From: Clostridia bacterium | GTDB taxonomy: Bacteria > Bacillota > DSM-521 > Neomoorellales > SLTJ01 | NCBI GenBank assembly: GCA_004347685.1 | Contig: SLTJ01000033.1 | Span: forward strand, 1-64,000 | Direction of reading: 5' to 3' | DNA: 64,000 bases | Shown: piece by piece, positions 1 through 64,000 of the stretch | Layout of the letters: the number at the start of each line of letters is the position of its first letter | Position numbering within the stretch: position 1 is the first letter of the stretch | Made by a program: the position numbers and the translations under genes | Notes under the pieces: model-generated | Database searches by the model: none | Told to the model about the DNA's origin: nothing | What the model saw: the letters and a program-made list of their open reading frames with translations, nothing else

Positions 1-154
1 TATCTACCAAGGCCACCTTGTCGTCCACTATCAGGTAAGCGTTATACGTGGTCCCGCGGTGGGTGGTATAAGCCGGACCGTGAAAATAGCGGATGTTCCA
101 GTCTACCGCTCCCACCCAGTAGATGCCCGGGGCCAGTTCTACCGGTTTGCCCAT
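1..154 (-). CDS. Flavodiiron protein (FprA-like), N-terminal fragment
   Basis: The gene runs off the left edge; only the first 51 codons are present. The protein begins [19 protein letters not shown] and goes on to [18 protein letters not shown], the characteristic start of the metallo-beta-lactamase-like domain of flavodiiron proteins. These cytoplasmic enzymes reduce O2 or NO to protect anaerobes. The diiron ligands and the flavodoxin domain lie outside the window, so the family call rests on the N-terminus only. The ATG at 152-154 follows a GGCGAGGTG ribosome binding site and a near-consensus promoter. Confidence 0.8.
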
Positions 155-187
155 AACTTTCACCTCGCCTATCACTTGGTCACCGTT

Positions 188-216
188 ATTGTACCCCTGC
201 AGGGAGATAATGTCAA
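188..216 (-). promoter_or_regulatory. Sigma-A promoter of the flavodiiron gene
   Basis: On the minus strand, TTGACA (216-211) is separated by 17 bp from TACAAT (193-188), a near-perfect vegetative promoter ending 34 bp before the start codon. Confidence 0.8.
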
Positions 217-335
217 CTTGTGCCAAACGGACATGATTTTTGTTATCCCATCTCTCTCCAGGTTATGGTTTGCTCAGGCTGATTCCGTGGCGCCGGTTCG
301 GCACCTGCCGTGGGCGTTTGGCGAGAATTTTTCCC

Positions 336-364
336 TTGCGTTTGCAGGAGTTTTATGGTGTAAT
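336..364 (+). promoter_or_regulatory. Possible promoter of the PLP decarboxylase
   Basis: TTGCGT, a 17-bp spacer and TGTAAT lie about 100 bp before the decarboxylase start. The match is only moderate. Apart from this and the divergent promoter, I see no coding sequence between 155 and 464. Confidence 0.35.
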
Positions 365-464
365 CTATGTGTTTCTCGGGCCGGAGGGGCGGCAGCAGGG
401 CGTCCAAGTTACCCCGCGCGACCCGGGGCCTCGTTCAGTAAACAGCGGAGGTCGAACGGAGCAG

Positions 465-1961
465 ATGAAATCGGTACAGAATAAGGCCCCTTTGTTTACC
501 GCCGTAAAGAATTACGTTGCGGCGGGGATAGTTCCCTTCCATGTCCCCGGGCACAAGCAGGGTCGCGGGTTGCCAGCGTTCCGGGAATATGTCGGGGAAG
601 CAACCATGGCCATGGATCTCACGTGCCTACCGTATATTGATAATCTCTGTAACCCAAGCGGGGTGATCAAGGAGGCCGAGGCCCTGGCCGCCGAGGCCTT
701 TGGGGCCGACCATGCCTTTTTCCTGGTTAACGGCACCACCTCCGGCATCCAGGCCATGATCCTTACTGTCTGCCAGCCGGGCGACAAGATAATCGTGCCC
801 CGCAACGCACACAAGTCGGTGTTGGGCGGCCTGATCATCAGCGGCGCGTGCCCGGTTTACGTCAACCCGGAAGTCAACCATGAGTTTGGCATTTCCATGG
901 GGATAACCCCCGAGGCGGTGGAGTGGGCGCTGCAGCAGCACCCTGACGCCCGGGCGGTTCTGGTGATCCACCCCAATTACTACGGCACTACTTCCGACCT
1001 GGCCGGTATCGTCCGCGTCAGCCATTCCTTTGGGGTGCCGGTGCTGGTGGATGAAGCCCACGGCGGCCATTTTGGCTTTCACCCCGACCTGCCGCCGTCG
1101 GCCATGGAGGTCGGGGCGGACATGGTGGCCAGCAGCACCCACAAGCTCCTGGGTTCCTTGACCCAGAGCTCCATGCTCCTGCTCCGGGAGGGCTTGATCA
1201 GCCCCAGCCGGCTAAAAGCGGTGCTGAACCTGACGCAGACCACCAGCCCTTCGTATCTGCTCCTTTGTTCCTTGGACGCGGCTCGGCAGCAGATGGCCAC
1301 GAGCGGCAGGGAGTTGCTGGATCAGGTGCTGGCCAGGGCGGCCTGGGTCCGGCAGGAACTGAGCTGTATTCCCGGGATAAATCTCCTGGACACCTCGGTG
1401 GCCGGAACCGCAGGGTGTAAGGAGCTTGATCTCACCAAGATCGTAGTTAACGTTCGTAACCTAGGTATATCGGGCTACCAGATGGAGAGTATCCTCCGCC
1501 AGCAGTACCGCCTGCAGGTGGAGCTCGCCGACCTCTACAATGTCCTCAACCTGATCACCATCGGTGACACCTGGGACACTGTAAAGCTTTTGGTGGAGGC
1601 CATTAAGGATATAGCTAGCCTCGGGTTTGACCAGAAGCTGGTAAAGCTCACCCCGCACCTGCCGCGGCTGCCCCAGGTGAGTGTGCTGCCCAGGGAGGCC
1701 TTTTACGGGGAAACTGTAACCGTGCCTTTGAGCGAAGCTGCCGGAGAGACTAGTGGGGAAATCATCACTGCTTACCCGCCCGGCATTCCCCTTATTTGTC
1801 CGGGCGAGACCATCACCCAGGAAATCATTGACTATATATGCTTCCTCAAGAAAGAAAATGCTGACCTCCAGGGGCTTGAGGATGAGACCTTTGAGCAGAT
1901 AAAGGTTCTGCGCCACGTGGAAGGTATTGGACATAATTTGATGGTAGGCGAAGCAGGATAG
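465..1961 (+). CDS. Orn/Lys/Arg decarboxylase-type PLP enzyme
   Basis: This is a 498-residue fold-type I PLP enzyme of the Orn/Lys/Arg decarboxylase family (SpeA/YaaO-like), which make polyamine precursors from basic amino acids. The family's substrate motif HVPGHKQG is near residue 26, the cofactor aspartate is in VLVDEAHGGHF near residue 196, and the PLP lysine is in SSTHKLLGSL near residue 227. A shorter C-terminal domain follows, as in the Gram-positive 480-500 residue form. The reading frame is open upstream, but ATG 465 gives the natural N-terminus and follows GGAGGT (447-452) and GGAG (458-461). Arginine or lysine as substrate cannot be decided from sequence. It is monocistronic as far as can be seen. 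Confidence 0.88.
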   Translation: MKSVQNKAPLFTAVKNYVAAGIVPFHVPGHKQGRGLPAFREYVGEATMAMDLTCLPYIDNLCNPSGVIKEAEALAAEAFGADHAFFLVNGTTSGIQAMILTVCQPGDKIIVPRNAHKSVLGGLIISGACPVYVNPEVNHEFGISMGITPEAVEWALQQHPDARAVLVIHPNYYGTTSDLAGIVRVSHSFGVPVLVDEAHGGHFGFHPDLPPSAMEVGADMVASSTHKLLGSLTQSSMLLLREGLISPSRLKAVLNLTQTTSPSYLLLCSLDAARQQMATSGRELLDQVLARAAWVRQELSCIPGINLLDTSVAGTAGCKELDLTKIVVNVRNLGISGYQMESILRQQYRLQVELADLYNVLNLITIGDTWDTVKLLVEAIKDIASLGFDQKLVKLTPHLPRLPQVSVLPREAFYGETVTVPLSEAAGETSGEIITAYPPGIPLICPGETITQEIIDYICFLKKENADLQGLEDETFEQIKVLRHVEGIGHNLMVGEAG

Positions 1962-1991
1962 TTGTGATTTTGTCCTTGACGGTGGTATAAT
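1962..1991 (+). promoter_or_regulatory. Promoter of the bifunctional nuclease gene
   Basis: TTGTGA (1962-1967), an 18-bp spacer and a perfect TATAAT (1986-1991) sit 45 bp before the predicted start, directly after the decarboxylase stop codon. Confidence 0.65.
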
Positions 1992-2036
1992 GTTGCTAAG
2001 CATTGGTAGGTCGAACTAATGAGGGAGGTGCGGAAG

Positions 2037-2516
2037 GTGATCTCAGTAACCGTAAAGGAGATTGCCCTGGATCAGGCCATGAATCCGGTGGTACTGTTGA
2101 TAGACGCGGAACAATCCAAAGTGCTGCCTATTTGGGTCGGGCCCTTTGAAGCCAGGGCCATAGCCTTGAGCCTCCAGGCAACCCCAGTACCCCGACCCAT
2201 GACCCATGACCTGATGAAGAACCTTTGCGACCAGTTAGGGGCGGAAGTCGCCAAGGTGGTGGTAAGCAACATATATGAGGGGACTTATTACGCGGAAATA
2301 TACCTGCAGCGCGGTGGAAAGGAAATGGTAATTGACGCCCGGCCAAGCGACGCCATCGCCTTGGCCCTGCGCACCGGGGCCAACCTGTACATTACCGAAG
2401 AAGTGGCGGCTTATGCCCTGGACCTGGAAGAGGTAGCCGATGAGGAAGAAAAGGAACTGCTGAAAAAGTGGCTAGCCGGGGAGCAGATGCAGGACGATAA
2501 CCAGTTGCTGCAGTGA
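2037..2516 (+). CDS. Bifunctional nuclease family protein (DUF151/BFN)
   Basis: The predicted protein has 159 residues and matches the bifunctional nuclease (DUF151) family over its whole length. Recognisable blocks are VLPIWVGPFEARAIAL, PRPMTHDLM, and IDARPSDAIALALR. Homologues are small cytoplasmic proteins with reported RNase/DNase activity in plants and unclear function in bacteria. A longer reading from ATG 2019 is possible, but GTG 2037 is preferred. It yields the family-typical start MISVTVKEIALD and lies 8 nt after GGAGG (2024-2028). It has its own promoter and terminator and appears monocistronic. Confidence 0.88.
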   Translation: MISVTVKEIALDQAMNPVVLLIDAEQSKVLPIWVGPFEARAIALSLQATPVPRPMTHDLMKNLCDQLGAEVAKVVVSNIYEGTYYAEIYLQRGGKEMVIDARPSDAIALALRTGANLYITEEVAAYALDLEEVADEEEKELLKKWLAGEQMQDDNQLLQ

Positions 2517-2521
2517 AACTC

Positions 2522-2562
2522 AGACCGGTGGTCGCCCATAAGGGCAACCGCCGGTCTTTGTT
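2522..2562 (+). terminator. Rho-independent terminator after the BFN gene
   Basis: AGACCGG and CCGGTCT enclose an inner stem formed by GGTCGCCC and GGGCAACC, with an ATAA loop. TTTGTTTTC follows. It lies between two convergent genes; on the minus strand the T-run is weak. Confidence 0.75.
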
Positions 2563-2564
2563 TT

Positions 2565-3323
2565 CTATTCCGCCACGGTGAAAGTCATACCGTCCCGGGC
2601 GGCGATTACCTTTATGCCCGTATCCTCCTGTAATCTCGCCGCTATTTCCCAGGGCCGGGCCTGCCAGACGTGCAGGCCGAAATGGGTGAGGATGGCCGTC
2701 TGCGGTTTAACTGCGGCGATTATTTCCCGGGCTTCAGGGACGGCCAGGTGGGGTATCCGGACGTTGCTCTCTAAGAGCAGGACCGAGATCACCAGGATGT
2801 CGCCGCGGTAGAAATTGGCCAGCTCCGGGAAATAGGCCGTGTCCGGGATATATGAAACCGTGTGGCCGGCCAGCATGAAATTGAAGCCGTAGGTTTCTAC
2901 GGCTCCGTGGTGGTGGCGCATGGAAGTGGCGAACGTAAGATCCCCCAAGCGGTAGGTTTGCCGCTCTTCCAGGCGGATTATTTCGTCAACGTACGGCCGC
3001 AGGTAGTGCAAAACTACCGGGTCTTCCTCCAGGGCATCATGGGGGGCGTAGACCGTTCCTTTTTTCCTGATCCCTCCTTGGGTCATGGCTTCGATCATAG
3101 CGTTGACGTCCCCGCAATGGTCCAGGTGACGGTGAGAGAGCATGATAGCGTCGAGGCTGGTGGGGTTTAACTTTTTCTTTTTGGCATGTACCAGGGCTCC
3201 CGGACCCGGGTCCAGGGAAATTCTTGTGCCGTCCAGATCGAACCAGAGACCGCCGGTGGCCAGCAATTGGCTGGCCAGCATCACCCGGGCCCCGCCGCTG
3301 CCGAGAAAGGTTAACTGGATCAT
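2565..3323 (-). CDS. MBL-fold metallo-hydrolase
   Basis: This 252-residue protein of the metallo-beta-lactamase superfamily begins MIQLTFLGSGGARV. It carries the metal motif SHRHLDHCGD at residues 63-72, a later SYIPDTAYF (aspartate ligand) and ILTHFGLH (histidine ligand). The layout resembles RNase Z/PhnP-like phosphodiesterase folds, but no substrate can be assigned. The ATG at 3321-3323 is 10 bp from the stop of the glycosyltransferase on the same strand, so the two genes form an operon. The open frame extends upstream into that gene, but the extension has no homology-like character. Confidence 0.82.
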   Translation of the reverse strand: MIQLTFLGSGGARVMLASQLLATGGLWFDLDGTRISLDPGPGALVHAKKKKLNPTSLDAIMLSHRHLDHCGDVNAMIEAMTQGGIRKKGTVYAPHDALEEDPVVLHYLRPYVDEIIRLEERQTYRLGDLTFATSMRHHHGAVETYGFNFMLAGHTVSYIPDTAYFPELANFYRGDILVISVLLLESNVRIPHLAVPEAREIIAAVKPQTAILTHFGLHVWQARPWEIAARLQEDTGIKVIAARDGMTFTVAE

Positions 3324-3333
3324 CGGGTTGTCC

Positions 3334-4782
3334 CTAGCGGCGGCGGGAATACATGGGCTGGGGGGCAAAGGTGCTTTCCCGGGTGCGCGGGGTCTTGATC
3401 CAGGCCTGAGGCTCCCGGTGCAGGAGGCGCAAGACCATCGCCGTGCTATAAGGCAAAGGGAAAAAAAAGCTGGCCACCGGCAGGAAAAAGAGTTGGGCCA
3501 GGGCCAGTACCTTGTCCCCCATACCCAGACACCCCTGCTGCCGATCCATGTAAGGGTTATAGCGGAAGAAGAGGTAAAAGGTAAACCCCAGATAAACAAT
3601 GGTGCTGGCCCGGAGCATGATGATCAGCCAGAGGGGAACGGAGTTGAGGCCTGCCGGCTGGTTGGCAGCTATGGGCGCCAGAAGAAAAGGTACAAAAACG
3701 GCGCTCTGGTAAAGGGTCCATTCGCCCTGTCCTTTAATGAACAGCCGCACTACCATAAGCCGCCGTCGTTTCTCCGGGTACTGCAGAGTGCGGCGGAATT
3801 TTTCCACCACCTGGAGGTGCCCGCTGGCCCACCGCAGTCGCTGGCGAAAGAAGGCCGAAATGGTCGCGGGGGTTTGTTCGGTACTGCAGCAGGGGAGGTA
3901 CTCCGGCCAGGCACTGGATTCCAGGAAAGCCCGCACCCCGATTTCCAGGTCTTCGGTGAAGGCCTGGGGGTCAAAGCCGCCGATATCTTTCAGAAGCCGG
4001 TGTTCGGCAAAGAAATTGGTCCCGCCGATAAAGGGGAGGCGCCGCATGAGATTGGGCAGGTACCATTCATGGGCGATGGCCTGATACAGGGCCGCCACCT
4101 TGGTTATCGGCCCCAACTGATAAAAATTACGTACCTGGAATACCGGCCCCTGCCACAGACGTACCCGGCCGCCGGAGACGAGCCAGCTATAGGCTACGTG
4201 TAACAGGACGTCAGGGTCAGGATGGCTTTCGGCATCGTAAAAACCGCAGAGCACCGTGCGCTCGTCAACAAATTGCAGGCCGTAGTTCAGAGCCCGCGCT
4301 TTGGTAGAAGGCACTTCGTGCCCAGTCTGGTCGCCGTGCAACCGCCCGTCAAAGTCGTAAGGTACGGCGACCTGCCTAATGGCCGGCCCGCCCCGCCCTT
4401 TATACTCCCTCTGCTTGGCCACGACTATTTCCTGGGTGGAAGGCGGCGGCAGCTCCCCCCGGCTGATGGCCGCAAGTTCCTTGGCATCGGTGACAACGAT
4501 TATCTCATAGCGGTTAGCAGGGTAGTTTAGGGTGGCCATATGGTCAATTGTATTAGCAATAACTTCGGCCTCGTTCCGGGCCGGGATCAAGATGGAAATG
4601 AAAGGAGGACTGGTGCGGCGCTCAGAGGATGTCTGCTCCAGGTCAGCGATGGTCAGTTTTGGTTTGCATCGCCAGTACCGGCAGTCAGCATAGTACTTCC
4701 ACAAGAAATACCTGAGAAAAAGGGCCAGAAAAGAGAAGTAGAGGATGATGCTTGCCATGTATGCTGGCGGTATAGATCCCAT
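3334..4782 (-). CDS. Membrane glycosyltransferase family 2
   Basis: This 482-residue processive-type GT2 enzyme has an N-terminal membrane segment (about residues 8-28), the GT-A core from ISILIPARNEAEV (62-74), a DAE nucleotide-sugar site (183-185), TEDLE (276-280) and QRLRW (314-318). Several membrane segments follow at the C-terminus. The TED and QxxRW pair is typical of the cellulose/hyaluronan synthase and BcsA-like clade. It probably builds a cell-envelope polysaccharide at the inner face of the membrane; the sugar is unknown. A clear promoter and a GGAGG ribosome binding site precede the ATG at 4782. It is co-transcribed with the downstream MBL-fold gene. Confidence 0.87.
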   Translation of the reverse strand: MGSIPPAYMASIILYFSFLALFLRYFLWKYYADCRYWRCKPKLTIADLEQTSSERRTSPPFISILIPARNEAEVIANTIDHMATLNYPANRYEIIVVTDAKELAAISRGELPPPSTQEIVVAKQREYKGRGGPAIRQVAVPYDFDGRLHGDQTGHEVPSTKARALNYGLQFVDERTVLCGFYDAESHPDPDVLLHVAYSWLVSGGRVRLWQGPVFQVRNFYQLGPITKVAALYQAIAHEWYLPNLMRRLPFIGGTNFFAEHRLLKDIGGFDPQAFTEDLEIGVRAFLESSAWPEYLPCCSTEQTPATISAFFRQRLRWASGHLQVVEKFRRTLQYPEKRRRLMVVRLFIKGQGEWTLYQSAVFVPFLLAPIAANQPAGLNSVPLWLIIMLRASTIVYLGFTFYLFFRYNPYMDRQQGCLGMGDKVLALAQLFFLPVASFFFPLPYSTAMVLRLLHREPQAWIKTPRTRESTFAPQPMYSRRR

Positions 4783-4801
4783 TTATCAAACCTCCGCGCC
4801 G

Positions 4802-4831
4802 ATTATAACACCAGCCCCCCCTGGATGTGAA
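4802..4831 (-). promoter_or_regulatory. Promoter of the glycosyltransferase-MBL operon
   Basis: On the minus strand TTCACA (4831-4826), an 18-bp spacer and TATAAT (4807-4802) precede a GGAGG ribosome binding site and the ATG at 4782. Confidence 0.7.
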
Positions 4832-4959
4832 TTTGCTGTGGGGAAGATATCTGAATTCCAGGCTTACCCAGCGCCGGTTTTATGGCCGGGAATCCTCCCC
4901 AAGCTCATGATGGCTCAATCATAGTCCTTGTTTCGCCCGCATATGATCATTTTTGTTGG

Positions 4960-5172
4960 TCACAGCTCCCGCACGTAAGCAATGGCGGGGATGCGGATGT
5001 GGTACATCCCCATGTCGGTTTGCACTAAGATATGGTCGGAAAACACTTCCCTCAGGGTTCCTTGGATTGTCCAGTGCATGGCTGCTACTTCTACCATATG
5101 GCCACGGAGCTGGCGCAGGTGGGCCAGGAATTCCGCCGTCATTATGGTGCTGGTGTAATTTTGTTCTTCCAT
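4960..5172 (-). CDS. Small DUF2642-like (YuzF-type) protein
   Basis: This 70-residue protein begins MEEQNYTSTIMTAEFLAHLR. Its C-terminal half, GTLREVFSDHILVQTDMGMYHIRIPAIAYV, has the short beta-rich pattern of DUF2642 proteins such as Bacillus YuzF, often linked to spores. The start is set by a strong GGGGGAGG 8 nt upstream of the ATG at 5170-5172; a longer reading lacks such a site. It is divergent from rplM, with about 60 bp before the rplM promoter. Function is unknown and the family assignment is moderate. Confidence 0.72.
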   Translation of the reverse strand: MEEQNYTSTIMTAEFLAHLRQLRGHMVEVAAMHWTIQGTLREVFSDHILVQTDMGMYHIRIPAIAYVREL

Positions 5173-5231
5173 AAGTATTGCCTCCCCCAGGTTTTTTCTA
5201 CCATCAGGATATGTTTTGGCCTGCTTTTTTG

Positions 5232-5261
5232 TTGACAAATGGCCGCTGCTTTGCTTACAAT
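5232..5261 (+). promoter_or_regulatory. Promoter of the rplM-rpsI operon
   Basis: A perfect TTGACA (5232-5237), an 18-bp spacer and TACAAT (5256-5261). The roughly 70-nt leader to the GTG at 5337 contains small inverted repeats and could be an L13-leader-type autoregulatory RNA; I could not confirm the fold. Confidence 0.82.
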
Positions 5262-5336
5262 ACACGTGTGCCGGTAAAACTTATGCTGGGCATAGCCACA
5301 ATGCATTCGGCAGTCAATTGCGGAGGAGGTGTGAAA

Positions 5337-5771
5337 GTGCATAGTTATATGGCCCGGCCGGAGGATCTGACCCGGTCGTGGTATATCATTGATGCCACTG
5401 ACAAGCCGTTAGGTCGGCTGGCGACCGAGGTGGCCTGTATCCTGCGGGGAAAACACAAACCTATCTTTACGCCCCATGTGGATACCGGGGACTATGTGAT
5501 AGTAATCAATGCGGCCAAGGTAAGATTGACGGGGAAGAAATTGCGGGACAAGGAGTATGTTCACCATTCCCGCTACCCGGGCGGCCTGAAGGTTACTTCC
5601 TACAAGGACCTAATGGCGAGGAATCCGGAGAAGGCGGTGGAGATAGCCGTTCGGGGGATGATTCCCCACAATTCCCTGGGTCGGAGCATGTTCAAGAAAT
5701 TGCACGTTTACCGCGGGGGAGATCACCCGCATCAGGCGCAAAAACCCCTGGTTTGGACGGGGAAGATATAA
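5337..5771 (+). CDS. rplM: 50S ribosomal protein L13
   Basis: Ribosomal protein L13 of the large subunit, 144 residues. Hallmarks are [39 protein letters not shown], and [19 protein letters not shown]. The start is GTG 5337, giving [16 protein letters not shown], which aligns with the usual Bacillota N-terminus; GGAGGAGGT (5322-5330) is the ribosome binding site. Longer upstream frames pass through the promoter and are not real. It forms the classical two-gene operon with rpsI, 14 bp downstream. Confidence 0.97.
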
Positions 5772-5785
5772 TTTAGGAGGCAATT

Positions 5786-6178
5786 ATGGCAGAGGTAAGG
5801 TATTATGGCACCGGGCGGCGGAAGGAAGCGGTGGCCCGCGTTCGGCTGGTGCCCGGCAGCGGCCAGATAATCATCAACAGCCGGCCGCTCGAACAATATT
5901 TCGGTCAGAAGACCCTGGAGCTGGCTGTGCGGCAACCCCTGGCAGTTACCAACACTGTGGGGCGGTTCGACGTCCTTGCCCGGGTGGAGGGTGGGGGCAT
6001 CAGCGGGCAGGCCGGGGCCGTGCAACTGGGCATCGCCAGGGCTCTGGTGGCCGCCGATGGGGGGCTGCGGCCGGTCCTGCGCCAGCGCGGCTTTTTGACC
6101 CGGGATCCGCGCATGAAGGAGAGAAGGAAGTACGGCTTGAAGAAAGCCCGCAAGGCGCCTCAGTTCTCCAAGCGTTAA
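5786..6178 (+). CDS. rpsI: 30S ribosomal protein S9
   Basis: Ribosomal protein S9 of the small subunit, 130 residues, with the family start [19 protein letters not shown] and the basic C-terminal tail [12 protein letters not shown] that reaches toward the P-site tRNA. ATG 5786 follows a TAGGAGGC ribosome binding site. It is the second gene of the rplM operon. No convincing terminator follows. Confidence 0.97.
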
Positions 6179-6398
6179 CGGCCTGGCGCACGAACCTGGC
6201 AGCGAGGCGGAGTTTTTCGGCTGGCCCGACCGGGGGTGACCCGAAGACCGAAACCATCCGGCCACGGAGGGTGAATCCCCGGCCTTCGCGGCTCGTGACC
6301 AGCCGGCCTCATGTTGCCGGCCGGGTCCCTTGGGGCTGGAGATGTGTCGTCGGATCTCTTCCGCCCACGCCTGCGCCGGTCACCAGCCGGGCGGCCGT
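6179..6398. other. Non-coding GC-rich spacer
   Basis: The 370 bp between rpsI and the next gene hold no credible coding sequence. Its first part is GC-rich with short inverted repeats such as GCCGGC (about 6313-6327) and no recognisable riboswitch or RNA family. The last 140 bp are a copy of the dispersed repeat. Confidence 0.4.
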
Positions 6399-6540
6399 AG
6401 GTGCCTATCAGCCTGCGGCGTCACCATCAGAGGTATGAAAACGAGGCGGTGGCAGAGACGGGAGTTAAGATCAGGAATCGGCGCAGCCGGTTCCTACAAG
6501 TGTCCCACCTCCCACCTCTCGCCTCTATTTTCAGGGAAGG
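6399..6540 (+). repeat. Dispersed heptad repeat, copy 1
   Basis: This copy runs from about CTGCGGCGTCACCATCAGAG through the imperfect palindrome GGAATCGGC-GCA-GCCGGTTCC, then TACAAGTGTCCCACC, CCCACCT-like heptads and TATTTTCAGGG. The same order of blocks recurs at 41283-41402, 53668-53817 and inverted at 44567-44690. Its AGGG end lies just before the start of the downstream membrane protein. Confidence 0.75.
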
Positions 6541-6548
6541 TACCTGCC

Positions 6549-6905
6549 ATGGTGAGTATTTTCCTGCTTTTTTTCTTTCTGCTGCTGTTTTGGATTGCGA
6601 CCCGGGCATTGCTCTGGGTTTTTTACTACTTTATCATTTACCTCCTGGTCGCCCACCTGTCTTATCTGCTGTTGGGCAACGTGATAGATTTCAATGGCCC
6701 GATAAGTTTTTGGGTGAGCCGGGTTGTTTTTCTCCTGACGGCGTTCTGGCTGGGAGGGTGGCTGCGACGCCTGTTGGCAGGCAGCCCGTTCCTTTTTCTG
6801 CTTTTGGCGGTGTCCGCCATCCTCCTCATCTTGTTTTTCTGGTGGCAGCCCTTGCCATTGCGGTTTTTCTACTACCAGCCGCCGTTGCCAGGTGAGTACA
6901 TCTAG
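6549..6905 (+). CDS. Small integral membrane protein
   Basis: This 118-residue protein is almost entirely hydrophobic, with about four membrane segments: 3-25, 27-43, 52-68 and 78-96. It ends in a short polar tail. I do not recognise a family. The chosen start is ATG 6549 (GTG 6552 is an alternative), preceded by AGGGAAGG, whose first part is the end of the dispersed repeat. It is 57 bp upstream of the TPR gene on the same strand, so co-transcription is likely. The longer open frame upstream is repeat-derived. Confidence 0.6.
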   Translation: MVSIFLLFFFLLLFWIATRALLWVFYYFIIYLLVAHLSYLLLGNVIDFNGPISFWVSRVVFLLTAFWLGGWLRRLLAGSPFLFLLLAVSAILLILFFWWQPLPLRFFYYQPPLPGEYI

Positions 6906-6962
6906 GACCCTGTTGCAGGATTGCCGGAGGGGTAGGAGAATTTCCGGAGGCGGTAAGCGGAA

Positions 6963-7973
6963 GTGGCGGCCGACAAGGTGGAGATATTGGTACAGCAGGC
7001 CTGGAAGGCCTTGACCGCCAAGAAGTCGGCGGAGGCCGAGGCGATCTTGCGGCAGGGGTTGGAAGATTTCCCGGGTGACCAGGAGATCATGGCCACCTTG
7101 GCCGAGGTAAAGCTGCGCCAGCGGCACCTGGCCGAGGCCGGGCAACTGGCGGAAGCGGTGTTGCGGCAGCACCCGCAGCACGGGCAGGCCCTGTATGTCC
7201 TGGGGGAAATACACCGCCAGAAGAAGGAGTACGTCCAGGCCGTGGACTACCTGGAGGCGGCGGCGCGGGCCAGCCGGAGCTGGCGGTTTCGCCGGCAACT
7301 GGCCCAGGTTTACCTGGACATGGGCGAGGTGGCCAGTGCCCTGGAGGTGCTCCGGCGTCATCTGGAGGAACAACCTCAGGATACGGCGGCCCAGCGCCAG
7401 TATGCTTACGCATTGAAGAAACAAGGTGATAAGGAAGAGGCCCTGGAGCACCTGAATGTCCACTTGACGGAGCACGGCGAAGACAAGGAGGCCTACCGCG
7501 CCTACGTCCAGCTTGTTACCGAGGGGCGGCCCCCGGAACAGGTAGTACGGGAGGTGAGCCGGCTGCTGCGGCTGCCGGACCGGGCCGCCAACCCGCACCT
7601 ACACGTTATCCAAGCCGACGCCCTGTACCGTCTCGAGCGCTACGAGGAGGCCCTGCAAGCGGCCGAGGCGGCCCTGGCCCTGGCGCCGGACAACGCCAAG
7701 GCGCTGAAATGGGCTGGATTGAGTCTGTACCGGCTGCAAAGGTACGCCGAGGCTATCCGGTATCTCACGGCCTGTCTCGAGGCCGAACCCGGGGACAACG
7801 TGGCTCATAATACCCTGCGGTCCTGCTACAAGGCAACTGGCGACCTGGCGGCCGGGCTGTCTTTTCTCTATTCCCTGGCCGAGCGCTTTCCCGGGGTGGG
7901 GAGCCTTTGGACCCAGATCAGGCACATGAAGCAGGCGGCCGGAGCCGAACCCGAAGCCGGAAAAGGCCGGTAG
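6963..7973 (+). CDS. Tetratricopeptide repeat protein
   Basis: This 336-residue helical protein is built largely of TPR units. The 34-residue pattern is visible in AWKALTAKKSAEAEAILRQG, LAEAGQLAEAVLRQHPQHGQ, and YRLERYEEALQAAEAALALA followed by YRLQRYAEAIRYLTACLEAE. No signal peptide or catalytic domain is seen, so it is probably a cytoplasmic protein-protein scaffold. The start is GTG 6963 after GGAGGCGG, with a longish spacer. It is 84 bp upstream of the large ATPase and may be cotranscribed with it, but whether the two work together is unknown. Confidence 0.8.
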   Translation: MAADKVEILVQQAWKALTAKKSAEAEAILRQGLEDFPGDQEIMATLAEVKLRQRHLAEAGQLAEAVLRQHPQHGQALYVLGEIHRQKKEYVQAVDYLEAAARASRSWRFRRQLAQVYLDMGEVASALEVLRRHLEEQPQDTAAQRQYAYALKKQGDKEEALEHLNVHLTEHGEDKEAYRAYVQLVTEGRPPEQVVREVSRLLRLPDRAANPHLHVIQADALYRLERYEEALQAAEAALALAPDNAKALKWAGLSLYRLQRYAEAIRYLTACLEAEPGDNVAHNTLRSCYKATGDLAAGLSFLYSLAERFPGVGSLWTQIRHMKQAAGAEPEAGKGR

Positions 7974-8056
7974 GCAGTGTACCCGGTCAATTGGTCCGGG
8001 AAGTACACGGCCCGGGGTCGGGCGGCTCAACCATATCTTACCGGGGGTGTGCTGGA

Positions 8057-11000
8057 TTGCGCCTAGAAGACTTAATTGAGGTACCGCCGGTGCGTACGGT
8101 GATCCAGATCGGTGATATCGCCCACCCGGAACGGCGGCAGGAGCTGATTACCAGCTTTATCCTCACCGCCGAGGTTGAAGCGGCCCTGAGCAGCATCCTG
8201 GCCGCGGTGGCCGGAGGCCGCGGAAAGGGCTTCTTCGTCCAGGGCAATTATGGCTCTGGCAAATCCCACCTCCTCAGCATTCTCAGTCTCGCCCTTGCCA
8301 ATCCCCGGGTGTGGGAAGAACTGCTGGCCAAGGAAGGTGGGGACAGGCTGCAATCTCTGGCCGGCGGTATCGCCCCTGGCAAATACGCGGTGGTGAATAT
8401 TTCCTTAGTGGAGCATCCCGGCCGCGAGGATCTGGAAAACATCGTCCTCGGGGCCATTGCGCAGGCCTGCGGCATAACCCTCAGCCGCCGGCGCGGCTCC
8501 TTGCGGCCCCGGGTCTTGCAGGCCGCCTTGGAGGCCTATCCGGAGGAAGTGAGCGCCTTCCTGGCCGAGCGCGGCCTGGCCCGGGCCGGGGACTTGCTGG
8601 GGGAAGGGCATGAGGCAGACCTGGCGGCCTTCCTTGAGCAGGTGGACCTGCCCTGGCGCCTTCCCTACGAGCGGCAGAAAGCCGCCGGCGAGATCAAAAA
8701 GGCCCTGGCCGCCAGCGGCCAGGCCGGGTTAGTGATCCTCATTGACGAGCTATCCGAGTTCCTGCGTTCCAAACCTGACGGCCGCAGCTTCAACGAGGAC
8801 GTGCGGTTCCTGCAGTTCTTGGGCGAGCAGGCGGAAAACCTGCCGGCCTGGATCGTGGCCACCCTGCAGGAGAACATTGAAAACACCGGCGAGATCCCGC
8901 CCCAGGTATTTAATAAAATCAAGGACCGCTACCCGGCCCGGCTCCACCTGGCCGGCGGCCATATTCGGGAACTCATCTCCCGGCGGCTGATCCGCAAGAA
9001 GGAGGGGGCCGCGCAGCATATCAGCCGGTTATACCGGGAGTTACATGCCTCCCTGGGCAAACTGGATTTTGCCGAGGATGAGTTTATCTCCCTATACCCG
9101 GTGCATCCAGCCACGGTTTTTTTCCTGGAGCAACTCCGGCCCCTTTTCTCCCAGCACCGGGGGGTAGTGGATTTCATCCACCACCGCCTCCGCGGCGACC
9201 CGACCCGGGGCATTCCTGGCCTCCTGGGTGCTCCGTGGGATACACTCCTGGCCCCGGACCTGATCTTCGATCATTTCCGCGACCGATTGCGGGAGACTGC
9301 GGCTACCAGCGCTCTGTCCGAGCGCGTCTTTGCCTATTATGAGCGGGAGATCGGCAGCCTTTTCCCCGACCCCGAGGAGCAGCAACTGGCCCTGCGCCTG
9401 CTGAAGATTCTCATTCTGGCCACAGCGGTGCCGGTACCCTTCAGGGTCACCGTGCCGCAGCTCACCCACTACCTCCTCTATACCTTCAGCCAGCTCGATA
9501 CGGCCGCCAACTATGAATACGTGGGGCAATTATTGTCCGAAATGGCCCAGAAGGGGCGATACGTCAGCCAGGCGGATAAGGATGTTTATGTCATTGACCT
9601 GGAAGCGGACGTGGGCGACCAGGTGCGGCGGGAAGTGGACTACCAGGTGAGCACCCTTTTCCCCGAGGATAAGCGTTTGGTGCGAGCCTTCCTCCCCTGG
9701 CTGGACCGCCCGTATTTGCCCCTGCAGCGCCTGGCGGCCCAGCCCGCCTACCGCGCCCAGGTGAGCTGGCAAAACACCCTCCGCCAGGTGGCGGTTACCT
9801 TTACCTCCCTGGTGGAGATAACCCGGGAGGAAGTGGAGGCCATGGTGCAGGAGGCCCTTGCCGGGGAAACAGACATGGCCCTGTTTCTGGATTATCCCCT
9901 GGGAGCCGGCCTGCCCGACTGGCTGCCCGGCCTCCTTTCCCGGAAAATGGCGGACGGCTTCTGCCTTTTTTGGCGGCCACAGCCCTTGCCGGAAATGGAC
10001 TTTATCCGGGAAACCCTGGGTTACCTGCTGGTGCGGGAGCAGTATACCGGGGACATGAGCGCCAGGGGGGAGAAGGTGCTGGCCGCGGTGGAGGCTGAGC
10101 TAACCGCTAGGAAACTCAGGGTGGAGCAGATCTTCAGCCGCGCGTACTTTGGCGGCCGGATAGTCAACGGCCGGGGCGAAGTGATCCTGGAGCCGCAGCA
10201 GCTCGGTCTGCCTTCCCTGGAGCACCTGTTGGGCCGCCTGGCCGAGAAGGTTTTGAACGAGCGCTACCCACAGCACCACGAGATCCGGCCTCGGGTGGAT
10301 GTGGTGCCTGCCGGGCTGCAGCAGCGGGCCCTGGAGGAATTTCTTCTCCCTGGCCAGGCCTCCAGCCGCCTGGACAATGACCTGCGGCAGGTGATCGAAG
10401 GCTGGCTTCTCCCCCTGGGCCTGGCCCGGCAGACAGCCGGCGGCTATCAAGTGAATATTGACCCGCGCCGGAACCGTCTGGTGGCCGCCGTGCTGGGGGA
10501 GGTGGGAACCGGCAACGCCGACATGGCCGGCCTTTACCGGAAGCTGCGCAAGGGGCCCTACGGCCTTTCCGGCGACGCCTTCCGGCTCCTGTTGCTCACC
10601 CTGGCCGCCAGCGGGGCTGTGACCCTGGTGGCCGGCCGGGCGATCCCGCCGTCCCAGCTCAGCGTGCACAACTTTGCCCGGGTGGAGGCCGTGCGGCCGG
10701 GGGAATTGCTCCCACCGGAATACCACCAACTCCTCCTCCAAATCCCCTGGCTGCCCGCCAACCTGAGGCGCGGGCCGGTCACCTTCAGCTCCCAGCAAGG
10801 CATATGGCAGCACGTGGTCCAGTTTAAAGAAGAAATGCTCCGGGACCTGGCCGTGGCCGAGGCGTCCCTGGCCGGGAAGCTCCCGGACGAGGAAAAGGAG
10901 CACCTCCTGGCCGAGGCCGGCAAGCTAGAGCCTCTGTTGCAGGCCATCAAGGATGAGAAGTCTTCCCAGGAAGGCCTGGTGCAGTTCCTCCGCGCCTATG

Positions 11001-11953
11001 AGGCCAGCCCCTACTGGGAGCAATATCGCGACCGGCTGGAGACCCTGGCCGATTTTTGCCGTCAGCACCTGGAGGGCCTGCTCTCTGTGCGCCGGTATCT
11101 CCATGACCCACGTCTGGTAATTCCTGAAGAGGTTGCCTACGAGCAACTGCGGCGCCGGCGGCGGGATCTGGTAGAAGCTGTATCCGGCCTTTCCCTTTTC
11201 TTCGACCCGGCCGGGTGGCAGCAGGTGCGGGAGGCCTTTGCCGCCTTTCTCAGGGAGTATACGGTCACCTATACCAGGGAGCACCAGGGACAACGGGGCC
11301 AGAGGCTTTTCGGCCCCTACCTGGATTTCCCCCAGGAGCCGGTGGCCCAGGCCCTGGCGGCCTTAGCCAGGATAGAGGTCGTCCATGTCGCTGACCCGTG
11401 GGTGAAGGTGGAACGGCTATGGCGTGAGGCCCTCGCGCATTACTGCAGCCACGAGCCTGACCTGGAGGCGGAGCCGGCCTGCCGGTGTGGCTTCTCCCTG
11501 GGCGAAAAGACCGAGGTAATTTCCCTCCAGGAGCTGCGGGCAATAGCCCGTCGCGGTCTGGGCCAGCATCTGGCTGGGTTGCAGGCCGAGCCCCTGCGGG
11601 GGAAGCTCGCCGCTTACGCCTCCCAGGCGGCCCAGGTGGGCCGGGGTGAAGTGGCCGCGGCCATTGAGAAACTCCTGGCCCTGCCGGCTGCCGACCCGCC
11701 GGCCGCGGAAATCGCCGCCCTGGTCACCCCGGAGGTGGCCCGGGCCATCCGGGAAGCCCTGGTGGGCAAAGCCCTCATTGTCTCCCGCAATCTGGGCCAG
11801 CTTTACCGCGAAGTAGCCGGCCGCACCCTCTCCGTCTCCGAACTCCGTCGCCTCTTTGAAGCCTGGCTGGCCGCCGCCGAGCTGCCGGAGGGGAGCTACG
11901 TGCGGGTAGAGGAAGGGAGCAATCGTCCGGGCGCGGAGGAAGAAGATGGTTAA
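8057..11953 (+). CDS. Large BrxC/PglY-like (DUF6079-type) P-loop ATPase
   Basis: This 1,298-residue protein has an N-terminal AAA-like ATPase: Walker A GNYGSGKS at residues 63-70 and a Walker B strand LVILIDELSEF near 228. A long helical region follows, with a probable zinc knuckle around residues 1130-1148 (CSHEP...ACRCGF). Size and motif layout resemble the BrxC/PglY ATPases of BREX/Pgl phage defence and DUF6079 proteins. The family name is from memory and the defence role is inferred. The open frame begins further upstream, but TTG 8057 gives MRLEDLIEVPPVRT and is preceded by GGGGGTG (8043-8049). Its stop overlaps the ATG (11946) of a broken downstream frame, suggesting a lost, translationally coupled partner. 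No PglX, PglZ or BrxL gene is nearby. Confidence 0.75.
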   Translation: MRLEDLIEVPPVRTVIQIGDIAHPERRQELITSFILTAEVEAALSSILAAVAGGRGKGFFVQGNYGSGKSHLLSILSLALANPRVWEELLAKEGGDRLQSLAGGIAPGKYAVVNISLVEHPGREDLENIVLGAIAQACGITLSRRRGSLRPRVLQAALEAYPEEVSAFLAERGLARAGDLLGEGHEADLAAFLEQVDLPWRLPYERQKAAGEIKKALAASGQAGLVILIDELSEFLRSKPDGRSFNEDVRFLQFLGEQAENLPAWIVATLQENIENTGEIPPQVFNKIKDRYPARLHLAGGHIRELISRRLIRKKEGAAQHISRLYRELHASLGKLDFAEDEFISLYPVHPATVFFLEQLRPLFSQHRGVVDFIHHRLRGDPTRGIPGLLGAPWDTLLAPDLIFDHFRDRLRETAATSALSERVFAYYEREIGSLFPDPEEQQLALRLLKILILATAVPVPFRVTVPQLTHYLLYTFSQLDTAANYEYVGQLLSEMAQKGRYVSQADKDVYVIDLEADVGDQVRREVDYQVSTLFPEDKRLVRAFLPWLDRPYLPLQRLAAQPAYRAQVSWQNTLRQVAVTFTSLVEITREEVEAMVQEALAGETDMALFLDYPLGAGLPDWLPGLLSRKMADGFCLFWRPQPLPEMDFIRETLGYLLVREQYTGDMSARGEKVLAAVEAELTARKLRVEQIFSRAYFGGRIVNGRGEVILEPQQLGLPSLEHLLGRLAEKVLNERYPQHHEIRPRVDVVPAGLQQRALEEFLLPGQASSRLDNDLRQVIEGWLLPLGLARQTAGGYQVNIDPRRNRLVAAVLGEVGTGNADMAGLYRKLRKGPYGLSGDAFRLLLLTLAASGAVTLVAGRAIPPSQLSVHNFARVEAVRPGELLPPEYHQLLLQIPWLPANLRRGPVTFSSQQGIWQHVVQFKEEMLRDLAVAEASLAGKLPDEEKEHLLAEAGKLEPLLQAIKDEKSSQEGLVQFLRAYEASPYWEQYRDRLETLADFCRQHLEGLLSVRRYLHDPRLVIPEEVAYEQLRRRRRDLVEAVSGLSLFFDPAGWQQVREAFAAFLREYTVTYTREHQGQRGQRLFGPYLDFPQEPVAQALAALARIEVVHVADPWVKVERLWREALAHYCSHEPDLEAEPACRCGFSLGEKTEVISLQELRAIARRGLGQHLAGLQAEPLRGKLAAYASQAAQVGRGEVAAAIEKLLALPAADPPAAEIAALVTPEVARAIREALVGKALIVSRNLGQLYREVAGRTLSVSELRRLFEAWLAAAELPEGSYVRVEEGSNRPGAEEEDG

Positions 11954-12132
11954 CTGCCGGGTGGGTGTCAGGCTGAGGTATCCCCACCTTCTATTGGGTT
12001 CGGGCGCCTGGCCCCGGCTCGCTCAACCTCCTCATCGAGCCAAGCAAGGCTCCCGTTCTCCTGGCGCGGACTAACCATCTCGTCCGCCTGGGGCACCGGG
12101 AAAAGAACCTGGCACCCTTGGACGGCCTGATG
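11946..12132 (+). pseudogene. Remnant of the gene coupled to the large ATPase
   Basis: ATG 11946 overlaps the stop of the ATPase (ATGGTTAA), the usual sign of coupled translation. The frame reads [19 protein letters not shown] and then loses sense. In the neighbouring frame, from about 12008, coding-like sequence resumes as [20 protein letters not shown] and onward to NLAPLDGL, with codons strongly ending in G or C as in the flanking genes. It stops being coding-like where the truncated hpt copy begins (about 12135). I read it as a partner gene hit by a frameshift and cut off by recombination. The product is not recognised. Confidence 0.4.
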
Positions 12133-12495
12133 CATCGCCGAGTTCGCGGCCAGAAGGTTCAGCAGGTAGCGCAGGGTCAGGCCGGAATCTATGATATCTT
12201 CGACAATGAGGACGTGCCGGCCGGCAATATGGGTATCCAGGTCCTTGAGGATGCGCACCACGCCGGAGGAGGTGGTGGCGTGGCCGTAACTGGAGACGGC
12301 CATGAAATCCAGGGTCAGCGGCAGGGAGATGGAGCGCACCAGGTCGGCCAGGAAGATGATGGCCCCCTTGAGGATGCCAACCACGCACAAGGATTGCCCC
12401 TGGTAGTCAGCCGTTATCTGCCGGCCGAGTTCGTGTACTCGGGAGGTAATCTCGTCTTTAGTATAAATCACCCGCAAATGTTCTCTGCCTGACAA
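11968..12495 (-). pseudogene. Truncated hypoxanthine phosphoribosyltransferase
   Basis: From TTG 12495 the product ([16 protein letters not shown]...) matches the intact Hpt at 27989-28531 almost residue for residue, including [18 protein letters not shown] and the PRPP loop [13 protein letters not shown]. At about 12139, after RYLLNLLAA, homology stops. The remaining 57 codons to the stop at 11968 are unrelated. The missing third contains the C-terminal purine-binding strand FLDKPARREVEV and what follows, so the enzyme should be inactive. The frame is also open upstream to 12621, through sequence resembling the 5' end of the AbiEii-type gene at 28737. Confidence 0.8.
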
Positions 12496-12580
12496 TGCCC
12501 AGTACCAACTCCCAACACTAAAGGGCGACAGGATCTCCCTCAAGCCGGCCAAACCCGACCACCCTTCCAGTTTCTCCCCT

Positions 12581-12609
12581 AGCATAGCATTATTGCCTGA
12601 CCTCATCAA
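12581..12609 (-). promoter_or_regulatory. Promoter upstream of the truncated hpt
   Basis: On the minus strand TTGATG (12609-12604), a 17-bp spacer and TATGCT (12586-12581). The segment AATGCTATGCTAGG, and the 40 bp downstream of it, closely match the promoter and first codons of the AbiEii-type gene at 28698-28775. This appears to be a fragment of a second copy of that gene. Confidence 0.5.
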
Positions 12610-12689
12610 GTCTCCTGCCACCCGGGTTATCCCCGGTTTGCGGTGCGGTCTTGACGAGCGGAACAGTGAACAAGCCCTGATCCTCTGCT

Positions 12690-12725
12690 CAGGAGACCAG
12701 ATCAGGGTAAGGATACTGGATAGCG
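12690..12725 (-). repeat. Stem-loop repeat, inverted relative to 19812-19857
   Basis: Read on the minus strand, GTATCCTTACCCTGATCTGG followed by TCTCCTGAGCAGA recurs at 19819-19855 with few changes. In the latter copy ATCTGGT and ACCAGAT form a perfect small hairpin. The two copies face each other across the AccI-like and sigma-factor genes. Confidence 0.6.
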
Positions 12726-12818
12726 GTTACCGCCAAAGCCATAGTCATGCTGGTATTCCTGCCGCTCCCGGTTTACCTGGCGCCGCCTGGCGTGCAATGG
12801 CCCTGAGGAGGTGGTGGC

Positions 12819-13100
12819 GTGCCGGTTCTGCGCGTTTTGCTGGCGATCTTGTTGCTCCTGCCCTTGCTGGCTGGGCTGGCCCTGCTGCTGGCCGTGGCCT
12901 TCGTCGCGGGCTGCGTGGCCGGATTCTTGGCCAGCGGCCTTTTCCACCTGCCGTTCTGGCCGGTGGCAATTGCGGGCACGGTGGTGTTTGCCGTTGTTTT
13001 TCTGGGGCCGCTTTTGGGCTGGTGGGAGGAGGGGGAGAGGAGCTGGGCCCCTGCTCTGGCCGCGCTTTGGCTGTTTGACCGCTTCGTGGACCGGGACTAA
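12819..13100 (+). CDS. Small two-helix membrane protein
   Basis: This 93-residue protein has two long hydrophobic segments (about residues 4-36 and 44-66) and a short charged C-terminus, LWLFDRFVDRD. I know no family for it. The GTG start at 12819 has a strong GAGGAGGTGG ribosome binding site 4-5 nt upstream, which supports it as real. It stands alone between the hpt fragment and the AccI-like locus, with a terminator downstream. Confidence 0.6.
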   Translation: MPVLRVLLAILLLLPLLAGLALLLAVAFVAGCVAGFLASGLFHLPFWPVAIAGTVVFAVVFLGPLLGWWEEGERSWAPALAALWLFDRFVDRD

Positions 13101-13151
13101 ACGGCTCGTGGGAGTCCTCTTTTTTATTGCCTCAACTTATTGCCTCAACCA

Positions 13152-13180
13152 GAGCCTCCAGAAGGCTCCTTTTTATTTAT
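13152..13180 (+). terminator. Terminator after the small membrane protein
   Basis: GAGCC (13152-13156) and GGCTC (13164-13168) form a stem around a 7-nt loop, followed by a T-rich run TTTTTATTTATTT. Confidence 0.6.
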
Positions 13181-13189
13181 TTCCTCATT

Positions 13190-13324
13190 GTAACTACTCA
13201 GCCTCCAGGCCGGTCGGGGGTCAGGCGGCGAACGACTGAAGGCACCAGCGGGTTATCAGCTTTCGCGAAAGTGACGGCGAGGCCGCGCTCAAAGGCTGTG
13301 ATAGGCGGTGGCCTGAGTAGTTAC
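13190..13324 (+). repeat. MITE-like element with 12-bp terminal inverted repeats
   Basis: GTAACTACTCAG (13190-13201) and its exact complement CTGAGTAGTTAC (13313-13324) bound a 135-bp non-coding segment. Outside these ends, TTATTTATTTCCTCA occurs in the same orientation at 13173-13187 and 13331-13345. No protein is encoded. It may be a small non-autonomous transposable element or a folded regulatory RNA. Confidence 0.55.
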
Positions 13325-13398
13325 TCCTCATTATTTATTTCCTCAGCCCGGCGCTCCTCGGTAAAGTAGGCCAGGGCTGCCAGGTCAATGAAGCTATA

Positions 13399-13428
13399 CC
13401 CTATGCCCCGATGAAAGGGGATTGAAAC
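13399..13428 (+). repeat. Single CRISPR-repeat-like sequence
   Basis: The segment CCCCGATGAAAGGGGATTGAAAC has the short CCCC/GGGG stem and the ATTGAAAC end typical of many CRISPR repeats. It occurs once only; there are no regularly spaced copies and no cas genes. It may be an orphan repeat or chance. The rest of 13101-13635 is non-coding except for the element at 13190-13324. Confidence 0.35.
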
Positions 13429-13635
13429 AAGAGGGGTGGTCGGTGAAAAGATCTTCCCACCTACGCTGCCGCTGGGCGCCGGCCGGCCGGAAAGCAGGCC
13501 CCAGTACATTTTTGTTATAAGTGCGGAAGGATTTCCCACCGCTCCCGCCGAATTTACCCGTATCTTGTGAAACCAAGACTTACAACCCTTGCGACGAGAA
13601 CAAAAACAGGCGAGCGTGAACAGAAGGGGGCCGCA

Positions 13636-14661
13636 GTGAGATACGAGAAACGTGGCCGAGACCAGGATAAGAGGATAAGGCAAATATCGCTCTTTGAAAT
13701 AGTTCTCAGCGTCCCGTTGGAAGATATAGAGGTGGAGCTAAAGGGTTGTCCCCCCATTCCCTGGGCCGATTTCTTTCTTAACCCCCGCCGCCTGCGCGGG
13801 AGCGATTTCCTAATGAGATGGTCTCAGGGTGTATGGAGTGAAGAACGGCTTATTCATGCAGTTAACGAGACAGGTAAGTACTTCGCGCTCCCATATGGGC
13901 CCAGCGGGACTGCCCCTGACGATGACATACATGCATTTGAGCTTTACTTTGAGCGACTGGAGCAAGCAGGTCTGGGCGGCATGAAACGCCCAGACTTACT
14001 CGTTTTTCGGAAGGCAGACGATGTTGATGTGAAAAAGGCCATCAGAAAACTCGGGGGTCTGCTAGAGCTGCCCTTTACGCCCGAAGACAACGCAGACATG
14101 AAAGAGCTACTTTCACTGGCCATTCTGGCGGTAGAATGCGAAAACAGCTTGTGGCGGGCAGCGCTAATGCCGGATTTCGGGGCCGCGTTAAGGCCGCAAA
14201 GAAGGTTAGGAGGTAAACCCGGTTTGAAGAAATCAGCGGTTCTCCCTACCGTTATCCTTAAGGAGGAGGACAGGGTACCCTTGCTCGAGTGGCAGGAAGA
14301 CAGAGGAGTAAAGGTCCACATCTGGCACGCATTTTACGATATGGCGTTTGGGCTTTCCTTGGACAAGGCAGAAGACCTGATTCAGGCCGGGTTGGTTGAA
14401 CCCACGCGGCAAACATTTCAAGCACCAGGGGGTGCTATTACCAAGAAGATCATATACAAGATTTACTACCACTATGCTTATCCTTTGGGCACCCTTCTCG
14501 AGGAACCCCAACTCGTTGCCGATTACATAACCGACAGGAACGGGCATATACTGCCGTACGTCAGATTTGAAGGAGGAAAATTAGAACTCCGCCCGGAGGC
14601 TATTCAGGTTCTGGATCAGGCGGCCGGGAGTACCTGGGGGCATCACCATGAGACAGTGTAA
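13636..14661 (+). CDS. AccI-like type II restriction endonuclease
   Basis: The predicted protein has 341 residues and resembles the AccI restriction endonuclease family. Supporting features are KRPDLLVF (about 117-124), ECENSLWRA (about 168-176), and VHIWHAFYDMAFGLS (about 231-245), a PD...(D/E)xK-like arrangement. AccI cuts GTMKAC; the same specificity is only a guess here. GTG 13636 is chosen because AGGGGG lies 7 nt upstream; a GTG at 13567 would add 23 basic residues. The stop overlaps the methyltransferase ATG (14648), so the two are translated as a unit. Base composition is visibly lower in GC than the flanking genes, consistent with transfer. Confidence 0.72.
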   Translation: MRYEKRGRDQDKRIRQISLFEIVLSVPLEDIEVELKGCPPIPWADFFLNPRRLRGSDFLMRWSQGVWSEERLIHAVNETGKYFALPYGPSGTAPDDDIHAFELYFERLEQAGLGGMKRPDLLVFRKADDVDVKKAIRKLGGLLELPFTPEDNADMKELLSLAILAVECENSLWRAALMPDFGAALRPQRRLGGKPGLKKSAVLPTVILKEEDRVPLLEWQEDRGVKVHIWHAFYDMAFGLSLDKAEDLIQAGLVEPTRQTFQAPGGAITKKIIYKIYYHYAYPLGTLLEEPQLVADYITDRNGHILPYVRFEGGKLELRPEAIQVLDQAAGSTWGHHHETV

Positions 14662-16222
14662 CCGGAAACTTCCCAGCGCTGGCCCAGAGAGGGAGGCCCT
14701 CAGGGAAAAAGGCCAGTTCTGGACACCTGAATGGGTAGCCGAGGCTATGGTAGCGTATGCCCTTGCCGGCGGGGCAGACCACATTTTTGATCCGGCTGTA
14801 GGTGGCGGCGCCTTTTTCCTGGCTGCCAAGGTTTTGGCGCGAGAGACCGGCAAAGGTATTAAGTTACTTGGTACCGAGGTTGACCCAGATGCCCTTCGTC
14901 AAGCGCGACAAAGTGGTTTATCAGAAGGGGACCTAAGTCACGTTCAAATAGCTGATTTTGTTTTGGACCCCCCCAGAGGTCTGTTTAAGGCTATTGTGGC
15001 AAATCCCCCCTATATCCGGCATCACCGGGTGCCAACCCTGGTTAAGGAGAAACTAAAAGCAATCGGTACCAGTATTGTTGGGATGGCCCTTGACGGGCGA
15101 GCCGGGATTCACGTCTATTTCCTGCTTCGAGCTTTGCAATTGTTGGACAGGGGTGGCAGGCTGGCTTTTATCATGCCTGCCGATACATGCGAAGGGGTTT
15201 TTGCTCCTCACTTGTGGAACTGGATTACCGGGAGGTTTCGGCTGGAAGTAGTTGTTACCTTCGCTCCAGAAGCCACTCCATTCCCAGGGGTAGACACTAA
15301 TCCCCTCATTTTCATGATAACAAACGCAGAGCCGCAGGACCATTTTTTGTGGGTGAAATGCAATGACGCGAACACCATGGAACTGAAAAAGTGGATTATG
15401 TCCGGAAATAAGGTAACGACAAACAGCGCCCTTACGGTTTACGAACGCCGGTTAACCGAAGGGCTGGCGACCGGTTTATCCAGACCACCGGCTGAGAAAC
15501 AGGCTGGCGGACCGGTTCTGGGAGATTTCGCCAGGGTCCTTCGGGGTGTCGCCACCGGCGCCAACGAATTCTTCTTCCTCACCCGGCAGCAGGCTACCGA
15601 CCTCGGAATACCGGACGAGTTCCTGGTTCCGGCGGTTGGACGTACCCGGGACGTACCCGGGCACGAGATCACCCCTGAAACCCTAAGAAGGCTGGAAGAA
15701 ATAGGCCGTCCGACCCTGCTTTTCTCGCCGGACGGTAGAGCTATGGATAGCTTTCCCGAAGCTGTACGCAGTTACTTGAAACACGGCGAAAAAATGGGAT
15801 TTAACCAGAGACCGCTTATTGCCACCAGGCGTCCATGGTATAAAATGGAACGGCGTCCCGTTCCACCTATCTTGTTTGCGTATCTTGGTCGCCGTAACGC
15901 CAGGTTCATTCGTAACCTGGCCAACGTTGTCCCGTTAACTGGTTTCCTTTGCGTATACCCAAATCGAGGAGAAGCGATTTTTACCGATAAGTTATGGGAG
16001 GTCCTGCGGCACCCTGTGACAACGAGCAATCTATCACTGGTTAGCAAGTCCTACGGGGAAGGGGCGATTAAGGTGGAGCCGCGTGCCCTCGAAAGACTTC
16101 CGCTTCCGCCAGCCGTGGTGGCAGAAGTCGGGCTGGAGCCCGTACAGGCGCCTGCGCTTGCAAAGGCTCTTGACATATGTAAGGCTACAGCCCCAAGGCA
16201 GCTCAGGGTTTTTTATCCCTAA
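14648..16222 (+). CDS. Type II N6-adenine DNA methyltransferase (AccI-like)
   Basis: This 524-residue methyltransferase has the gamma-class order: motif I DPAVGGGAF (48-56) for S-adenosylmethionine, motif IV NPPY (119-122) for catalysis, then a C-terminal target-recognition region. It should methylate adenine in the site cut by the upstream AccI-like endonuclease and protect host DNA. ATG 14648 lies 14 bp inside the endonuclease gene and has CTGGGGGC as its ribosome binding site. Lower GC, like its partner. The catalytic motifs and length are complete, so it is probably active. Confidence 0.85.
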   Translation: MRQCNRKLPSAGPEREALREKGQFWTPEWVAEAMVAYALAGGADHIFDPAVGGGAFFLAAKVLARETGKGIKLLGTEVDPDALRQARQSGLSEGDLSHVQIADFVLDPPRGLFKAIVANPPYIRHHRVPTLVKEKLKAIGTSIVGMALDGRAGIHVYFLLRALQLLDRGGRLAFIMPADTCEGVFAPHLWNWITGRFRLEVVVTFAPEATPFPGVDTNPLIFMITNAEPQDHFLWVKCNDANTMELKKWIMSGNKVTTNSALTVYERRLTEGLATGLSRPPAEKQAGGPVLGDFARVLRGVATGANEFFFLTRQQATDLGIPDEFLVPAVGRTRDVPGHEITPETLRRLEEIGRPTLLFSPDGRAMDSFPEAVRSYLKHGEKMGFNQRPLIATRRPWYKMERRPVPPILFAYLGRRNARFIRNLANVVPLTGFLCVYPNRGEAIFTDKLWEVLRHPVTTSNLSLVSKSYGEGAIKVEPRALERLPLPPAVVAEVGLEPVQAPALAKALDICKATAPRQLRVFYP

Positions 16223-16399
16223 ACTATTTCCCCACCAGTGCAGGTACCGGTGAGGGGATGCCAAAACAGACAGCCGGGAGATGAACTTTGGCGGTATATC
16301 CATCAATATGACAACGGCCGGACCAAGTACAACCCTTAGCAACCCCTGGCTGATATCCCCATAGCCGGGCTCCACCGCGCGGCTACCGTGCGTTGGCCC

Positions 16400-16461
16400 G
16401 TAGTCCTGACCAAAGGATTTTCTTTACGCTGTAATTAGCAGCGGCTATTGGTCAGGACTAC
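16400..16461. repeat. 14-bp perfect inverted repeat upstream of vapB-like gene
   Basis: GTAGTCCTGACCAA (16400-16413) and its exact complement TTGGTCAGGACTAC (16448-16461) are separated by 34 bp, ending 7 bp before the antitoxin start. It could be an operator for autoregulation, a transcription attenuator or the ends of a lost element. Confidence 0.6.
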
Positions 16462-16468
16462 TTGTACT

Positions 16469-16669
16469 ATGGATAAGTGGAGCAGAAGCGGAGGAGAACC
16501 GGAGGAGCTAGCGAAGGCCACAGCGAAAGGTCAAAGGAAGGAGGAAAAGGGAGTAACGAGGAAGTCCTTCCTGGAAACCGCTCGTTCCCTTAACCTGGAC
16601 GGCCCACGGGACTGGTCACGGCGCTTTGAGGAATACCTTTACGGGGAAAACACCGGTGCCAGCGACTAG
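16469..16669 (+). CDS. VapB-like antitoxin
   Basis: This 66-residue protein ends SFLETARSLNLDGPRDWSRR then FEEYLYGE, a pattern of short antitoxins found directly upstream of PIN-domain toxins. ATG 16469 is the only ATG in frame, but its ribosome binding site is poor; the first 30 residues look unlike the family. The stop overlaps the start of the truncated PIN gene by 14 bp, the usual vapBC arrangement. Confidence 0.6.
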   Translation: MDKWSRSGGEPEELAKATAKGQRKEEKGVTRKSFLETARSLNLDGPRDWSRRFEEYLYGENTGASD

Positions 16670-16838
16670 GTATTTCCCGGACTCTTCTTATGTCATCGCC
16701 CTTGCTGTCCCTGGGGACGAATTCCACGAACGGGCCCGCGGCGTTTACCGGTCACCCGCCGAGCCCGCCTTGCTTTCCAGGGCCATCTCCACGTCAAGAG
16801 CGAATTCCGCGAGCAACCCGAGGTGGCGCTGTAAATAG
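16656..16838 (+). pseudogene. Truncated VapC PIN-domain toxin
   Basis: From GTG 16656 the product reads YFPDSSYVIALAVPGDEFHE, the start of a PIN-domain ribonuclease with its first metal-binding aspartate. Homology stops at about 16765, where the sequence becomes the 3' end of the opposite-strand nucleotidyltransferase gene. About two thirds of the domain and the other acidic residues are missing, so the toxin is dead. Confidence 0.7.
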
Positions 16839-17557
16839 GCGAAAAACTCAAGGCGGCCGCTCTCCCTCGACAGGAGGGCCGTCGCCTCCTGGATAAAGGC
16901 GGCGGTCCTGGGAGAGACTACGCCAGCCGCGGCCAGGGCCCCCGGCAGGTCCTCGCGGCGGGCCGGTAGCGGCAAGTTGAGCTCCACTACGGCGGGGTGG
17001 GCCAGATTCAAGCAGGTGCGCAGCAGGGATTCGTAGGGCACGAACGCCTTCCTCTGGGCGGCCCGCACGACGCGGGAGGCCTTCAGGCGCCAGGCGGCGC
17101 GCCGGGCCTCAGCCGCCGTGGGGCGGCCTCGGGAAAAGGCCAGATCTTCCAGGGCCCGGCGAAAGCTCTCGTCCGGTGCGTACACCGGAAAGGCGGGCCC
17201 GAGAAGCCAGGGCAGGGCCGGCAGGACGCTGCGGCGATTCAGGACCACCACCTCTACCGGGTCGAAGATCCACTCACTCCACGGGTCGCTTTCCAGGTCG
17301 GGAAAGAGCGCTTCGGCCAGGACGTATTCCAAATCGGCGGCCAGGCTTGAGGCGTCGCAGGGGCCACGACAAAGGTGGGGGTAGACGCCGATACCTACGT
17401 CTACGTCGCTTAGGGCCGTTGCGGTGCCGGCGGCGTAGGAGCCCATGAGATAGGCCACCGCGATTTCCCGGCGCAAGGAGCACTCCTGGCGAACGGCCTG
17501 AGTGATTGTTTCGAGGGAAGGAGGCAATGGGGACTCTTGCCCGATCTTTGCCACCAT
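16745..17557 (-). CDS. Nucleotidyltransferase-HEPN fusion (MntA-HepT-like)
   Basis: This 270-residue protein has an N-terminal MNT nucleotidyltransferase domain with GSYAAGTATALSDVDVG at residues 39-55 (the GS and DxD of the fold). A helical C-terminal half resembles HepT/DUF86 HEPN proteins, especially NLAHPAVVELNLPLP and LAAAGVVSPRTAAFI. In two-gene modules the transferase AMPylates the HEPN RNase; here both are in one chain. I do not see the usual RxxxxxH RNase motif, so the HEPN part may be inactive. ATG 17557 starts the gene. It runs against the vapC remnant, its 3' end lying at the breakpoint. Confidence 0.65.
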   Translation of the reverse strand: MVAKIGQESPLPPSLETITQAVRQECSLRREIAVAYLMGSYAAGTATALSDVDVGIGVYPHLCRGPCDASSLAADLEYVLAEALFPDLESDPWSEWIFDPVEVVVLNRRSVLPALPWLLGPAFPVYAPDESFRRALEDLAFSRGRPTAAEARRAAWRLKASRVVRAAQRKAFVPYESLLRTCLNLAHPAVVELNLPLPARREDLPGALAAAGVVSPRTAAFIQEATALLSRESGRLEFFAYLQRHLGLLAEFALDVEMALESKAGSAGDR

Positions 17558-18180
17558 TCATTGTGGCCCCCTGACTAGTCTGTCAAAACGCACTACGTTG
17601 CTTCTCACCGTTTAAGATGGCCACCTCGACTTCTCGCCGGTCAACATCTCTCTCAATCATCCGTCCTTTTCACGGAGCGCCGGCAAGGGACAGCCGCCGC
17701 TTACCCATACCCAAGTAACTCTTGCACTTTTGGAAGCACTGTTCAAGCTGGCGGAAGCGGAAGTATTTCGAGAGCTGTTTTCCGGACGTATTGGCCTTCT
17801 GGCCGCCTCCACCAGTGTACAGCGTTATTGGCCCGCGCCAGGTCAAAGGTGACCTGGGCGCCGCAGGCCGGGCAAGTGGCGGTGAGGTAGCGCAGCTCGC
17901 TCAGGCTGATCCTCACCAGGTACTCGCCCATTCTGCCGCCCCCGTTCACACCACCGCGCCCGGCGGGGGCGGCGGGCCGTACTCGCGCTCAATGCGCCGG
18001 GAAGGCAGGACCTCTACGCCCAGATCAGGCCCAACAAGGTGCCGATACCGAAGAAGAACGTGCCGAGGAAGATCGTTAATTACCCCTGGTTTAATTCTAG
18101 TCCTTCCAGAAATGGGTGTCAATCGAAGGGTGTGTCAACCAATGGAATGGCACCCGGTCACCAAAACTTCCCGCCGAAAG
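17558..18180. other. Mostly non-coding spacer with gene debris
   Basis: About 690 bp separate the nucleotidyltransferase from the sigma factor gene. The only coding-like piece is the short zinc-ribbon fragment on the minus strand (17743-17949). The rest shows no consistent codon pattern. The last 70 bp hold the probable ECF-type promoter. Confidence 0.4.
17743..17949 (-). pseudogene. Short zinc-ribbon fragment
   Basis: The 68-codon frame contains YLVRISLSELRYLTATCPAC followed by GAQVTFDLARANN, a plausible CxxC half-site in a beta-rich protein, and then loses recognisable order. There is no clear ribosome binding site and no second CxxC. It could be the start of a small zinc-ribbon protein truncated at its C-terminus. 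Function unknown. Confidence 0.3.
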
Positions 18181-18206
18181 TGAACCTTTCGCGGCGCCAC
18201 CGTCTC
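18180..18206 (+). promoter_or_regulatory. Probable ECF-type autoregulated promoter
   Basis: GTGAACCTTT (18180-18189) and CGTC (18201-18204) are separated by the distance seen in SigW-like ECF promoters (AACCTTT and CGT elements). This suggests the sigma factor activates its own operon. A longer candidate leader with ATATAAATAG follows. Confidence 0.5.
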
Positions 18207-18252
18207 TTTTATATAAATAGAGGGAGCTCCCCAAACCAAAGGAGGGGCAGAT

Positions 18253-18879
18253 GTGGATGACCTGATCAAGCGCTGCCAACAGGGCGACGTGGATGCCTTT
18301 GGCATTTTGGTGGAGCGTTACGGCGCCAAAGCAATTCGTACAGCCTATCTAATAACCGGCCGCCGGGATATGGCTGAAGACATCGCTCAAGAGGCCTTTA
18401 TCCAGTGCTACCGGGAAATCAAACAGTTGCGCAACCCCGAAATGTTCCAGCCCTGGTTTTACCGGATACTGTCTCGGTTAAGTTGGCGGCATACGGCCAA
18501 GGAAAAGGGCCAGGTTTCGCTCGAAGCCCTCGCTGACAGCGATCAGAAACTTCTGGTTGATGACCCTGACCTTGCGGCAGCCGTGGAAGCCAAACTGAAG
18601 CAAAGTGCGGTACAGGAAGCTATCGGCCGGCTGAACGCCCCCTTGCGCACCACCATTGTCCTCTACTATTTCAACGAACTCTCGATCAAGGAAATAGCGC
18701 AGGTGCTTGGGTGCCGGGAAGGCACAATCAAATCACGCTTGCACAACGCCAGGAAACAGTTGGCCCGTGAACTCCAGCAAAATGGCCTGGAGCCTTCTTC
18801 CCAGGAGGAGAGAGAATACCTTGGCCAACAAGATGGGGTTCAACAACCGAGAAAGGAGTGGGAGGCAAATGCGATTTGA
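18253..18879 (+). CDS. ECF RNA polymerase sigma factor
   Basis: This 208-residue sigma-70 family protein has region 2 (IKRCQQGDVDAFGILVERY, then DIAQEAFIQCYREI for -10 binding) and region 4 (YYFNELSIKEIAQVLGCREG followed by TIKSRLHNARKQL, the helix-turn-helix). It is a typical extracytoplasmic-function factor. The GTG at 18253 follows AGGAGGGGC; an overlapping ATG is out of frame. Its stop overlaps the start of the anti-sigma gene, so the two are made together. The signal sensed is unknown. Confidence 0.92.
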   Translation: MDDLIKRCQQGDVDAFGILVERYGAKAIRTAYLITGRRDMAEDIAQEAFIQCYREIKQLRNPEMFQPWFYRILSRLSWRHTAKEKGQVSLEALADSDQKLLVDDPDLAAAVEAKLKQSAVQEAIGRLNAPLRTTIVLYYFNELSIKEIAQVLGCREGTIKSRLHNARKQLARELQQNGLEPSSQEEREYLGQQDGVQQPRKEWEANAI

Positions 18880-19720
18880 GCGATTTGAGCCATTTGAGCC
18901 CCTTGAACAATGGCTGCGCGCGGCTTTAGCCAGCCAGGCCGCAGAAATCGAACCCGCGCCAGACCTGTGGGAGCGGGTTAAAGCTGGAATTACAGCCACA
19001 AGACAGGAGCGCGGAATAATCATGTTGGGCAAGAGGCTGGGTGACCACCTGTTCCCCTGGCAGCCAGCCTGGAAAAAGGCCGTGGCCGGAGCCGTTTGTG
19101 GCGTACTTCTCGCAGGCGGCTTAACCTTCGGTGTTTCGCCTCAAGCCCGGGCCTGGGCTACAGAAAAGATCCAGGCCATTGTCGCCTATAAAATCATAAG
19201 GACAGACGGGGGATATGCGGTTGTCAAAGAAGAAGTCGCGCCAACGCCAGTAAAAATGCCAGCGGTAGAGAAAAAGCAGGTGAAAGCAGCCAAACCCTTG
19301 CACAATAGCATGACACCCATGGAAGCCGAAGCCGCCGCTGGATTTCCCGTCTCGCTGCCCGCTTACTTGCCGGACGGCTACGAGCAGGTTGGCATCAGCG
19401 CCGACAAGTGGGACAACGGTAATGGCTTTGTGCATGTTCTTTACCGGAGCGCGGGGCAACAACACCCTGACTTAGACCTGATGCTGACTAACGACCAGAG
19501 ATTCCTCCAGGGCGGCGACGCCGTAAAAGAAGTCAAGGTAGGGAATAAAACGGCGTATTGGTCGGAATTTCCGGTAGCTAAGCTCCCTGCAGGGGGGGAA
19601 CCCACGTTAAAAGCCGGGCACATGCTCAAGTGGCAAGATGGAGATGTGGTTCATACGTTAAGGAGTAGCGGCGAACTATCCTTAGACGAGATGCTCCGGA
19701 TCGCTGAATCAATCAAGTGA
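18869..19720 (+). CDS. Anti-sigma factor with DUF4367-like domain
   Basis: This 283-residue protein has a cytoplasmic N-terminus (1-70), one membrane segment (about 71-89) and an outer domain resembling DUF4367, including FPVSLPAYLPDGYEQVGIS and LKWQDGDVVHTLRSSGELS. It should hold the upstream ECF sigma factor inactive until an envelope signal arrives. ATG 18869 overlaps the sigma gene stop (TGA 18877-18879) and follows GGAGGC. The N-terminus is encoded by four 9-bp near-repeats (RFERFEPFEPLEQ). The 3' end of this gene recurs as fragments at 25577 and 27287. Confidence 0.82.
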   Translation: MRFERFEPFEPLEQWLRAALASQAAEIEPAPDLWERVKAGITATRQERGIIMLGKRLGDHLFPWQPAWKKAVAGAVCGVLLAGGLTFGVSPQARAWATEKIQAIVAYKIIRTDGGYAVVKEEVAPTPVKMPAVEKKQVKAAKPLHNSMTPMEAEAAAGFPVSLPAYLPDGYEQVGISADKWDNGNGFVHVLYRSAGQQHPDLDLMLTNDQRFLQGGDAVKEVKVGNKTAYWSEFPVAKLPAGGEPTLKAGHMLKWQDGDVVHTLRSSGELSLDEMLRIAESIK

Positions 19721-19764
19721 GGGCAGCTAAGCCGCCAACCCCGTATGTACAGCAGAATCAAGGG

Positions 19765-19802
19765 GGATAGCCGCTAGCGTGGCGGCTATCCTCCATTTTT
19801 CT
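19765..19802 (+). terminator. Terminator of the sigma/anti-sigma operon
   Basis: A perfect 10-bp stem GGATAGCCGC (19765-19774) / GCGGCTATCC (19782-19791), 7-nt loop, then TCCATTTTTCTT. Confidence 0.85.
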
Positions 19803-19811
19803 TACCTTCTA

Positions 19812-19857
19812 TCCCGTATCCTTACCCTGATCTGGTTTCCTGACCAGATAGAGCAGA
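19812..19857 (+). repeat. Stem-loop repeat, second copy
   Basis: GTATCCTTACCCTGATCTGG followed by TTTCCTGACCAGA matches the minus strand of 12690-12725. ATCTGGT and ACCAGAT form a hairpin here. It lies just after the sigma operon terminator. Confidence 0.6.
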
Positions 19858-19864
19858 GTTGATC

Positions 19865-20011
19865 CTATTGCGCCCTTGCCCTCCTGATAAAGTCAAACAC
19901 GGGCACCGTTATCTTTTTCACGGGTTTAAACTCCTGCCGCGCAAACTTGAACAACTCATCGGTGACTTGGGGAACATCAGCGGCCCTGCTTGCCCCTATT
20001 AGGGTATACGA
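19865..20011 (-). pseudogene. Unassigned C-terminal coding fragment
   Basis: On the minus strand a frame ending at TAG 19865-19867 reads LIGASRAADVPQVTDELFKF then ARQEFKPVKKITVPVFDFI. It looks like the tail of a real protein but has no start and overlaps the end of the restriction-subunit fragment in another frame. It may be a third gene of the type III locus, cut off at its 5' end, or the shifted tail of the restriction subunit. Not recognised. Confidence 0.3.
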
Positions 20012-20400
20012 TGTAAGTCTAAGTCTGTTGAAAGGTCCTGGGCGTCAATACCTAACGCCTTAGCCACCTCGTTAATTATCTTGGGAATTTCCGCAGGTCT
20101 CCTGGCAATGACATAATGCCACCTCCCATAGCTCCCGACGGCATTGACCGCCGCCACCCACCGCCTGGCGGCCTGGGCTTTGACTTCGGTCAGCTCTTCG
20201 TAGCCCTTAGTCTCCAGGATCAGGTAACCGGCGTTACCTTTTAGGCGAATGATGAAGTCCGGCACGTAATCGTGCACCTGGCCGTTGTGAAGGTAGGGAA
20301 TGGCAAAGCCTAGCCCGGCGTTTTTCACAAAGGCGTCCACCAGTTCACAGGTGTCAATGAAGTAGGCAGCCGACTGCTCCCACTGTTTGGTATCCGCCAC
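19999..20400 (-). pseudogene. Type III restriction subunit, C-terminal part
   Basis: The frame reads VVADTKQWEQSAAYFIDT and then GLGFAIPYLHNGQVHDYVPD, FIIRL and YLILETKGYEE. This matches the C-terminal nuclease region of type III Res subunits, where PDF...ETKG provides the PD-(D/E)xK catalytic residues. It is separated from the middle part by a deletion at about 20405 that removed helicase motif VI (the QxxGRxxR region) and changed the frame. It has no start of its own. Confidence 0.72.
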
Positions 20401-20408
20401 TACGTAGT

Positions 20409-20962
20409 TTACGTGGCGATGTAGGTTACCGTGTTGCAGTCCCAGCCCTCGGTAAGCATACCTACGCTGACAATGCAGCGTACGTCCCGGCCCGGGGGGT
20501 GCAAGGGACGCTTAAGTTTTTTGGCCAACTCCTCAAAGCCCTCGGGGTAGATAGGCCGGCCCTGGAGATCCTTCGGCCACTCGGTCTTGCCCACCGTGTC
20601 CAGGGTAAAGCGCATCCACCTTGCCTCGTCGCTCTTGGCCTGCTCCGTATCAGTCTCGTGAACCACCTTGGAATCCACCCGGATGGTGTTTAAGCGGTCG
20701 TCGCTGTTGCGGAAGCCCTTGATGCTGGCCGGAGGAATACCTGCCGGCGGCTTGTCTTCAGCCAGCCACTCGTAGACCACCTTAGCCAGCCTGGTATTCC
20801 TGCATACGATGATAAATACCGGTGGCCGGGGGTCGTCACGGACTTCCTCCCATTCGCGCCGCAATTCCTCCCACAACCCGGCCAGCATGACAATGGGAGT
20901 GTTCGCCCACTTTAAGATGGCCTCTGGTTTAGGGTTCGCCTTCCGCCCGCCGCGCTCCCTGC
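20409..20962 (-). pseudogene. Type III restriction subunit, middle part
   Basis: In this frame the coding sequence continues from the N-terminal part after a frameshift near 20960: ERGGRKANPKPEAILKWANT, FIIVCRNTRLAKVVYEWLAE, and finally VGMLTEGWDCNTVTYIA, helicase motif V of the superfamily 2 motor. The frame ends at a TAA at the deletion point. The open frame extends upstream to 21107 but only this part is homologous. Confidence 0.72.
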
Positions 20963-22378
20963 CGGCGTGAGCTTGGGCAGTATCCAGCGCCAGATGTTGA
21001 AATAACCCGGGATCTCGGCGCCCGTGGTATCGCGTACCGCAAGCTGGGGTATTTTCACCAGCCCGGACTCGATGGCGTCGGTGAGCCCGAAGTCGCTTGC
21101 TACCCAAGGGAAAATGCGGTTACTCTCCTGGCCCACCCGGCCGAGGAAGTAGGGCGTGGCGGAAAAGTCAACGCAAAAGTTGAGGCCGCGGAGTTTGTGG
21201 ATGCGGTCTAGCCCGTCTATCCAGACGGTGGCCTCCTTAAAGAACTCCTCGCTTTCCTCTTCCTCTCCGAAAAGATCCTCTTCGCCCTCCTCCGGCTCCG
21301 GCCGGCGGATGCGGTAGGCGTGGTGGGCCTCGTCGTTGAAGACGAGGATGTTTTGCTTGCCGCCGACCTCCCGGCCCAGTACACGGTTAATCCAGGCGGT
21401 GTCGCTTTCTACGTACTTGACGGACTCCACCCGGACGCGCCTTAGGTTTCCGCGGCCGTCCCGTTCTTCGCCGATCACGGTGAGGAGCCCGGCCGCCACC
21501 TGGCGGTTCAAGTCCTCGAGGGTCAGGTAGCGCTTACCGCGAGCGGTGGCGGTTCTGGCTCCAATGGTGACGGTCTCTCTGGTTCTCACCGGCACGCCGG
21601 CCTTGACTACTCTGGCGCTTTCACCGCCGGTCTGCACCGCCTGGGGCTCAAAGACGTGCCAGTTGGTCACCAGCACCCGCCCCCTGGTCAGGTCGGACAT
21701 CAGGTGCCGGGGTACCAGGTCACGGGTGCGGTAAAGGCTGGCTTCCCCGCGCGTAGGGTCCAGTTCCTGCAGGCGGTTGCGGATGGTGACGTTGGGGCAG
21801 ACTACCAGCACCACGTCGGAAAACCGGGCGTCACTCCGGTCGTTGACCTTGTTCAAGATGCTCCAGGCGGCCAGCATGGCCATCACCGTGGTCTTCCCCG
21901 TGCCCGTGGCCATCTTGCAGGCGTAACGCCGGAAGGCCCGGTACCCTTCGGCTTTGCGCTCATCGCTTGGTTCGTCCAGGGGAACCTCGATCCCCTGGAG
22001 GAAGTCGGCCCGGCCCTCAATTAGGAAGATCACCGTCTCTGCCGCCTCTATCTGCGCGTAGAACAGCCGGTGCTGGCGTCCCTCCCGCCGCCAGTAGGTC
22101 AACAGTTCCAGGGTGGTCCTGGTGACTACTGGCCAGCCCTGCGCCCGCCATTCCCTGAGCCGCTGCCGGATCAGGTTGACCAGCTCCAGGTCGGTCCAGC
22201 GGCCACGGGTCTCGTGCTCATTGTCACTCATGGGGGCCTTCGGATCACGGTAGAAGTAGCCTGCCGGCCGGCGTCCAGGTCGGAGCCCCGGCTCCTTCCC
22301 TTCCTCCAGATACCAGTAGGCCGCTGGCTCCTCGTAGGGGGAGCTAAGAATGGGATCGGGAACCTCGTAGCTGCTCAT
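20912..22378 (-). pseudogene. Type III restriction subunit (Res), N-terminal part
   Basis: These 488 codons hold the first helicase half of a type III Res protein: Walker A MATGTGKTT (156-164), a DEAH-like box FNDEAHHAY (near 360) and motif III DFSATPYF. ATG 22378 overlaps the stop of the Mod gene. After ILPKLTPA the frame is wrong and ends within about 20 codons; the correct sequence goes on in the next frame, so one frameshift lies near 20960. With the second lesion at 20405, the restriction activity is lost. The protein should still bind ATP but cannot translocate or cut. Confidence 0.82.
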
Positions 22379-24921
22379 TCCTCGGCCTCCTCGAGGCGAT
22401 TGACTACCAGGAGCTCGTTACCGTGGTCGTCAATGACCTTTACCGCCACCTGGCCGTGCTCGCCCGCCTCGAAGGGCGCGCTGACGGTGCCGGCCAGGTG
22501 ATCCCACACGCTATCCTCATAGATCCCTCTAAGGGCCCGTTTAAGGTTGTCCCAGGCGCTGGTGCGGGGGAAGAAGGCCTGGCCCACGTGAAAGCATAGC
22601 CCGTTGTAGTCGCTGTCCAGGAACCAGGCCGGGACGTCATTGCCTTTGCGATGGTCGGTTTGCATTGTTACCGGATCAAACACGTCCAGCCCCACCAACT
22701 CTACCTGGTACCTGGCCGGTTGCTTCACCGACTTACCCTGCACCTTTTTGAGTTTGACCTCCGGCAGGCCGCAGACGCTGAAGATCTGGCTGCTGCGCAT
22801 ATTCTTGAGCAGATCGCCCATCAGGAGATCCGGCGTGGCCTGGACATAAGTGGCAGGGACGCCCACCGTGGCCTCAGGGTTTTCTACGAGCACGCGGGCG
22901 TTGGGCTGAATGGCAAACCCAATGACATAGAGATGGCTATAACCCTTGGCATAGGCCTCGCGGGCGGCTTCATAGACCAGCCTCTCGCTTACGGCGCCGT
23001 TCTCCGGCCCGAAGACTATGGCCACCGGCTTCTCGTCGCCGTTAGCTACTACTGCTTCGGCCGACAGAGCCAGGGTCTTGGCTGGCGGGCGGACGTTCTT
23101 CAGGGTCACCGTTTTGCCGCCCCCCAAGTGCAATACCGGGGACTTGCGGAGAACTTCCAGCATCCGTCCCATAAACGAGCCGTAGCCCTCGGGTTCCTCA
23201 GCCAGGGCCTGGGCTTCGTCAACATCTTCCCAGTCTACCGGGGTGGGTATGGTGGCCTCCACGCAAAAAGGCCCGGTGACGCGGGTGACGTTGGGGACTA
23301 CTTCAGGCCGGTCCACCAGGATTTCTTCCTTGGGCGGCTCGTTATTGGCGATGCTCTCCAGGGTAATGTGCGGTACGATGCCGCCGATTTCCTCGCCCTT
23401 ACAGTTCTGCCTCCGTACGTATACAAACCCACCGGCCGGGCCGCGGGATTCGTCTTTGAGCTGGTAGTAAGGGAACGTTGCTGTAAGCACCCGCTGCCGG
23501 GCCAGGGCCAGAGGGACGCGGCTCACGTCGACGGTAATCCACCGCCGGCCCCACTGCTCGGCTACGTAGGCGGTGGTGCCGCTGCCGCAAGTGGGGTCGA
23601 GAACAAGGTCGCCGGGGTCGGTAGTCATTAGGATGCAACGCTCTATGACGGTCGGCGATGTTTGAACCGCGTAGGCGCGTTGTGTCCCTGTTTGTGTAGA
23701 TTCCCACCTATCCGTGATAGGTATCACTGGGAAGTCTTCGAGGAAACGTCGGTACCTAATTACAGACCCCATAACCTCTATGCGATCGTTTTCTGCGAGC
23801 CTGTGGAGGCCTTCCAAGGTTGTCTTCCAATGCGTATCAGGACGTGGTACGTACTTCTTGCCCTGGAACCAAAACTCCACCGGTTCTCTTGCTGCTCCCT
23901 CAGAGTATAAAGGTGCCAACTGGTATCTTCGTGCACCATCAGGTATGATACCGGTCTCAAGCTCCTCCCGAGATAAGCGCCTTGTTTGACCATTCGGGAG
24001 TAACAACATATCATATCGATCCAATGAAGTATCCCCGGGCTTCCGATCGGTGTAGAGTTGTCGGTACTTGATACAGTCCATGTCTTTTGCATACCACAAC
24101 AAGTAGTCAACCGTAGGCGGAAGAAGATTGCCTTCCATCCCACCGGTCTTTTGGTCCGGCTCGCGGGTCATGTCCTCGTCCTCGTTGTGCTTTACGTCAC
24201 GCTTGCGGACAAAGGGCTGGAAGTTGGAGCCAAACTTTACCCCGTAGGGCGGGTCCATGTAGATCATCTGGACTTGCCCTCCCAGGCCCTCATAGTGCAA
24301 CAGCGAGTTCATTACCACCAGTGAATCACCAAGTATCATCCGGTTGACCCACTTGTCCCGGTGCTCGTACGCCTTAAGGATCTGGTCGGTGACCGAACAC
24401 TGGGGATCGCCAAAAAGGTCAAACAGGGTCACCTGCTGGGGGCCCCTTTTCCGATGCCCCTGCAGGGTCTCGATAATAGCTTTGGTTGATAGGCGCTCAT
24501 GGACGAACAACGGCAGCGTGGGCACTTCGAAGGACAGGCGCTCGGCCTTCCCGGCCCAGTTGAGAAAGGGCTTACTTATCTCCTTCAGGAGCTGTACGGC
24601 ATCCTGGAGGCCATAGACCTTGTGTTGGCCGCCGTTAAACTCCCTGGGCTGAGGGAAGATATGAGGCGGGTCAAGCTGGCTAGCTTCTTCAATCATCGCC
24701 AACAGCCATTCGCCTAACTCCCGGGCATAGTTTTGGCCATCCCAATCCAGGGCTGGCGAGAGCGAGGAATCGTAACGATACGTAACAGGCGGCTTTCTCT
24801 TCTTGAACTGGGCCTGGGTGCCCACGTCAGGACGCAAAAGGCTCTCGGCCTCCGGATGCCGATAGGCTTCTGCTCTGGGCACTACCGTTACCTGCGCCGG
24901 CCGTTGGCGGCGTCTGGCCAC
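22375..24921 (-). CDS. Type III DNA methyltransferase (Mod) with internal deletion
   Basis: This 848-residue adenine/cytosine-N4 methyltransferase has DPPY (223-226) and, near residue 440, DPTCGSGTT for S-adenosylmethionine, the beta-class order of type III Mod. The start is GTG 24921 after AAGGGGG. Between MTREPD (residue 256) and QKTGGMEGNLL the roughly 80-100 residues normally found in the family, including the FHSKW...DDGVIF...DD block, are missing without loss of frame. A separate fragment carrying just such a block, from another mod gene, sits at 51774. The deletion probably inactivates the enzyme or alters specificity. Alternatively it is a natural short variant. Confidence 0.75.
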   Translation of the reverse strand: MARRRQRPAQVTVVPRAEAYRHPEAESLLRPDVGTQAQFKKRKPPVTYRYDSSLSPALDWDGQNYARELGEWLLAMIEEASQLDPPHIFPQPREFNGGQHKVYGLQDAVQLLKEISKPFLNWAGKAERLSFEVPTLPLFVHERLSTKAIIETLQGHRKRGPQQVTLFDLFGDPQCSVTDQILKAYEHRDKWVNRMILGDSLVVMNSLLHYEGLGGQVQMIYMDPPYGVKFGSNFQPFVRKRDVKHNEDEDMTREPDQKTGGMEGNLLPPTVDYLLWYAKDMDCIKYRQLYTDRKPGDTSLDRYDMLLLPNGQTRRLSREELETGIIPDGARRYQLAPLYSEGAAREPVEFWFQGKKYVPRPDTHWKTTLEGLHRLAENDRIEVMGSVIRYRRFLEDFPVIPITDRWESTQTGTQRAYAVQTSPTVIERCILMTTDPGDLVLDPTCGSGTTAYVAEQWGRRWITVDVSRVPLALARQRVLTATFPYYQLKDESRGPAGGFVYVRRQNCKGEEIGGIVPHITLESIANNEPPKEEILVDRPEVVPNVTRVTGPFCVEATIPTPVDWEDVDEAQALAEEPEGYGSFMGRMLEVLRKSPVLHLGGGKTVTLKNVRPPAKTLALSAEAVVANGDEKPVAIVFGPENGAVSERLVYEAAREAYAKGYSHLYVIGFAIQPNARVLVENPEATVGVPATYVQATPDLLMGDLLKNMRSSQIFSVCGLPEVKLKKVQGKSVKQPARYQVELVGLDVFDPVTMQTDHRKGNDVPAWFLDSDYNGLCFHVGQAFFPRTSAWDNLKRALRGIYEDSVWDHLAGTVSAPFEAGEHGQVAVKVIDDHGNELLVVNRLEEAEE

Positions 24922-25075
24922 TGCTATTCCCCCTTACTCACACAACTTGGGCTTATCATAGGTACATCTGGCCATCCTCAGGATGGTCAGCAAAAGGAGC
25001 GCTAACCCTTTGCGGGAAATTGTTACCTTCTGCATGATTTGGATGGATTCGGCATATTAATATACCTTTGTTGGG

Positions 25076-25576
25076 CTAAGTATCAATTTGCCGGCAGAGA
25101 AACTCCAGCCCCTTTTCCACACTGCCGCCGCACCATTTATTGTAGGAAACAGACCGCTTCTGGTGCCGCAACAGCAGGTCCCCGCTGCCGCGGTGGATCC
25201 AGGCAACGGGCCGGCCGCTGCGGCAGGTGGGCCCAAGTTCAAACCAATCCGGGACAAATCCCGGCTCGGCTACAATCCCGGCCAACCGCAGGGGGTGAGC
25301 CACCGTTACCCCTGCGCCCGTTAACGGGTGATAATCCACAAAGGCGCCCAGACTGGCGTCAACGAGATAGCCCATTGCCAGCAGCATGGTAATGATCTGG
25401 TAAACGACAAGGTATACTTCGGCGTCAACCCAGTGCTGGCACTTGGGCTCGGGGCACTTGGGCAGCCACCTTTGCCCCAGGGCTACGACGGCCGCCCGGT
25501 CAATGACCCACAAGGGTTCTTCCCCGTTGGCAATGGCCTCAGATACCGCATAGGAGCCACCGGGTTGGCCTGGCCT
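25076..25576 (-). CDS. Hypothetical protein with CxxxxC motif, 5' end uncertain
   Basis: About 165 codons with a coding-like pattern: LPKCPEPKCQHWVDAEVYLV, ITMLLAMGYLVDASLGAFVD, and FVPDWFELGPTCRSGRPVAW. I do not recognise the family. The 5' end abuts a fragment of the anti-sigma gene at 25577, so the original start is probably lost; an ATG at 25585 lies within that fragment. It lies upstream of and on the same strand as the mod gene, 155 bp away. Confidence 0.4.
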   Translation of the reverse strand, partial: RPGQPGGSYAVSEAIANGEEPLWVIDRAAVVALGQRWLPKCPEPKCQHWVDAEVYLVVYQIITMLLAMGYLVDASLGAFVDYHPLTGAGVTVAHPLRLAGIVAEPGFVPDWFELGPTCRSGRPVAWIHRGSGDLLLRHQKRSVSYNKWCGGSVEKGLEFLCRQIDT

Positions 25577-25672
25577 GCCGGGCACATGCTCAAGTGGGAA
25601 AATAGAGATGTGGTTTATACGTTAAGGAGTAGCGGCGAACTACCCATGGACGAAATGCTCCGGATTGCCGAC
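25577..25672 (+). repeat. Fragment of anti-sigma gene 3' end (second copy)
   Basis: This segment closely matches 19613-19708, the last third of the anti-sigma gene: it reads AGHMLKWENRDVVYTLRSSG then ELPMDEMLRIAD. Several substitutions show it is an old duplicate or the remnant of a paralogue. It is flanked by unrelated sequence. Confidence 0.75.
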
Positions 25673-25736
25673 AGAGATCGTCTTCGCCGGTCTTTCTGGC
25701 CTTACAGTAGCATTGATGTTTGGGGGTGTCAAGGGG

Positions 25737-25946
25737 TTATGTCGGCCGCCCTGCTTCCCCGGCCTCCTTGACGATTTGCTCGATGGTCAAGTCGCCGAGC
25801 CACTGGCCTCTCTCCCTGGTATAATCGCCTTTGCCAGTATCAAACTGCTGGATAAACCGCACCATCCCCACCGGCCCCAAGGTTTTGGCCAGGGCCTGCA
25901 TACCCGCCTGCCTGATTTGGTTAGGAGTCATGCTCGGGTTCGGCAA
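25737..25946 (-). CDS. Conserved small protein, antitoxin-like
   Basis: This 69-residue protein contains IRQAGMQALAKTLGPVGMVR then FIQQFDTGKGDYTRERGQWL, a conserved short family seen beside toxin genes in several phyla (from memory). Its stop is followed by anti-sigma debris rather than a toxin, so the partner may be lost. ATG 25946 has a reasonable context, although the ribosome binding site is weak. Role as an antitoxin is inferred. Confidence 0.6.
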   Translation of the reverse strand: MPNPSMTPNQIRQAGMQALAKTLGPVGMVRFIQQFDTGKGDYTRERGQWLGDLTIEQIVKEAGEAGRPT

Positions 25947-26019
25947 ACCTGTCCGTACCTCATTACGCCTGGAGTATCCAGGGACGTCTTCTCGCGCCGA
26001 GGAAGGCGATATGCCCTCA

Positions 26020-26373
26020 TCAATGATAATCTACTTCCATCGTTTCCGGTCGGGTCAGTATCTCCCGGAGAAAGCTGACCTTGGGCAGCTTGGCCAAATC
26101 AATCTCTTCTGGGGAGTGTCCCCTGGCCTCCACCGGAGCCATGATTCGGGAGGCGGCTCGGCCCAGGATCTCCCATCTCCGCCAGGTGGGCATGGCGGCA
26201 AAATCACGAGAGATAACCAGCAGGTCAATGTCGCTTTCCGGGCGGCTGTCTCCCCGGGCACGGGAGCCGAAAAGGAGCACCTTTTCCACCTCAATGCCCT
26301 GGACCTCGATTTCCCGGACGTACCGGCTGATAACCTCGATAACCTCTCTTAGCAACAGATCTTCTTTAGCCAC
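26020..26373 (-). CDS. MNT-domain nucleotidyltransferase (MntA-like antitoxin)
   Basis: This 117-residue minimal nucleotidyltransferase has LLFGSRARGDSRPESDIDLL near residues 33-52, holding the GS and DxD catalytic residues. In HEPN-MNT modules this enzyme neutralises the HEPN toxin by AMPylation. Its ATG lies 25 bp inside the HEPN gene upstream, so the two are translationally coupled. The order hepT then mntA is the standard one. Confidence 0.82.
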   Translation of the reverse strand: MAKEDLLLREVIEVISRYVREIEVQGIEVEKVLLFGSRARGDSRPESDIDLLVISRDFAAMPTWRRWEILGRAASRIMAPVEARGHSPEEIDLAKLPKVSFLREILTRPETMEVDYH

Positions 26374-26732
26374 TGGATCACAGCCCTGCCTTGCCGGAGG
26401 TAATCCTTGACTACCTTTCGCGGATAGTTCTTGAAGGCCTGCTCCAGGTCCTCGGGATAACGCGAGGATACCCCAGCCAAATTTAAGACTCCGAGAAACT
26501 CCTTCTGTTTCTCCGGCAGCTCCACCTGCACCAGGCGAAATAAGTAGTTGAGGTTGTGCGTCTTGGGAGGGATCTGGCCAGTTTTCTCAACAAAAATGGC
26601 CTTCAGAGCTTTCTCCACGGCCAAGTGGCACATATAGGCCGCGTAAATGTAACGGCGGGCCCGGTACATGGCACGCGCTGTCCCGAAGTCGTACTCTGCT
26701 TGCTTGAACCATTCGGCCGCTTCCGGAGTCAA
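26349..26732 (-). CDS. HEPN-domain protein (toxin-like)
   Basis: This 127-residue helical HEPN protein contains AEWFKQAEYDFGTARAMYRA, AAYMCHLAVEKALKAIFVEK, and SSRYPEDLEQAFKN, the typical layout of HEPN partners of MNT proteins. The TTG at 26732 is chosen because AGGGAGGGAGG precedes it and a sigma-A promoter lies 20 bp upstream; a longer frame would cross that promoter. Probable RNase toxin of a two-gene module, but the RNase motif is not clear. Confidence 0.78.
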   Translation of the reverse strand: MTPEAAEWFKQAEYDFGTARAMYRARRYIYAAYMCHLAVEKALKAIFVEKTGQIPPKTHNLNYLFRLVQVELPEKQKEFLGVLNLAGVSSRYPEDLEQAFKNYPRKVVKDYLRQGRAVIQWLKKICC

Positions 26733-26751
26733 TAGCCTCCCTCCCTGTACT

Positions 26752-26780
26752 AATATACTATAACCTGAAATGAAACGCAA
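26752..26780 (-). promoter_or_regulatory. Promoter of the HEPN-MNT operon
   Basis: On the minus strand TTGCGT (26780-26775), a 17-bp spacer and TATATT (26757-26752), 20 bp before the TTG start. Confidence 0.6.
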
Positions 26781-26944
26781 TCTCTCTGTGACCTGGCAAA
26801 TCCACAGCGTGACGGGTTTTGGGCTCCCAAGCCTAACCGGACTTACCGGGACCAGAAAGTGCAGTTTGGTTTTCTTTTGCTCCCATGTCTCTTAACATCA
26901 CTCTTGTACAATGTTGTTGCCATAATATGTCGCGAAGCCCGTAG

Positions 26945-27214
26945 ATCCGCGCCTACGTGCTGCTGTGCTGGCTGGCCCTGCTCCTGGTCCGCGTGGCGGA
27001 GAACAAGACCGGCCAGACCTGGAGAAACCTCCGGGCCACCCTGGAGCGCATGCACCTGGGGGAGTTCGCCGGCCAGCACGGCCAGGTTTGGCAGAGGACC
27101 GAAACCACCCCGGCCCAGCAACACATCTTCAAGGCCCTGGATGTCAAAGAACCGCCCCGGATCTTCTCCATTAACCCGTCCGGGAAGAAGGAGAGTCTAG
27201 TAACACGCGGCTAA
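26945..27214 (+). pseudogene. Transposase C-terminal remnant (IS1634-like)
   Basis: The frame reads IRAYVLLCWLALLLVRVAEN, then TWRNLRATLERMHLGEFAG and TPAQQHIFKALDV, a conserved C-terminal end of IS1634-type DDE transposases. The catalytic core is missing. It marks a mobile element that entered the region and decayed. A 26-bp piece of the anti-sigma gene follows at 27287. Confidence 0.7.
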
Positions 27215-27286
27215 AACTGCAAGTCCCGAACACCTTTGGCGCCAAGGCTTTTGGGCTACTGTTTACCTATGGACTGTCGAACTCGG

Positions 27287-27312
27287 GTTAAGGAGTAGCG
27301 GCGAACTATCCT
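27287..27312 (+). repeat. 26-bp fragment of the anti-sigma gene (third copy)
   Basis: The 26 bases starting GTTAAGGAGTAGCGGCGAAC match the anti-sigma gene near 19656 exactly. It directly follows transposase-end sequence, so it may mark where that element once inserted. Confidence 0.7.
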
Positions 27313-27606
27313 AGAACTACTTTGGGAGAGCCGGAACTGGGGTATTGGGCCGGGCTGTGGCATGACCTGGGTATGATTGCTTCGGGAGGTTGTCCCGAGT
27401 CTCTGGGAATGGCGGGGGGAGGTATGACAATCTTCGCGGCCTGGTGATCGGGGTCTATGACCCGGCCGATCTTGTGGGCTAGCGTCGCAGATCTCCCGCA
27501 TGACAGCGCCTAAGGGATGGGCTTGTAGATCGGCGTGCAAATTGACAATGTCATGGCAGTCAGACAGATAGACAACAGAGGGGGAAGAATATGGGTAAGG
27601 ATGAAT

Positions 27607-27751
27607 GTGGCACCCGGTCTCCGGACCGGGTGAGGGTTGAAACCTTGGCCATGATTGACACCGCCGCTTTCCGGTATTACACTGGTCTTAGGCTGGTAAC
27701 GGGGGTAATTCATTGTGGCACCCGGTCCCCAGATCGGGCGAAGATCGAAAC
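27607..27751 (+). CRISPR. Two degenerate CRISPR-like repeats
   Basis: A 37-nt unit at 27607-27643 begins GTGGCACCCGGTCTCCGGAC and ends GTTGAAAC; a second at 27715-27751 begins GTGGCACCCGGTCCCCAGAT and ends ATCGAAAC. The first has a perfect CCCGGTC/GACCGGG stem. The end and stem match common CRISPR repeats, but the 71-nt interval is twice a normal spacer and no cas gene is present. It is best read as the eroded end of an array. Confidence 0.5.
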
Positions 27752-27988
27752 ACGGGCGGCTTGGAAATGGAAATGATTGCGTGGTTGGGCTGTCCTGGTC
27801 GCGGCATAGACTGCGCATGCTTCTGTCTGTGGAGTCTGGTCTGCAGTACCAGATTGAATTTGGTATGGCGCTAGGGGAGTGTGATCATGGGGTCTTCTGT
27901 TCCGTGGGCCTCCAGGGTTTTGAGTTGAAAGTTGGGCTAGGCCTTTATGGACCGACAGGGATTTCGGAGCGGGAGTTGACATAACGAG

Positions 27989-28531
27989 TTGCCAAATGCG
28001 GGAGAACTGCGGGTCCTATATACCCGCGAGGCTATCTCCGGCCGGGTGGCTGAACTAGGCCGGCAGATAACGGCTGACTATCAGGGGCGATCCTTGTGCG
28101 TGGTGGGCATCCTCAAGGGGGCCACCATCTTCCTGGCCGACCTGGTACGCTCCATTTCGCTGCCGCTGACCCTGGATTTCATGGCTGTTTCCAGCTACGG
28201 CCACGCTACCAGTTCCACTGGCGTGGTACGCATCCTCAAGGACCTGGACACTCACATTGCCGGCCACCACGTTCTTATTGTTGAGGATATTGTGGATAGT
28301 GGCCTTACCCTGCGCTACCTGCTGAATCTGCTTGCCGCCCGCGGGCCTGCTTCTCTGCGCACCTGTGTTTTCCTCGACAAACCCGCCCGGCGCGAGGTTG
28401 AAGTGCCGCTGGACTACGTCGGCTTCGCCATCCCTGATGTCTTTGTGGTGGGGTACGGCCTGGACTATGCCGAAGACTACCGGCACCTGCCCTACCTGGC
28501 CGTCATTGATGGAGAGAAGTCAAGGGGCTAA
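27989..28531 (+). CDS. hpt: Hypoxanthine phosphoribosyltransferase
   Basis: This 180-residue type I phosphoribosyltransferase converts hypoxanthine or guanine plus PRPP to IMP or GMP, purine salvage in the cytoplasm. Visible are the flexible-loop and core segments [14 protein letters not shown], the PRPP loop LIVEDIVDSGLTL, and the purine-binding region FLDKPARREVEV...DYVGFAIPDVFVVGYGLDY. The start is TTG 27989, as the truncated copy also begins with TTG; a stop lies four codons upstream. The ribosome binding site is weak. It is the complete copy of a gene whose fragment lies inverted at 12.1-12.5 kb. Confidence 0.93.
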   Translation: MPNAGELRVLYTREAISGRVAELGRQITADYQGRSLCVVGILKGATIFLADLVRSISLPLTLDFMAVSSYGHATSSTGVVRILKDLDTHIAGHHVLIVEDIVDSGLTLRYLLNLLAARGPASLRTCVFLDKPARREVEVPLDYVGFAIPDVFVVGYGLDYAEDYRHLPYLAVIDGEKSRG

Positions 28532-28681
28532 ACTGGTTGAAATCCGGACGCGCGCGCTTTCCGGCTCTAATCGTCCCTTTTCCCCTGCGCCGCTCGCCAC
28601 CAGTCCTACTACGATGCCTCGCACGGCTGTCTCCGTGGGCAGCAGCACGCCAGGCTGTCCTGGCTGCAAGCCTGACGTCAC

Positions 28682-28710
28682 TTGCTAACGATGCGCAAAA
28701 ATGCTATGCT
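28682..28710 (+). promoter_or_regulatory. Promoter of the AbiEii-type operon
   Basis: TTGCTA (28682-28687), 17-bp spacer, TATGCT (28705-28710), 26 bp before the GTG start. Nearly the same promoter core and downstream bases occur upstream of the truncated hpt. Confidence 0.6.
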
Positions 28711-28736
28711 AGGAATTAGGAAGGGTAAAAGAAAGG

Positions 28737-29450
28737 GTGGCAGCCTTGGCCGGCCTGAAGGAGATCCTGGACGCGAAGGGGTGGCGCCTTTGCCGGACCA
28801 TTGGGGCCAGTCCCCTGGCCCCGGATTTCTATCTGGCCGGAGGTACGGGCCTGGCGCTGCAGCTAAGGCACCGGCGGTCCCTAGATCTAGATTTCTTTGC
28901 CGGCCGTCCTGCTGAGAGGATTGCCACTGCTGCCATAATCAGGACCATACAGCGGCTTTTTGGTCCGGCAGTAACCATTGAACTGAGCCAGGCTGACCAG
29001 GTGACCTGGAACATCGGCGGCACCATGGTTACTTTTATGGCCTATCCCTTCCCCCTTTTAGAGCCGCTGGTACCTGGCGAAAGGATCTCCAGGAACCTAG
29101 CCGGCCTTTCCCTGGCTTCCCCCGGGGAAATTGCCTTGATGAAGGCTTATAGCCTGGGGCGCCGGGCCACCTTCCGGGATTATGTGGACCTGTACTTTTT
29201 GCTGCAGCGGCAAATCGTCACCTTGCAATATATCCTGGAGGCCGCGCCGCGTAAGTTTGTGATCGGCGGGGAAAGGGTATTCTCTCCCAGGCTGTTTCTC
29301 GAGCAACTGACGTACACCAGGGACCTGGATGACAGGAATGCGGCCCTGGAGCTAGTCCTAGGGAAAAGCGTCACGGCTAGCACCGTAGAGGAGTTCTTGC
29401 GTACCCAGGTGCGAGGGTTCCTGGAATCCAGGGTGCTGGAAAGGGGGTAA
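28737..29450 (+). CDS. AbiEii/AbiGii-type nucleotidyltransferase
   Basis: This 237-residue protein of the DUF1814/AbiEii family has [20 protein letters not shown] followed by LDFF, the GG...S-x-D-x-D nucleotidyltransferase site, and later [20 protein letters not shown] then VDLYFLL, a family hallmark. AbiEii proteins act as toxins in phage abortive infection. The GTG start at 28737 follows a purine-rich leader GGGTAAAAGAAAG. The next gene, 7 bp downstream, is the probable partner. Confidence 0.85.
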
Positions 29451-29457
29451 TCTGGGT

Positions 29458-29793
29458 ATGCCCCTCCCAGATTTTTTGGCTGACCTCTTTCGCAACTACC
29501 GGCCGGAAACCATTGACCTGGAGAAACACTGCCGGATGGTTATCAAGACCGTGCTGGCCCGCGGTACCTGGGAGCAGGTCCTGTGGCTGTTCGATTATTA
29601 CGGCCCGGAAAGAGTGCGGGAAATATTTCTGCAGGATTATTACGGTCTGCGTACCCTGCCCGAGCCAACCCGCAGCCTGTGGGAGCTGGTATTTGTGGAG
29701 AACCCCCTCCCGGAGGCAGGTGACCCGGCGGGCAGGTGGCGGTGCCGGCGCCTGGTCCCGCCGTTTGGGGAGCGGGAAATCGGTGGCGGTTAA
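29458..29793 (+). CDS. DUF6922-like protein, probable partner of AbiEii
   Basis: This 111-residue protein begins with [20 protein letters not shown] and contains [20 protein letters not shown], a pattern I associate with DUF6922 proteins beside AbiEii-type toxins. It is likely the antitoxin-like partner, although the role is inferred. The last 25 residues (after ENPLPE) look atypical and may be read-through past the old end. It abuts guaA. Confidence 0.75.
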
Positions 29794-29836
29794 CGGGCAT
29801 GGTGCAGGCCTCTATGAGGGGAGACCGGTCAGTAAC

Positions 29837-31375
29837 TTGCAAGAAGAACTTATCATCGTCGTGGATTTCGGCGGGCAGTATAATCAGCTCATTGCCCGGC
29901 GGGTGCGTGAGGCCAGGGTTTACTGCGAGATGCTCCCCTTCAACACCCCCTGGGAGGCTATCGCGGCCAAGAACCCCAGAGGCCTGATCTTCACCGGCGG
30001 GCCGGCCAGCGTCTACGGCCCGGAAGCCCCCCGCTGTGACCCGCGCCTTTTGGCGAGCGGGCTTCCCATCCTCGGCATCTGTTATGGTATGCAACTTCTG
30101 GCGCGGGAACTGGGAGGGCAGGTTGAGCCGGCGGGAAAAAGGGAGTACGGCCGGGCGCGCCTGGAGGTGCTGGCGCCGGAAGACCCGCTCTTTGCTGGGC
30201 TGCCGCCGCAGCAGGAGTGCTGGATGAGCCACGGGGACCATATCGTCCAGGTTCCCTCTGGTTTCCGGGTGACCGCCCGGACTGGACCGGGGCTGGTGGC
30301 GGCCATGGCCGACGAGACGCGCCGGCTGTATGGGGTGCAGTTCCACCCCGAGGTGAAACATACGCCTTACGGCCAGGAGATGTTGGCTAATTTCCTCTAC
30401 CGGGTTTGCGGCTGCATGGGGCAGTGGAGCATGGCTTCTTTTGTCCGGGAAGAGGTAGAGCGGATCTGCGACCAGGTGGGGAGCGGCCGCGTGATTTGCG
30501 CCTTGAGTGGGGGCGTGGATTCAGCGGTGGCCGCGGCCCTGGTGCACCGGGCGGTGGGAGATCAGCTCACCTGTATCTTCGTGGACCACGGCCTGCTGCG
30601 CCAGGACGAGGCGGAGGAAGTGATGCAGGCCTTAGGCGCGAGTCTGGGAGTGCGAATTGACCTGGTGCGGGCCGAGGACAGGTTCCTCGCCCTCCTGGCC
30701 GGGGTAACGGACCCGGAGGAAAAGAGGCGGCGTATCGGCCAGGAGTTTATCCACGTTTTTGAGGAGGAAGCCGCGAAAATCGGCCAGGTGGATTACCTGG
30801 TGCAGGGCACCCTCTACCCGGATGTCATTGAAAGCGGCACGGCCACCGCGGCCACCATCAAAACCCATCATAATGTGGGCGGCCTGCCGGAAAGGATGCA
30901 GCTAAAGCTCATTGAGCCCCTGCGCTATCTCTTTAAGGATGAGGTGCGGCAGGTAGGCCTGGAGCTGGGCCTGCCGGAGGAGATTGTCTGGCGCCACCCC
31001 TTCCCCGGCCCCGGCCTGGCAGTGCGCATCTTGGGCGCTGTTGACAGGGAGAAGCTGGAGATCCTGCGCCGGGCCGACGCCATTTTCACGGAGGAAATCC
31101 GTTCCGCCGGACTATACCGTGCGCTCTGGCAGGCCTTCGCCGTCCTGCCTTCCACCCTGCGCAGCGTGGGGGTCATGGGGGACGAGCGCACCTACGCCTA
31201 TCCAATTGTCCTCCGGGCTGTGACCAGCGAAGACGCCATGACCGCTGACTGGGCCCCCTTGCCGGTCGAGCTCCTTGCCCGGGTTTCTTCGCGCATTGTC
31301 AATGAGGTGTCAGGGGTGAACCGGGTGGTATATGACATAACCTCCAAGCCGCCGGGGACCATAGAGTGGGAATAG
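29837..31375 (+). CDS. guaA: GMP synthase (glutamine-hydrolysing)
   Basis: This 512-residue enzyme converts XMP to GMP with glutamine and ATP. The class I amidotransferase domain holds the nucleophile in GICYGMQ and [10 protein letters not shown] (Cys-His-Glu triad). The ATP pyrophosphatase domain holds [14 protein letters not shown], and the C-terminal dimerisation domain ends [14 protein letters not shown] 29837 gives [18 protein letters not shown], the canonical length. A GTG at 29783 with a better GGGGAG site would add 18 residues and overlap the upstream gene by 11 bp. guaA leads the purine operon here. Confidence 0.95.
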
Positions 31376-31411
31376 TCTACCACATTGTAGCACAAGGAGC
31401 TGTTTTAATTC

Positions 31412-31933
31412 ATGATGGCCAAGGTAGGGGTAGTTTTAGGCAGTGATTCTGACCTGCCGGTGATGGCGGCGGCTCTGGAGACTCTGGAAGAACTTCAAGT
31501 TCCCTGCGAGCTGAAGATCCTTTCCGCCCACCGCACGCCGGACAAGGCGGCTGAATATGCCCGCACGGCGGCCCTGCGCGGACTGGAGGTGTTGGTGGCT
31601 GCCGCCGGGATGGCGGCCCACCTGCCGGGAGTACTGGCTGCCTATACGGTACTACCGGTAATCGGGGTGCCGCTCCGCTCCCCCGGGCTGGAGGGCCTGG
31701 ACGCCCTCTATGCCATGGTGCAGGTGCCGCCGGGGGTACCAGTGGCCACGGTTGGTCTGAACGCGGCCCGCAATGCGGCCCTGCTGGCCGGGGAGATCGT
31801 GGCCCTGAAGGACCCGGCCGTGGCGGAGAGGTTGGCTGGGTTGCGCCGCCAGGCTGCCGAGCAGATCGAGGCTAAAAACGCCAGGCTGGCCGAGGCCGGC
31901 TGGCGGAAATATCTGGAGAGCACAGGCAAATAG
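31412..31933 (+). CDS. purE: 5-(carboxyamino)imidazole ribonucleotide mutase
   Basis: This 173-residue PurE carries LGSDSDLPVMAAALETLEEL, ILSAHRTPDKAAEYA and AAAGMAAHLPGVLAA, the active-site blocks of the family. It catalyses the carboxylation/rearrangement step from AIR to CAIR. There is no purK in the window. Either PurK is elsewhere or the enzyme uses CO2 directly, as in class II PurE; the motif looks more like class I. ATG 31412 follows AAGGAGC. An ATG at 31415 is equally possible. Confidence 0.95.
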   Translation: MMAKVGVVLGSDSDLPVMAAALETLEELQVPCELKILSAHRTPDKAAEYARTAALRGLEVLVAAAGMAAHLPGVLAAYTVLPVIGVPLRSPGLEGLDALYAMVQVPPGVPVATVGLNAARNAALLAGEIVALKDPAVAERLAGLRRQAAEQIEAKNARLAEAGWRKYLESTGK

Positions 31934-32097
31934 CGGGGTATATTCAGAAATTGGGACCAGGTATGGGGTGAAGGAATGGCCTAGCCGGTTCCCCGGCTTC
32001 AGGCTTGAATTCATGCTCCTGCCTGCACCGGTGTTATCGTGGATTACAGCCGCTACCGCTGGCGAGTTACTAAACCTCAGAAAGGGGATCGAATCCT

Positions 32098-32685
32098 ATG
32101 CAAGAGCTTATTCCAGGCATCAGCAAGTGGACCGTGGTGGAAGGTGAACACCTTGTCCCGAAAGGAGCCTTTTTCGTTAACCGGCCTGCCGGCTCGCTGG
32201 TGGTGGATCCGGTACTGGGGCGGGAAGAACTTGAGGCCATCAAGGCTCAGGGCACGGCCAAGGCCATAGTTCTGCTGACCGCCAGCCACGTCCGCCATAC
32301 GGCCGACTTCGCCGCTGAACTGGGGCTGCCGGTCTGGGCCCTGGCCACGGTGGCGGCGAAGGTAAAGGAACGGGTCAAGGTGGACCGGGAATTGGTGGAT
32401 GGGGAAGAACTTTTGGACGGGGTGAAGGCGGTGGAAATCGCCGTTACCGGTGAAATGGCCCTGTACGTGCCAGCCGGCGCCGGCACGGTGGTGGTGGCCG
32501 ATGCCTTAATGGCCAGGGGCGCCGGGGAAATCAGCCTGATCCCGCCCAACTTCGTCCCTGACCAGGAGGCGGTGAAGGCCTCGTTGCGCAAGCTGTTGCA
32601 ATATGATTTCGGCGCCTTGCTGGTCTCCCATGGACAGGGAGTGACCACCGGGGGCAGGGAAGTGCTACAGCGGTTGCTAGGTTAG
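32098..32685 (+). CDS. MBL-fold-like protein in the purine operon
   Basis: This 195-residue protein resembles small metallo-beta-lactamase-fold hydrolases: GAFFVNRPAGSLVVDPVLG near the start, a degenerate ASHVRHTADF where HxHxDH is expected, TVVVADAL, and LLVSHGQGV near the end. The metal motif is incomplete, so it may be catalytically altered or not metal-dependent. ATG 32098 follows AGGGGATC. It lies between purE and purB on the same strand, with 164 bp of non-coding sequence before it. Its link to purine synthesis is unknown. Confidence 0.72.
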   Translation: MQELIPGISKWTVVEGEHLVPKGAFFVNRPAGSLVVDPVLGREELEAIKAQGTAKAIVLLTASHVRHTADFAAELGLPVWALATVAAKVKERVKVDRELVDGEELLDGVKAVEIAVTGEMALYVPAGAGTVVVADALMARGAGEISLIPPNFVPDQEAVKASLRKLLQYDFGALLVSHGQGVTTGGREVLQRLLG

Positions 32686-32710
32686 TTCCCGGGGAGTGAG
32701 GGGTGGCAAG

Positions 32711-34009
32711 GTGCTAGCACGATACATCCTACCGGAAATGGGGCAAATCTGGTCGGAGGAAAACAAGTTCCGCTTGTGGTTAGAGGTGGAAATCGCGGCC
32801 TGCGAGGCACAACATGAGTTGGGAAATATTCCGGCTGAAGCCCTGGCGGCCATTAAGGAGCGGGCCGGCTTTGACATCGAGCGCATTGAGGAGATCGAAA
32901 AGGAGACCCGTCACGATGTGCTGGCCTTCCTGACCGCGGTGGCGGAAAGGGTCGGCGAACCTTCCCGCTTCATTCACCTGGGTCTGACCTCCTCCGACGT
33001 GTTGGACACGGCCCTGGCGGTGCAGATGCGCCAGGCGGCCGGTCTGATCCTGGCCCGGTTGGAGCGCCTGCGCGCAGTGCTGGTGGCAAAGGCCAGGGAG
33101 TACAAGTATACGCCCATGATGGGCCGCACCCATGGGGTCCATGCCGAACCGGTTACCTTCGGTCTCAAGCTGGGCTGGTGGGCCAAGGAAATCGAGCGGG
33201 ATACCCAGCGGTTGACGGCCGCCCGGGCCGAGGTTAGCGTGGGCAAGGTTTCCGGGGCCGTGGGCACCCTGGCCCATCTCGACCCCCGGGTGGAGGAATA
33301 TGTCTGCCGCAAACTGGAACTGGCCCCGGAGCCCATTGCCACCCAGATCGTGCAGCGGGACCGGCACGCCCATTTTCTGGCTGTCCTGGCTATCATCGCC
33401 GGCTCCCTGGAGAAATTCGCTACGGAAATCCGCCACCTGCAGCGGAGTGAGGTGCTGGAGGCCGAAGAACCCTTTTATTCCGGGCAAAAGGGCTCCTCGG
33501 CCATGCCTCACAAGCGCAACCCCATCACTTGCGAGAGGATTGCCGGCCTGGCTCGGGTAGTGCGGGCCAACGCCTTGGCCGGCATGGAAAACATGGCTCT
33601 GTGGCACGAGCGGGACATCACCCATTCCTCGGTGGAACGGGTGGTGCTGCCGGATTCCTGCCTCCTCGTGGACTACATGTTGGCTCAGTTTACCAGGGTT
33701 ATGGAGGATCTGCAGGTCTATCCGGAGCATATGCGGGAAAACATGGAGCGCACCCGGGGCTTGCTCTTTTCCCAGCGGGTGCTCCTGGCCCTGGTGGAGC
33801 ACGGGGTACTCCGGGAAGAGGCCTATGGCTGGGTGCAGCGCAATGCCATGGCTGCCTGGCGCGGCGACGGGGATTTCCGGGAGTTGGTCGGGCGCGATGC
33901 CGACATCAGGCGCTGCCTTAGCCGGGAGGAACTGGCTAATCTCTTTGATTACCAGTATTATCTTTCCCGGGTGGACTACCTTTTCCGGCGCGCCGGGCTG
34001 GAGGAATAA
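32711..34009 (+). CDS. purB: Adenylosuccinate lyase
   Basis: This 432-residue lyase of the fumarase/aspartase superfamily contains [29 protein letters not shown], and the signature [14 protein letters not shown]. It acts twice: SAICAR to AICAR and adenylosuccinate to AMP. GTG 32711 is favoured because it gives the canonical [14 protein letters not shown] start; a GTG at 32696 would add 5 residues. It is followed after 83 bp by purC. Confidence 0.96.
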
Positions 34010-34092
34010 TGAAAACAGACGTGGCACTTGACGATACCCCCGCCAGGTGTTTTAATGATATTGTTGTAACATGGGAAAAGGGGCTTGAAATT

Positions 34093-34806
34093 ATGCCGGT
34101 CAAGGGAGAACTGCGGTACGAGGGCAAGGCTAAGAAGGTTTTCCGTACTGACGATCCTGATTGCTATTGGGTAGAATTCAAAGACGACGCCACCGCCTTT
34201 GACGGGAAAAAAAAGGGCACCATCACCGGCAAGGGGGCCTACAACGCCCGCATCTCGGCTCTGCTCTTTGCCTACCTAGCCCGGGAAGGGGTGCCGACCC
34301 ACTTTGTCGAGCTGCTGCCCGAGCGGGAAATGCTGGTCCGGCCACTGGAAATCCTGCCAGTGGAAGTGGTAGCCCGGAACGTCATCGCCGGCAGCCTGGC
34401 CCAGCGCCTGGGGCGGGAGGAGGGTGAGCCCCTATCCCGGCCGGTGCTGGAGTTCTACTATAAGTCCGACGCCTTGGGCGACCCCATGATCAACGAGTAC
34501 CATATTGACGCCCTGGAATTGGCCACCCCACAGGAAATGGAAGTGGTCAAGGGGCTGGCCCTGAAGATAAATCGGCTGCTAGCGGAGCGGATGCGGCGGG
34601 CCGGCTTGGAGCTGGTAGATTTCAAGCTGGAGTTTGGCCGGTACCGGGGAAGTATCCTTTTGGGCGATGAAATCTCGCCGGATACCTGCCGCCTGTGGGA
34701 TCTGGCGACCCGGGAGAAGCTGGACAAAGACCGCTTCCGCCGGGACCTGGGCCAGGTGGAGGAAGCCTACCAGGAGGTCTGGCGGCGGTTGCAGGAGACG
34801 GAATAG
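34093..34806 (+). CDS. purC: SAICAR synthetase
   Basis: This 237-residue enzyme condenses CAIR and aspartate, using ATP, to SAICAR. Family blocks include [47 protein letters not shown] and [14 protein letters not shown] 34093 follows AAGGGGC and matches the family N-terminus; the frame is open to 34009 but the extra residues are not family-like. Confidence 0.96.
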
Positions 34807-34855
34807 AAGGGAGTTGATCGGCCTCCGGCACCTGCCGGGGGCTGGCCAGGGGCAG

Positions 34856-35107
34856 ATGTTATATTCAGGCCGGATTCATGTGACGCTGAAATCAGGGGTC
34901 CTGGACCCGCAGGGGGACACGGTGGCTCGCTCCCTGCTGGCCCTGGGTTACGACCAGGTGAAGCAGGTACGTATTGGCAAGTACCTGCAGGTCGGCCTGG
35001 AGGCGGAAGGCCAGGAGGAGGCCCGGGCGGCCCTGGAAGAGATGTGCCGGCAACTGCTGGCCAACCCGGTTATCGAGCAATACGAGATTGAAGTGGTGCC
35101 GGCATGA
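34856..35107 (+). CDS. purS: FGAM synthase subunit PurS
   Basis: This 83-residue PurS is the small scaffold subunit that joins PurQ and PurL in the FGAR amidotransferase complex. Hallmarks are [20 protein letters not shown] and [16 protein letters not shown] 34856 follows AGGGG. Its stop overlaps the purQ start (ATGA), so the three subunits are co-translated. Confidence 0.95.
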
Positions 35108-35814
35108 GGTTTGCGGTGGTGGTTTTTCCCGGCTCTAATTGTGATGCCGACGTGCTGCACGTGGTGCAGCAGGTGCTGGGGCAGGAAGGCCGTTTTGTCT
35201 GGCACCGGGAAGAAGATCTCTCGGGGTTTGACTGTGTGGTGCTGCCCGGCGGCTTTTCCTACGGAGACTACTTGCGACCCGGGGCCATTGCCAGGTTCTC
35301 TCCGGTGATGCGGGCGGTTACCGCCTTTGCTGCAGCCGGCGGTCTGGTGCTGGGTATCTGCAACGGTTTCCAGGTGTTGCTGGAAGCCGGGCTCCTGCCA
35401 GGGGCCATGCTGGTGAACGACAGCGTGCAGTTTCGTTGTCTGGAGACCTGGTTGCGGGTGGAGAACGCCGCCACCCCCTTTACGGTTGCCTGTCGCCCCG
35501 GCCAGGTGCTTAGGGTCCCGGTGGCCCACCACGAGGGCAACTACTATGCCGATCCCGCCACCCTGGCGGAGCTGGAGGCCCAGGCCCAGGTGGTTTTGCG
35601 TTATGTAAACCAAAATGGGGAAGAGACACCCGAGGCCAACCCCAACGGCTCGGCCCGCAACATCGCCGGGATCATCAACCGCTATGGCAATGTCCTGGGC
35701 CTGATGCCGCACCCGGAGCGGTGCGCCGAACCGATTCTGGGCAATACCGACGGCCGGTATCTCTGGAACTCCTTGTTATCCTGGGTGCAGCAGGGGGGTG
35801 GCCGGGTTGTCTGA
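35104..35814 (+). CDS. purQ: FGAM synthase glutaminase subunit PurQ
   Basis: This 236-residue class I glutamine amidotransferase supplies ammonia to PurL. Visible are [11 protein letters not shown] at the start, the nucleophile in [10 protein letters not shown], and [11 protein letters not shown] with the catalytic His and Glu. Overlaps purS by 4 bp and purL by 17 bp. Confidence 0.96.
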
Positions 35815-38002
35815 TCGGCCCTGGGAAGAAGTCGGCCTCACCGAGACCGAATATGAGCAAATCACCGAAATCCTCGGCCGCCGGCCCAATGAGCTGGAGC
35901 TGGGCATGTTCGGGGTCATGTGGTCCGAGCACTGCAGCTACAAGAGTTCCCGGCCGGTGCTGCGCCTTTTCCCCTACGAGGCCCCGTGGGTCCTCCAGGG
36001 CCCGGGGGAAAACGCCGGGGTGATCGCTATCGGCGACGGCCGGGCCGTGGTCTTCAAGATGGAAAGCCATAACCATCCCTCGGCCATCGAGCCCTTCCAG
36101 GGGGCGGCCACCGGCGTGGGCGGGATCGTGCGGGACATCTTCGCCATGGGCGCCCGGCCTATCGCCTTGCTGGACTCCCTGCGTTTCGGCTCCCTGGAGG
36201 ACCCGCGGGTGCGCTATCTCTTCAGCGGCGTGGTAGGCGGCATAAGCTGGTACGGCAACTGCATCGGCGTGCCTACGGTGGGCGGGGAGATCTATTTCGA
36301 CACGGCTTATGCGACCAATCCCTTGGTGAACGTCATGTGCGTGGGCTTGCTGTCTGAGGACAAGACGGCCCGGGCGGTGGCCAGCGGCCCAGGGAACAAG
36401 GTGATGCTGGTGGGGGCACGCACCGGCCGGGACGGCATCCACGGGGCCAGTTTCGCCTCGGAGGAACTGGGTGAAGATTCGCTGCGCCGGCGGCCGGCGG
36501 TGCAGGTGGGTGACCCCTTCAAGGAAAAGCTCCTGATCGAGGCCTGCTTGGAGCTGGTTGACCGTGGGTGCCTGGTGGGCCTGCAGGACCTGGGGGCGGC
36601 CGGTATCACCAGCGCGGCCAGCGAGATGGCTGGCCGGGCCGGGACCGGGATGGAAATTGACGTGACCCTGGTGCCCCGTCGGGAGGAAGGCATGACCCCT
36701 TATGAGGTGATGATTTCGGAGTCCCAGGAGCGGATGCTGGCAGTGCCCCAGCCGGGCCGGGAGGAAGAGGTGGCGGAAATCCTGGCCAAGTGGGATCTGG
36801 AGGCGGCGGTAATCGGGCAGGTTACCTCGGATGGTATGTTCCGGGTGCGGGATGCGGGCCGGGTAGTGGCCGAGGTCCCGGTGGAGGCTCTGGCGGCCTG
36901 TCCGGTGATCCCCAGGGAAAAGGCCAGACCGGCTTACCTGGAAGAACAGGCGACCGGGGCAGAGGAGGTGCCGGAGCCAGACGACTATGGGGTGGCCCTG
37001 CTAAACTTACTTTCTTCCCCTACCATCGCCGGCAAGGCCTGGGTATGGCGGCAGTACGACCATATGGTGCAGATAAACACGGCGGTGCGGCCTGGCGCAG
37101 CCGACGCCGCGGTGCTCCGCCTCAAGGGTTCGCGCCAGGGCCTGGCCCTGACCACCGACGGTAACGGCCGCTACACCTACCTGGACCCCTACACCGGGGG
37201 GGCCATTGCCGTGGCCGAGGCGGCCCGCAACCTGGCCTGCTGCGGCGCCCGGCCCCTGGGGGTGACCGACTGCCTCAATTTCGGCCACCCGGGCCGGCCG
37301 GAAATCTTCTGGCAGTTCGAGGAGGCGGTCCGGGGAATGGCCGAAGCCTGCCGGGCCCTGGGCGTGCCGGTGGTGAGCGGCAATGTGAGCTTTTATAATG
37401 AATCCTCCGGGGAGGCAGTCTATCCGACGCCGGTGGTGGGGATGGTGGGGCTGGTCGAGGATATGGAGCGGCCCTGCACCATGGCCTTTACTAATGACGG
37501 CGACCTGGTGGTGTTGCTGGGTGAAAACACCGGTGAACTCGGGGGCAGTGAGTATTTGTGGCTGGCCGCGGGCCGCCCGGGGGCCAGGCCGCCCCGGGTA
37601 GACCTGGCCCGGGAAAAGGCCCTGGTGGAAGTACTGGTGCAGGCTGTCGGTACCGGCCTCTTGACTGCCGCCCACGACTGCGCCGAGGGCGGCCTGGCCG
37701 TGGCCCTGGCTGAGTGTTGTTTGGCCGGGGGCCGGGGGGCGAGGGTAAAGGTCACGAGTTCCGGGAGCCTGGCGGCGCTGCTCTTTGGCGAGGGGCAGGG
37801 CCGGGCCGTGGTTTCCCTGCCGGAGGCTAACTGGCCCCGGCTTGAGGAGCTCTGCCAGGGCCAGGGCCTGTCGGTGCAGGTGCTGGGCCGGGTGGGCGGC
37901 GGAGCCTTGGAGATAAAGGCCGGCGACCGGGTGCTGGTGCAGGTCCCGGTGGAGGAGCTGCGGACGAGATGGGAGGGAGCCATACCGTGCCTGATGTCCT
38001 AG
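35798..38002 (+). CDS. purL: FGAM synthase large subunit PurL
   Basis: This 734-residue small-form PurL performs the ATP-dependent amidation of FGAR to FGAM. Recognisable are [58 protein letters not shown] and, late, [18 protein letters not shown] 35798 lies within the end of purQ. It overlaps the region before purF, so the complex and the first pathway enzyme are made together. Confidence 0.97.
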
Positions 38003-39408
38003 ATGATAAGCCGAAGGAGGCTTGCGGGCTGTTCGGCGTCTGCGCCCCTGGCCAGGACGTGGCCCGCCTGACCTACTACGGCCTTTACGCCCTGCAGCAT
38101 AGGGGTCAGGAGAGCGCGGGCATAGCTGTCTCCGACGGCCGCCAGATCGTCCTCCACAAGGACATGGGCCTGGTGACCGAGGTATTTCACCCGGAGGTGC
38201 TGGATAAGCTCCGGGGATACATGGCCATGGGCCACGTCCGCTATTCAACCACCGGCTCCAGTTCCCCCATCAACGCCCAGCCCCTGGTCTTCCATTACCT
38301 GCAGGGGACGGTTTCCCTGGCCCACAATGGCAACCTGACCAACGCCGCCGCCCTGCGGCACACCCTGGCCGCCACCGGGTCGGTATTCCAGTCTTCCACC
38401 GACAGCGAGGTTATCGTCAACCTGCTGGCCCGTTACGGGCAGAACACCATTGAAGAGGCTCTGATCAAGTGCATGATTGACCTCAAGGGGGCCTATTCCC
38501 TGCTGGTGATGACCGAAGACAAGCTGGTGGGGGTGCGGGACCCTTACGGTTTCCGGCCCCTGTGCCTGGGCCGGCTGGGGGAGGGCTACGTGCTGGCCTC
38601 GGAGTCCTGTGCCCTGGATACGGTGGGAGCAGAATTCATCCGGGACGTGGCCCCCGGCGAGATCGTCACCATCAGCCTGGACGGCCTGCGCTCCCTCCGC
38701 CCCTACGTCCCGGACAAGCCAGCCTTTTGCATTTTTGAGTTCGTCTATTTTGCCCGGCCGGATAGCGTCATAGATGGCATCACGGTAAACGTGGCCCGGA
38801 TGCGCATGGGCCGGGAGCTGGCCCGGGAAGCCCCGGTCGCGGCCGACATGGTGATTGCCGTGCCGGATTCCGGTACGGCCGCCGCCATCGGCTACGCGCA
38901 GGCATCCGGTCTGCCCTTTATGGAAGGCCTGATGAAAAACCGGTACGTGGGCCGGACCTTCATCCAGCCTGTTCAGTCTATGCGGGACCTGGGGGTGCGC
39001 CTGAAGCTCAACCCGGTACGGGAGGTCCTGGGCGGCCAGAGGGTGGTACTGGTGGACGATTCCATCGTGCGCGGCACCACCAGCCGGAAACTGGTGCAGA
39101 TGCTGCGGCAGGCCGGGGCCACGGAGGTGCACCTGGTGATAAGCTCTCCAGCCATCCTCTATCCCTGTTATTACGGCATAGATACTTCGGCCCGGGGAGA
39201 ACTGATTGCGGCGAAGAGTTCGGTGGAAGAAATCTGCCGCAGCGTGGGCGCCGACAGCCTGCATTACCTGAGCTTGGAAGGTATGCTCCAGGCGGTGAAC
39301 GACGGGAATAAGTTCTGCGTGGCCTGCTTTAACGGCGTTTATCCCGTGGGGGTGCCGGAGGAAATGCCCGGCAAGCTGGCCCTGGAGGGCGGGGTGCAGT
39401 GTGGCTGA
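37987..39408 (+). CDS. purF: Amidophosphoribosyltransferase
   Basis: This 473-residue enzyme makes phosphoribosylamine from PRPP and glutamine, the first committed step of purine synthesis. After a 12-residue propeptide comes the Ntn nucleophile Cys13 in KEACGLFGV. The glutaminase core follows ([12 protein letters not shown]) and the PRPP loop is [16 protein letters not shown]. The C-terminal Cys cluster ([21 protein letters not shown]) fits the Fe-S-containing Gram-positive type. GTG 37987 is preferred (GGGAGGGAG upstream); an ATG at 37969 inside purL is an alternative. Confidence 0.96.
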
Positions 39409-40465
39409 GAACGGGTGGACTTACGCGGCCAGCGGGGTGGACATCGCTGCCGGGGACCAGGCGGCCAGGCTTTACGGCGAGCTGGCCCGGCGCACCTGGC
39501 GGCCGGAGGTGATCGGGCCCTGGGGTAGCTTTGGCGGCTTCTTCGCCCTGGATACCGGGAAATACCGCCGGCCGGTGCTGGTGGCCGGGGCCGATGGGGT
39601 GGGGACCAAGCTGCGGGTGGCCATCACCCTCGAGCAGCACCAGACCGTGGGCCTTGACCTGGTGGCTATGTGCGTCAACGATATCCTGGTGCACGGGGCC
39701 GAGCCGCTCTTTTTCCTCGACTACCTGGCCACGGGCAGGCTGGACCCGGAGCGGGCCGCGGCCGTGGTGGCCGGGGTGGCTGCTGGTTGCCGGCAGGCCG
39801 GTTGCGCCCTCCTGGGCGGGGAGACGGCGGAGATGCCCGGGTTTTACACCCCGGGCGACTACGATCTGGCCGGCTTTGCCGTGGGCGTAGTGGAGAAGGA
39901 GGATTTAATTGACGGCCACCTGGTGACGCCCGGGGACGTGCTTTTAGGCCTGGCCTCCAGCGGCCTGCACAGCAATGGTTTTTCCCTGGCCCGGCGGGTC
40001 CTCCTGGAGGACGGGGGGTACTCGTTGGAGCAATACGTGGCCGGCCTGGGCTGCACCCTGGGGGAAGAGTTGCTGCGGCCCACGCGCATCTACGTTTCCA
40101 GCATCCTTTCCCTATTGCGGCGGGACCCGGAAGACCCCGCCTCCCCGGGCCGGCAGATCCACGGTATGGCCCACATCACCGGCGGCGGCCTGCCCGGAAA
40201 CCTTTCCCGCATCCTGCCTCCCGGGGCCCAGGCCCGCGTGGAGCGCGGGTCCTGGCCGCTGCCGCCTGTTTTTGCTCTTATCCAGGAAGCCGGCCGGGTA
40301 GCCACCTACGAGATGTACCGGGTGTTTAACATGGGTCTGGGGATGGTGCTGGTGGTGGCCCGGCAGGCAGCCGAGGCCGCGGCCACGGCCCTGGAGGAGC
40401 ATGGGGAAAAGGTCTACCGCGTAGGGGAAATAGTTGCCGGCCAGGGCGGGGTAATCCTGGCGTAG
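39401..40465 (+). CDS. purM: Phosphoribosylformylglycinamidine cyclo-ligase
   Basis: This 354-residue AIR synthetase closes the imidazole ring using ATP. Family blocks: [41 protein letters not shown] and [15 protein letters not shown] 39401 overlaps the purF stop by 8 bp. Confidence 0.96.
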
Positions 40466-40600
40466 AAGGGCATTGCCCGCCTGGAGCAAGGCGCCGGCCC
40501 TGCCGTCCGGGGGATGAAGCTTTCGGCAATACTCTGTCTGGAGCGCGTTAAGCCGCCAGGTGCAGGACGTTCATACTGGCTGTCTTTGGGTGGGATGATT

Positions 40601-41227
40601 ATGGATAAACTGAGCCTGGGTATCCTGGCCTCCGGCCGGGGATCCAATTTCGCGGCCATCGCCCGCGCCTGCCGGCAGGGAGAAATTGACGCCGAAGTCA
40701 AGGTGCTGCTCAGCGATAATCCGGGCGCCCGGGCCCTGGAGCTGGCCCGGGAAACGGGGACCCCGGCTTTTCTCATTGACCCGGCGGCCTTTCCCAACCG
40801 GGAGGCATACGACGCGGCCCTGGTGGACAGACTGCAGCAGTACGGGGTGGATCTGGTAGCCCTGGCCGGGTACATGCGCCTGGTCACCCCGGTGCTGCTG
40901 GCGGCTTTTCCCCGGCGGGTGATCAATATCCACCCCTCCCTGCTGCCGGCCTTCCCCGGGCTGGAGGCCCAGCGCCAGGCCTTTGAGTATGGAGTTAAGG
41001 TCACCGGATGTACGGTCCACTTTGTAGACGAAGGGGTAGACACCGGCCCCATCATTGCCCAGGTACCGGTGCCGGTGCGGCCCGCGGACACGGCTGAAAC
41101 CCTGGCCGACCATATTCTGGTGGAGGAGCATAAGCTCTACCCCCGGGTGATCCAGTTGATCGCCGAGGGCCGGGTAAGAATGGAAGGCCGGCGGGTGATA
41201 ATAATCCCAGGGGCCCCTGGTTTCTAA
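40601..41227 (+). CDS. purN: Phosphoribosylglycinamide formyltransferase
   Basis: This 208-residue, 10-formyl-THF-dependent GAR transformylase begins MDKLSLGILASGRGSNFAAI. The catalytic region is VINIHPSLLPAFPG and TVHFVDEGVDTGPII. ATG 40601 is preceded by GGGTGGG; ATG 40595 two codons upstream is an alternative. A 135-bp spacer, without recognisable features, separates it from purM. Confidence 0.95.
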   Translation: MDKLSLGILASGRGSNFAAIARACRQGEIDAEVKVLLSDNPGARALELARETGTPAFLIDPAAFPNREAYDAALVDRLQQYGVDLVALAGYMRLVTPVLLAAFPRRVINIHPSLLPAFPGLEAQRQAFEYGVKVTGCTVHFVDEGVDTGPIIAQVPVPVRPADTAETLADHILVEEHKLYPRVIQLIAEGRVRMEGRRVIIIPGAPGF

Positions 41228-41262
41228 CTCTAGACGTCCATTAATTTAGGAGGTTTTAGTTC

Positions 41263-43020
41263 ATGGGCACGTCCTCATACCGCGTGCGCCGCTACCACCA
41301 GAGGCGTGAAAATCCACCAGGCAGAAGTGGGGAGATCAAATCTGGAACTTGCGCCGCAAGTCCCACCGAGGTCCAACCCCTCACTGCTAACCTACAACTT
41401 CAGCTTTTTCATGCCAGGCGGGCTTTGATCAGCGTTTCTGACAAAACCGGGGTCGTGGACTTCGCCCGCTCCCTGATAGAACTGGGCTTTGAGATCGTCT
41501 CTACGGGCGGGACGGCCGGGGAGTTACGGCAGGCCGGGGTGGCGGTCACGTCGGTGGAGGAGGTCACTGGTTTTCCCGAAATGCTGGACGGCCGGGTGAA
41601 GACCCTGCATCCCAAAATCCACGCAGGTCTACTGGCCCTCCGCACCCCTGAGCACCTGGCGCAACTGGCGGCCCAGGGGATTGCCCCCATAGAACTGGTA
41701 GCCGTCAACCTCTATCCCTTTGCCGCCACCGTGGCCCGGCCGGACGCCACCTGGGAAGAGGCCATCGAGAATATTGACATCGGCGGCCCCACCCTGGTAA
41801 GGGCCGCGGCCAAAAACCACGCTTACGTCACGGTCATCGTCAACCCGCAGCGTTATTCACAGGTCATTGCCGAACTTCGCTCCTCAGGAGAAGTCTCATC
41901 GCAGTTGAGGCGCGAGCTGGCGTGGGAGGCCTTCAGCCATACGGCCGCCTATGACAGCCTGGTGGCCGCCTACCTGGAGCAGCACCTGGGTGCCAGGGGG
42001 GAAGTGGCCTCGGCGCCCACGGCCGGGAGAGAGCCGGCAGCACCTCTTTCCGCCCCGGGAGATACCGCGTCTTCCTTTCCGACACTGTTCACCTGGCAGG
42101 GGGTTTTACAGCAACCCCTGCGCTACGGTGAGAACCCTCACCAGGAGGCCGCCTTTTACCGCCTACCCCTGGCCCCGGCCGGCACCCTGGCCCGGGCCCG
42201 GCAGGTGCAGGGGAAAGAGCTTTCTTACAATAATATCATGGACTTGGAAGCGGCCTGGGCCACGGTGCTGGACCTGGGTGCGCCGGCCGCGGTGATCATC
42301 AAGCATAACAACCCGTGCGGCGCGGCGGTGGCGGCCAGTCCCCTGGAAGCCTACCGGAAGGCTTTTGCCAGTGACCCTGTATCCGCCTTCGGCGGCATTG
42401 TGGCCTTCAACTGCCCGGTGGACGGGGAGACGGTGCGGGAGGTGACTAAGACCTTCATGGAAGCCGTCATCGCCCCATCCTTCACTCCTGTAGCCTTGGA
42501 AGTGCTCCACGACAAGGAAAACCTGCGGGTGCTGGTAAGTGAATTTCCCCCATCACCGGGGCCGGCCTGGGAAGTGCGGAGTGTGGGCGGCGGCTTCCTG
42601 GTACAGGCGCGGGACAACCTCCCGGAAGACCGTTCCACCTGGCAGGTGGTCACCGCGTCTGAACCCTCGGCGGCGGAATGGGAAGACCTGCTCTTTGCCT
42701 GGCCGGTGGTGAAGCATGTGAAGTCCAACGCCATCGTGGTGGCCCGGGACAAGGTCACCCTGGGCACCGGCGCCGGACAGATGAACCGGGTGGGGGCGGC
42801 CCGCCTGGCCCTGGAACAGGCCGGGGAAAAGGCGCGGGGGGCAGTGCTGGCCTCGGACGCCTTCTTCCCCTTTGCCGACACCGTGGAGGCCGCAGCCGCC
42901 GCCGGCATCCGGGCCATCATCCAGCCGGGCGGCAGCGTGCGGGATGAGGATTCCATCAAAGCCTGCAACGAGCACGGCATGGCCATGGTCTTTACCGGCC
43001 GCCGGCATTTTAAACATTAG
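41263..43020 (+). CDS. purH: AICAR transformylase/IMP cyclohydrolase with repeat-derived N-terminus
   Basis: The bifunctional PurH formylates AICAR and closes the ring to IMP. The IMPCH domain begins at RRALISVSDKTGVVDFARSL (about residue 52) and the AICARFT domain holds LRYGENPHQEAAFYR, IIKHNNPCGAAVA and a late QPGGSVRDEDSIKACNEHG. ATG 41263, after a strong AGGAGG, gives 585 residues, about 50 more at the N-terminus than usual. The extra DNA is a copy of the dispersed repeat (41283-41402) read in frame. No better start codon lies between the repeat and the domain, so the extension is probably translated. Confidence 0.95.
   Translation: MGTSSYRVRRYHQRRENPPGRSGEIKSGTCAASPTEVQPLTANLQLQLFHARRALISVSDKTGVVDFARSLIELGFEIVSTGGTAGELRQAGVAVTSVEEVTGFPEMLDGRVKTLHPKIHAGLLALRTPEHLAQLAAQGIAPIELVAVNLYPFAATVARPDATWEEAIENIDIGGPTLVRAAAKNHAYVTVIVNPQRYSQVIAELRSSGEVSSQLRRELAWEAFSHTAAYDSLVAAYLEQHLGARGEVASAPTAGREPAAPLSAPGDTASSFPTLFTWQGVLQQPLRYGENPHQEAAFYRLPLAPAGTLARARQVQGKELSYNNIMDLEAAWATVLDLGAPAAVIIKHNNPCGAAVAASPLEAYRKAFASDPVSAFGGIVAFNCPVDGETVREVTKTFMEAVIAPSFTPVALEVLHDKENLRVLVSEFPPSPGPAWEVRSVGGGFLVQARDNLPEDRSTWQVVTASEPSAAEWEDLLFAWPVVKHVKSNAIVVARDKVTLGTGAGQMNRVGAARLALEQAGEKARGAVLASDAFFPFADTVEAAAAAGIRAIIQPGGSVRDEDSIKACNEHGMAMVFTGRRHFKH
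41283..41402 (+). repeat. Dispersed heptad repeat, copy 2 (within purH)
   Basis: The blocks GCTACCACCAGAGGCGTGAA, GGCAGAAGTGGGGAGATCAA, the palindrome ACTTGCG-CCGCAAGT, TCCCACC, and AACCTACAACTTCAG occur in the same order as in copy 1 (6399-6540). Here the sequence forms the first codons of purH. Confidence 0.65.
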
Positions 43021-43037
43021 ACTGCCCGCGCATACTG

Positions 43038-43067
43038 TTGCCCGCTGGCGGCACTGAATGGTATAAT
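43038..43067 (+). promoter_or_regulatory. Promoter between purH and purD
   Basis: TTGCCC (43038-43043), 18-bp spacer, perfect TATAAT (43062-43067). It appears to belong to the small toxin-antitoxin remnant and may also give purD extra transcription. Confidence 0.6.
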
Positions 43068-43075
43068 AGTTAAGG

Positions 43076-43236
43076 ATGAAAGAGAAATACGGGGTGGGGG
43101 CGGATTCCACCCCTATTTTGCGCCAGCTCCGGGAGGAGAACTAGTGGCCGTATGCGTGGATGCCAGCATTGTGGTTAAGTGGATAGTGGCCGAAGAAAAA
43201 AGCGACCGTAAAGTTGCCTACATAAATCTCCTTTAG
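43076..43236 (+). pseudogene. Miniature VapBC remnant
   Basis: ATG 43076 to TAG 43144 encodes KEKYGVGADSTPILRQLREE, like the tail of a VapB-type antitoxin. GTG 43144 overlaps that stop and reads AVCVDASIVVKWIVAEEKSD, the start of a PIN-domain VapC, ending at 43236 after 30 codons. Both genes have internal or terminal deletions. It sits in the purine operon between purH and purD and would not be functional. Confidence 0.65.
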
Positions 43237-43247
43237 GGGTGAAACAC

Positions 43248-44516
43248 TTGCGCATCCTGGTGGTGGGCGGAGGCGGGCGGGAACACGCCCTGGTGTGGAA
43301 GCTGGCCCAAAGCCCCAAGGTGACCGAGCTTTATTGCGCCCCGGGAAATGCCGGCATCAGTCGGGAGGCCGCCTGCGTCTCCATTGGGGCGGAGGATATT
43401 CCCGCCCTGGTGGATTTTGCGGTGGAGAAAAAAATCGGCCTGGTGGTGGTGGGGCCGGAAGCCCCCCTGGTGGCCGGGCTGGTGGATGCCCTGGAGGCTG
43501 TAGGGATAGCTGCCTTCGGCCCCAGCCGCCAGGCGGCCATGCTTGAAGGCAGCAAGGCCTGGGCCAAGGAATTCATGGCCCGTCACGGCATCCCGACGGC
43601 CCAGTACCGGGTGTTCACTGAGATAGGCCCGGCGGTGGAGTACGCGCGTTCCCTGGGCAGTTGCGCCATCAAAGCCGACGGCCTGGCCGCGGGCAAGGGG
43701 GTTACGGTGGCGGACACGGAGGCCGAGGCCGTCTCGGTGTTGCAGGATTTACTGGTGGACCAGAAACTTGGCCCGGCCGGCCGCCGGGTGGTGATTGAGG
43801 AAAGGCTGGCCGGAGAGGAAGTAAGCGTGCTGGCCTTTACCGACGGGAAAACGCTGGTCCCCTTGCCCGCAGCCCAGGACCACAAGCGGGCCTATGACGG
43901 TGACCGGGGCCCCAATACCGGGGGCATGGGAGCCTTTTCGCCACCGCCCTTTTTCACGCGGGAGCTGGAAGAACGGGTAGTAGAGGAAATCCTCCAGCCG
44001 GTAATAGCCGGTATGGCCGTTGAGGGCCGGCCCTATCGCGGAGTGCTCTATGCCGGCCTGATGCTTACCGGGGACGGGCCGAAGGTGCTGGAATTTAACT
44101 GTCGCTTCGGCGACCCGGAGACTCAAGTGCTCCTGCCCCGGCTGGAGAGCGACCTGGTGGAGGTCATGGTGGCCACCACTGAGGGCCGGCTGAGTGAAGT
44201 TGACATAACGTGGAAACCTGGGGCCGCGGCCTGCGTGGTATTAGCCGCCGGGGGTTACCCCGGCCCTTACCGCAAGAGCGAGGATATAACCGGGCTTGAG
44301 GAGCTGCCCCCAGGGGTGCTGGCCTTCCATGCCGGCACGTCTTGGCGGGACGGGAGGCTGGTGACCTCCGGCGGCCGGGTGCTGGGGATCACGGCCACGG
44401 CGCCCACCCTGGGGGAGGCCGTGGCCCTGGCCTACCGGGGAGTGGAGAAGGTCAGCTTTCCCGGCTGCCACTACCGCTGCGACATCGGCGCCAGGTGGGT
44501 ACAGGCCAGGGGCTGA
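43248..44516 (+). CDS. purD: Phosphoribosylamine-glycine ligase
   Basis: This 422-residue GAR synthetase is an ATP-grasp enzyme. It starts MRILVVGGGGREHALVWKL and shows IKADGLAAGKGVTVAD, GPNTGGMGAFSPPPF and LEFNCRFGDPETQVLLPRL. TTG 43248 is 6 nt after AGGGGTG; GTG 43239 would add three residues. It closes the purine operon. Confidence 0.96.
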   Translation: MRILVVGGGGREHALVWKLAQSPKVTELYCAPGNAGISREAACVSIGAEDIPALVDFAVEKKIGLVVVGPEAPLVAGLVDALEAVGIAAFGPSRQAAMLEGSKAWAKEFMARHGIPTAQYRVFTEIGPAVEYARSLGSCAIKADGLAAGKGVTVADTEAEAVSVLQDLLVDQKLGPAGRRVVIEERLAGEEVSVLAFTDGKTLVPLPAAQDHKRAYDGDRGPNTGGMGAFSPPPFFTRELEERVVEEILQPVIAGMAVEGRPYRGVLYAGLMLTGDGPKVLEFNCRFGDPETQVLLPRLESDLVEVMVATTEGRLSEVDITWKPGAAACVVLAAGGYPGPYRKSEDITGLEELPPGVLAFHAGTSWRDGRLVTSGGRVLGITATAPTLGEAVALAYRGVEKVSFPGCHYRCDIGARWVQARG

Positions 44517-44566
44517 GGGCGGTGGCAGTGCCGGCTGCCGCTGGGCCTTCCAGGCCGGCCTGGACC

Positions 44567-44690
44567 CCCTGAAATTAGAGGTTGGAGGTTAGAACTTGTT
44601 GCAAGTGGCTGCGCCCCTTTCAAATCTGCGGCCTCTTGCCTCGCCGTCAATTTCATTCTTTCTGTTGGTGACGCCTGAGGCGGCATGGCG
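44567..44690 (-). repeat. Dispersed heptad repeat, copy 3 (inverted)
   Basis: On the minus strand the sequence runs GGCGTCACCAACAGAAAGAA, GACGGCGAGG, GGGGCGCAGCC, the palindrome ACTTG-TTG-CAAGT, TCTAACCTCCAACCTC and TAATTTCAGGG. This is the same order as the other copies. It lies in the 304-bp spacer after purD, which holds no gene. Confidence 0.7.
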
Positions 44691-44820
44691 GTCCGCCCTG
44701 GATTCCTCGCCGCAGCTCGTTCCTTCTGCCTGACGAGCCCTTATCCCGGCCTCCAGTCAGTGGTACTATGGCCAAAACCCGGCCTCACCCGGCAGGAGAG
44801 CCTTGAGGAGGCCATTTACG

Positions 44821-45165
44821 TTGGCTCTGGCCACGCGACTCACCCTGTTCCGCCTGGCCGTGGCCCCCGTCTTCCTGGTCGTCTTTTTCTCCGGCCTGCC
44901 CGGCCGTACTATCTGGGCCGCCATGGTCTTCGCCCTGGCCATGGCCACCGATGCGTTAGACGGTTACGTGGCCCGGAGACGGCAAGAAGTCACAGCCCTG
45001 GGCCGGTTTCTCGACCCTCTGGCCGACAAGGTTATCCTTTCGCTGGCCGTGGTTTCACTCGCCCTGGCCGGTTTCCTCCCGGCCTGGATCAGCGCTTGCC
45101 TGGTCGGGCGGGAGGTTGTCGTCGCCGCTACCGCTGCTACCGCGCATCGTCGTAGAGTTCTTTGA
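44821..45165 (+). pseudogene. CDP-alcohol phosphatidyltransferase, N-terminal part
   Basis: The 114-codon frame from TTG 44821 (after GAGGAGG) encodes two or three membrane segments and the family signature DALDGYVARRRQEVTALGRF followed by LDPLADK, i.e. DGxxAR...GxxxDxxxD, which binds CDP-diacylglycerol and metal. A full enzyme has about 180-200 residues. Homology ends near 45135, where the sequence meets the 3' end of an opposite-strand glycosyltransferase fragment. It resembles PgsA, but truncation means activity is doubtful. Confidence 0.75.
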
Positions 45166-45568
45166 GCTTTTCCGGCGGGGTGCCCCAGGCGTAGAGAAGC
45201 TTGAGCTTGTGCATGAGAAAGACGGTGCGCCAGGTGCCGTGCCGTTCCCAGCGCCTGGCTGAAGTGGTGATGTGGGACGGCAGGAGCACCATCCGGCCGC
45301 GCCGCTGCAGCGCCCGTCCCAGTTCCCAGTCCTCCATGATAGGAATGGCCGGATACCCGCCTGCCGACCAGAAGGCTTTCCGCCGGCAGAAAATACCCTG
45401 GTCGCCGAAAAAGATCCCCAGAAACCGGGCCCGCGCATTCGAGCCAGCCTCGATCAGGCGAAAGGTCAGTCCGGGCCTGTCAATGCGGAGACGAAAGGCT
45501 CCCCCCACCACTTCCTCCTGATCAAGGGCCTTCTCAATATCTTCCAGGGCCGTCACCGGCGGCCTTGA
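45137..45568 (-). pseudogene. TIGR04283-like glycosyltransferase, C-terminal part
   Basis: The minus-strand frame reads EVVGGAFRLRID, FGDQGIFCRR, YPAIPIMEDWELGRALQRRG and TTSARRWERHGT, typical of the second half of the GT2 proteins found beside radical SAM/selenodomain genes (TIGR04283). The N-terminal nucleotide-binding half is missing. The natural stop lies at 45137. It faces the truncated phosphatidyltransferase and abuts the TVP38-like gene at its 5' end, so breakpoints flank it on both sides. Confidence 0.72.
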
Positions 45569-45581
45569 ATCACTGGTTCCG

Positions 45582-45730
45582 GTGGCCGGGGCGGCTCTGG
45601 CCTGGTTCTTCATCCCGGCGGTACAGGAGGCAGTGGCCCGGGCGGTGGCGGTCCTGGCGGCCGGCGATCTGCAACCGCTGCGGAAGTATCTCCTGGGTTT
45701 CGGCTGGGGGGGCCCCTCGTCTCCACCCTG
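45582..45730 (+). pseudogene. TVP38/TMEM64 gene, 5' part in another frame
   Basis: From about 45570 a frame encodes VAGAALAWFFIPAVQEAVAR then LAAGDLQPLRKYLLGFGWG, the expected first membrane helix and linker of a TVP38/TMEM64 protein. At a run of seven G and four C (45706-45716) the frame shifts by one and joins the downstream coding sequence. Could be a real lesion or a homopolymer sequencing error. Confidence 0.6.
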
Positions 45731-46258
45731 TTGATGGTGCTTCAGGCCCTGGTCCTCCCCCTCCCGGCCTTTATCATCACCTTTACCAACGCTTGGCTTT
45801 ACGGCTGGGCCTGGGGCGCCGCCCTTTCATGGAGCGGGGCCATGCTGGCGGCGCTCCTCTGCTACGGCCTGGCCCGCTGGTTCGGCCGGCCGCTGGTGGA
45901 GAGCCTGGTGGGCGGCCGAAACCTGGCCGCGGCCGATGCTTTTTTCACCCGCTACGGCGCCCAGGCGGTGCTCATTACCAGGCTGATCCCGGTAATTTCC
46001 TTTGACCTGGTCAGCTATGCCGCCGGCCTCACCTCGGTAGGCCTGTGGACTTTTTTCTGGGCCACCGGCCTGGGCCAGTTGCCCGCCACCCTGGTATACT
46101 CCTACGTGGGCCAGAGCCTGGGCCAGGGGGCGCAGGTTTTCCTCTGGGGGCTCTCCCTGGCCTTCGTGTTCGTTACTGCCGGCTGGGGCCTGCGCTCCTG
46201 GCTGCAGTCCCGCCGGGTGTCGGTGGATCCCGCTCCGGGGGAGGAAGGGCGTGGTTGA
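45731..46258 (+). CDS. TVP38/TMEM64 family membrane protein
   Basis: The 175-codon frame holds the VTT (SNARE-associated) domain: LPLPAFIITFTNAWLYGWAW, YGLARWFGRPLVESLVGG, TRYGAQAVLITRLIPVISFD, and SYAAGLTSVGLWTFF. Such proteins are inner-membrane and are linked to lipid scrambling or transport. Its first helix lies in a different frame upstream, so the gene is frameshifted unless the sequence is wrong. A TTG at 45731 could start a shortened form. The stop overlaps the next gene (TGATG). Confidence 0.8.
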   Translation: MMVLQALVLPLPAFIITFTNAWLYGWAWGAALSWSGAMLAALLCYGLARWFGRPLVESLVGGRNLAAADAFFTRYGAQAVLITRLIPVISFDLVSYAAGLTSVGLWTFFWATGLGQLPATLVYSYVGQSLGQGAQVFLWGLSLAFVFVTAGWGLRSWLQSRRVSVDPAPGEEGRG

Positions 46259-47232
46259 TGGATCCCGGGCAAGTGATCAGGCCCTTACCGGAGGGGACTG
46301 AGCCGGTCCGGGCGCGCGCTGGGAGGCCGGCCTCCTGGCGCCTGGCTGTCGCTGCCGTTCTCCTGTGGCTGCTGTTCCGGCAGGTACCGTGGGGTCAGTT
46401 CTGGCTGGCCTGGCGGGACCTGTCGCTCCCAGCAGTGCTTGCCTCCTCCGGCCTGACCATTCTTTCCATGGTGGTCAGCGCCTGGAAGTGGCGGCTGGTT
46501 CTCGAGGAACCGGGCCTGGCTACTCCCGGCACGGCTAGGCTTTTCCGCCTGTACCTGGTCGGCCTCTTTTTTAACAACTTCCTGCCCTCCGGCATGGGAG
46601 GCGATGTGGTGCGGGTGGCCCAGGTGTCCCGCGAAGTCGGCGTGGCCAGGGCCGCCGCCTCGGTGGTGGCCGAAAGGTTACTGGCCGCCGTGGGCCTGGT
46701 GGTGCCCAGCCTGGTCTTTTTCCTGCCGTACCGGCAGCAGCTTGGAGCCCTGTCCGCAGTGGTGCCGCTTCTGGCGGTGGCGGTCGCCGCGCTGGTGGGG
46801 CTTTGTTTCTTTCCCGGGTGGGCGCGGGGTTTGCTGCGGTTTTCCCGCCGCTGGCCCCGGGTGGCAGAAGCGCTTTCCGGCTTTCTGGAGATCCTCGGGC
46901 GTTACCGGGAGAGGCCGCGGCGGCTGGCCGTGGTCATCCTGTGGTCAATTGTTTTTCAGGGGCTGGTAGTTCTCATTAATTTTGTGCTCCTCCGGGGCCT
47001 GGGGGTGCCGGTCAGCCTGGGCGCGTGCATGACTGTCATTCCCCTGACCTCCGCCTTGGCCATGGTACCCTTGAGCATCAACGGCTTGGGCCTGCGCGAA
47101 TGGAGCTACGTTGCCCTGCTGGCCCCCTTCGGTGTGGACGCCGCCACCGCCGTGGCGGCTTCCCTGAGCTTTTTCGTGGTGGTGACCCTGGTGAGCTTGA
47201 TAGGGGGTGCGTGTTATCTCCTGGAGCGATAG
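46258..47232 (+). CDS. Flippase-like (LPG synthase transmembrane) protein
   Basis: This 324-residue, polytopic membrane protein of the UPF0104/lysylphosphatidylglycerol-synthase transmembrane family has about eight helices and the family blocks YLVGLFFNNFLPSGMGGDVV, RAAASVVAERL, PLSINGLGLREWSYVALLAP. Relatives flip or modify lipids; a synthetase domain is absent. ATG 46258 overlaps the stop of the TVP38-like gene, so both are in one operon, and the Fe-S protein gene starts 2 bp after its stop. Confidence 0.85.
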   Translation: MDPGQVIRPLPEGTEPVRARAGRPASWRLAVAAVLLWLLFRQVPWGQFWLAWRDLSLPAVLASSGLTILSMVVSAWKWRLVLEEPGLATPGTARLFRLYLVGLFFNNFLPSGMGGDVVRVAQVSREVGVARAAASVVAERLLAAVGLVVPSLVFFLPYRQQLGALSAVVPLLAVAVAALVGLCFFPGWARGLLRFSRRWPRVAEALSGFLEILGRYRERPRRLAVVILWSIVFQGLVVLINFVLLRGLGVPVSLGACMTVIPLTSALAMVPLSINGLGLREWSYVALLAPFGVDAATAVAASLSFFVVVTLVSLIGGACYLLER

Positions 47233-47233
47233 G

Positions 47234-48856
47234 GTGCGAGTTACTGCCACCTGGCTGGCCCCGGGCTTCAGCCTGGGCCTGGCGGCCATGCTGGCCGCCA
47301 GCCGCTGGACTTGGCTGGAGATGCGCTGGAATACAGGTCAGCTCTGGTGGGCCACCCTCCTCATTTTCCTCCTGGTCGGCCTTGCTGGCGGGAAACCCCT
47401 GGGGCCGGCCTGGCTGCTGGGAGCCGACCTCTTGCTGGCTCTCCTGACTGCAGCCGGGTCCGGGGAAGGGCCGGGGATACTGCTGGCCGCCCTTTTCCGT
47501 GAAGGCCTGGGCTGGACCGGCCTGAGCCTGGAGGTGGCTGGTGGGGTTATCGCAGCCGGCTTACTGGCCAGCCACCTCATATATGTGTTGCTCCGGCTAC
47601 CCGCGCCGGGCGGGGGAAATCCCCAGCTGCCGGGAGCGGGGCCCAGGCAGGATGCCCATCCGGCCCATAGCAGCCGGGAGGCGCTGGGGCGGCTGGTCGG
47701 GCAGCACCTGGAGAGCTGCGATTTGTGTGGCCGGTGCCTGCGTGCCTGTCCCCTGCCGCCGGGCCGCAAGGTACCCATGCGGGAACTGGCGGGCCACCTA
47801 CTACAGCCGGGCCCGTCCGCCGGGCGGCTGACAACTTTTGTTCTGGATTGTACCGCCTGTGGCCGGTGCGCCCAGGCCTGCCCCCGGGGACTGCGGCCGG
47901 ACTTGATGCTGCGGTGGGAAAAGGCCAAGTACCCTCGTATGCCCTACCGGGGGTTCATGCGGGTACGGGGCCCCAACCTGGCCCTGTGGGAACGGGTGGC
48001 CGTGGCGGTGCATAATCGCTCCCGGCGACCAAGCCTGGGCCGGCTGGCCCGCTATATTGATAACGGCCCGGGTCCGGCCCCTATCCTTTTCTATTTTGCC
48101 TGCTACCTCTTTTCGCCCACCGGCGTGGCGGCCGATACCCTGTGGCTGGCCGACCGCCTGGGGCTGACGTATAGCGTGCTGGGCGGCCTGCGGCATTGTT
48201 GCGGTTATGTTCACCGTCTGGCAGGCCAGCTCGAAGCCGCCGACGCTCTCTATGCCAGCCTGGGGGAGACCCTGGCCCGCCTGAGACCTGAAACCATTGT
48301 GACCGGCTGCGCCGAATGTTACAGGGGGTTGCAGGAAATCGCGCTCCTGTGGGGAATACCTGGCAAGGTGGTGAGCGCCGAGGACTTTGTCCTGGAGCAC
48401 TGGTTGGAACTGGGATTACCGTCCAGGCTCCCGGGGAAATGGGCCTACCACCGTTGCTGCCAGGCCGGACCTGACCCTTTACCGCCCGTGGCCGGTGAGG
48501 GATACGGATTGTTTCCCGCCGCTGCCGGAGGAGGGGCAGTGGCCGGGGTCGCCGCCCGGCCGGGCCGGCCATCCCTAGAGGAGGTGGCCGACCTTGTTCC
48601 TACCCCGGGTCACTGCTGCGGCATGGCGGCGGCAGAGCGCGACCGGCAGCACACGGTCCGGGTCCGGCGGGCCGAGGTGGCGGCGGCGCGGGAACTGGCC
48701 GGGGGAAAGCTGCTGGTGGATTGCGTTTCCTGCCGGGAAAAACTGCTCCCGCCCGGGAGGCGGGCCGGGGTGGAGGTCACTGACCTGGCTTCCTTGGCGG
48801 CCGCCTACCTGCGGACGATCACGGTCTCGAGCGGACCGTGCGGCTGTCAGGGCTAA
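47234..48856 (+). CDS. Membrane 4Fe-4S/CCG-domain oxidoreductase (HdrD-like)
   Basis: This 540-residue protein has about four N-terminal membrane helices (to residue 125), two 4Fe-4S ferredoxin motifs CDLCGRCLRACP and CTACGRCAQACP (about 158-215), and two Cys-rich CCG-type regions (LRHCCGYVHRL with CAECY, and GHCCGMAAA with CVSCREK). The C-terminus ends SSGPCGCQG. The layout resembles heterodisulfide-reductase D/GlpC-type electron carriers fixed to the membrane. It may pass electrons from quinones or thiols to the neighbouring ArsM/radical SAM protein; this is inference. GTG 47234 follows the previous stop by 1 bp; GTG 47207 is an alternative. Confidence 0.8.
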   Translation: MRVTATWLAPGFSLGLAAMLAASRWTWLEMRWNTGQLWWATLLIFLLVGLAGGKPLGPAWLLGADLLLALLTAAGSGEGPGILLAALFREGLGWTGLSLEVAGGVIAAGLLASHLIYVLLRLPAPGGGNPQLPGAGPRQDAHPAHSSREALGRLVGQHLESCDLCGRCLRACPLPPGRKVPMRELAGHLLQPGPSAGRLTTFVLDCTACGRCAQACPRGLRPDLMLRWEKAKYPRMPYRGFMRVRGPNLALWERVAVAVHNRSRRPSLGRLARYIDNGPGPAPILFYFACYLFSPTGVAADTLWLADRLGLTYSVLGGLRHCCGYVHRLAGQLEAADALYASLGETLARLRPETIVTGCAECYRGLQEIALLWGIPGKVVSAEDFVLEHWLELGLPSRLPGKWAYHRCCQAGPDPLPPVAGEGYGLFPAAAGGGAVAGVAARPGRPSLEEVADLVPTPGHCCGMAAAERDRQHTVRVRRAEVAAARELAGGKLLVDCVSCREKLLPPGRRAGVEVTDLASLAAAYLRTITVSSGPCGCQG

Positions 48857-48908
48857 TAGAGTAGTGGCGAGAGGCGATTTGTCGGGGTTGTGAAGGAGGC
48901 AATTAATT

Positions 48909-51266
48909 TTGAAGGAAGCTGTGCGCCGGGTATACCGGGAGGCCCTGACCCGCGCCGAAGCCGCGGGGGCCGGCAGCCCGGGTGGCGGGGGATCGCTGGC
49001 CGGAGGTGATGCCCCTGGCCCCTTGCCTGATAGCAGTTGCTGTACTACAGATCTCGGCCCCTACGCGGAAGTCCTGGCCCGCCTACCCCAGGAGGCCAGG
49101 AATATGACCTTTGGCTGCGGCAATCCCCTGGCCGTAGCCCGCCTGGAGCCGGGCGAGACGGTGGTGGACGTGGGCTGCGGCGCCGGCCTGGACTTGATTC
49201 TGGCTGCCCTCCGGATCGGGCCGGGGGGCCGGGTTATTGGCGTGGACTTCACCCCGGAGATGCTGGAGCGGGCCGCCAAGAACGCCGCGGCCGCCGGGGT
49301 GACGAACGTGCTTTTCCTGGAGGGTGAGGCGGAAAGGCTCCCCCTGGAAGACGCCGTGGCCGACACCGTGATCAGCAACTGTGTTCTCAACCTGGTGGCT
49401 GACAAGGCAGCCGCCTTCCGCGAAATCGCCCGCTGCCTGAAACCAGGCGGGAGAATAATCGTTTCCGACATTGTGGCTGCAGCAGAACTGCCGCCCGAGA
49501 TCCGTACGGACCCTGAACTTTGGGCCTCGTGCATCGGCGGGGCCATCCCCGAAGCGGAATACCTGCGTCTCTGGCACGAAGCCGGCCTTCGCGGCCTGAC
49601 CGTCCTCAAACGCAGCGCCGTTGACACCCGGGGTGTCCGCCTGTTCAGTATTACCCTGGAAGGCATTAGGGTGGGAGAGGGGGACAGCGCCGGTGGCGAC
49701 CCGGCTGCAGCCGGGCATACTGCTGCGAGGCCGGTGCTCCCTGTACTTCTGGACGTGGGCCACGGGCTGACCGCCCTTTTCAACCCGGCCTACCCGGCGT
49801 GGGCCCTGACAGATGCGGTTGGCCGGAGGTTAGCCGGGGAGCCGGGAGACGAACACGCGCCGGCCAAGGCCGGTCCTCCCCCACCACCGGGCCCGGAAAA
49901 TGAGGTGCACCTGCGGCCGCAGGCCGCGGATTTCCTGGCTGGCCTGCAAGTGCGGCAACTGCTGTTCCCCGGCCCGGACTACCAGGGGCGGGACCGGTTC
50001 CTGCAGCCCGGGCCTCTCCGGGAACTCTGGCTGCACGTAACCCAAGACTGCAACCTGCGCTGCCGGCACTGCCTGGTGGAGGCCGGCCAGGGCGCGGAGG
50101 AGGAGCTTTCCCTGGAGGACTGGCTGGCCGTAGCTGCCGAGGCCGTGCAACTGGGGGCGGAAAGGTTTTACCTTACCGGCGGGGAGCCCTTTAGACGCGG
50201 CGATGCCGTGCAGATCATCCGGGAACTGAGTTCGGCCTGCGAGGTGGTGGTTCTCACCAACGGCACCCTGGTCCCGGAGATTGTGGCGGGGTTGCCGGTG
50301 GGGGCGCCCATTACCTTTCAGGTGAGCCTGGAGGGACCACCGGCGGTTCACGAAGCCCTGCGGGGCCAGCACAGCTTTGCCCGGGCCGTGGCCGGGATCC
50401 GGGCCCTGAAGGGAGCCGGGTTCAGGGTGGTGGCGGCAGCCACGCTGATCAGGTTAAACAGGCGGCACCTGGCCGGGCTGGTGGACCTGGTGGCCGGCCT
50501 GGGGCTGGAGGACCTGCACGTTTTGTGGCTACACCGGCGGGGCCGGGCCGCCGGGGCCCTGGCCGACCTGGCCCTTACCCCTGGGGAAGTAGGCGCGGCC
50601 ATGGCCGAACTCTCCGACCTGGCCCGGAGGGCCGGGCTGACCCTGGACAACGAGGCATCTTTGGCTGCCCGGCTGGCGTCGCCCGCGGGTACCAGGCACG
50701 ACTTGTGCCAGGCCGGCGTGGACTGTCTGGCCGTCGGCCCCCGGGGGACGGTCTATCCGTGTGCTTCCCTGGTGGGAGTGGAAGATTTCGCCTGCGGGTC
50801 CCTCCAGGCCCAAACCCTGGAAGAAATCTGGCGGCAGAGTCCCAGAATTCAGAGCCTGCGTGCCTTGAGCCTGGTGACTGCGCGGGAGTGCCGGGTATGC
50901 GTGTGGCGGTTTTACTGTGGCGGTGGCTGTCCGGCCTATAAGTTCCAGGCCGGTGGCGGCGACTTGGCGGTCCGTGATCCCTACTGCGAGGCCTACCAGG
51001 CCCTGGCCAGGCTGGCCATGGGTAACTTGGCCGCACGGCAGGCCGATGGGGGCGAGCCTGGGCTGCCGGAGCCCGTCACCTGGGCCGGGACCGCACCGGC
51101 CTCCCCGCCGGGTCCGGCCGGGTTCAGGCTTTTTGGTGGCAGCCAGCCCGGTGCGGGCGAAACGGTCCAGACCTACCGCTGCGCCTGCGTGCTTTCCAGC
51201 GGGAACCATAACCGTCTAGGCCAGCCCGGGGCTTGCGGCCCAAGGGCGAGTAGCTGCTGCAGTTAG
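48909..51266 (+). CDS. ArsM-type methyltransferase fused to radical SAM/SPASM protein
   Basis: This 785-residue protein has several parts. Residues 1-255 are an arsenite methyltransferase-like domain: Cys44-Cys45, FGCGNP (Cys70), the SAM site VVDVGCGAGLDL, ISNCVLNL (Cys158) and ASCIGGA (Cys208), the cysteines that bind As(III) in ArsM. Residues 270-315 could be a PqqD/RRE-like module. Residues 370-600 are a radical SAM domain with CNLRCRHC (381-388) and YLTGGEP. A SPASM region follows (CRVCVWRFYCGGGC, 661-674), then a 90-residue tail ending with Cys758, 760, 776, 783 and 784. TTG 48909 is 10 nt after AAGGAGGC. It probably modifies a methylated or thiol-bound arsenical, or a peptide. No equivalent fusion is known to me. 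Confidence 0.85.
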   Translation: MKEAVRRVYREALTRAEAAGAGSPGGGGSLAGGDAPGPLPDSSCCTTDLGPYAEVLARLPQEARNMTFGCGNPLAVARLEPGETVVDVGCGAGLDLILAALRIGPGGRVIGVDFTPEMLERAAKNAAAAGVTNVLFLEGEAERLPLEDAVADTVISNCVLNLVADKAAAFREIARCLKPGGRIIVSDIVAAAELPPEIRTDPELWASCIGGAIPEAEYLRLWHEAGLRGLTVLKRSAVDTRGVRLFSITLEGIRVGEGDSAGGDPAAAGHTAARPVLPVLLDVGHGLTALFNPAYPAWALTDAVGRRLAGEPGDEHAPAKAGPPPPPGPENEVHLRPQAADFLAGLQVRQLLFPGPDYQGRDRFLQPGPLRELWLHVTQDCNLRCRHCLVEAGQGAEEELSLEDWLAVAAEAVQLGAERFYLTGGEPFRRGDAVQIIRELSSACEVVVLTNGTLVPEIVAGLPVGAPITFQVSLEGPPAVHEALRGQHSFARAVAGIRALKGAGFRVVAAATLIRLNRRHLAGLVDLVAGLGLEDLHVLWLHRRGRAAGALADLALTPGEVGAAMAELSDLARRAGLTLDNEASLAARLASPAGTRHDLCQAGVDCLAVGPRGTVYPCASLVGVEDFACGSLQAQTLEEIWRQSPRIQSLRALSLVTARECRVCVWRFYCGGGCPAYKFQAGGGDLAVRDPYCEAYQALARLAMGNLAARQADGGEPGLPEPVTWAGTAPASPPGPAGFRLFGGSQPGAGETVQTYRCACVLSSGNHNRLGQPGACGPRASSCCS

Positions 51267-51270
51267 GAAT

Positions 51271-51702
51271 CTTACAGCACAGGAACCGTCGTTTAGGACC
51301 AGAGAATTGCTGCTGACTATTAAGGATGATAAGATGCGGGCTGATGCCCTTTCGGTAGCCGTCACCATAGCTGGAAGGTATTTCCCCCGGGAGTTCCTGC
51401 TAAAATTCTTCGAGGAGGAGTTGAGTATGTTGCAGGGAGCCAGCATTGTTCAGGACTGGATTAACGAGGGTATGGAAAAGGGCATGGAAAAGGGCATGGA
51501 AAAGGGTATGGAAAAGGGTAGAATTACGACCATGCGCGAAGATACTCTGGAAGTGCTTAGCGAACGCTTTGGAATGGTCAAGAAGGGCCTCAGCCAGAAG
51601 CTGCTTAGTATTGAGGACCCGGCCATCTTGCGGTTCCTGCATAAAAAAAGTGTGCAGGTGGAAAGCCTGGAGGAGTTTATCAGACTGCTGGAAAATATTT
51701 AA
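51271..51702 (+). pseudogene. Rpn/PD-(D/E)XK transposase family, C-terminal part
   Basis: The frame reads KDDKMRADALSVAVTIAGRY, FPREFLLKFFEEELSML, ASIVQDWINEG and a C-terminal helical region, as in the end of Rpn-type recombination-promoting nucleases. The N-terminal nuclease domain is missing. Four 12-bp units give GMEKGMEKGMEKGMEK (51469-51516). It may be read from a TTG at 51307. It follows the ArsM/radical SAM gene directly, so recombination has occurred here. Confidence 0.65.
51469..51516 (+). repeat. Four tandem 12-bp units encoding GMEK
   Basis: GGTATGGAAAAG or GGCATGGAAAAG occurs four times in a row. Variation in unit number between strains would be expected from slippage. Confidence 0.85.
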
Positions 51703-51799
51703 TACCTTGCCCCGGGATTGGCGTTCCACAGAAAAAGGGCCACGTCCATCTGGGTGCGTGGCTCCCTGGTTATTTGATTAGGCACCCGGCTCTACGAGC

Positions 51800-52196
51800 A
51801 GTATTGGCGGCCGACGGCCGCTTCCACTCCAAGTGGCTGAACATGATGTATCCGAGGCTGTATCTGGCAAGGAATCTGCTACGGGATGATGGGATTATTT
51901 TTGTTAGCATGGACGATAACGAAATAGGTAACCTCAAGAAAGTGTGCGAGGCTATTTTTGGCGAAGAGAATTTCGTTGGGTGCTTTGTCTGGCGGAGACG
52001 AGCCTCCTCTGCATTAGCCGAACGACTTGTCTCAACCGACCACGAATACGTACTCGCGTTTCAGAGACATAGTTTTATCTCCCTTGGAATCCCCAAGGAT
52101 TTTTCCGCCTACTCAAATCCTGATAATGATCCGCGTGGCGATTGGGTGGCTGGCTCCCCGAACACCCGGCCATCCAGCGCGGCGCAATGGTGTTGA
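51800..52196 (+). pseudogene. Fragment of a type III DNA methyltransferase
   Basis: The frame reads GRFHSKWLNMMYPRLYLARN, DDGIIFVSMDDNEIGNLKKV, FGEENFVGCFVWRRRASSAL and STDHEYVLAFQR, the central block of type III Mod proteins. The DPPY motif before it and the SAM site after it are missing. Homology ends near 52150. It is unrelated in position to the mod gene at 22375, though that gene lacks just such a block. Confidence 0.72.
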
Positions 52197-52278
52197 AGAC
52201 GGCTACCGGGCCGCCAACTCTTTCACCTCAGATTACACGCCCGCAGGTTAGTAGATACCAGCTTTTTCGGCGCCCTCC

Positions 52279-52307
52279 TGGACCATCACTTGCCGCCATG
52301 GTATAAT
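52279..52307 (+). promoter_or_regulatory. Probable promoter of the his operon
   Basis: TGGACC (52279-52284), 17-bp spacer, perfect TATAAT (52302-52307). The 166-nt leader to hisZ has no T-box signature (no AGGGTGGNACCGCG-like element) that I can find. Confidence 0.5.
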
Positions 52308-52473
52308 GGTCTTAGTTTGCGTTCGGTGACCCGGAAAGTGAGCCGTTTGCGGTGCGCCGTTACCCCTTGAGGAATTTGCCCTGGGCGTGGACCCGGTCAA
52401 GCGGAAGCGGGCGCCGGTTCTCTGTTTGAGGGTATGAGTGCTACAACATTTTTTGGAGAAGGGTTGTTTGTGC

Positions 52474-53622
52474 ATGGGTAACGGCAGGCTGTCGCTCCCG
52501 GCCGGGGTACGGGATATGTTGCCGGAGGAGGCGGCCAGGGTTCGGCAACTGGAGAACGTCCTGGTTCACCTTTTTGCTTCCTGGGGCTACCAGGAAGTAA
52601 TCCCCCCGACTTTTGAATACGCGGATACCTACACCCGGAAGGGTAGTTCGCAGTCACCCGGCTATCTTTTCCGTTTTATAGACCAGGAAGGCGAGGTAGT
52701 GGCCCTCCGGCCTGAGTTTACCACCCCCATCGCCCGCCTGGTCAGCACCCGGCTGAACCGGGCTTCCCTGCCCCTGCGCCTTTTTTATTTAGGGAACGTT
52801 TTCCGTTACCAGAGCAACGTGGTAGGTGGGCAGCGGGAATTTCGTCAGGCCGGCCTGGAGTTGATCGGGGCTACCGGGGCCAGGGCTGATGCCGAAGTTG
52901 TGCTCCTGGCAGCCGAGGCCCTTCTGGCAGCCGGGCTGCGGGATTTTCATGTGCTGCTGGGCCACGTGCAGATAACCGAAGCTTTGCTCGCGGCCAGCTT
53001 TGCCCCCGCAGGCATACCGCCGGCGCGGGAAGCCCTCATGGGCAAGGATTACGCTGGCCTTAACCGCATGGCGCGGGAATACGGCCTGCAGCCGGAGACC
53101 TGGCAGGTGCGGGACTTGCATGGGGGCCGTGAAGTGCTGGACCGCCTGCGGACCGTCCTGCCGGAACAGGGTAACGGCCCGGCGCGGGAGCTGGCTGAGG
53201 TGTGGGAGGCCCTGAGCACGTGTGGTCTGGAGAATCTCCTTTCTCTAGACCTTACCCTGGTCCGGGATCTGGATTACTATACGGGGATGGTGTTTGAAAT
53301 TTATGCCCCTGGCCTGGGTTTTCCCGTTGGCGGCGGCGGTCGCTACGACCATCTGCTCGAGCAGTTCGGCCTGGAGGCTCCGGCCACGGGCTTTGCCATA
53401 GGAATCGAGCGCCTGCTGGCGGTGATGCCTTCCAGCCCGCAGCCACCTGCGCCACCAGATTACCTGGTAGGCGGGAAGACTACCGGCGACGTGTTGGCGC
53501 AAGCGCGGGAACTGCGGCGGCAGGGTTACCAGGTAGAGCTACTTGCCGCGGGGATTTCGCGGGAGCAGGCACGGGAGGCGGCCAGGGTCAAGGGCGCAAA
53601 GGAACTCTGTTATCTTGATTGA
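52474..53622 (+). CDS. hisZ: ATP phosphoribosyltransferase regulatory subunit
   Basis: This 382-residue HisZ is a histidyl-tRNA synthetase paralogue without aminoacylation function. It has LPAGVRDMLPEEAARVRQLE, TPIARLVSTR, FYLGNVFRYQ and, late, VGGGGRYDHLLEQFG. It forms the hetero-octamer with the short HisG encoded 200 bp downstream. ATG 52474 is taken as the start; a TTG at 52468 is close to GGAGAAGGG and possible. It is the first gene of the his operon. Confidence 0.92.
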   Translation: MGNGRLSLPAGVRDMLPEEAARVRQLENVLVHLFASWGYQEVIPPTFEYADTYTRKGSSQSPGYLFRFIDQEGEVVALRPEFTTPIARLVSTRLNRASLPLRLFYLGNVFRYQSNVVGGQREFRQAGLELIGATGARADAEVVLLAAEALLAAGLRDFHVLLGHVQITEALLAASFAPAGIPPAREALMGKDYAGLNRMAREYGLQPETWQVRDLHGGREVLDRLRTVLPEQGNGPARELAEVWEALSTCGLENLLSLDLTLVRDLDYYTGMVFEIYAPGLGFPVGGGGRYDHLLEQFGLEAPATGFAIGIERLLAVMPSSPQPPAPPDYLVGGKTTGDVLAQARELRRQGYQVELLAAGISREQAREAARVKGAKELCYLD

Positions 53623-53667
53623 CGGATTTACGCGGAGCTGGCGCCGGCGTGCGGCCGGGGCGTCCCT

Positions 53668-53817
53668 TGCTCACTGCGCCGTCATCAGAAAGAGGACGAA
53701 AACGGCGGCGAAGCTGGAGGCCGTGAGATGAGGGGTTTGGAACCGGCGCGGCCGGTTCCTACAAGTGTCCCACCTCCCACCTCCCACTTCCCACCTCTCA
53801 CCTCTAATTTCAGGGGC
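53668..53817 (+). repeat. Dispersed heptad repeat, copy 4
   Basis: From CTGCGCCGTCATCAGAAAGA through the perfect palindrome GGAACCGGC-GCG-GCCGGTTCC (from about 53740), TACAAGTGTCCCACC, five CCCACCT-like heptads and TCTAATTTCAGGGG. The end AGGGGCAG lies immediately before the hisG GTG and is its apparent ribosome binding site. The hisZ-hisG spacer holds no gene. Confidence 0.75.
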
Positions 53818-53819
53818 AG

Positions 53820-54497
53820 GTGGTTGGTATCGGTCAGGTTGACATAACCCTTGCCTTGCCTAAAGGCAAGTTGGGCCAGGAATCAATAAAGCTTCTGGAG
53901 CAGGCCGGACTGCCGGTGGCAGGATTGGAGACGGAAGCCAGGCGGCTGCTTTACGAGTATCCCTCCCGGGGTATAAAATATATTATTTGCCGGCCTACTG
54001 ATGTCCCCACTTACGTAGAATACGGGGCGGCCGACCTGGGAATAGCCGGTAAGGACGTGTTGGTGGAAAGCGGGGCCGGAGTGCTGGAACTGCTCGATTT
54101 GCGGTTCGGCTACTGCCGTTTTGTCGTGGCAGTACCCGGGTCCCGGCTGCACGAAGGCCAGCCTTTTGATTTGAATGCCATGAGCCACCGCCGCGTGGCC
54201 ACCAAATTCCCCCGGGTGACCGAAGAATTTTTCCGCAACCTGGGGGTGCAGGTGGAGGTAATCAAGCTGCACGGGAACATCGAGCTGGCTCCCCAGGTGG
54301 GGCTGGCCGACATGATCGTGGATATCGTTTCTACCGGTCGCACCCTGGCCGAAAACGACCTGGTGCCGGTGGCCGAGATTTTTCCGGCCACGGCCCGGCT
54401 GGTGGCCAACCGGGTAAGTTTCCGCCTCAAGTATGAGCGGGTGCAGGAAGTATTGCTGGCCATGGAAGCGGCCGTGGGGCCGCAGGGCCGGCCGTAA
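53820..54497 (+). CDS. hisG: ATP phosphoribosyltransferase, short form
   Basis: This 225-residue HisG catalyses the first step of histidine synthesis (ATP + PRPP). It has LALPKGKLGQESIKLLEQAG, VPTYVEYGAADLGIAGKDVL, and the PRPP loop DIVSTGRTLAEN. It lacks the C-terminal regulatory domain of the long form and so depends on HisZ. GTG 53820 is used; the Shine-Dalgarno sequence comes from the repeat upstream. Confidence 0.94.
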   Translation: MVGIGQVDITLALPKGKLGQESIKLLEQAGLPVAGLETEARRLLYEYPSRGIKYIICRPTDVPTYVEYGAADLGIAGKDVLVESGAGVLELLDLRFGYCRFVVAVPGSRLHEGQPFDLNAMSHRRVATKFPRVTEEFFRNLGVQVEVIKLHGNIELAPQVGLADMIVDIVSTGRTLAENDLVPVAEIFPATARLVANRVSFRLKYERVQEVLLAMEAAVGPQGRP

Positions 54498-54524
54498 CGT
54501 AAAATGTCTGGCGGAGGGATGCGG

Positions 54525-55817
54525 GTGGGCGAGCAAATTCTGCGGGTCATAAGGGCCGGCAGCGCTGCCTGGGCGGAGTTCATGGCGGCCCGCGCCGGGG
54601 AGCAGCAGCAACTGGAACAAGAAGTCAAGGAGGTCCTCGGGTCCGTAGCCGTAAGAGGCGATGCCGCCCTGCGGGAATATACCCGCCGCTGGGACGGGGT
54701 GGACATGCCCCCTGATAAGATCGAGGTTTGCCGCGAAGAAATCGAAGCGGCTTACCGGGAAGTCGCGCCTTCCTTTAAGCAGGCGTTGCTAGCCTGCCGG
54801 GATAACATCCAGGCCTTTCACCAGAGATCCAGGCCTAACTCCTGGTTTGCCACGGGTACCGCGGGCGAGATCGCCGGCCAGGTTTACTTGCCCTTGGCCC
54901 GGGTAGGGATTTACATCCCCGGCGGGCGGGCTGCCTATCCTTCCTCGGTGCTCATGACCGCCTTGCCGGCCATGGTAGCGGGCGTGGAGGAAATAATCAT
55001 GGTCACCCCGCCCGGCCCGGACGGCCGGGTGGATCCCCATGTCCTGGCTGCCGCGGCTCTTGCCGGGGTGAATAAAGTTTACCGGGTAGGCGGGGCCCAG
55101 GCCATTGCCGCCCTGGCCTTCGGTACGGCTACCATTCCTAAAGTTGACAAGATCGTCGGCCCGGGAAACGCCTATGTGGCCACGGCCAAGAGGCTGGTAT
55201 ACGGCCGGGTGGATATTGATATGGTAGCCGGCCCGAGTGAAGTGGTGGTAGTGGCCGACGGCGGTGTCCGGCCGGAATGGGTGGCCGCTGATCTTTTGGC
55301 CCAGGCCGAACACGATCCCCTGGCCCGGGCCGTCCTACTCACCCCGGCCGTGGAGCTGGCCTATCAGGTGGGCCGCGAAGTTGAGGCTCAGCTTGCCACC
55401 CTGCCGAAGGCCGGGATCGCCGGGGAGGCTCTGGCGAAGAACGGCGCGGCCGTCACCACCCGGGACCTGGAGGAGGCCCTGGCCCTGGCCAACGAGCTGG
55501 CCCCGGAGCACCTGGAGCTGATGCTGGCCGAACCCTGGGCCTGGCTGGCCAGGGTGAGAAACGCCGGCGCCGTCTTCCTGGGCGGGTACACGCCGGAGCC
55601 GGTAGGAGATTACCATGCCGGTCCGAGCCATGTCCTGCCCACCGGCGGGACAGCCAGGTTTTTCTCCCCCCTAGGAGTGGAGGATTTCCTGAAACGAACG
55701 AGCCTCATTGCCTACACCCCGGAAGGACTGGCCCGGGCCGCACCCAGCATTGTCACCATGGCCCGCGTTGAAGGCCTGGAGGCCCATGCCCGGGCGGTGG
55801 AGATTAGAGGGGTTTGA
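54525..55817 (+). CDS. hisD: Histidinol dehydrogenase
   Basis: This 430-residue, zinc- and NAD-dependent enzyme carries out the last two oxidations to histidine. Signature regions are GRAAYPSSVLMTALPA, KIVGPGNAYVATAKRLVYG, DMVAGPSEVVVVAD, DLLAQAEHDP. GTG 54525 lies 6 nt after GGAGGG; ATG 54504 (seven codons upstream) lacks such a site. Confidence 0.94.
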   Translation: MGEQILRVIRAGSAAWAEFMAARAGEQQQLEQEVKEVLGSVAVRGDAALREYTRRWDGVDMPPDKIEVCREEIEAAYREVAPSFKQALLACRDNIQAFHQRSRPNSWFATGTAGEIAGQVYLPLARVGIYIPGGRAAYPSSVLMTALPAMVAGVEEIIMVTPPGPDGRVDPHVLAAAALAGVNKVYRVGGAQAIAALAFGTATIPKVDKIVGPGNAYVATAKRLVYGRVDIDMVAGPSEVVVVADGGVRPEWVAADLLAQAEHDPLARAVLLTPAVELAYQVGREVEAQLATLPKAGIAGEALAKNGAAVTTRDLEEALALANELAPEHLELMLAEPWAWLARVRNAGAVFLGGYTPEPVGDYHAGPSHVLPTGGTARFFSPLGVEDFLKRTSLIAYTPEGLARAAPSIVTMARVEGLEAHARAVEIRGV

Positions 55818-55832
55818 GAGGAGGAAGACACC

Positions 55833-56423
55833 ATGTCCCGGATAGGCGAAGCAGAGCGGCAGACGCTGGAGACGCAGATCAAGGTGCGGCTGAACCTGGA
55901 CGGCCGGGGGCAATGGGCGGGTTCCAGCGGTATCGGCTTCCTGGATCACCTGCTGGCCCAGGTGGCCAGACACGGCCTCCTGGACCTGGAGCTTGGGGCC
56001 AAGGGTGACCTCCAGGTGGACAACCACCATACGGTGGAGGACATCGGCCTAACCCTGGGCCAGGCACTGCGCCAGGCCGTCGGGGCGAAAAAAGGGATTG
56101 CCCGCTATAGCTCGGCCTGGGTGCCCATGGACGAGGCCCTGGTGCTGGTGGTGCTGGACCTCAGCGGCCGGCCGTTCCTTGATTTTCAGGTGGATTTTGC
56201 GGCGGCCAAAATCGGGGGACTGGAGACGGAGATGCTCCCTGAGTTTTTACGGGCTTTGGCGACCGAAGGTGGCATAACTCTACACGTTCGTCAATTTGCC
56301 GGCAGGAATAGTCACCATGTTGCCGAAGCTATATTTAAGGCCCTGGGACAGGCCCTGCGTCGGGCCGTGTCCCTGGATCCGCGGCTGGAAGACGTTTTGT
56401 CCACAAAGGGGACCCTGGTTTGA
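55833..56423 (+). CDS. hisB: Imidazoleglycerol-phosphate dehydratase
   Basis: This 196-residue monofunctional HisB has the His-rich metal motifs LDHLLAQVARHG, DNHHTVEDIG, and RNSHHVAEAIFKALG. It dehydrates imidazole-glycerol phosphate. ATG 55833 follows GAGGAGG. Its stop overlaps the hisH start. Confidence 0.95.
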   Translation: MSRIGEAERQTLETQIKVRLNLDGRGQWAGSSGIGFLDHLLAQVARHGLLDLELGAKGDLQVDNHHTVEDIGLTLGQALRQAVGAKKGIARYSSAWVPMDEALVLVVLDLSGRPFLDFQVDFAAAKIGGLETEMLPEFLRALATEGGITLHVRQFAGRNSHHVAEAIFKALGQALRRAVSLDPRLEDVLSTKGTLV

Positions 56424-57046
56424 TCGCCATTGTAGATTACGGGATGGGGAATCTGCGCAGCGTCCAGAAGGGTCTGGAAAAAGTCGGGTTTGCCGCCGAG
56501 GTGACGGCCGATCCGGAGAGAGTCCTGGCGGCCCGGGGAGTGGTGCTCCCGGGGGTAGGTGCCTTTGCCGCGGCCATGAAGGCCCTCCGGGACCAGGGCT
56601 TGGTGCCGGCCCTGAAGGAAACCGTGGCTGCGGGTAAGCCCTTCCTCGGCATCTGCCTGGGCTTACAGTTGCTATTTACCGGCAGTGAGGAGGGCGGCTG
56701 GCATGAGGGCCTGGGTATTTTCCCAGGAAGGGTGAAGAAGCTGCCGGCCGGCTTGAAGATTCCCCATATGGGCTGGAATGAAGTTACCTGGCAGGGGGCC
56801 TCGCCCCTGACGGAGGGTATGCCGGCAAAGGGTTCCTTTTATTTTGTCCATTCCTATTATGTGGAGCCGGAGGACAGCCAAGTGGTCCTCGGTTTGACCG
56901 ACTACGGGATTGCTTTTGTTTCCGCCGTTCGCCAGAACCTGGTTTTCGGCCTCCAGTGTCACCCGGAAAAAAGCAGCCGCCTGGGCCTCGAGCTTCTAAG
57001 AAACTTTGGGGAGTTGGTGTATCATGCTGGTGATCCCGGCCATTGA
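56420..57046 (+). CDS. hisH: Imidazole glycerol phosphate synthase, glutaminase subunit
   Basis: This 208-residue class I amidotransferase feeds ammonia to HisF. It shows VDYGMGNLRSVQKGLEKVGF, the nucleophile region LGICLGLQLLF and GLQCHPEKSS. TTG 56420 overlaps the hisB stop; the gene overlaps hisA by 23 bp. Confidence 0.95.
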   Translation: MIAIVDYGMGNLRSVQKGLEKVGFAAEVTADPERVLAARGVVLPGVGAFAAAMKALRDQGLVPALKETVAAGKPFLGICLGLQLLFTGSEEGGWHEGLGIFPGRVKKLPAGLKIPHMGWNEVTWQGASPLTEGMPAKGSFYFVHSYYVEPEDSQVVLGLTDYGIAFVSAVRQNLVFGLQCHPEKSSRLGLELLRNFGELVYHAGDPGH

Positions 57047-57752
57047 CCTGCGGGAAGGCAAGTGTGTGCGTTTGTTTCAGGGCCGCAGGGATGAGGAGAC
57101 GGTTTTTTCCACCGACCCGGTAGCCGTAGCCCAGATGTGGCAGGAGAGGGGGGCCACCTGGCTCCATGTGGTGGATCTGGACGGGGCCTTTACGGGCCGG
57201 CCGGCCAACCTAGAGGCCGTAAAGGGCATTCTGGCCGGGGTGGACATTCCGGTTCAACTGGGCGGTGGGCTGCGGACACTGGAGGCTGTTGAGCAGGCCT
57301 TTGACCTGGGGGTAAGCCGGGTAGTTATCGGCACCGCCGCCGTCCAGGACGCAGATCTCCTGGCCCGGGCCGTGGAGCGCTTCGACCGGTTGCGGGTGGC
57401 GGTAGGGATAGACAGCAAGAACGGCTGGGTGGCAGTTGAAGGCTGGGAGACAGTGGTGGAGAAAAAAGTCTTGGACCTGATCGCGGAAATAAAGGAGTCC
57501 GGAGTTGAAAGGATAATATATACAGATATCTGGCGCGACGGCACCTTGGAAGGGGTTAACCTCGGGGGCACCCGGGAGGTGGCCCTGCGTTCGCGGATGC
57601 GGATAATTGCTTCCGGGGGGGTGTCTTCCCTCGACGATTTGCGCGCTTTAAAGGAACTAGAAACAGTCGGGGTGGAAGGGGCCATCCTGGGCCGGGCCTT
57701 ATACGTGGGTGCCATTTCCCTGGAAGAGGCCCTGCAGGTGGCGGGTAGCTAA
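57024..57752 (+). CDS. hisA: ProFAR isomerase
   Basis: This 242-residue (beta/alpha)8 isomerase begins [20 protein letters not shown], with catalytic Asp in the first strand, and has the second phosphate site in [14 protein letters not shown] 57024 lies inside hisH; GTG 57030 is possible. Its stop overlaps the hisF ATG (TAATG). Confidence 0.95.
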
Positions 57753-58516
57753 TGCTGGCCAAAAGAATCATCCCTTGCCTGGACGTGGATGCCGGCCGGG
57801 TGGTAAAAGGCGTGAACTTTGTTAACCTGCGGGATGCCGGCGACCCGGTGGAACTGGCGGCCTTTTACGACGCCGAGGAGGCTGACGAGCTGGTATTCTT
57901 GGACATAACCGCTTCCAGTTCCGGGCGGCAGATCATGCTGGACGTGGCCCGGCGCACGGCGGAAGAAGTCTTTATTCCCTTCACGGTGGGGGGCGGGCTG
58001 CGCACCCTGGACGATATCCGGGCCATGCTCAAGGCCGGGGCCGATAAGGTTTCCCTGAATACGGCCGCGGTAGAGAACCCGGACTTGGTCGCCAGGGCCG
58101 CCGACCGCTTTGGCTCCCAGTGTATCGTGGTGGCCCTTGACGCCCGCCGGGTAGGGCCTGACAGGTGGGAGGTTTATACCCACGGGGGCCGCCGGCCCAC
58201 CGGCCGGGACGCCGTGGCCTGGGCGCGGCAGGTTGCGGAGCTGGGGGCCGGGGAGATCCTCTTGACCAGCATGGACCGGGACGGCACCCGGGACGGTTAC
58301 GATATTTCCCTGACCCGCGAGATTAGCCGGGCCGTAAATATCCCGGTCATTGCCTCCGGCGGCGCCGGGAAGCTGGAGCATTTTCTGGAGGCCCTCACGG
58401 CCGGTGAGGCTGATGCCGTGCTGGCGGCTTCCCTTTTCCATTACCAGGAATACACTATCGGCCAGGTAAAAGCCTATCTGGCATCCCAAGGGGTGGTGGT
58501 GCGCAGGTGCGCATAG
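57752..58516 (+). CDS. hisF: Imidazole glycerol phosphate synthase, cyclase subunit
   Basis: This 254-residue barrel has [40 protein letters not shown] and [15 protein letters not shown]. It forms imidazole-glycerol phosphate and AICAR, the latter feeding the purine pathway encoded earlier in the window. It overlaps hisIE by 10 bp. Confidence 0.96.
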
Positions 58517-59147
58517 AGGACGTAAAGGAACAGGATTTCCTGGGCCACGTTAAGTTTGACGCCAACGGCCTTATTCCGGCTATCATCCAGGATGCCGGTA
58601 GTTCCCAGGTCTTGATGCTGGCCTACATGAACGAGGAGGCCTTGAGGCGGAGCCTGGCCAGCGGCCGGACCTGGTTCTTCAGCCGCAGCCGCCAGCGCCT
58701 GTGGCTGAAGGGGGAAACCTCCGGCAACAGTCAGGAGATCGAGGAAATATTCTATGACTGTGACGCTGATACCTTGCTGGTAAAGGTGCGACAGGAGGGC
58801 GTGGCCTGCCACGAGGGCAACTTCTCCTGTTTCCATTATCCCCTGGAGGACCAGCCGAAACCAGATTATGGCCGAATCGTAGATACCCTCTTTGCCGTGA
58901 TCAAGGAGCGGCAGGCCGGCAGGCCGGAGGGTTCTTATACGGCCTCCCTTTTTAGCGCGGGGCTGGACAAGATTTTGAAGAAAATCGGGGAAGAGGCGGC
59001 TGAGGTTATCATTGCCGCCAAGGGCGGACAAAGAGAGGAAGTAGTTTACGAAGCAGGCGACCTGGCTTACCATTTGCTCGTGCTCTTGGCCGAGCAGGGG
59101 CTGGGGCCGGAGGACGTCAGGCAGGAGCTGGCGCGGAGGCGGAAGTA

Positions 59148-59148
<1 letters not shown>
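58507..59148 (+). CDS. hisI: Phosphoribosyl-AMP cyclohydrolase/phosphoribosyl-ATP pyrophosphohydrolase fusion
   Basis: This 213-residue HisIE fusion has an N-terminal cyclohydrolase with [31 protein letters not shown] and [22 protein letters not shown]-terminal MazG-like pyrophosphohydrolase follows with [18 protein letters not shown] and [19 protein letters not shown] 58507 lies inside hisF. hisC and histidinol phosphatase are not in the window. Confidence 0.95.
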
Positions 59149-63325
<4,177 letters not shown>

Positions 63326-63422
63326 CGGTTGGGGGTCAGAACTCGCAGGTGCCCGTTTTTGTGGGTTGTGGCCTTTTTTACCATTTACCCTGAGGGCCTT
63401 CGCGCTTTAGTTGACGGCGCAG
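63326..63422 (-). repeat. Degraded copy of the dispersed heptad repeat
   Basis: On the minus strand this spacer starts CTGCGCCGTCAACTAAAGCG, matching the start of copy 4, and ends GTTCTGACCCCCAACCGCTA, like the heptad part of copy 3. The middle is not alignable by eye. Confidence 0.4.
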
Positions 63423-63443
63423 CATTTTCGTGAGGTGAGGCTT

Positions 63444-63728
63444 GTGAGTATTTCTTTAGAAGAAGTGGAGCATGTGGCCCTGCTGGCCAGGTTGGAACTC
63501 GGTCCCGCGGAGAAGGAAGCCTACACCCAGCAGCTCAACGCCATCCTGGGCTATATGGAGAAGCTAAACGAACTGGACACTGAAAACGTGGAGCCCATGG
63601 CCCACGTCCTGCCCCTGGCCAATGTTTTTCGCGAGGACGAGGTCAAGCCGGGCCTCGCTCCTGAGGCGGCCTTGGACCAGGCCCCGGACAAACACGACAA
63701 CCAGTTCCGCGTGCCCAAAATAGTATAG
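63444..63728 (+). CDS. gatC: Asp-tRNA(Asn)/Glu-tRNA(Gln) amidotransferase subunit C
   Basis: This 94-residue GatC stabilises GatA and GatB. It has SISLEEVEHVALLARLEL, NAILGYMEKLNELDTENVEP and FREDEVKPGL. GTG 63444 follows GAGGTGAGG. It heads the gatCA(B) operon; GatCAB makes Gln-tRNA and Asn-tRNA by transamidation. Confidence 0.95.
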   Translation: MSISLEEVEHVALLARLELGPAEKEAYTQQLNAILGYMEKLNELDTENVEPMAHVLPLANVFREDEVKPGLAPEAALDQAPDKHDNQFRVPKIV

Positions 63729-63735
63729 ACGATTG

Positions 63736-63768
63736 GTCGCTAACCCCCAACCTTTAGTTTAGGGGAGT
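63736..63768 (+). repeat. Tail of the dispersed repeat before gatA
   Basis: CTAACCCCCAACCTTTAGTT followed by TAGGGGAG resembles the heptad tail of the repeat. AGGGGAG serves as a plausible ribosome binding site for gatA. Confidence 0.4.
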
Positions 63769-63777
63769 GTATAGCCT

Positions 63778-64000
63778 TTGGAACTATATAACCTGCCGGT
63801 ACATGAACTGCACCGCCTCCTTGTGGAACGCCAGGTCAGTGCGGGTGAATTGACGGCCACCTTTTTGGAGCGCATCGCCGCTGTCGAGCCGGCGGTAAAG
63901 GCCTACCTTACCCTCACCCGGGAGCAGGCCCTGGCGGGAGCCGGGGCAGTGGACGATACCACCGGCCGGGGAGAGATCCTTGCCCCTCTGGCCGGCATCC
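63778..64000 (+). CDS. gatA: Asp-tRNA(Asn)/Glu-tRNA(Gln) amidotransferase subunit A, N-terminal part
   Basis: The gene runs off the right edge after 74 codons. From TTG 63778 it reads ELYNLPVHELHRLLVERQVS and AAVEPAVKAYLTLTREQAL, the usual start of GatA. The amidase Ser-cisSer-Lys residues lie outside the window. AGGGGAG, 10 nt upstream, is the ribosome binding site. Confidence 0.9.
   Translation, partial: MELYNLPVHELHRLLVERQVSAGELTATFLERIAAVEPAVKAYLTLTREQALAGAGAVDDTTGRGEILAPLAGI

Follow-up and report, generated by a model that had tools for sequence, protein, structure and literature searches.

An ArsM-type methyltransferase and a radical SAM/SPASM enzyme fused in a single chain within a partly broken, arsenosugar-type gene neighbourhood of a Clostridia bacterium

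We describe here an unusual gene in a 64,000-nucleotide stretch of Clostridia bacterium DNA (the window). The gene (P0001) lies at 48909-51266 on the forward strand and, as recognised from its open reading frame, domain searches and composition, encodes a 785-residue protein in which an ArsM-type methyltransferase is joined to a radical SAM/SPASM enzyme. The frame runs from a TTG start to a TAG stop with zero internal stops, an AAGGAGG Shine-Dalgarno sequence (48893-48899) is situated 9 nt 5' of the TTG, and the N-terminus of the protein lines up with the N-termini of ArsM proteins. GC3 along the frame is 0.69-0.89 (0.71-0.83 in the linker between the two enzymes and 0.78 in the C-terminal tail), comparable to the 0.70-0.79 of purD, hisZ, hisD and the upstream Fe-S gene, and there is thus no sign of a non-coding junction. 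Pfam recognises Methyltransf_31 (PF13847, 1e-35), Radical_SAM (PF04055, 1.6e-23, 84 bits) and SPASM (PF13186, 8.8e-9, 36 bits), the latter two over their gathering scores. An AlphaFold model made from an alignment of 21 sequences has two confident domains, at about residues 50-254 and 367-715, whose mutual placement is not fixed by the model (pTM 0.51), together with a disordered linker (256-363, pLDDT < 50) and a disordered tail (716-785, pLDDT ~30). The original prediction of one protein composed of ArsM, a radical SAM/SPASM enzyme and a Cys-rich tail is therefore borne out by the uninterrupted frame, the Pfam and NCBIfam domains and the even composition, and 48909-51266 is a genuine single-chain fusion gene. 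The cysteines to which that prediction had pointed (44, 45, 70, 158 and 208, CNLRCRHC at 381-388, the SPASM set, and five in the tail) are all present.

The methyltransferase domain occupies residues 1-254 (48909-49670, +), and its assignment draws on the NCBIfam arsenite methyltransferase family NF008823, which is the best NCBIfam match of the fusion protein (245-249 bits), on PDB fold matches and on a tree. In a phmmer alignment to CmArsM (4kw7, chain positions 72, 174 and 224), Cys70 (49116-49118, +), Cys158 (49380-49382, +) and Cys208 (49530-49532, +) fall exactly on the As(III) ligands Cys72, Cys174 and Cys224, and alignments place the Cys44-Cys45 pair (49038-49043, +) at about the position of CmArsM Cys44. 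In the alignment and tree the ligand cysteines are retained in ArsM relatives and missing from non-ArsM outgroups. ArsM proteins have been defined by at least three of four cysteines equivalent to CmArsM 44, 72, 174 and 224 (PMC5552862), a definition that takes in the fusion domain. ArsM and AS3MT entries account for all of the top 13 PDB structure matches, and the nearest relative among the sequences compared is the ArsM of the same genome's ars operon, at 47% identity. On these grounds the domain sides with ArsM and not with a non-arsenic methyltransferase clade. However, the NF008823 score is below the curated cut-off of 263 bits, and also below the 301-328 bits of genuine ArsMs trimmed to equal length, which marks the domain as a divergent member. 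The earlier description of a complete ArsM-type domain therefore stands as to ligands and fold, by which we class the domain as ArsM-type, although not as to the curated score.

The source genome also has a bona fide arsM operon, and a second, frame-disrupted copy of its arsM (L031, 17547-18125) lies about 7.6 kb from the intact one. Elsewhere in this genome (L032 on contig C27, 5700-10865) a SelD gene is followed by genes for a radical SAM/SPASM protein, a thioredoxin-thioredoxin reductase fusion and an ArsM-like methyltransferase; the SelD frame has an in-frame stop within the motif CSAG*AAKVGPG, likely selenocysteine. This set is a second association of ArsM-like and SPASM proteins in the genome, in unfused form.

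The C-terminal half begins with a radical SAM domain (residues 377-527; 50037-50489, +), in which CNLRCRHC (50049-50072) is a canonical CX3CX2C motif, and continues into a SPASM domain (residues 600-693; 50706-50987, +) of the pattern CX12GX4C ... CX2CX5CX3C ... C, with its seven cysteines complete (600, 618, 661, 664, 670, 674 and 693), in agreement with the prediction of a radical SAM/SPASM enzyme in the same frame. Many radical SAM/SPASM families of NCBIfam match this half of the protein with similar moderate scores and none near cut-off, the best PDB matches are PqqE, SuiB, SkfB and anSME, and among genomic relatives it is nearest, at 31-37% identity, to SPASM proteins that have a PqqD-like or other N-terminal extension. 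The loci carrying its closest matches elsewhere (L025-L030) encode unrelated SPASM proteins with N-terminal extensions, of which one has PqqD and none ArsM. The enzyme is not ArsS: with ArsS membership taken as a TIGR04167 score above 300 bits (a true ArsS, at L117, scores 443), TIGR04167 is not reached, no match over cut-off is found in the source genome or its order, and an ML tree places the radical SAM domain outside the ArsS branch. The same tree excludes orthology with a sister family of ArsS found at loci such as L113. Because the domain falls outside the branch formed by ArsS and its sister (98/95 support for the split), it is a counterpart of these enzymes by gene position and a member of neither family.

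The linker (residues 255-366; 49671-50006, +) is mostly unstructured and has no Pfam match, including to PqqD or an RRE. By eye a PqqD/RRE domain appeared plausible there, but the linker scored no better than shuffles against an HMM built on the N-terminal domains of the relatives. The disordered tail (residues 716-785; 51054-51263, +) contains five cysteines (C758, C760, C776, C783 and C784) and ends in SSCCS. Of 75 ORFs at three ars/ArsM loci, 5 have a CC within their last ten residues, whereas the figure for ORFs elsewhere is 1 of 696 (p = 4e-5), and one CC-tailed ORF, in the source genome's own ars operon, ends SSCCSCCS. Proteins ending in Cys-Cys-COOH have been tied to metal resistance (PMC13188914). 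Given the enrichment of CC tails at ars loci, binding of a metal or metalloid is a likelier role for the tail than that of a RiPP core. The earlier suggestion that the tail is a tethered peptide substrate accordingly finds no support, all the more as visual inspection of the window ORFs of at least 90 aa showed no RiPP precursor, protease or exporter.

The fusion gene is preceded, at a distance of 52 nt, by a gene whose product joins a membrane domain to a dicluster Fe-S/CCG protein (47207-48856, +; PF13237 and PF02754); the N-terminal 115 aa of this product are 52% identical to a stand-alone small membrane protein at a TIGR04283 locus of another genome of the order, G015. Further upstream are genes for a flippase-like UPF0104 protein (46258-47232, +), identified by a TIGR00374 family match and 31-42% identity to UPF0104 genes of TIGR04283/VTT loci, and for a VTT (TVP38/TMEM64) protein (45570-46258, +; PF09335) that is 44-68% identical to the VTTs of TIGR04283-type loci and has its frame broken at a G-run near 45715-45722. 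These three genes and the fusion gene apparently form one operon. On the opposite strand lies a C-terminal fragment of a TIGR04283 'arsenosugar biosynthesis' glycosyltransferase (45137-45613, -; 2.5e-43) spanning model positions 81-221, with the N-terminal 80 absent, and abutting it is a 3'-truncated fragment of a PgsA-like CDP-alcohol phosphatidyltransferase (44803-45165, +; TIGR00560, 84 bits, positions 3-108 of 183). The fusion locus thus has representatives of TIGR04283 (truncated), VTT (frame-shifted), UPF0104 and the membrane protein, and no copy of TIGR04282 was seen near the fusion gene. As the TIGR04283, PgsA and VTT genes are broken, the source strain may have lost part of the pathway or be losing it, and the locus as a whole may be decaying. 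We also note that the PgsA fragment, the TIGR04283 fragment and the start of the VTT gene abut one another within 44685-45740, as in a recombination scar, and that directly 3' of the fusion gene there are remnants resembling the C-terminus of a transposase or nuclease, with EKGM repeats (51307-51702), and a DNA methylase (51774-52196).

TIGR04283 is present in two of the 22 genomes of the order, the source genome and G015; in the latter, the small membrane protein is encoded between UPF0104 and TIGR04283-TIGR04282, with a BioB-like radical SAM enzyme and a VTT protein. For comparison we used another 25 TIGR04283 loci of the phylum and nine loci with VTT only, at which VTT, UPF0104, C_GCAxxG_C_C, Fe-S/CCG, TIGR04283 and TIGR04282 genes are common in varying sets. 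VTT, UPF0104, C_GCAxxG_C_C, the membrane protein and Fe-S/CCG recur both at ArsS loci and at those with alternative radical SAM genes, and the radical SAM genes recognised at the comparison loci encode ArsS, a BioB-like enzyme, or the ArsS sister of about 290 residues. The order at L113 is VTT, UPF0104, C_GCAxxG, membrane protein and radical SAM, and that in the window is VTT, UPF0104, membrane-Fe-S and ArsM-radical SAM, the only differences being the two fusions and the presence of C_GCAxxG at L113. There being no true ArsS in the order, the fusion is the only radical SAM protein at the source locus, and as judged from gene order it takes the place of the radical SAM gene. The VTT subfamily and TIGR04283 are each found in 27 of 398 sampled phylum genomes and co-occur in 18 (hypergeometric p ~3e-18, or ~3e-17 without the source genome); in the other nine VTT-subfamily genomes nothing matches TIGR04283 at the threshold applied, and the majority of their loci are without ArsS, its sister or the BioB-like enzyme. 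The 'arsenosugar' label of TIGR04282 and TIGR04283 is itself an annotation by association that rests on co-occurrence.

A BioB-like radical SAM gene replaces ArsS in TIGR04283/TIGR04282 clusters at L039 (11956-12885), L115 (12213-13253), L119 (10907-11923) and L121 (11104-12102); these proteins are 59-70% identical to the L039 copy, have weak bioB scores and apparently constitute an unnamed family. The ArsS sister family occurs in VTT/UPF0104/glycosyltransferase clusters at L113 (4687-5556), L120 (4703-5590), L123 (11095-11967) and L109 (8654-9522, split by a frame shift), and no NCBIfam family reaches cut-off with it. At L151, L152, L154 and L156, the VTT gene has genes for an ABC transporter and for a CDP-alcohol phosphatidyltransferase as neighbours, and some of these loci also have UPF0104, C_GCAxxG or the membrane protein. 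This arrangement suggests a lipid-linked pathway, and is reminiscent of E. coli ydjXYZ-ynjABCDEF. The literature search returned no work linking TVP38 with radical SAM enzymes and arsenic.

The fusion itself appears to be rare within the phylum as sampled. Orthologues were found in none of 22 genomes of the order and class, the 398 sampled phylum genomes, the plasmid collection or the viral contigs, a pattern scan of genome contigs returned two remote methyltransferases and no fusion, and a wider search of 10 genomes in the class of G178 gave no match. With no second genome among those searched carrying the fusion there is no sign of selection on it. We also found no description of an ArsM-SPASM fusion in the literature searched, consistent with the original view that it is undescribed.

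The presence of the fusion gene among arsenosugar/arsenolipid-type genes suggests that it may perform two steps in the synthesis of an organic arsenic compound. There are precedents for ArsM and a radical SAM enzyme acting in sequence on arsenic, in ArsM/ArsS and in ArsL/ArsM (PMC8552651, PMC12159101). We consider that there is about an even chance that the protein is a single-chain enzyme of organoarsenical metabolism that methylates arsenic and then forms a C-As bond by radical chemistry. The gene is intact, and from its domain make-up, ligand cysteines and neighbourhood, all directly observed, we infer the following steps and type of product. As(III) would be bound by the N-terminal domain through Cys70, Cys158 and Cys208 (and the 44-45 pair) and methylated with SAM, and the trivalent methylarsenical would be passed, with little release, to the radical SAM/SPASM domain, where a group taken from SAM, in the simplest case 5'-deoxyadenosyl as with ArsS, would be added in a further C-As bond. 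The flexible Cys-rich tail could bind or shuttle trivalent arsenic, the upstream membrane/Fe-S protein could donate electrons or serve the same pathway, and the VTT and flippase proteins, originally together with TIGR04283 and the CDP-alcohol transferase, might deal with a product linked to the membrane, for instance an arsenosugar or arsenolipid. Hand-over of an arsenical between the two sites had been proposed from the fusion alone and is strengthened by the arsenosugar-type neighbourhood, although the chemistry itself is putative. A more specific version, in which the protein is a self-contained organoarsenical synthase with two active sites, a SPASM-type rather than ArsS radical SAM domain, and a Cys tail that swings trivalent arsenic between them, we put forward tentatively, as a possibility that is more doubtful than not.

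Several points weigh against the organoarsenical reading. The radical SAM half falls outside ArsS and its sister family and finds its best structural and sequence relatives among SPASM enzymes whose substrates are peptides or PQQ or haem precursors, the ArsM domain scores below the curated cut-off even when its length is allowed for, the TIGR04283, PgsA and VTT neighbours are broken, no second genome with the fusion was found, and the 'arsenosugar' label is one of association. The protein could instead be a RiPP-type SPASM maturase of a peptide or protein, with an added methyltransferase domain and with the tail as a tethered or self substrate, and its similarity to PqqE, SuiB, SkfB and anSME, the PqqD-like or extended nature of its genomic relatives, and the five tail cysteines are in keeping with this. 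We regard it as unlikely, since the linker lacks a PqqD/RRE match and is scored no better than shuffles by the relatives' HMM, inspection of the window ORFs of at least 90 aa brought up no precursor, protease or RiPP exporter, and the conserved arsenic ligands and arsenosugar-type neighbours would be left unexplained. The same two-step logic might alternatively be applied to another metalloid or a small thiol or selenol compound (e.g. Se, Sb or Te), as could be suggested by the set on C27 with its likely selenocysteine-containing SelD and by the several selenoprotein fusions that contain ArsM-like domains (PMC13188914). This we think distinctly unlikely given the three intact core arsenic ligands, the arsM operon in the same genome and the association of the glycosyltransferase companions with ArsS elsewhere.

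The state of the locus raises different questions. PgsA and TIGR04283 are truncated at a shared junction, the VTT gene is frame-shifted, nuclease-type and DNA-methylase-like fragments lie downstream, and no homologous fusion has been found, all of which would fit a gene that formed recently in a decaying, recombination-prone locus and is now non-functional. This is improbable, however, for a gene with 785 open codons, a good Shine-Dalgarno sequence and start, coding-like composition throughout, every catalytic and cluster cysteine retained, and an intact Fe-S gene immediately upstream. That the fusion is an assembly artefact, with two adjacent genes joined by error, we consider extremely improbable; it is seen in a single genome, and the G-run frame shift 3 kb upstream points to indel errors or mutations in the same contig, but neither frame nor composition is broken, the long linker is in one frame with coding-like GC3, and an indel error would have had to remove a stop and leave more than 100 codons open.

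A two-step organoarsenical enzyme, the reading that we favour, can be compared with several known systems. In arsenosugar biosynthesis in Synechocystis PCC 6803, ArsM, which methylates As(III) with SAM, and ArsS, a canonical CX3CX2C radical SAM enzyme, work on the same arsenic, as we propose for the two halves of the fusion, and ArsS loci have TIGR04283/TIGR04282, VTT and UPF0104 companions, counterparts of which, TIGR04282 excepted, are seen in part broken form beside the fusion gene; these are two proteins, however, with ArsS of another radical SAM subfamily, whereas the fusion is one chain with a full SPASM domain and a Cys tail. ArsL and ArsM of Burkholderia gladioli make two C-As bonds of arsinothricin successively (PMC8552651), as we propose for the fusion, but are encoded by separate genes with the permease ArsQ, ArsL transfers an aminocarboxypropyl group, and no arsenosugar-type companions are described. 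Multidomain proteins containing ArsM are also known, among them the ArsM/AhpD, ArsM/DUF2284 and methyltransferase/UXPK-star selenoproteins (NF041537, NF041536 and NF047649) and ArsM-SelD of Naegleria gruberi (PMC5552862), although none of the partners AhpD, DUF2284, UXPK-star and SelD is a radical SAM enzyme. The ArsS sister of L113, L120 and L123 shares with the fusion the equivalent gene position and a start of the form ELWLHVxxxCNLxCxHCL, but has neither an ArsM domain nor the last SPASM cysteines, and it branches with ArsS, as the fusion does not. PqqE, SkfB, anSME and AhbD have the same radical SAM and SPASM fold and cysteine pattern, but act on peptide, protein or haem-precursor substrates and have no ArsM domain.

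To our knowledge, few enzymes are known that form C-As bonds beyond methylation. Because the fusion joins ArsM to the radical SAM enzyme of a VTT/flippase/TIGR04282-TIGR04283 locus, it offers sequence-based support, independent of ArsS, for the view that this widespread gene set deals with arsenic. If the proposal is correct, SPASM enzymes would join those that act on arsenic, the methylation and C-As bond-forming steps would be physically coupled in a natural ArsM-radical SAM fusion, and a single protein would be at hand in which to study the transfer of a toxic trivalent arsenical.
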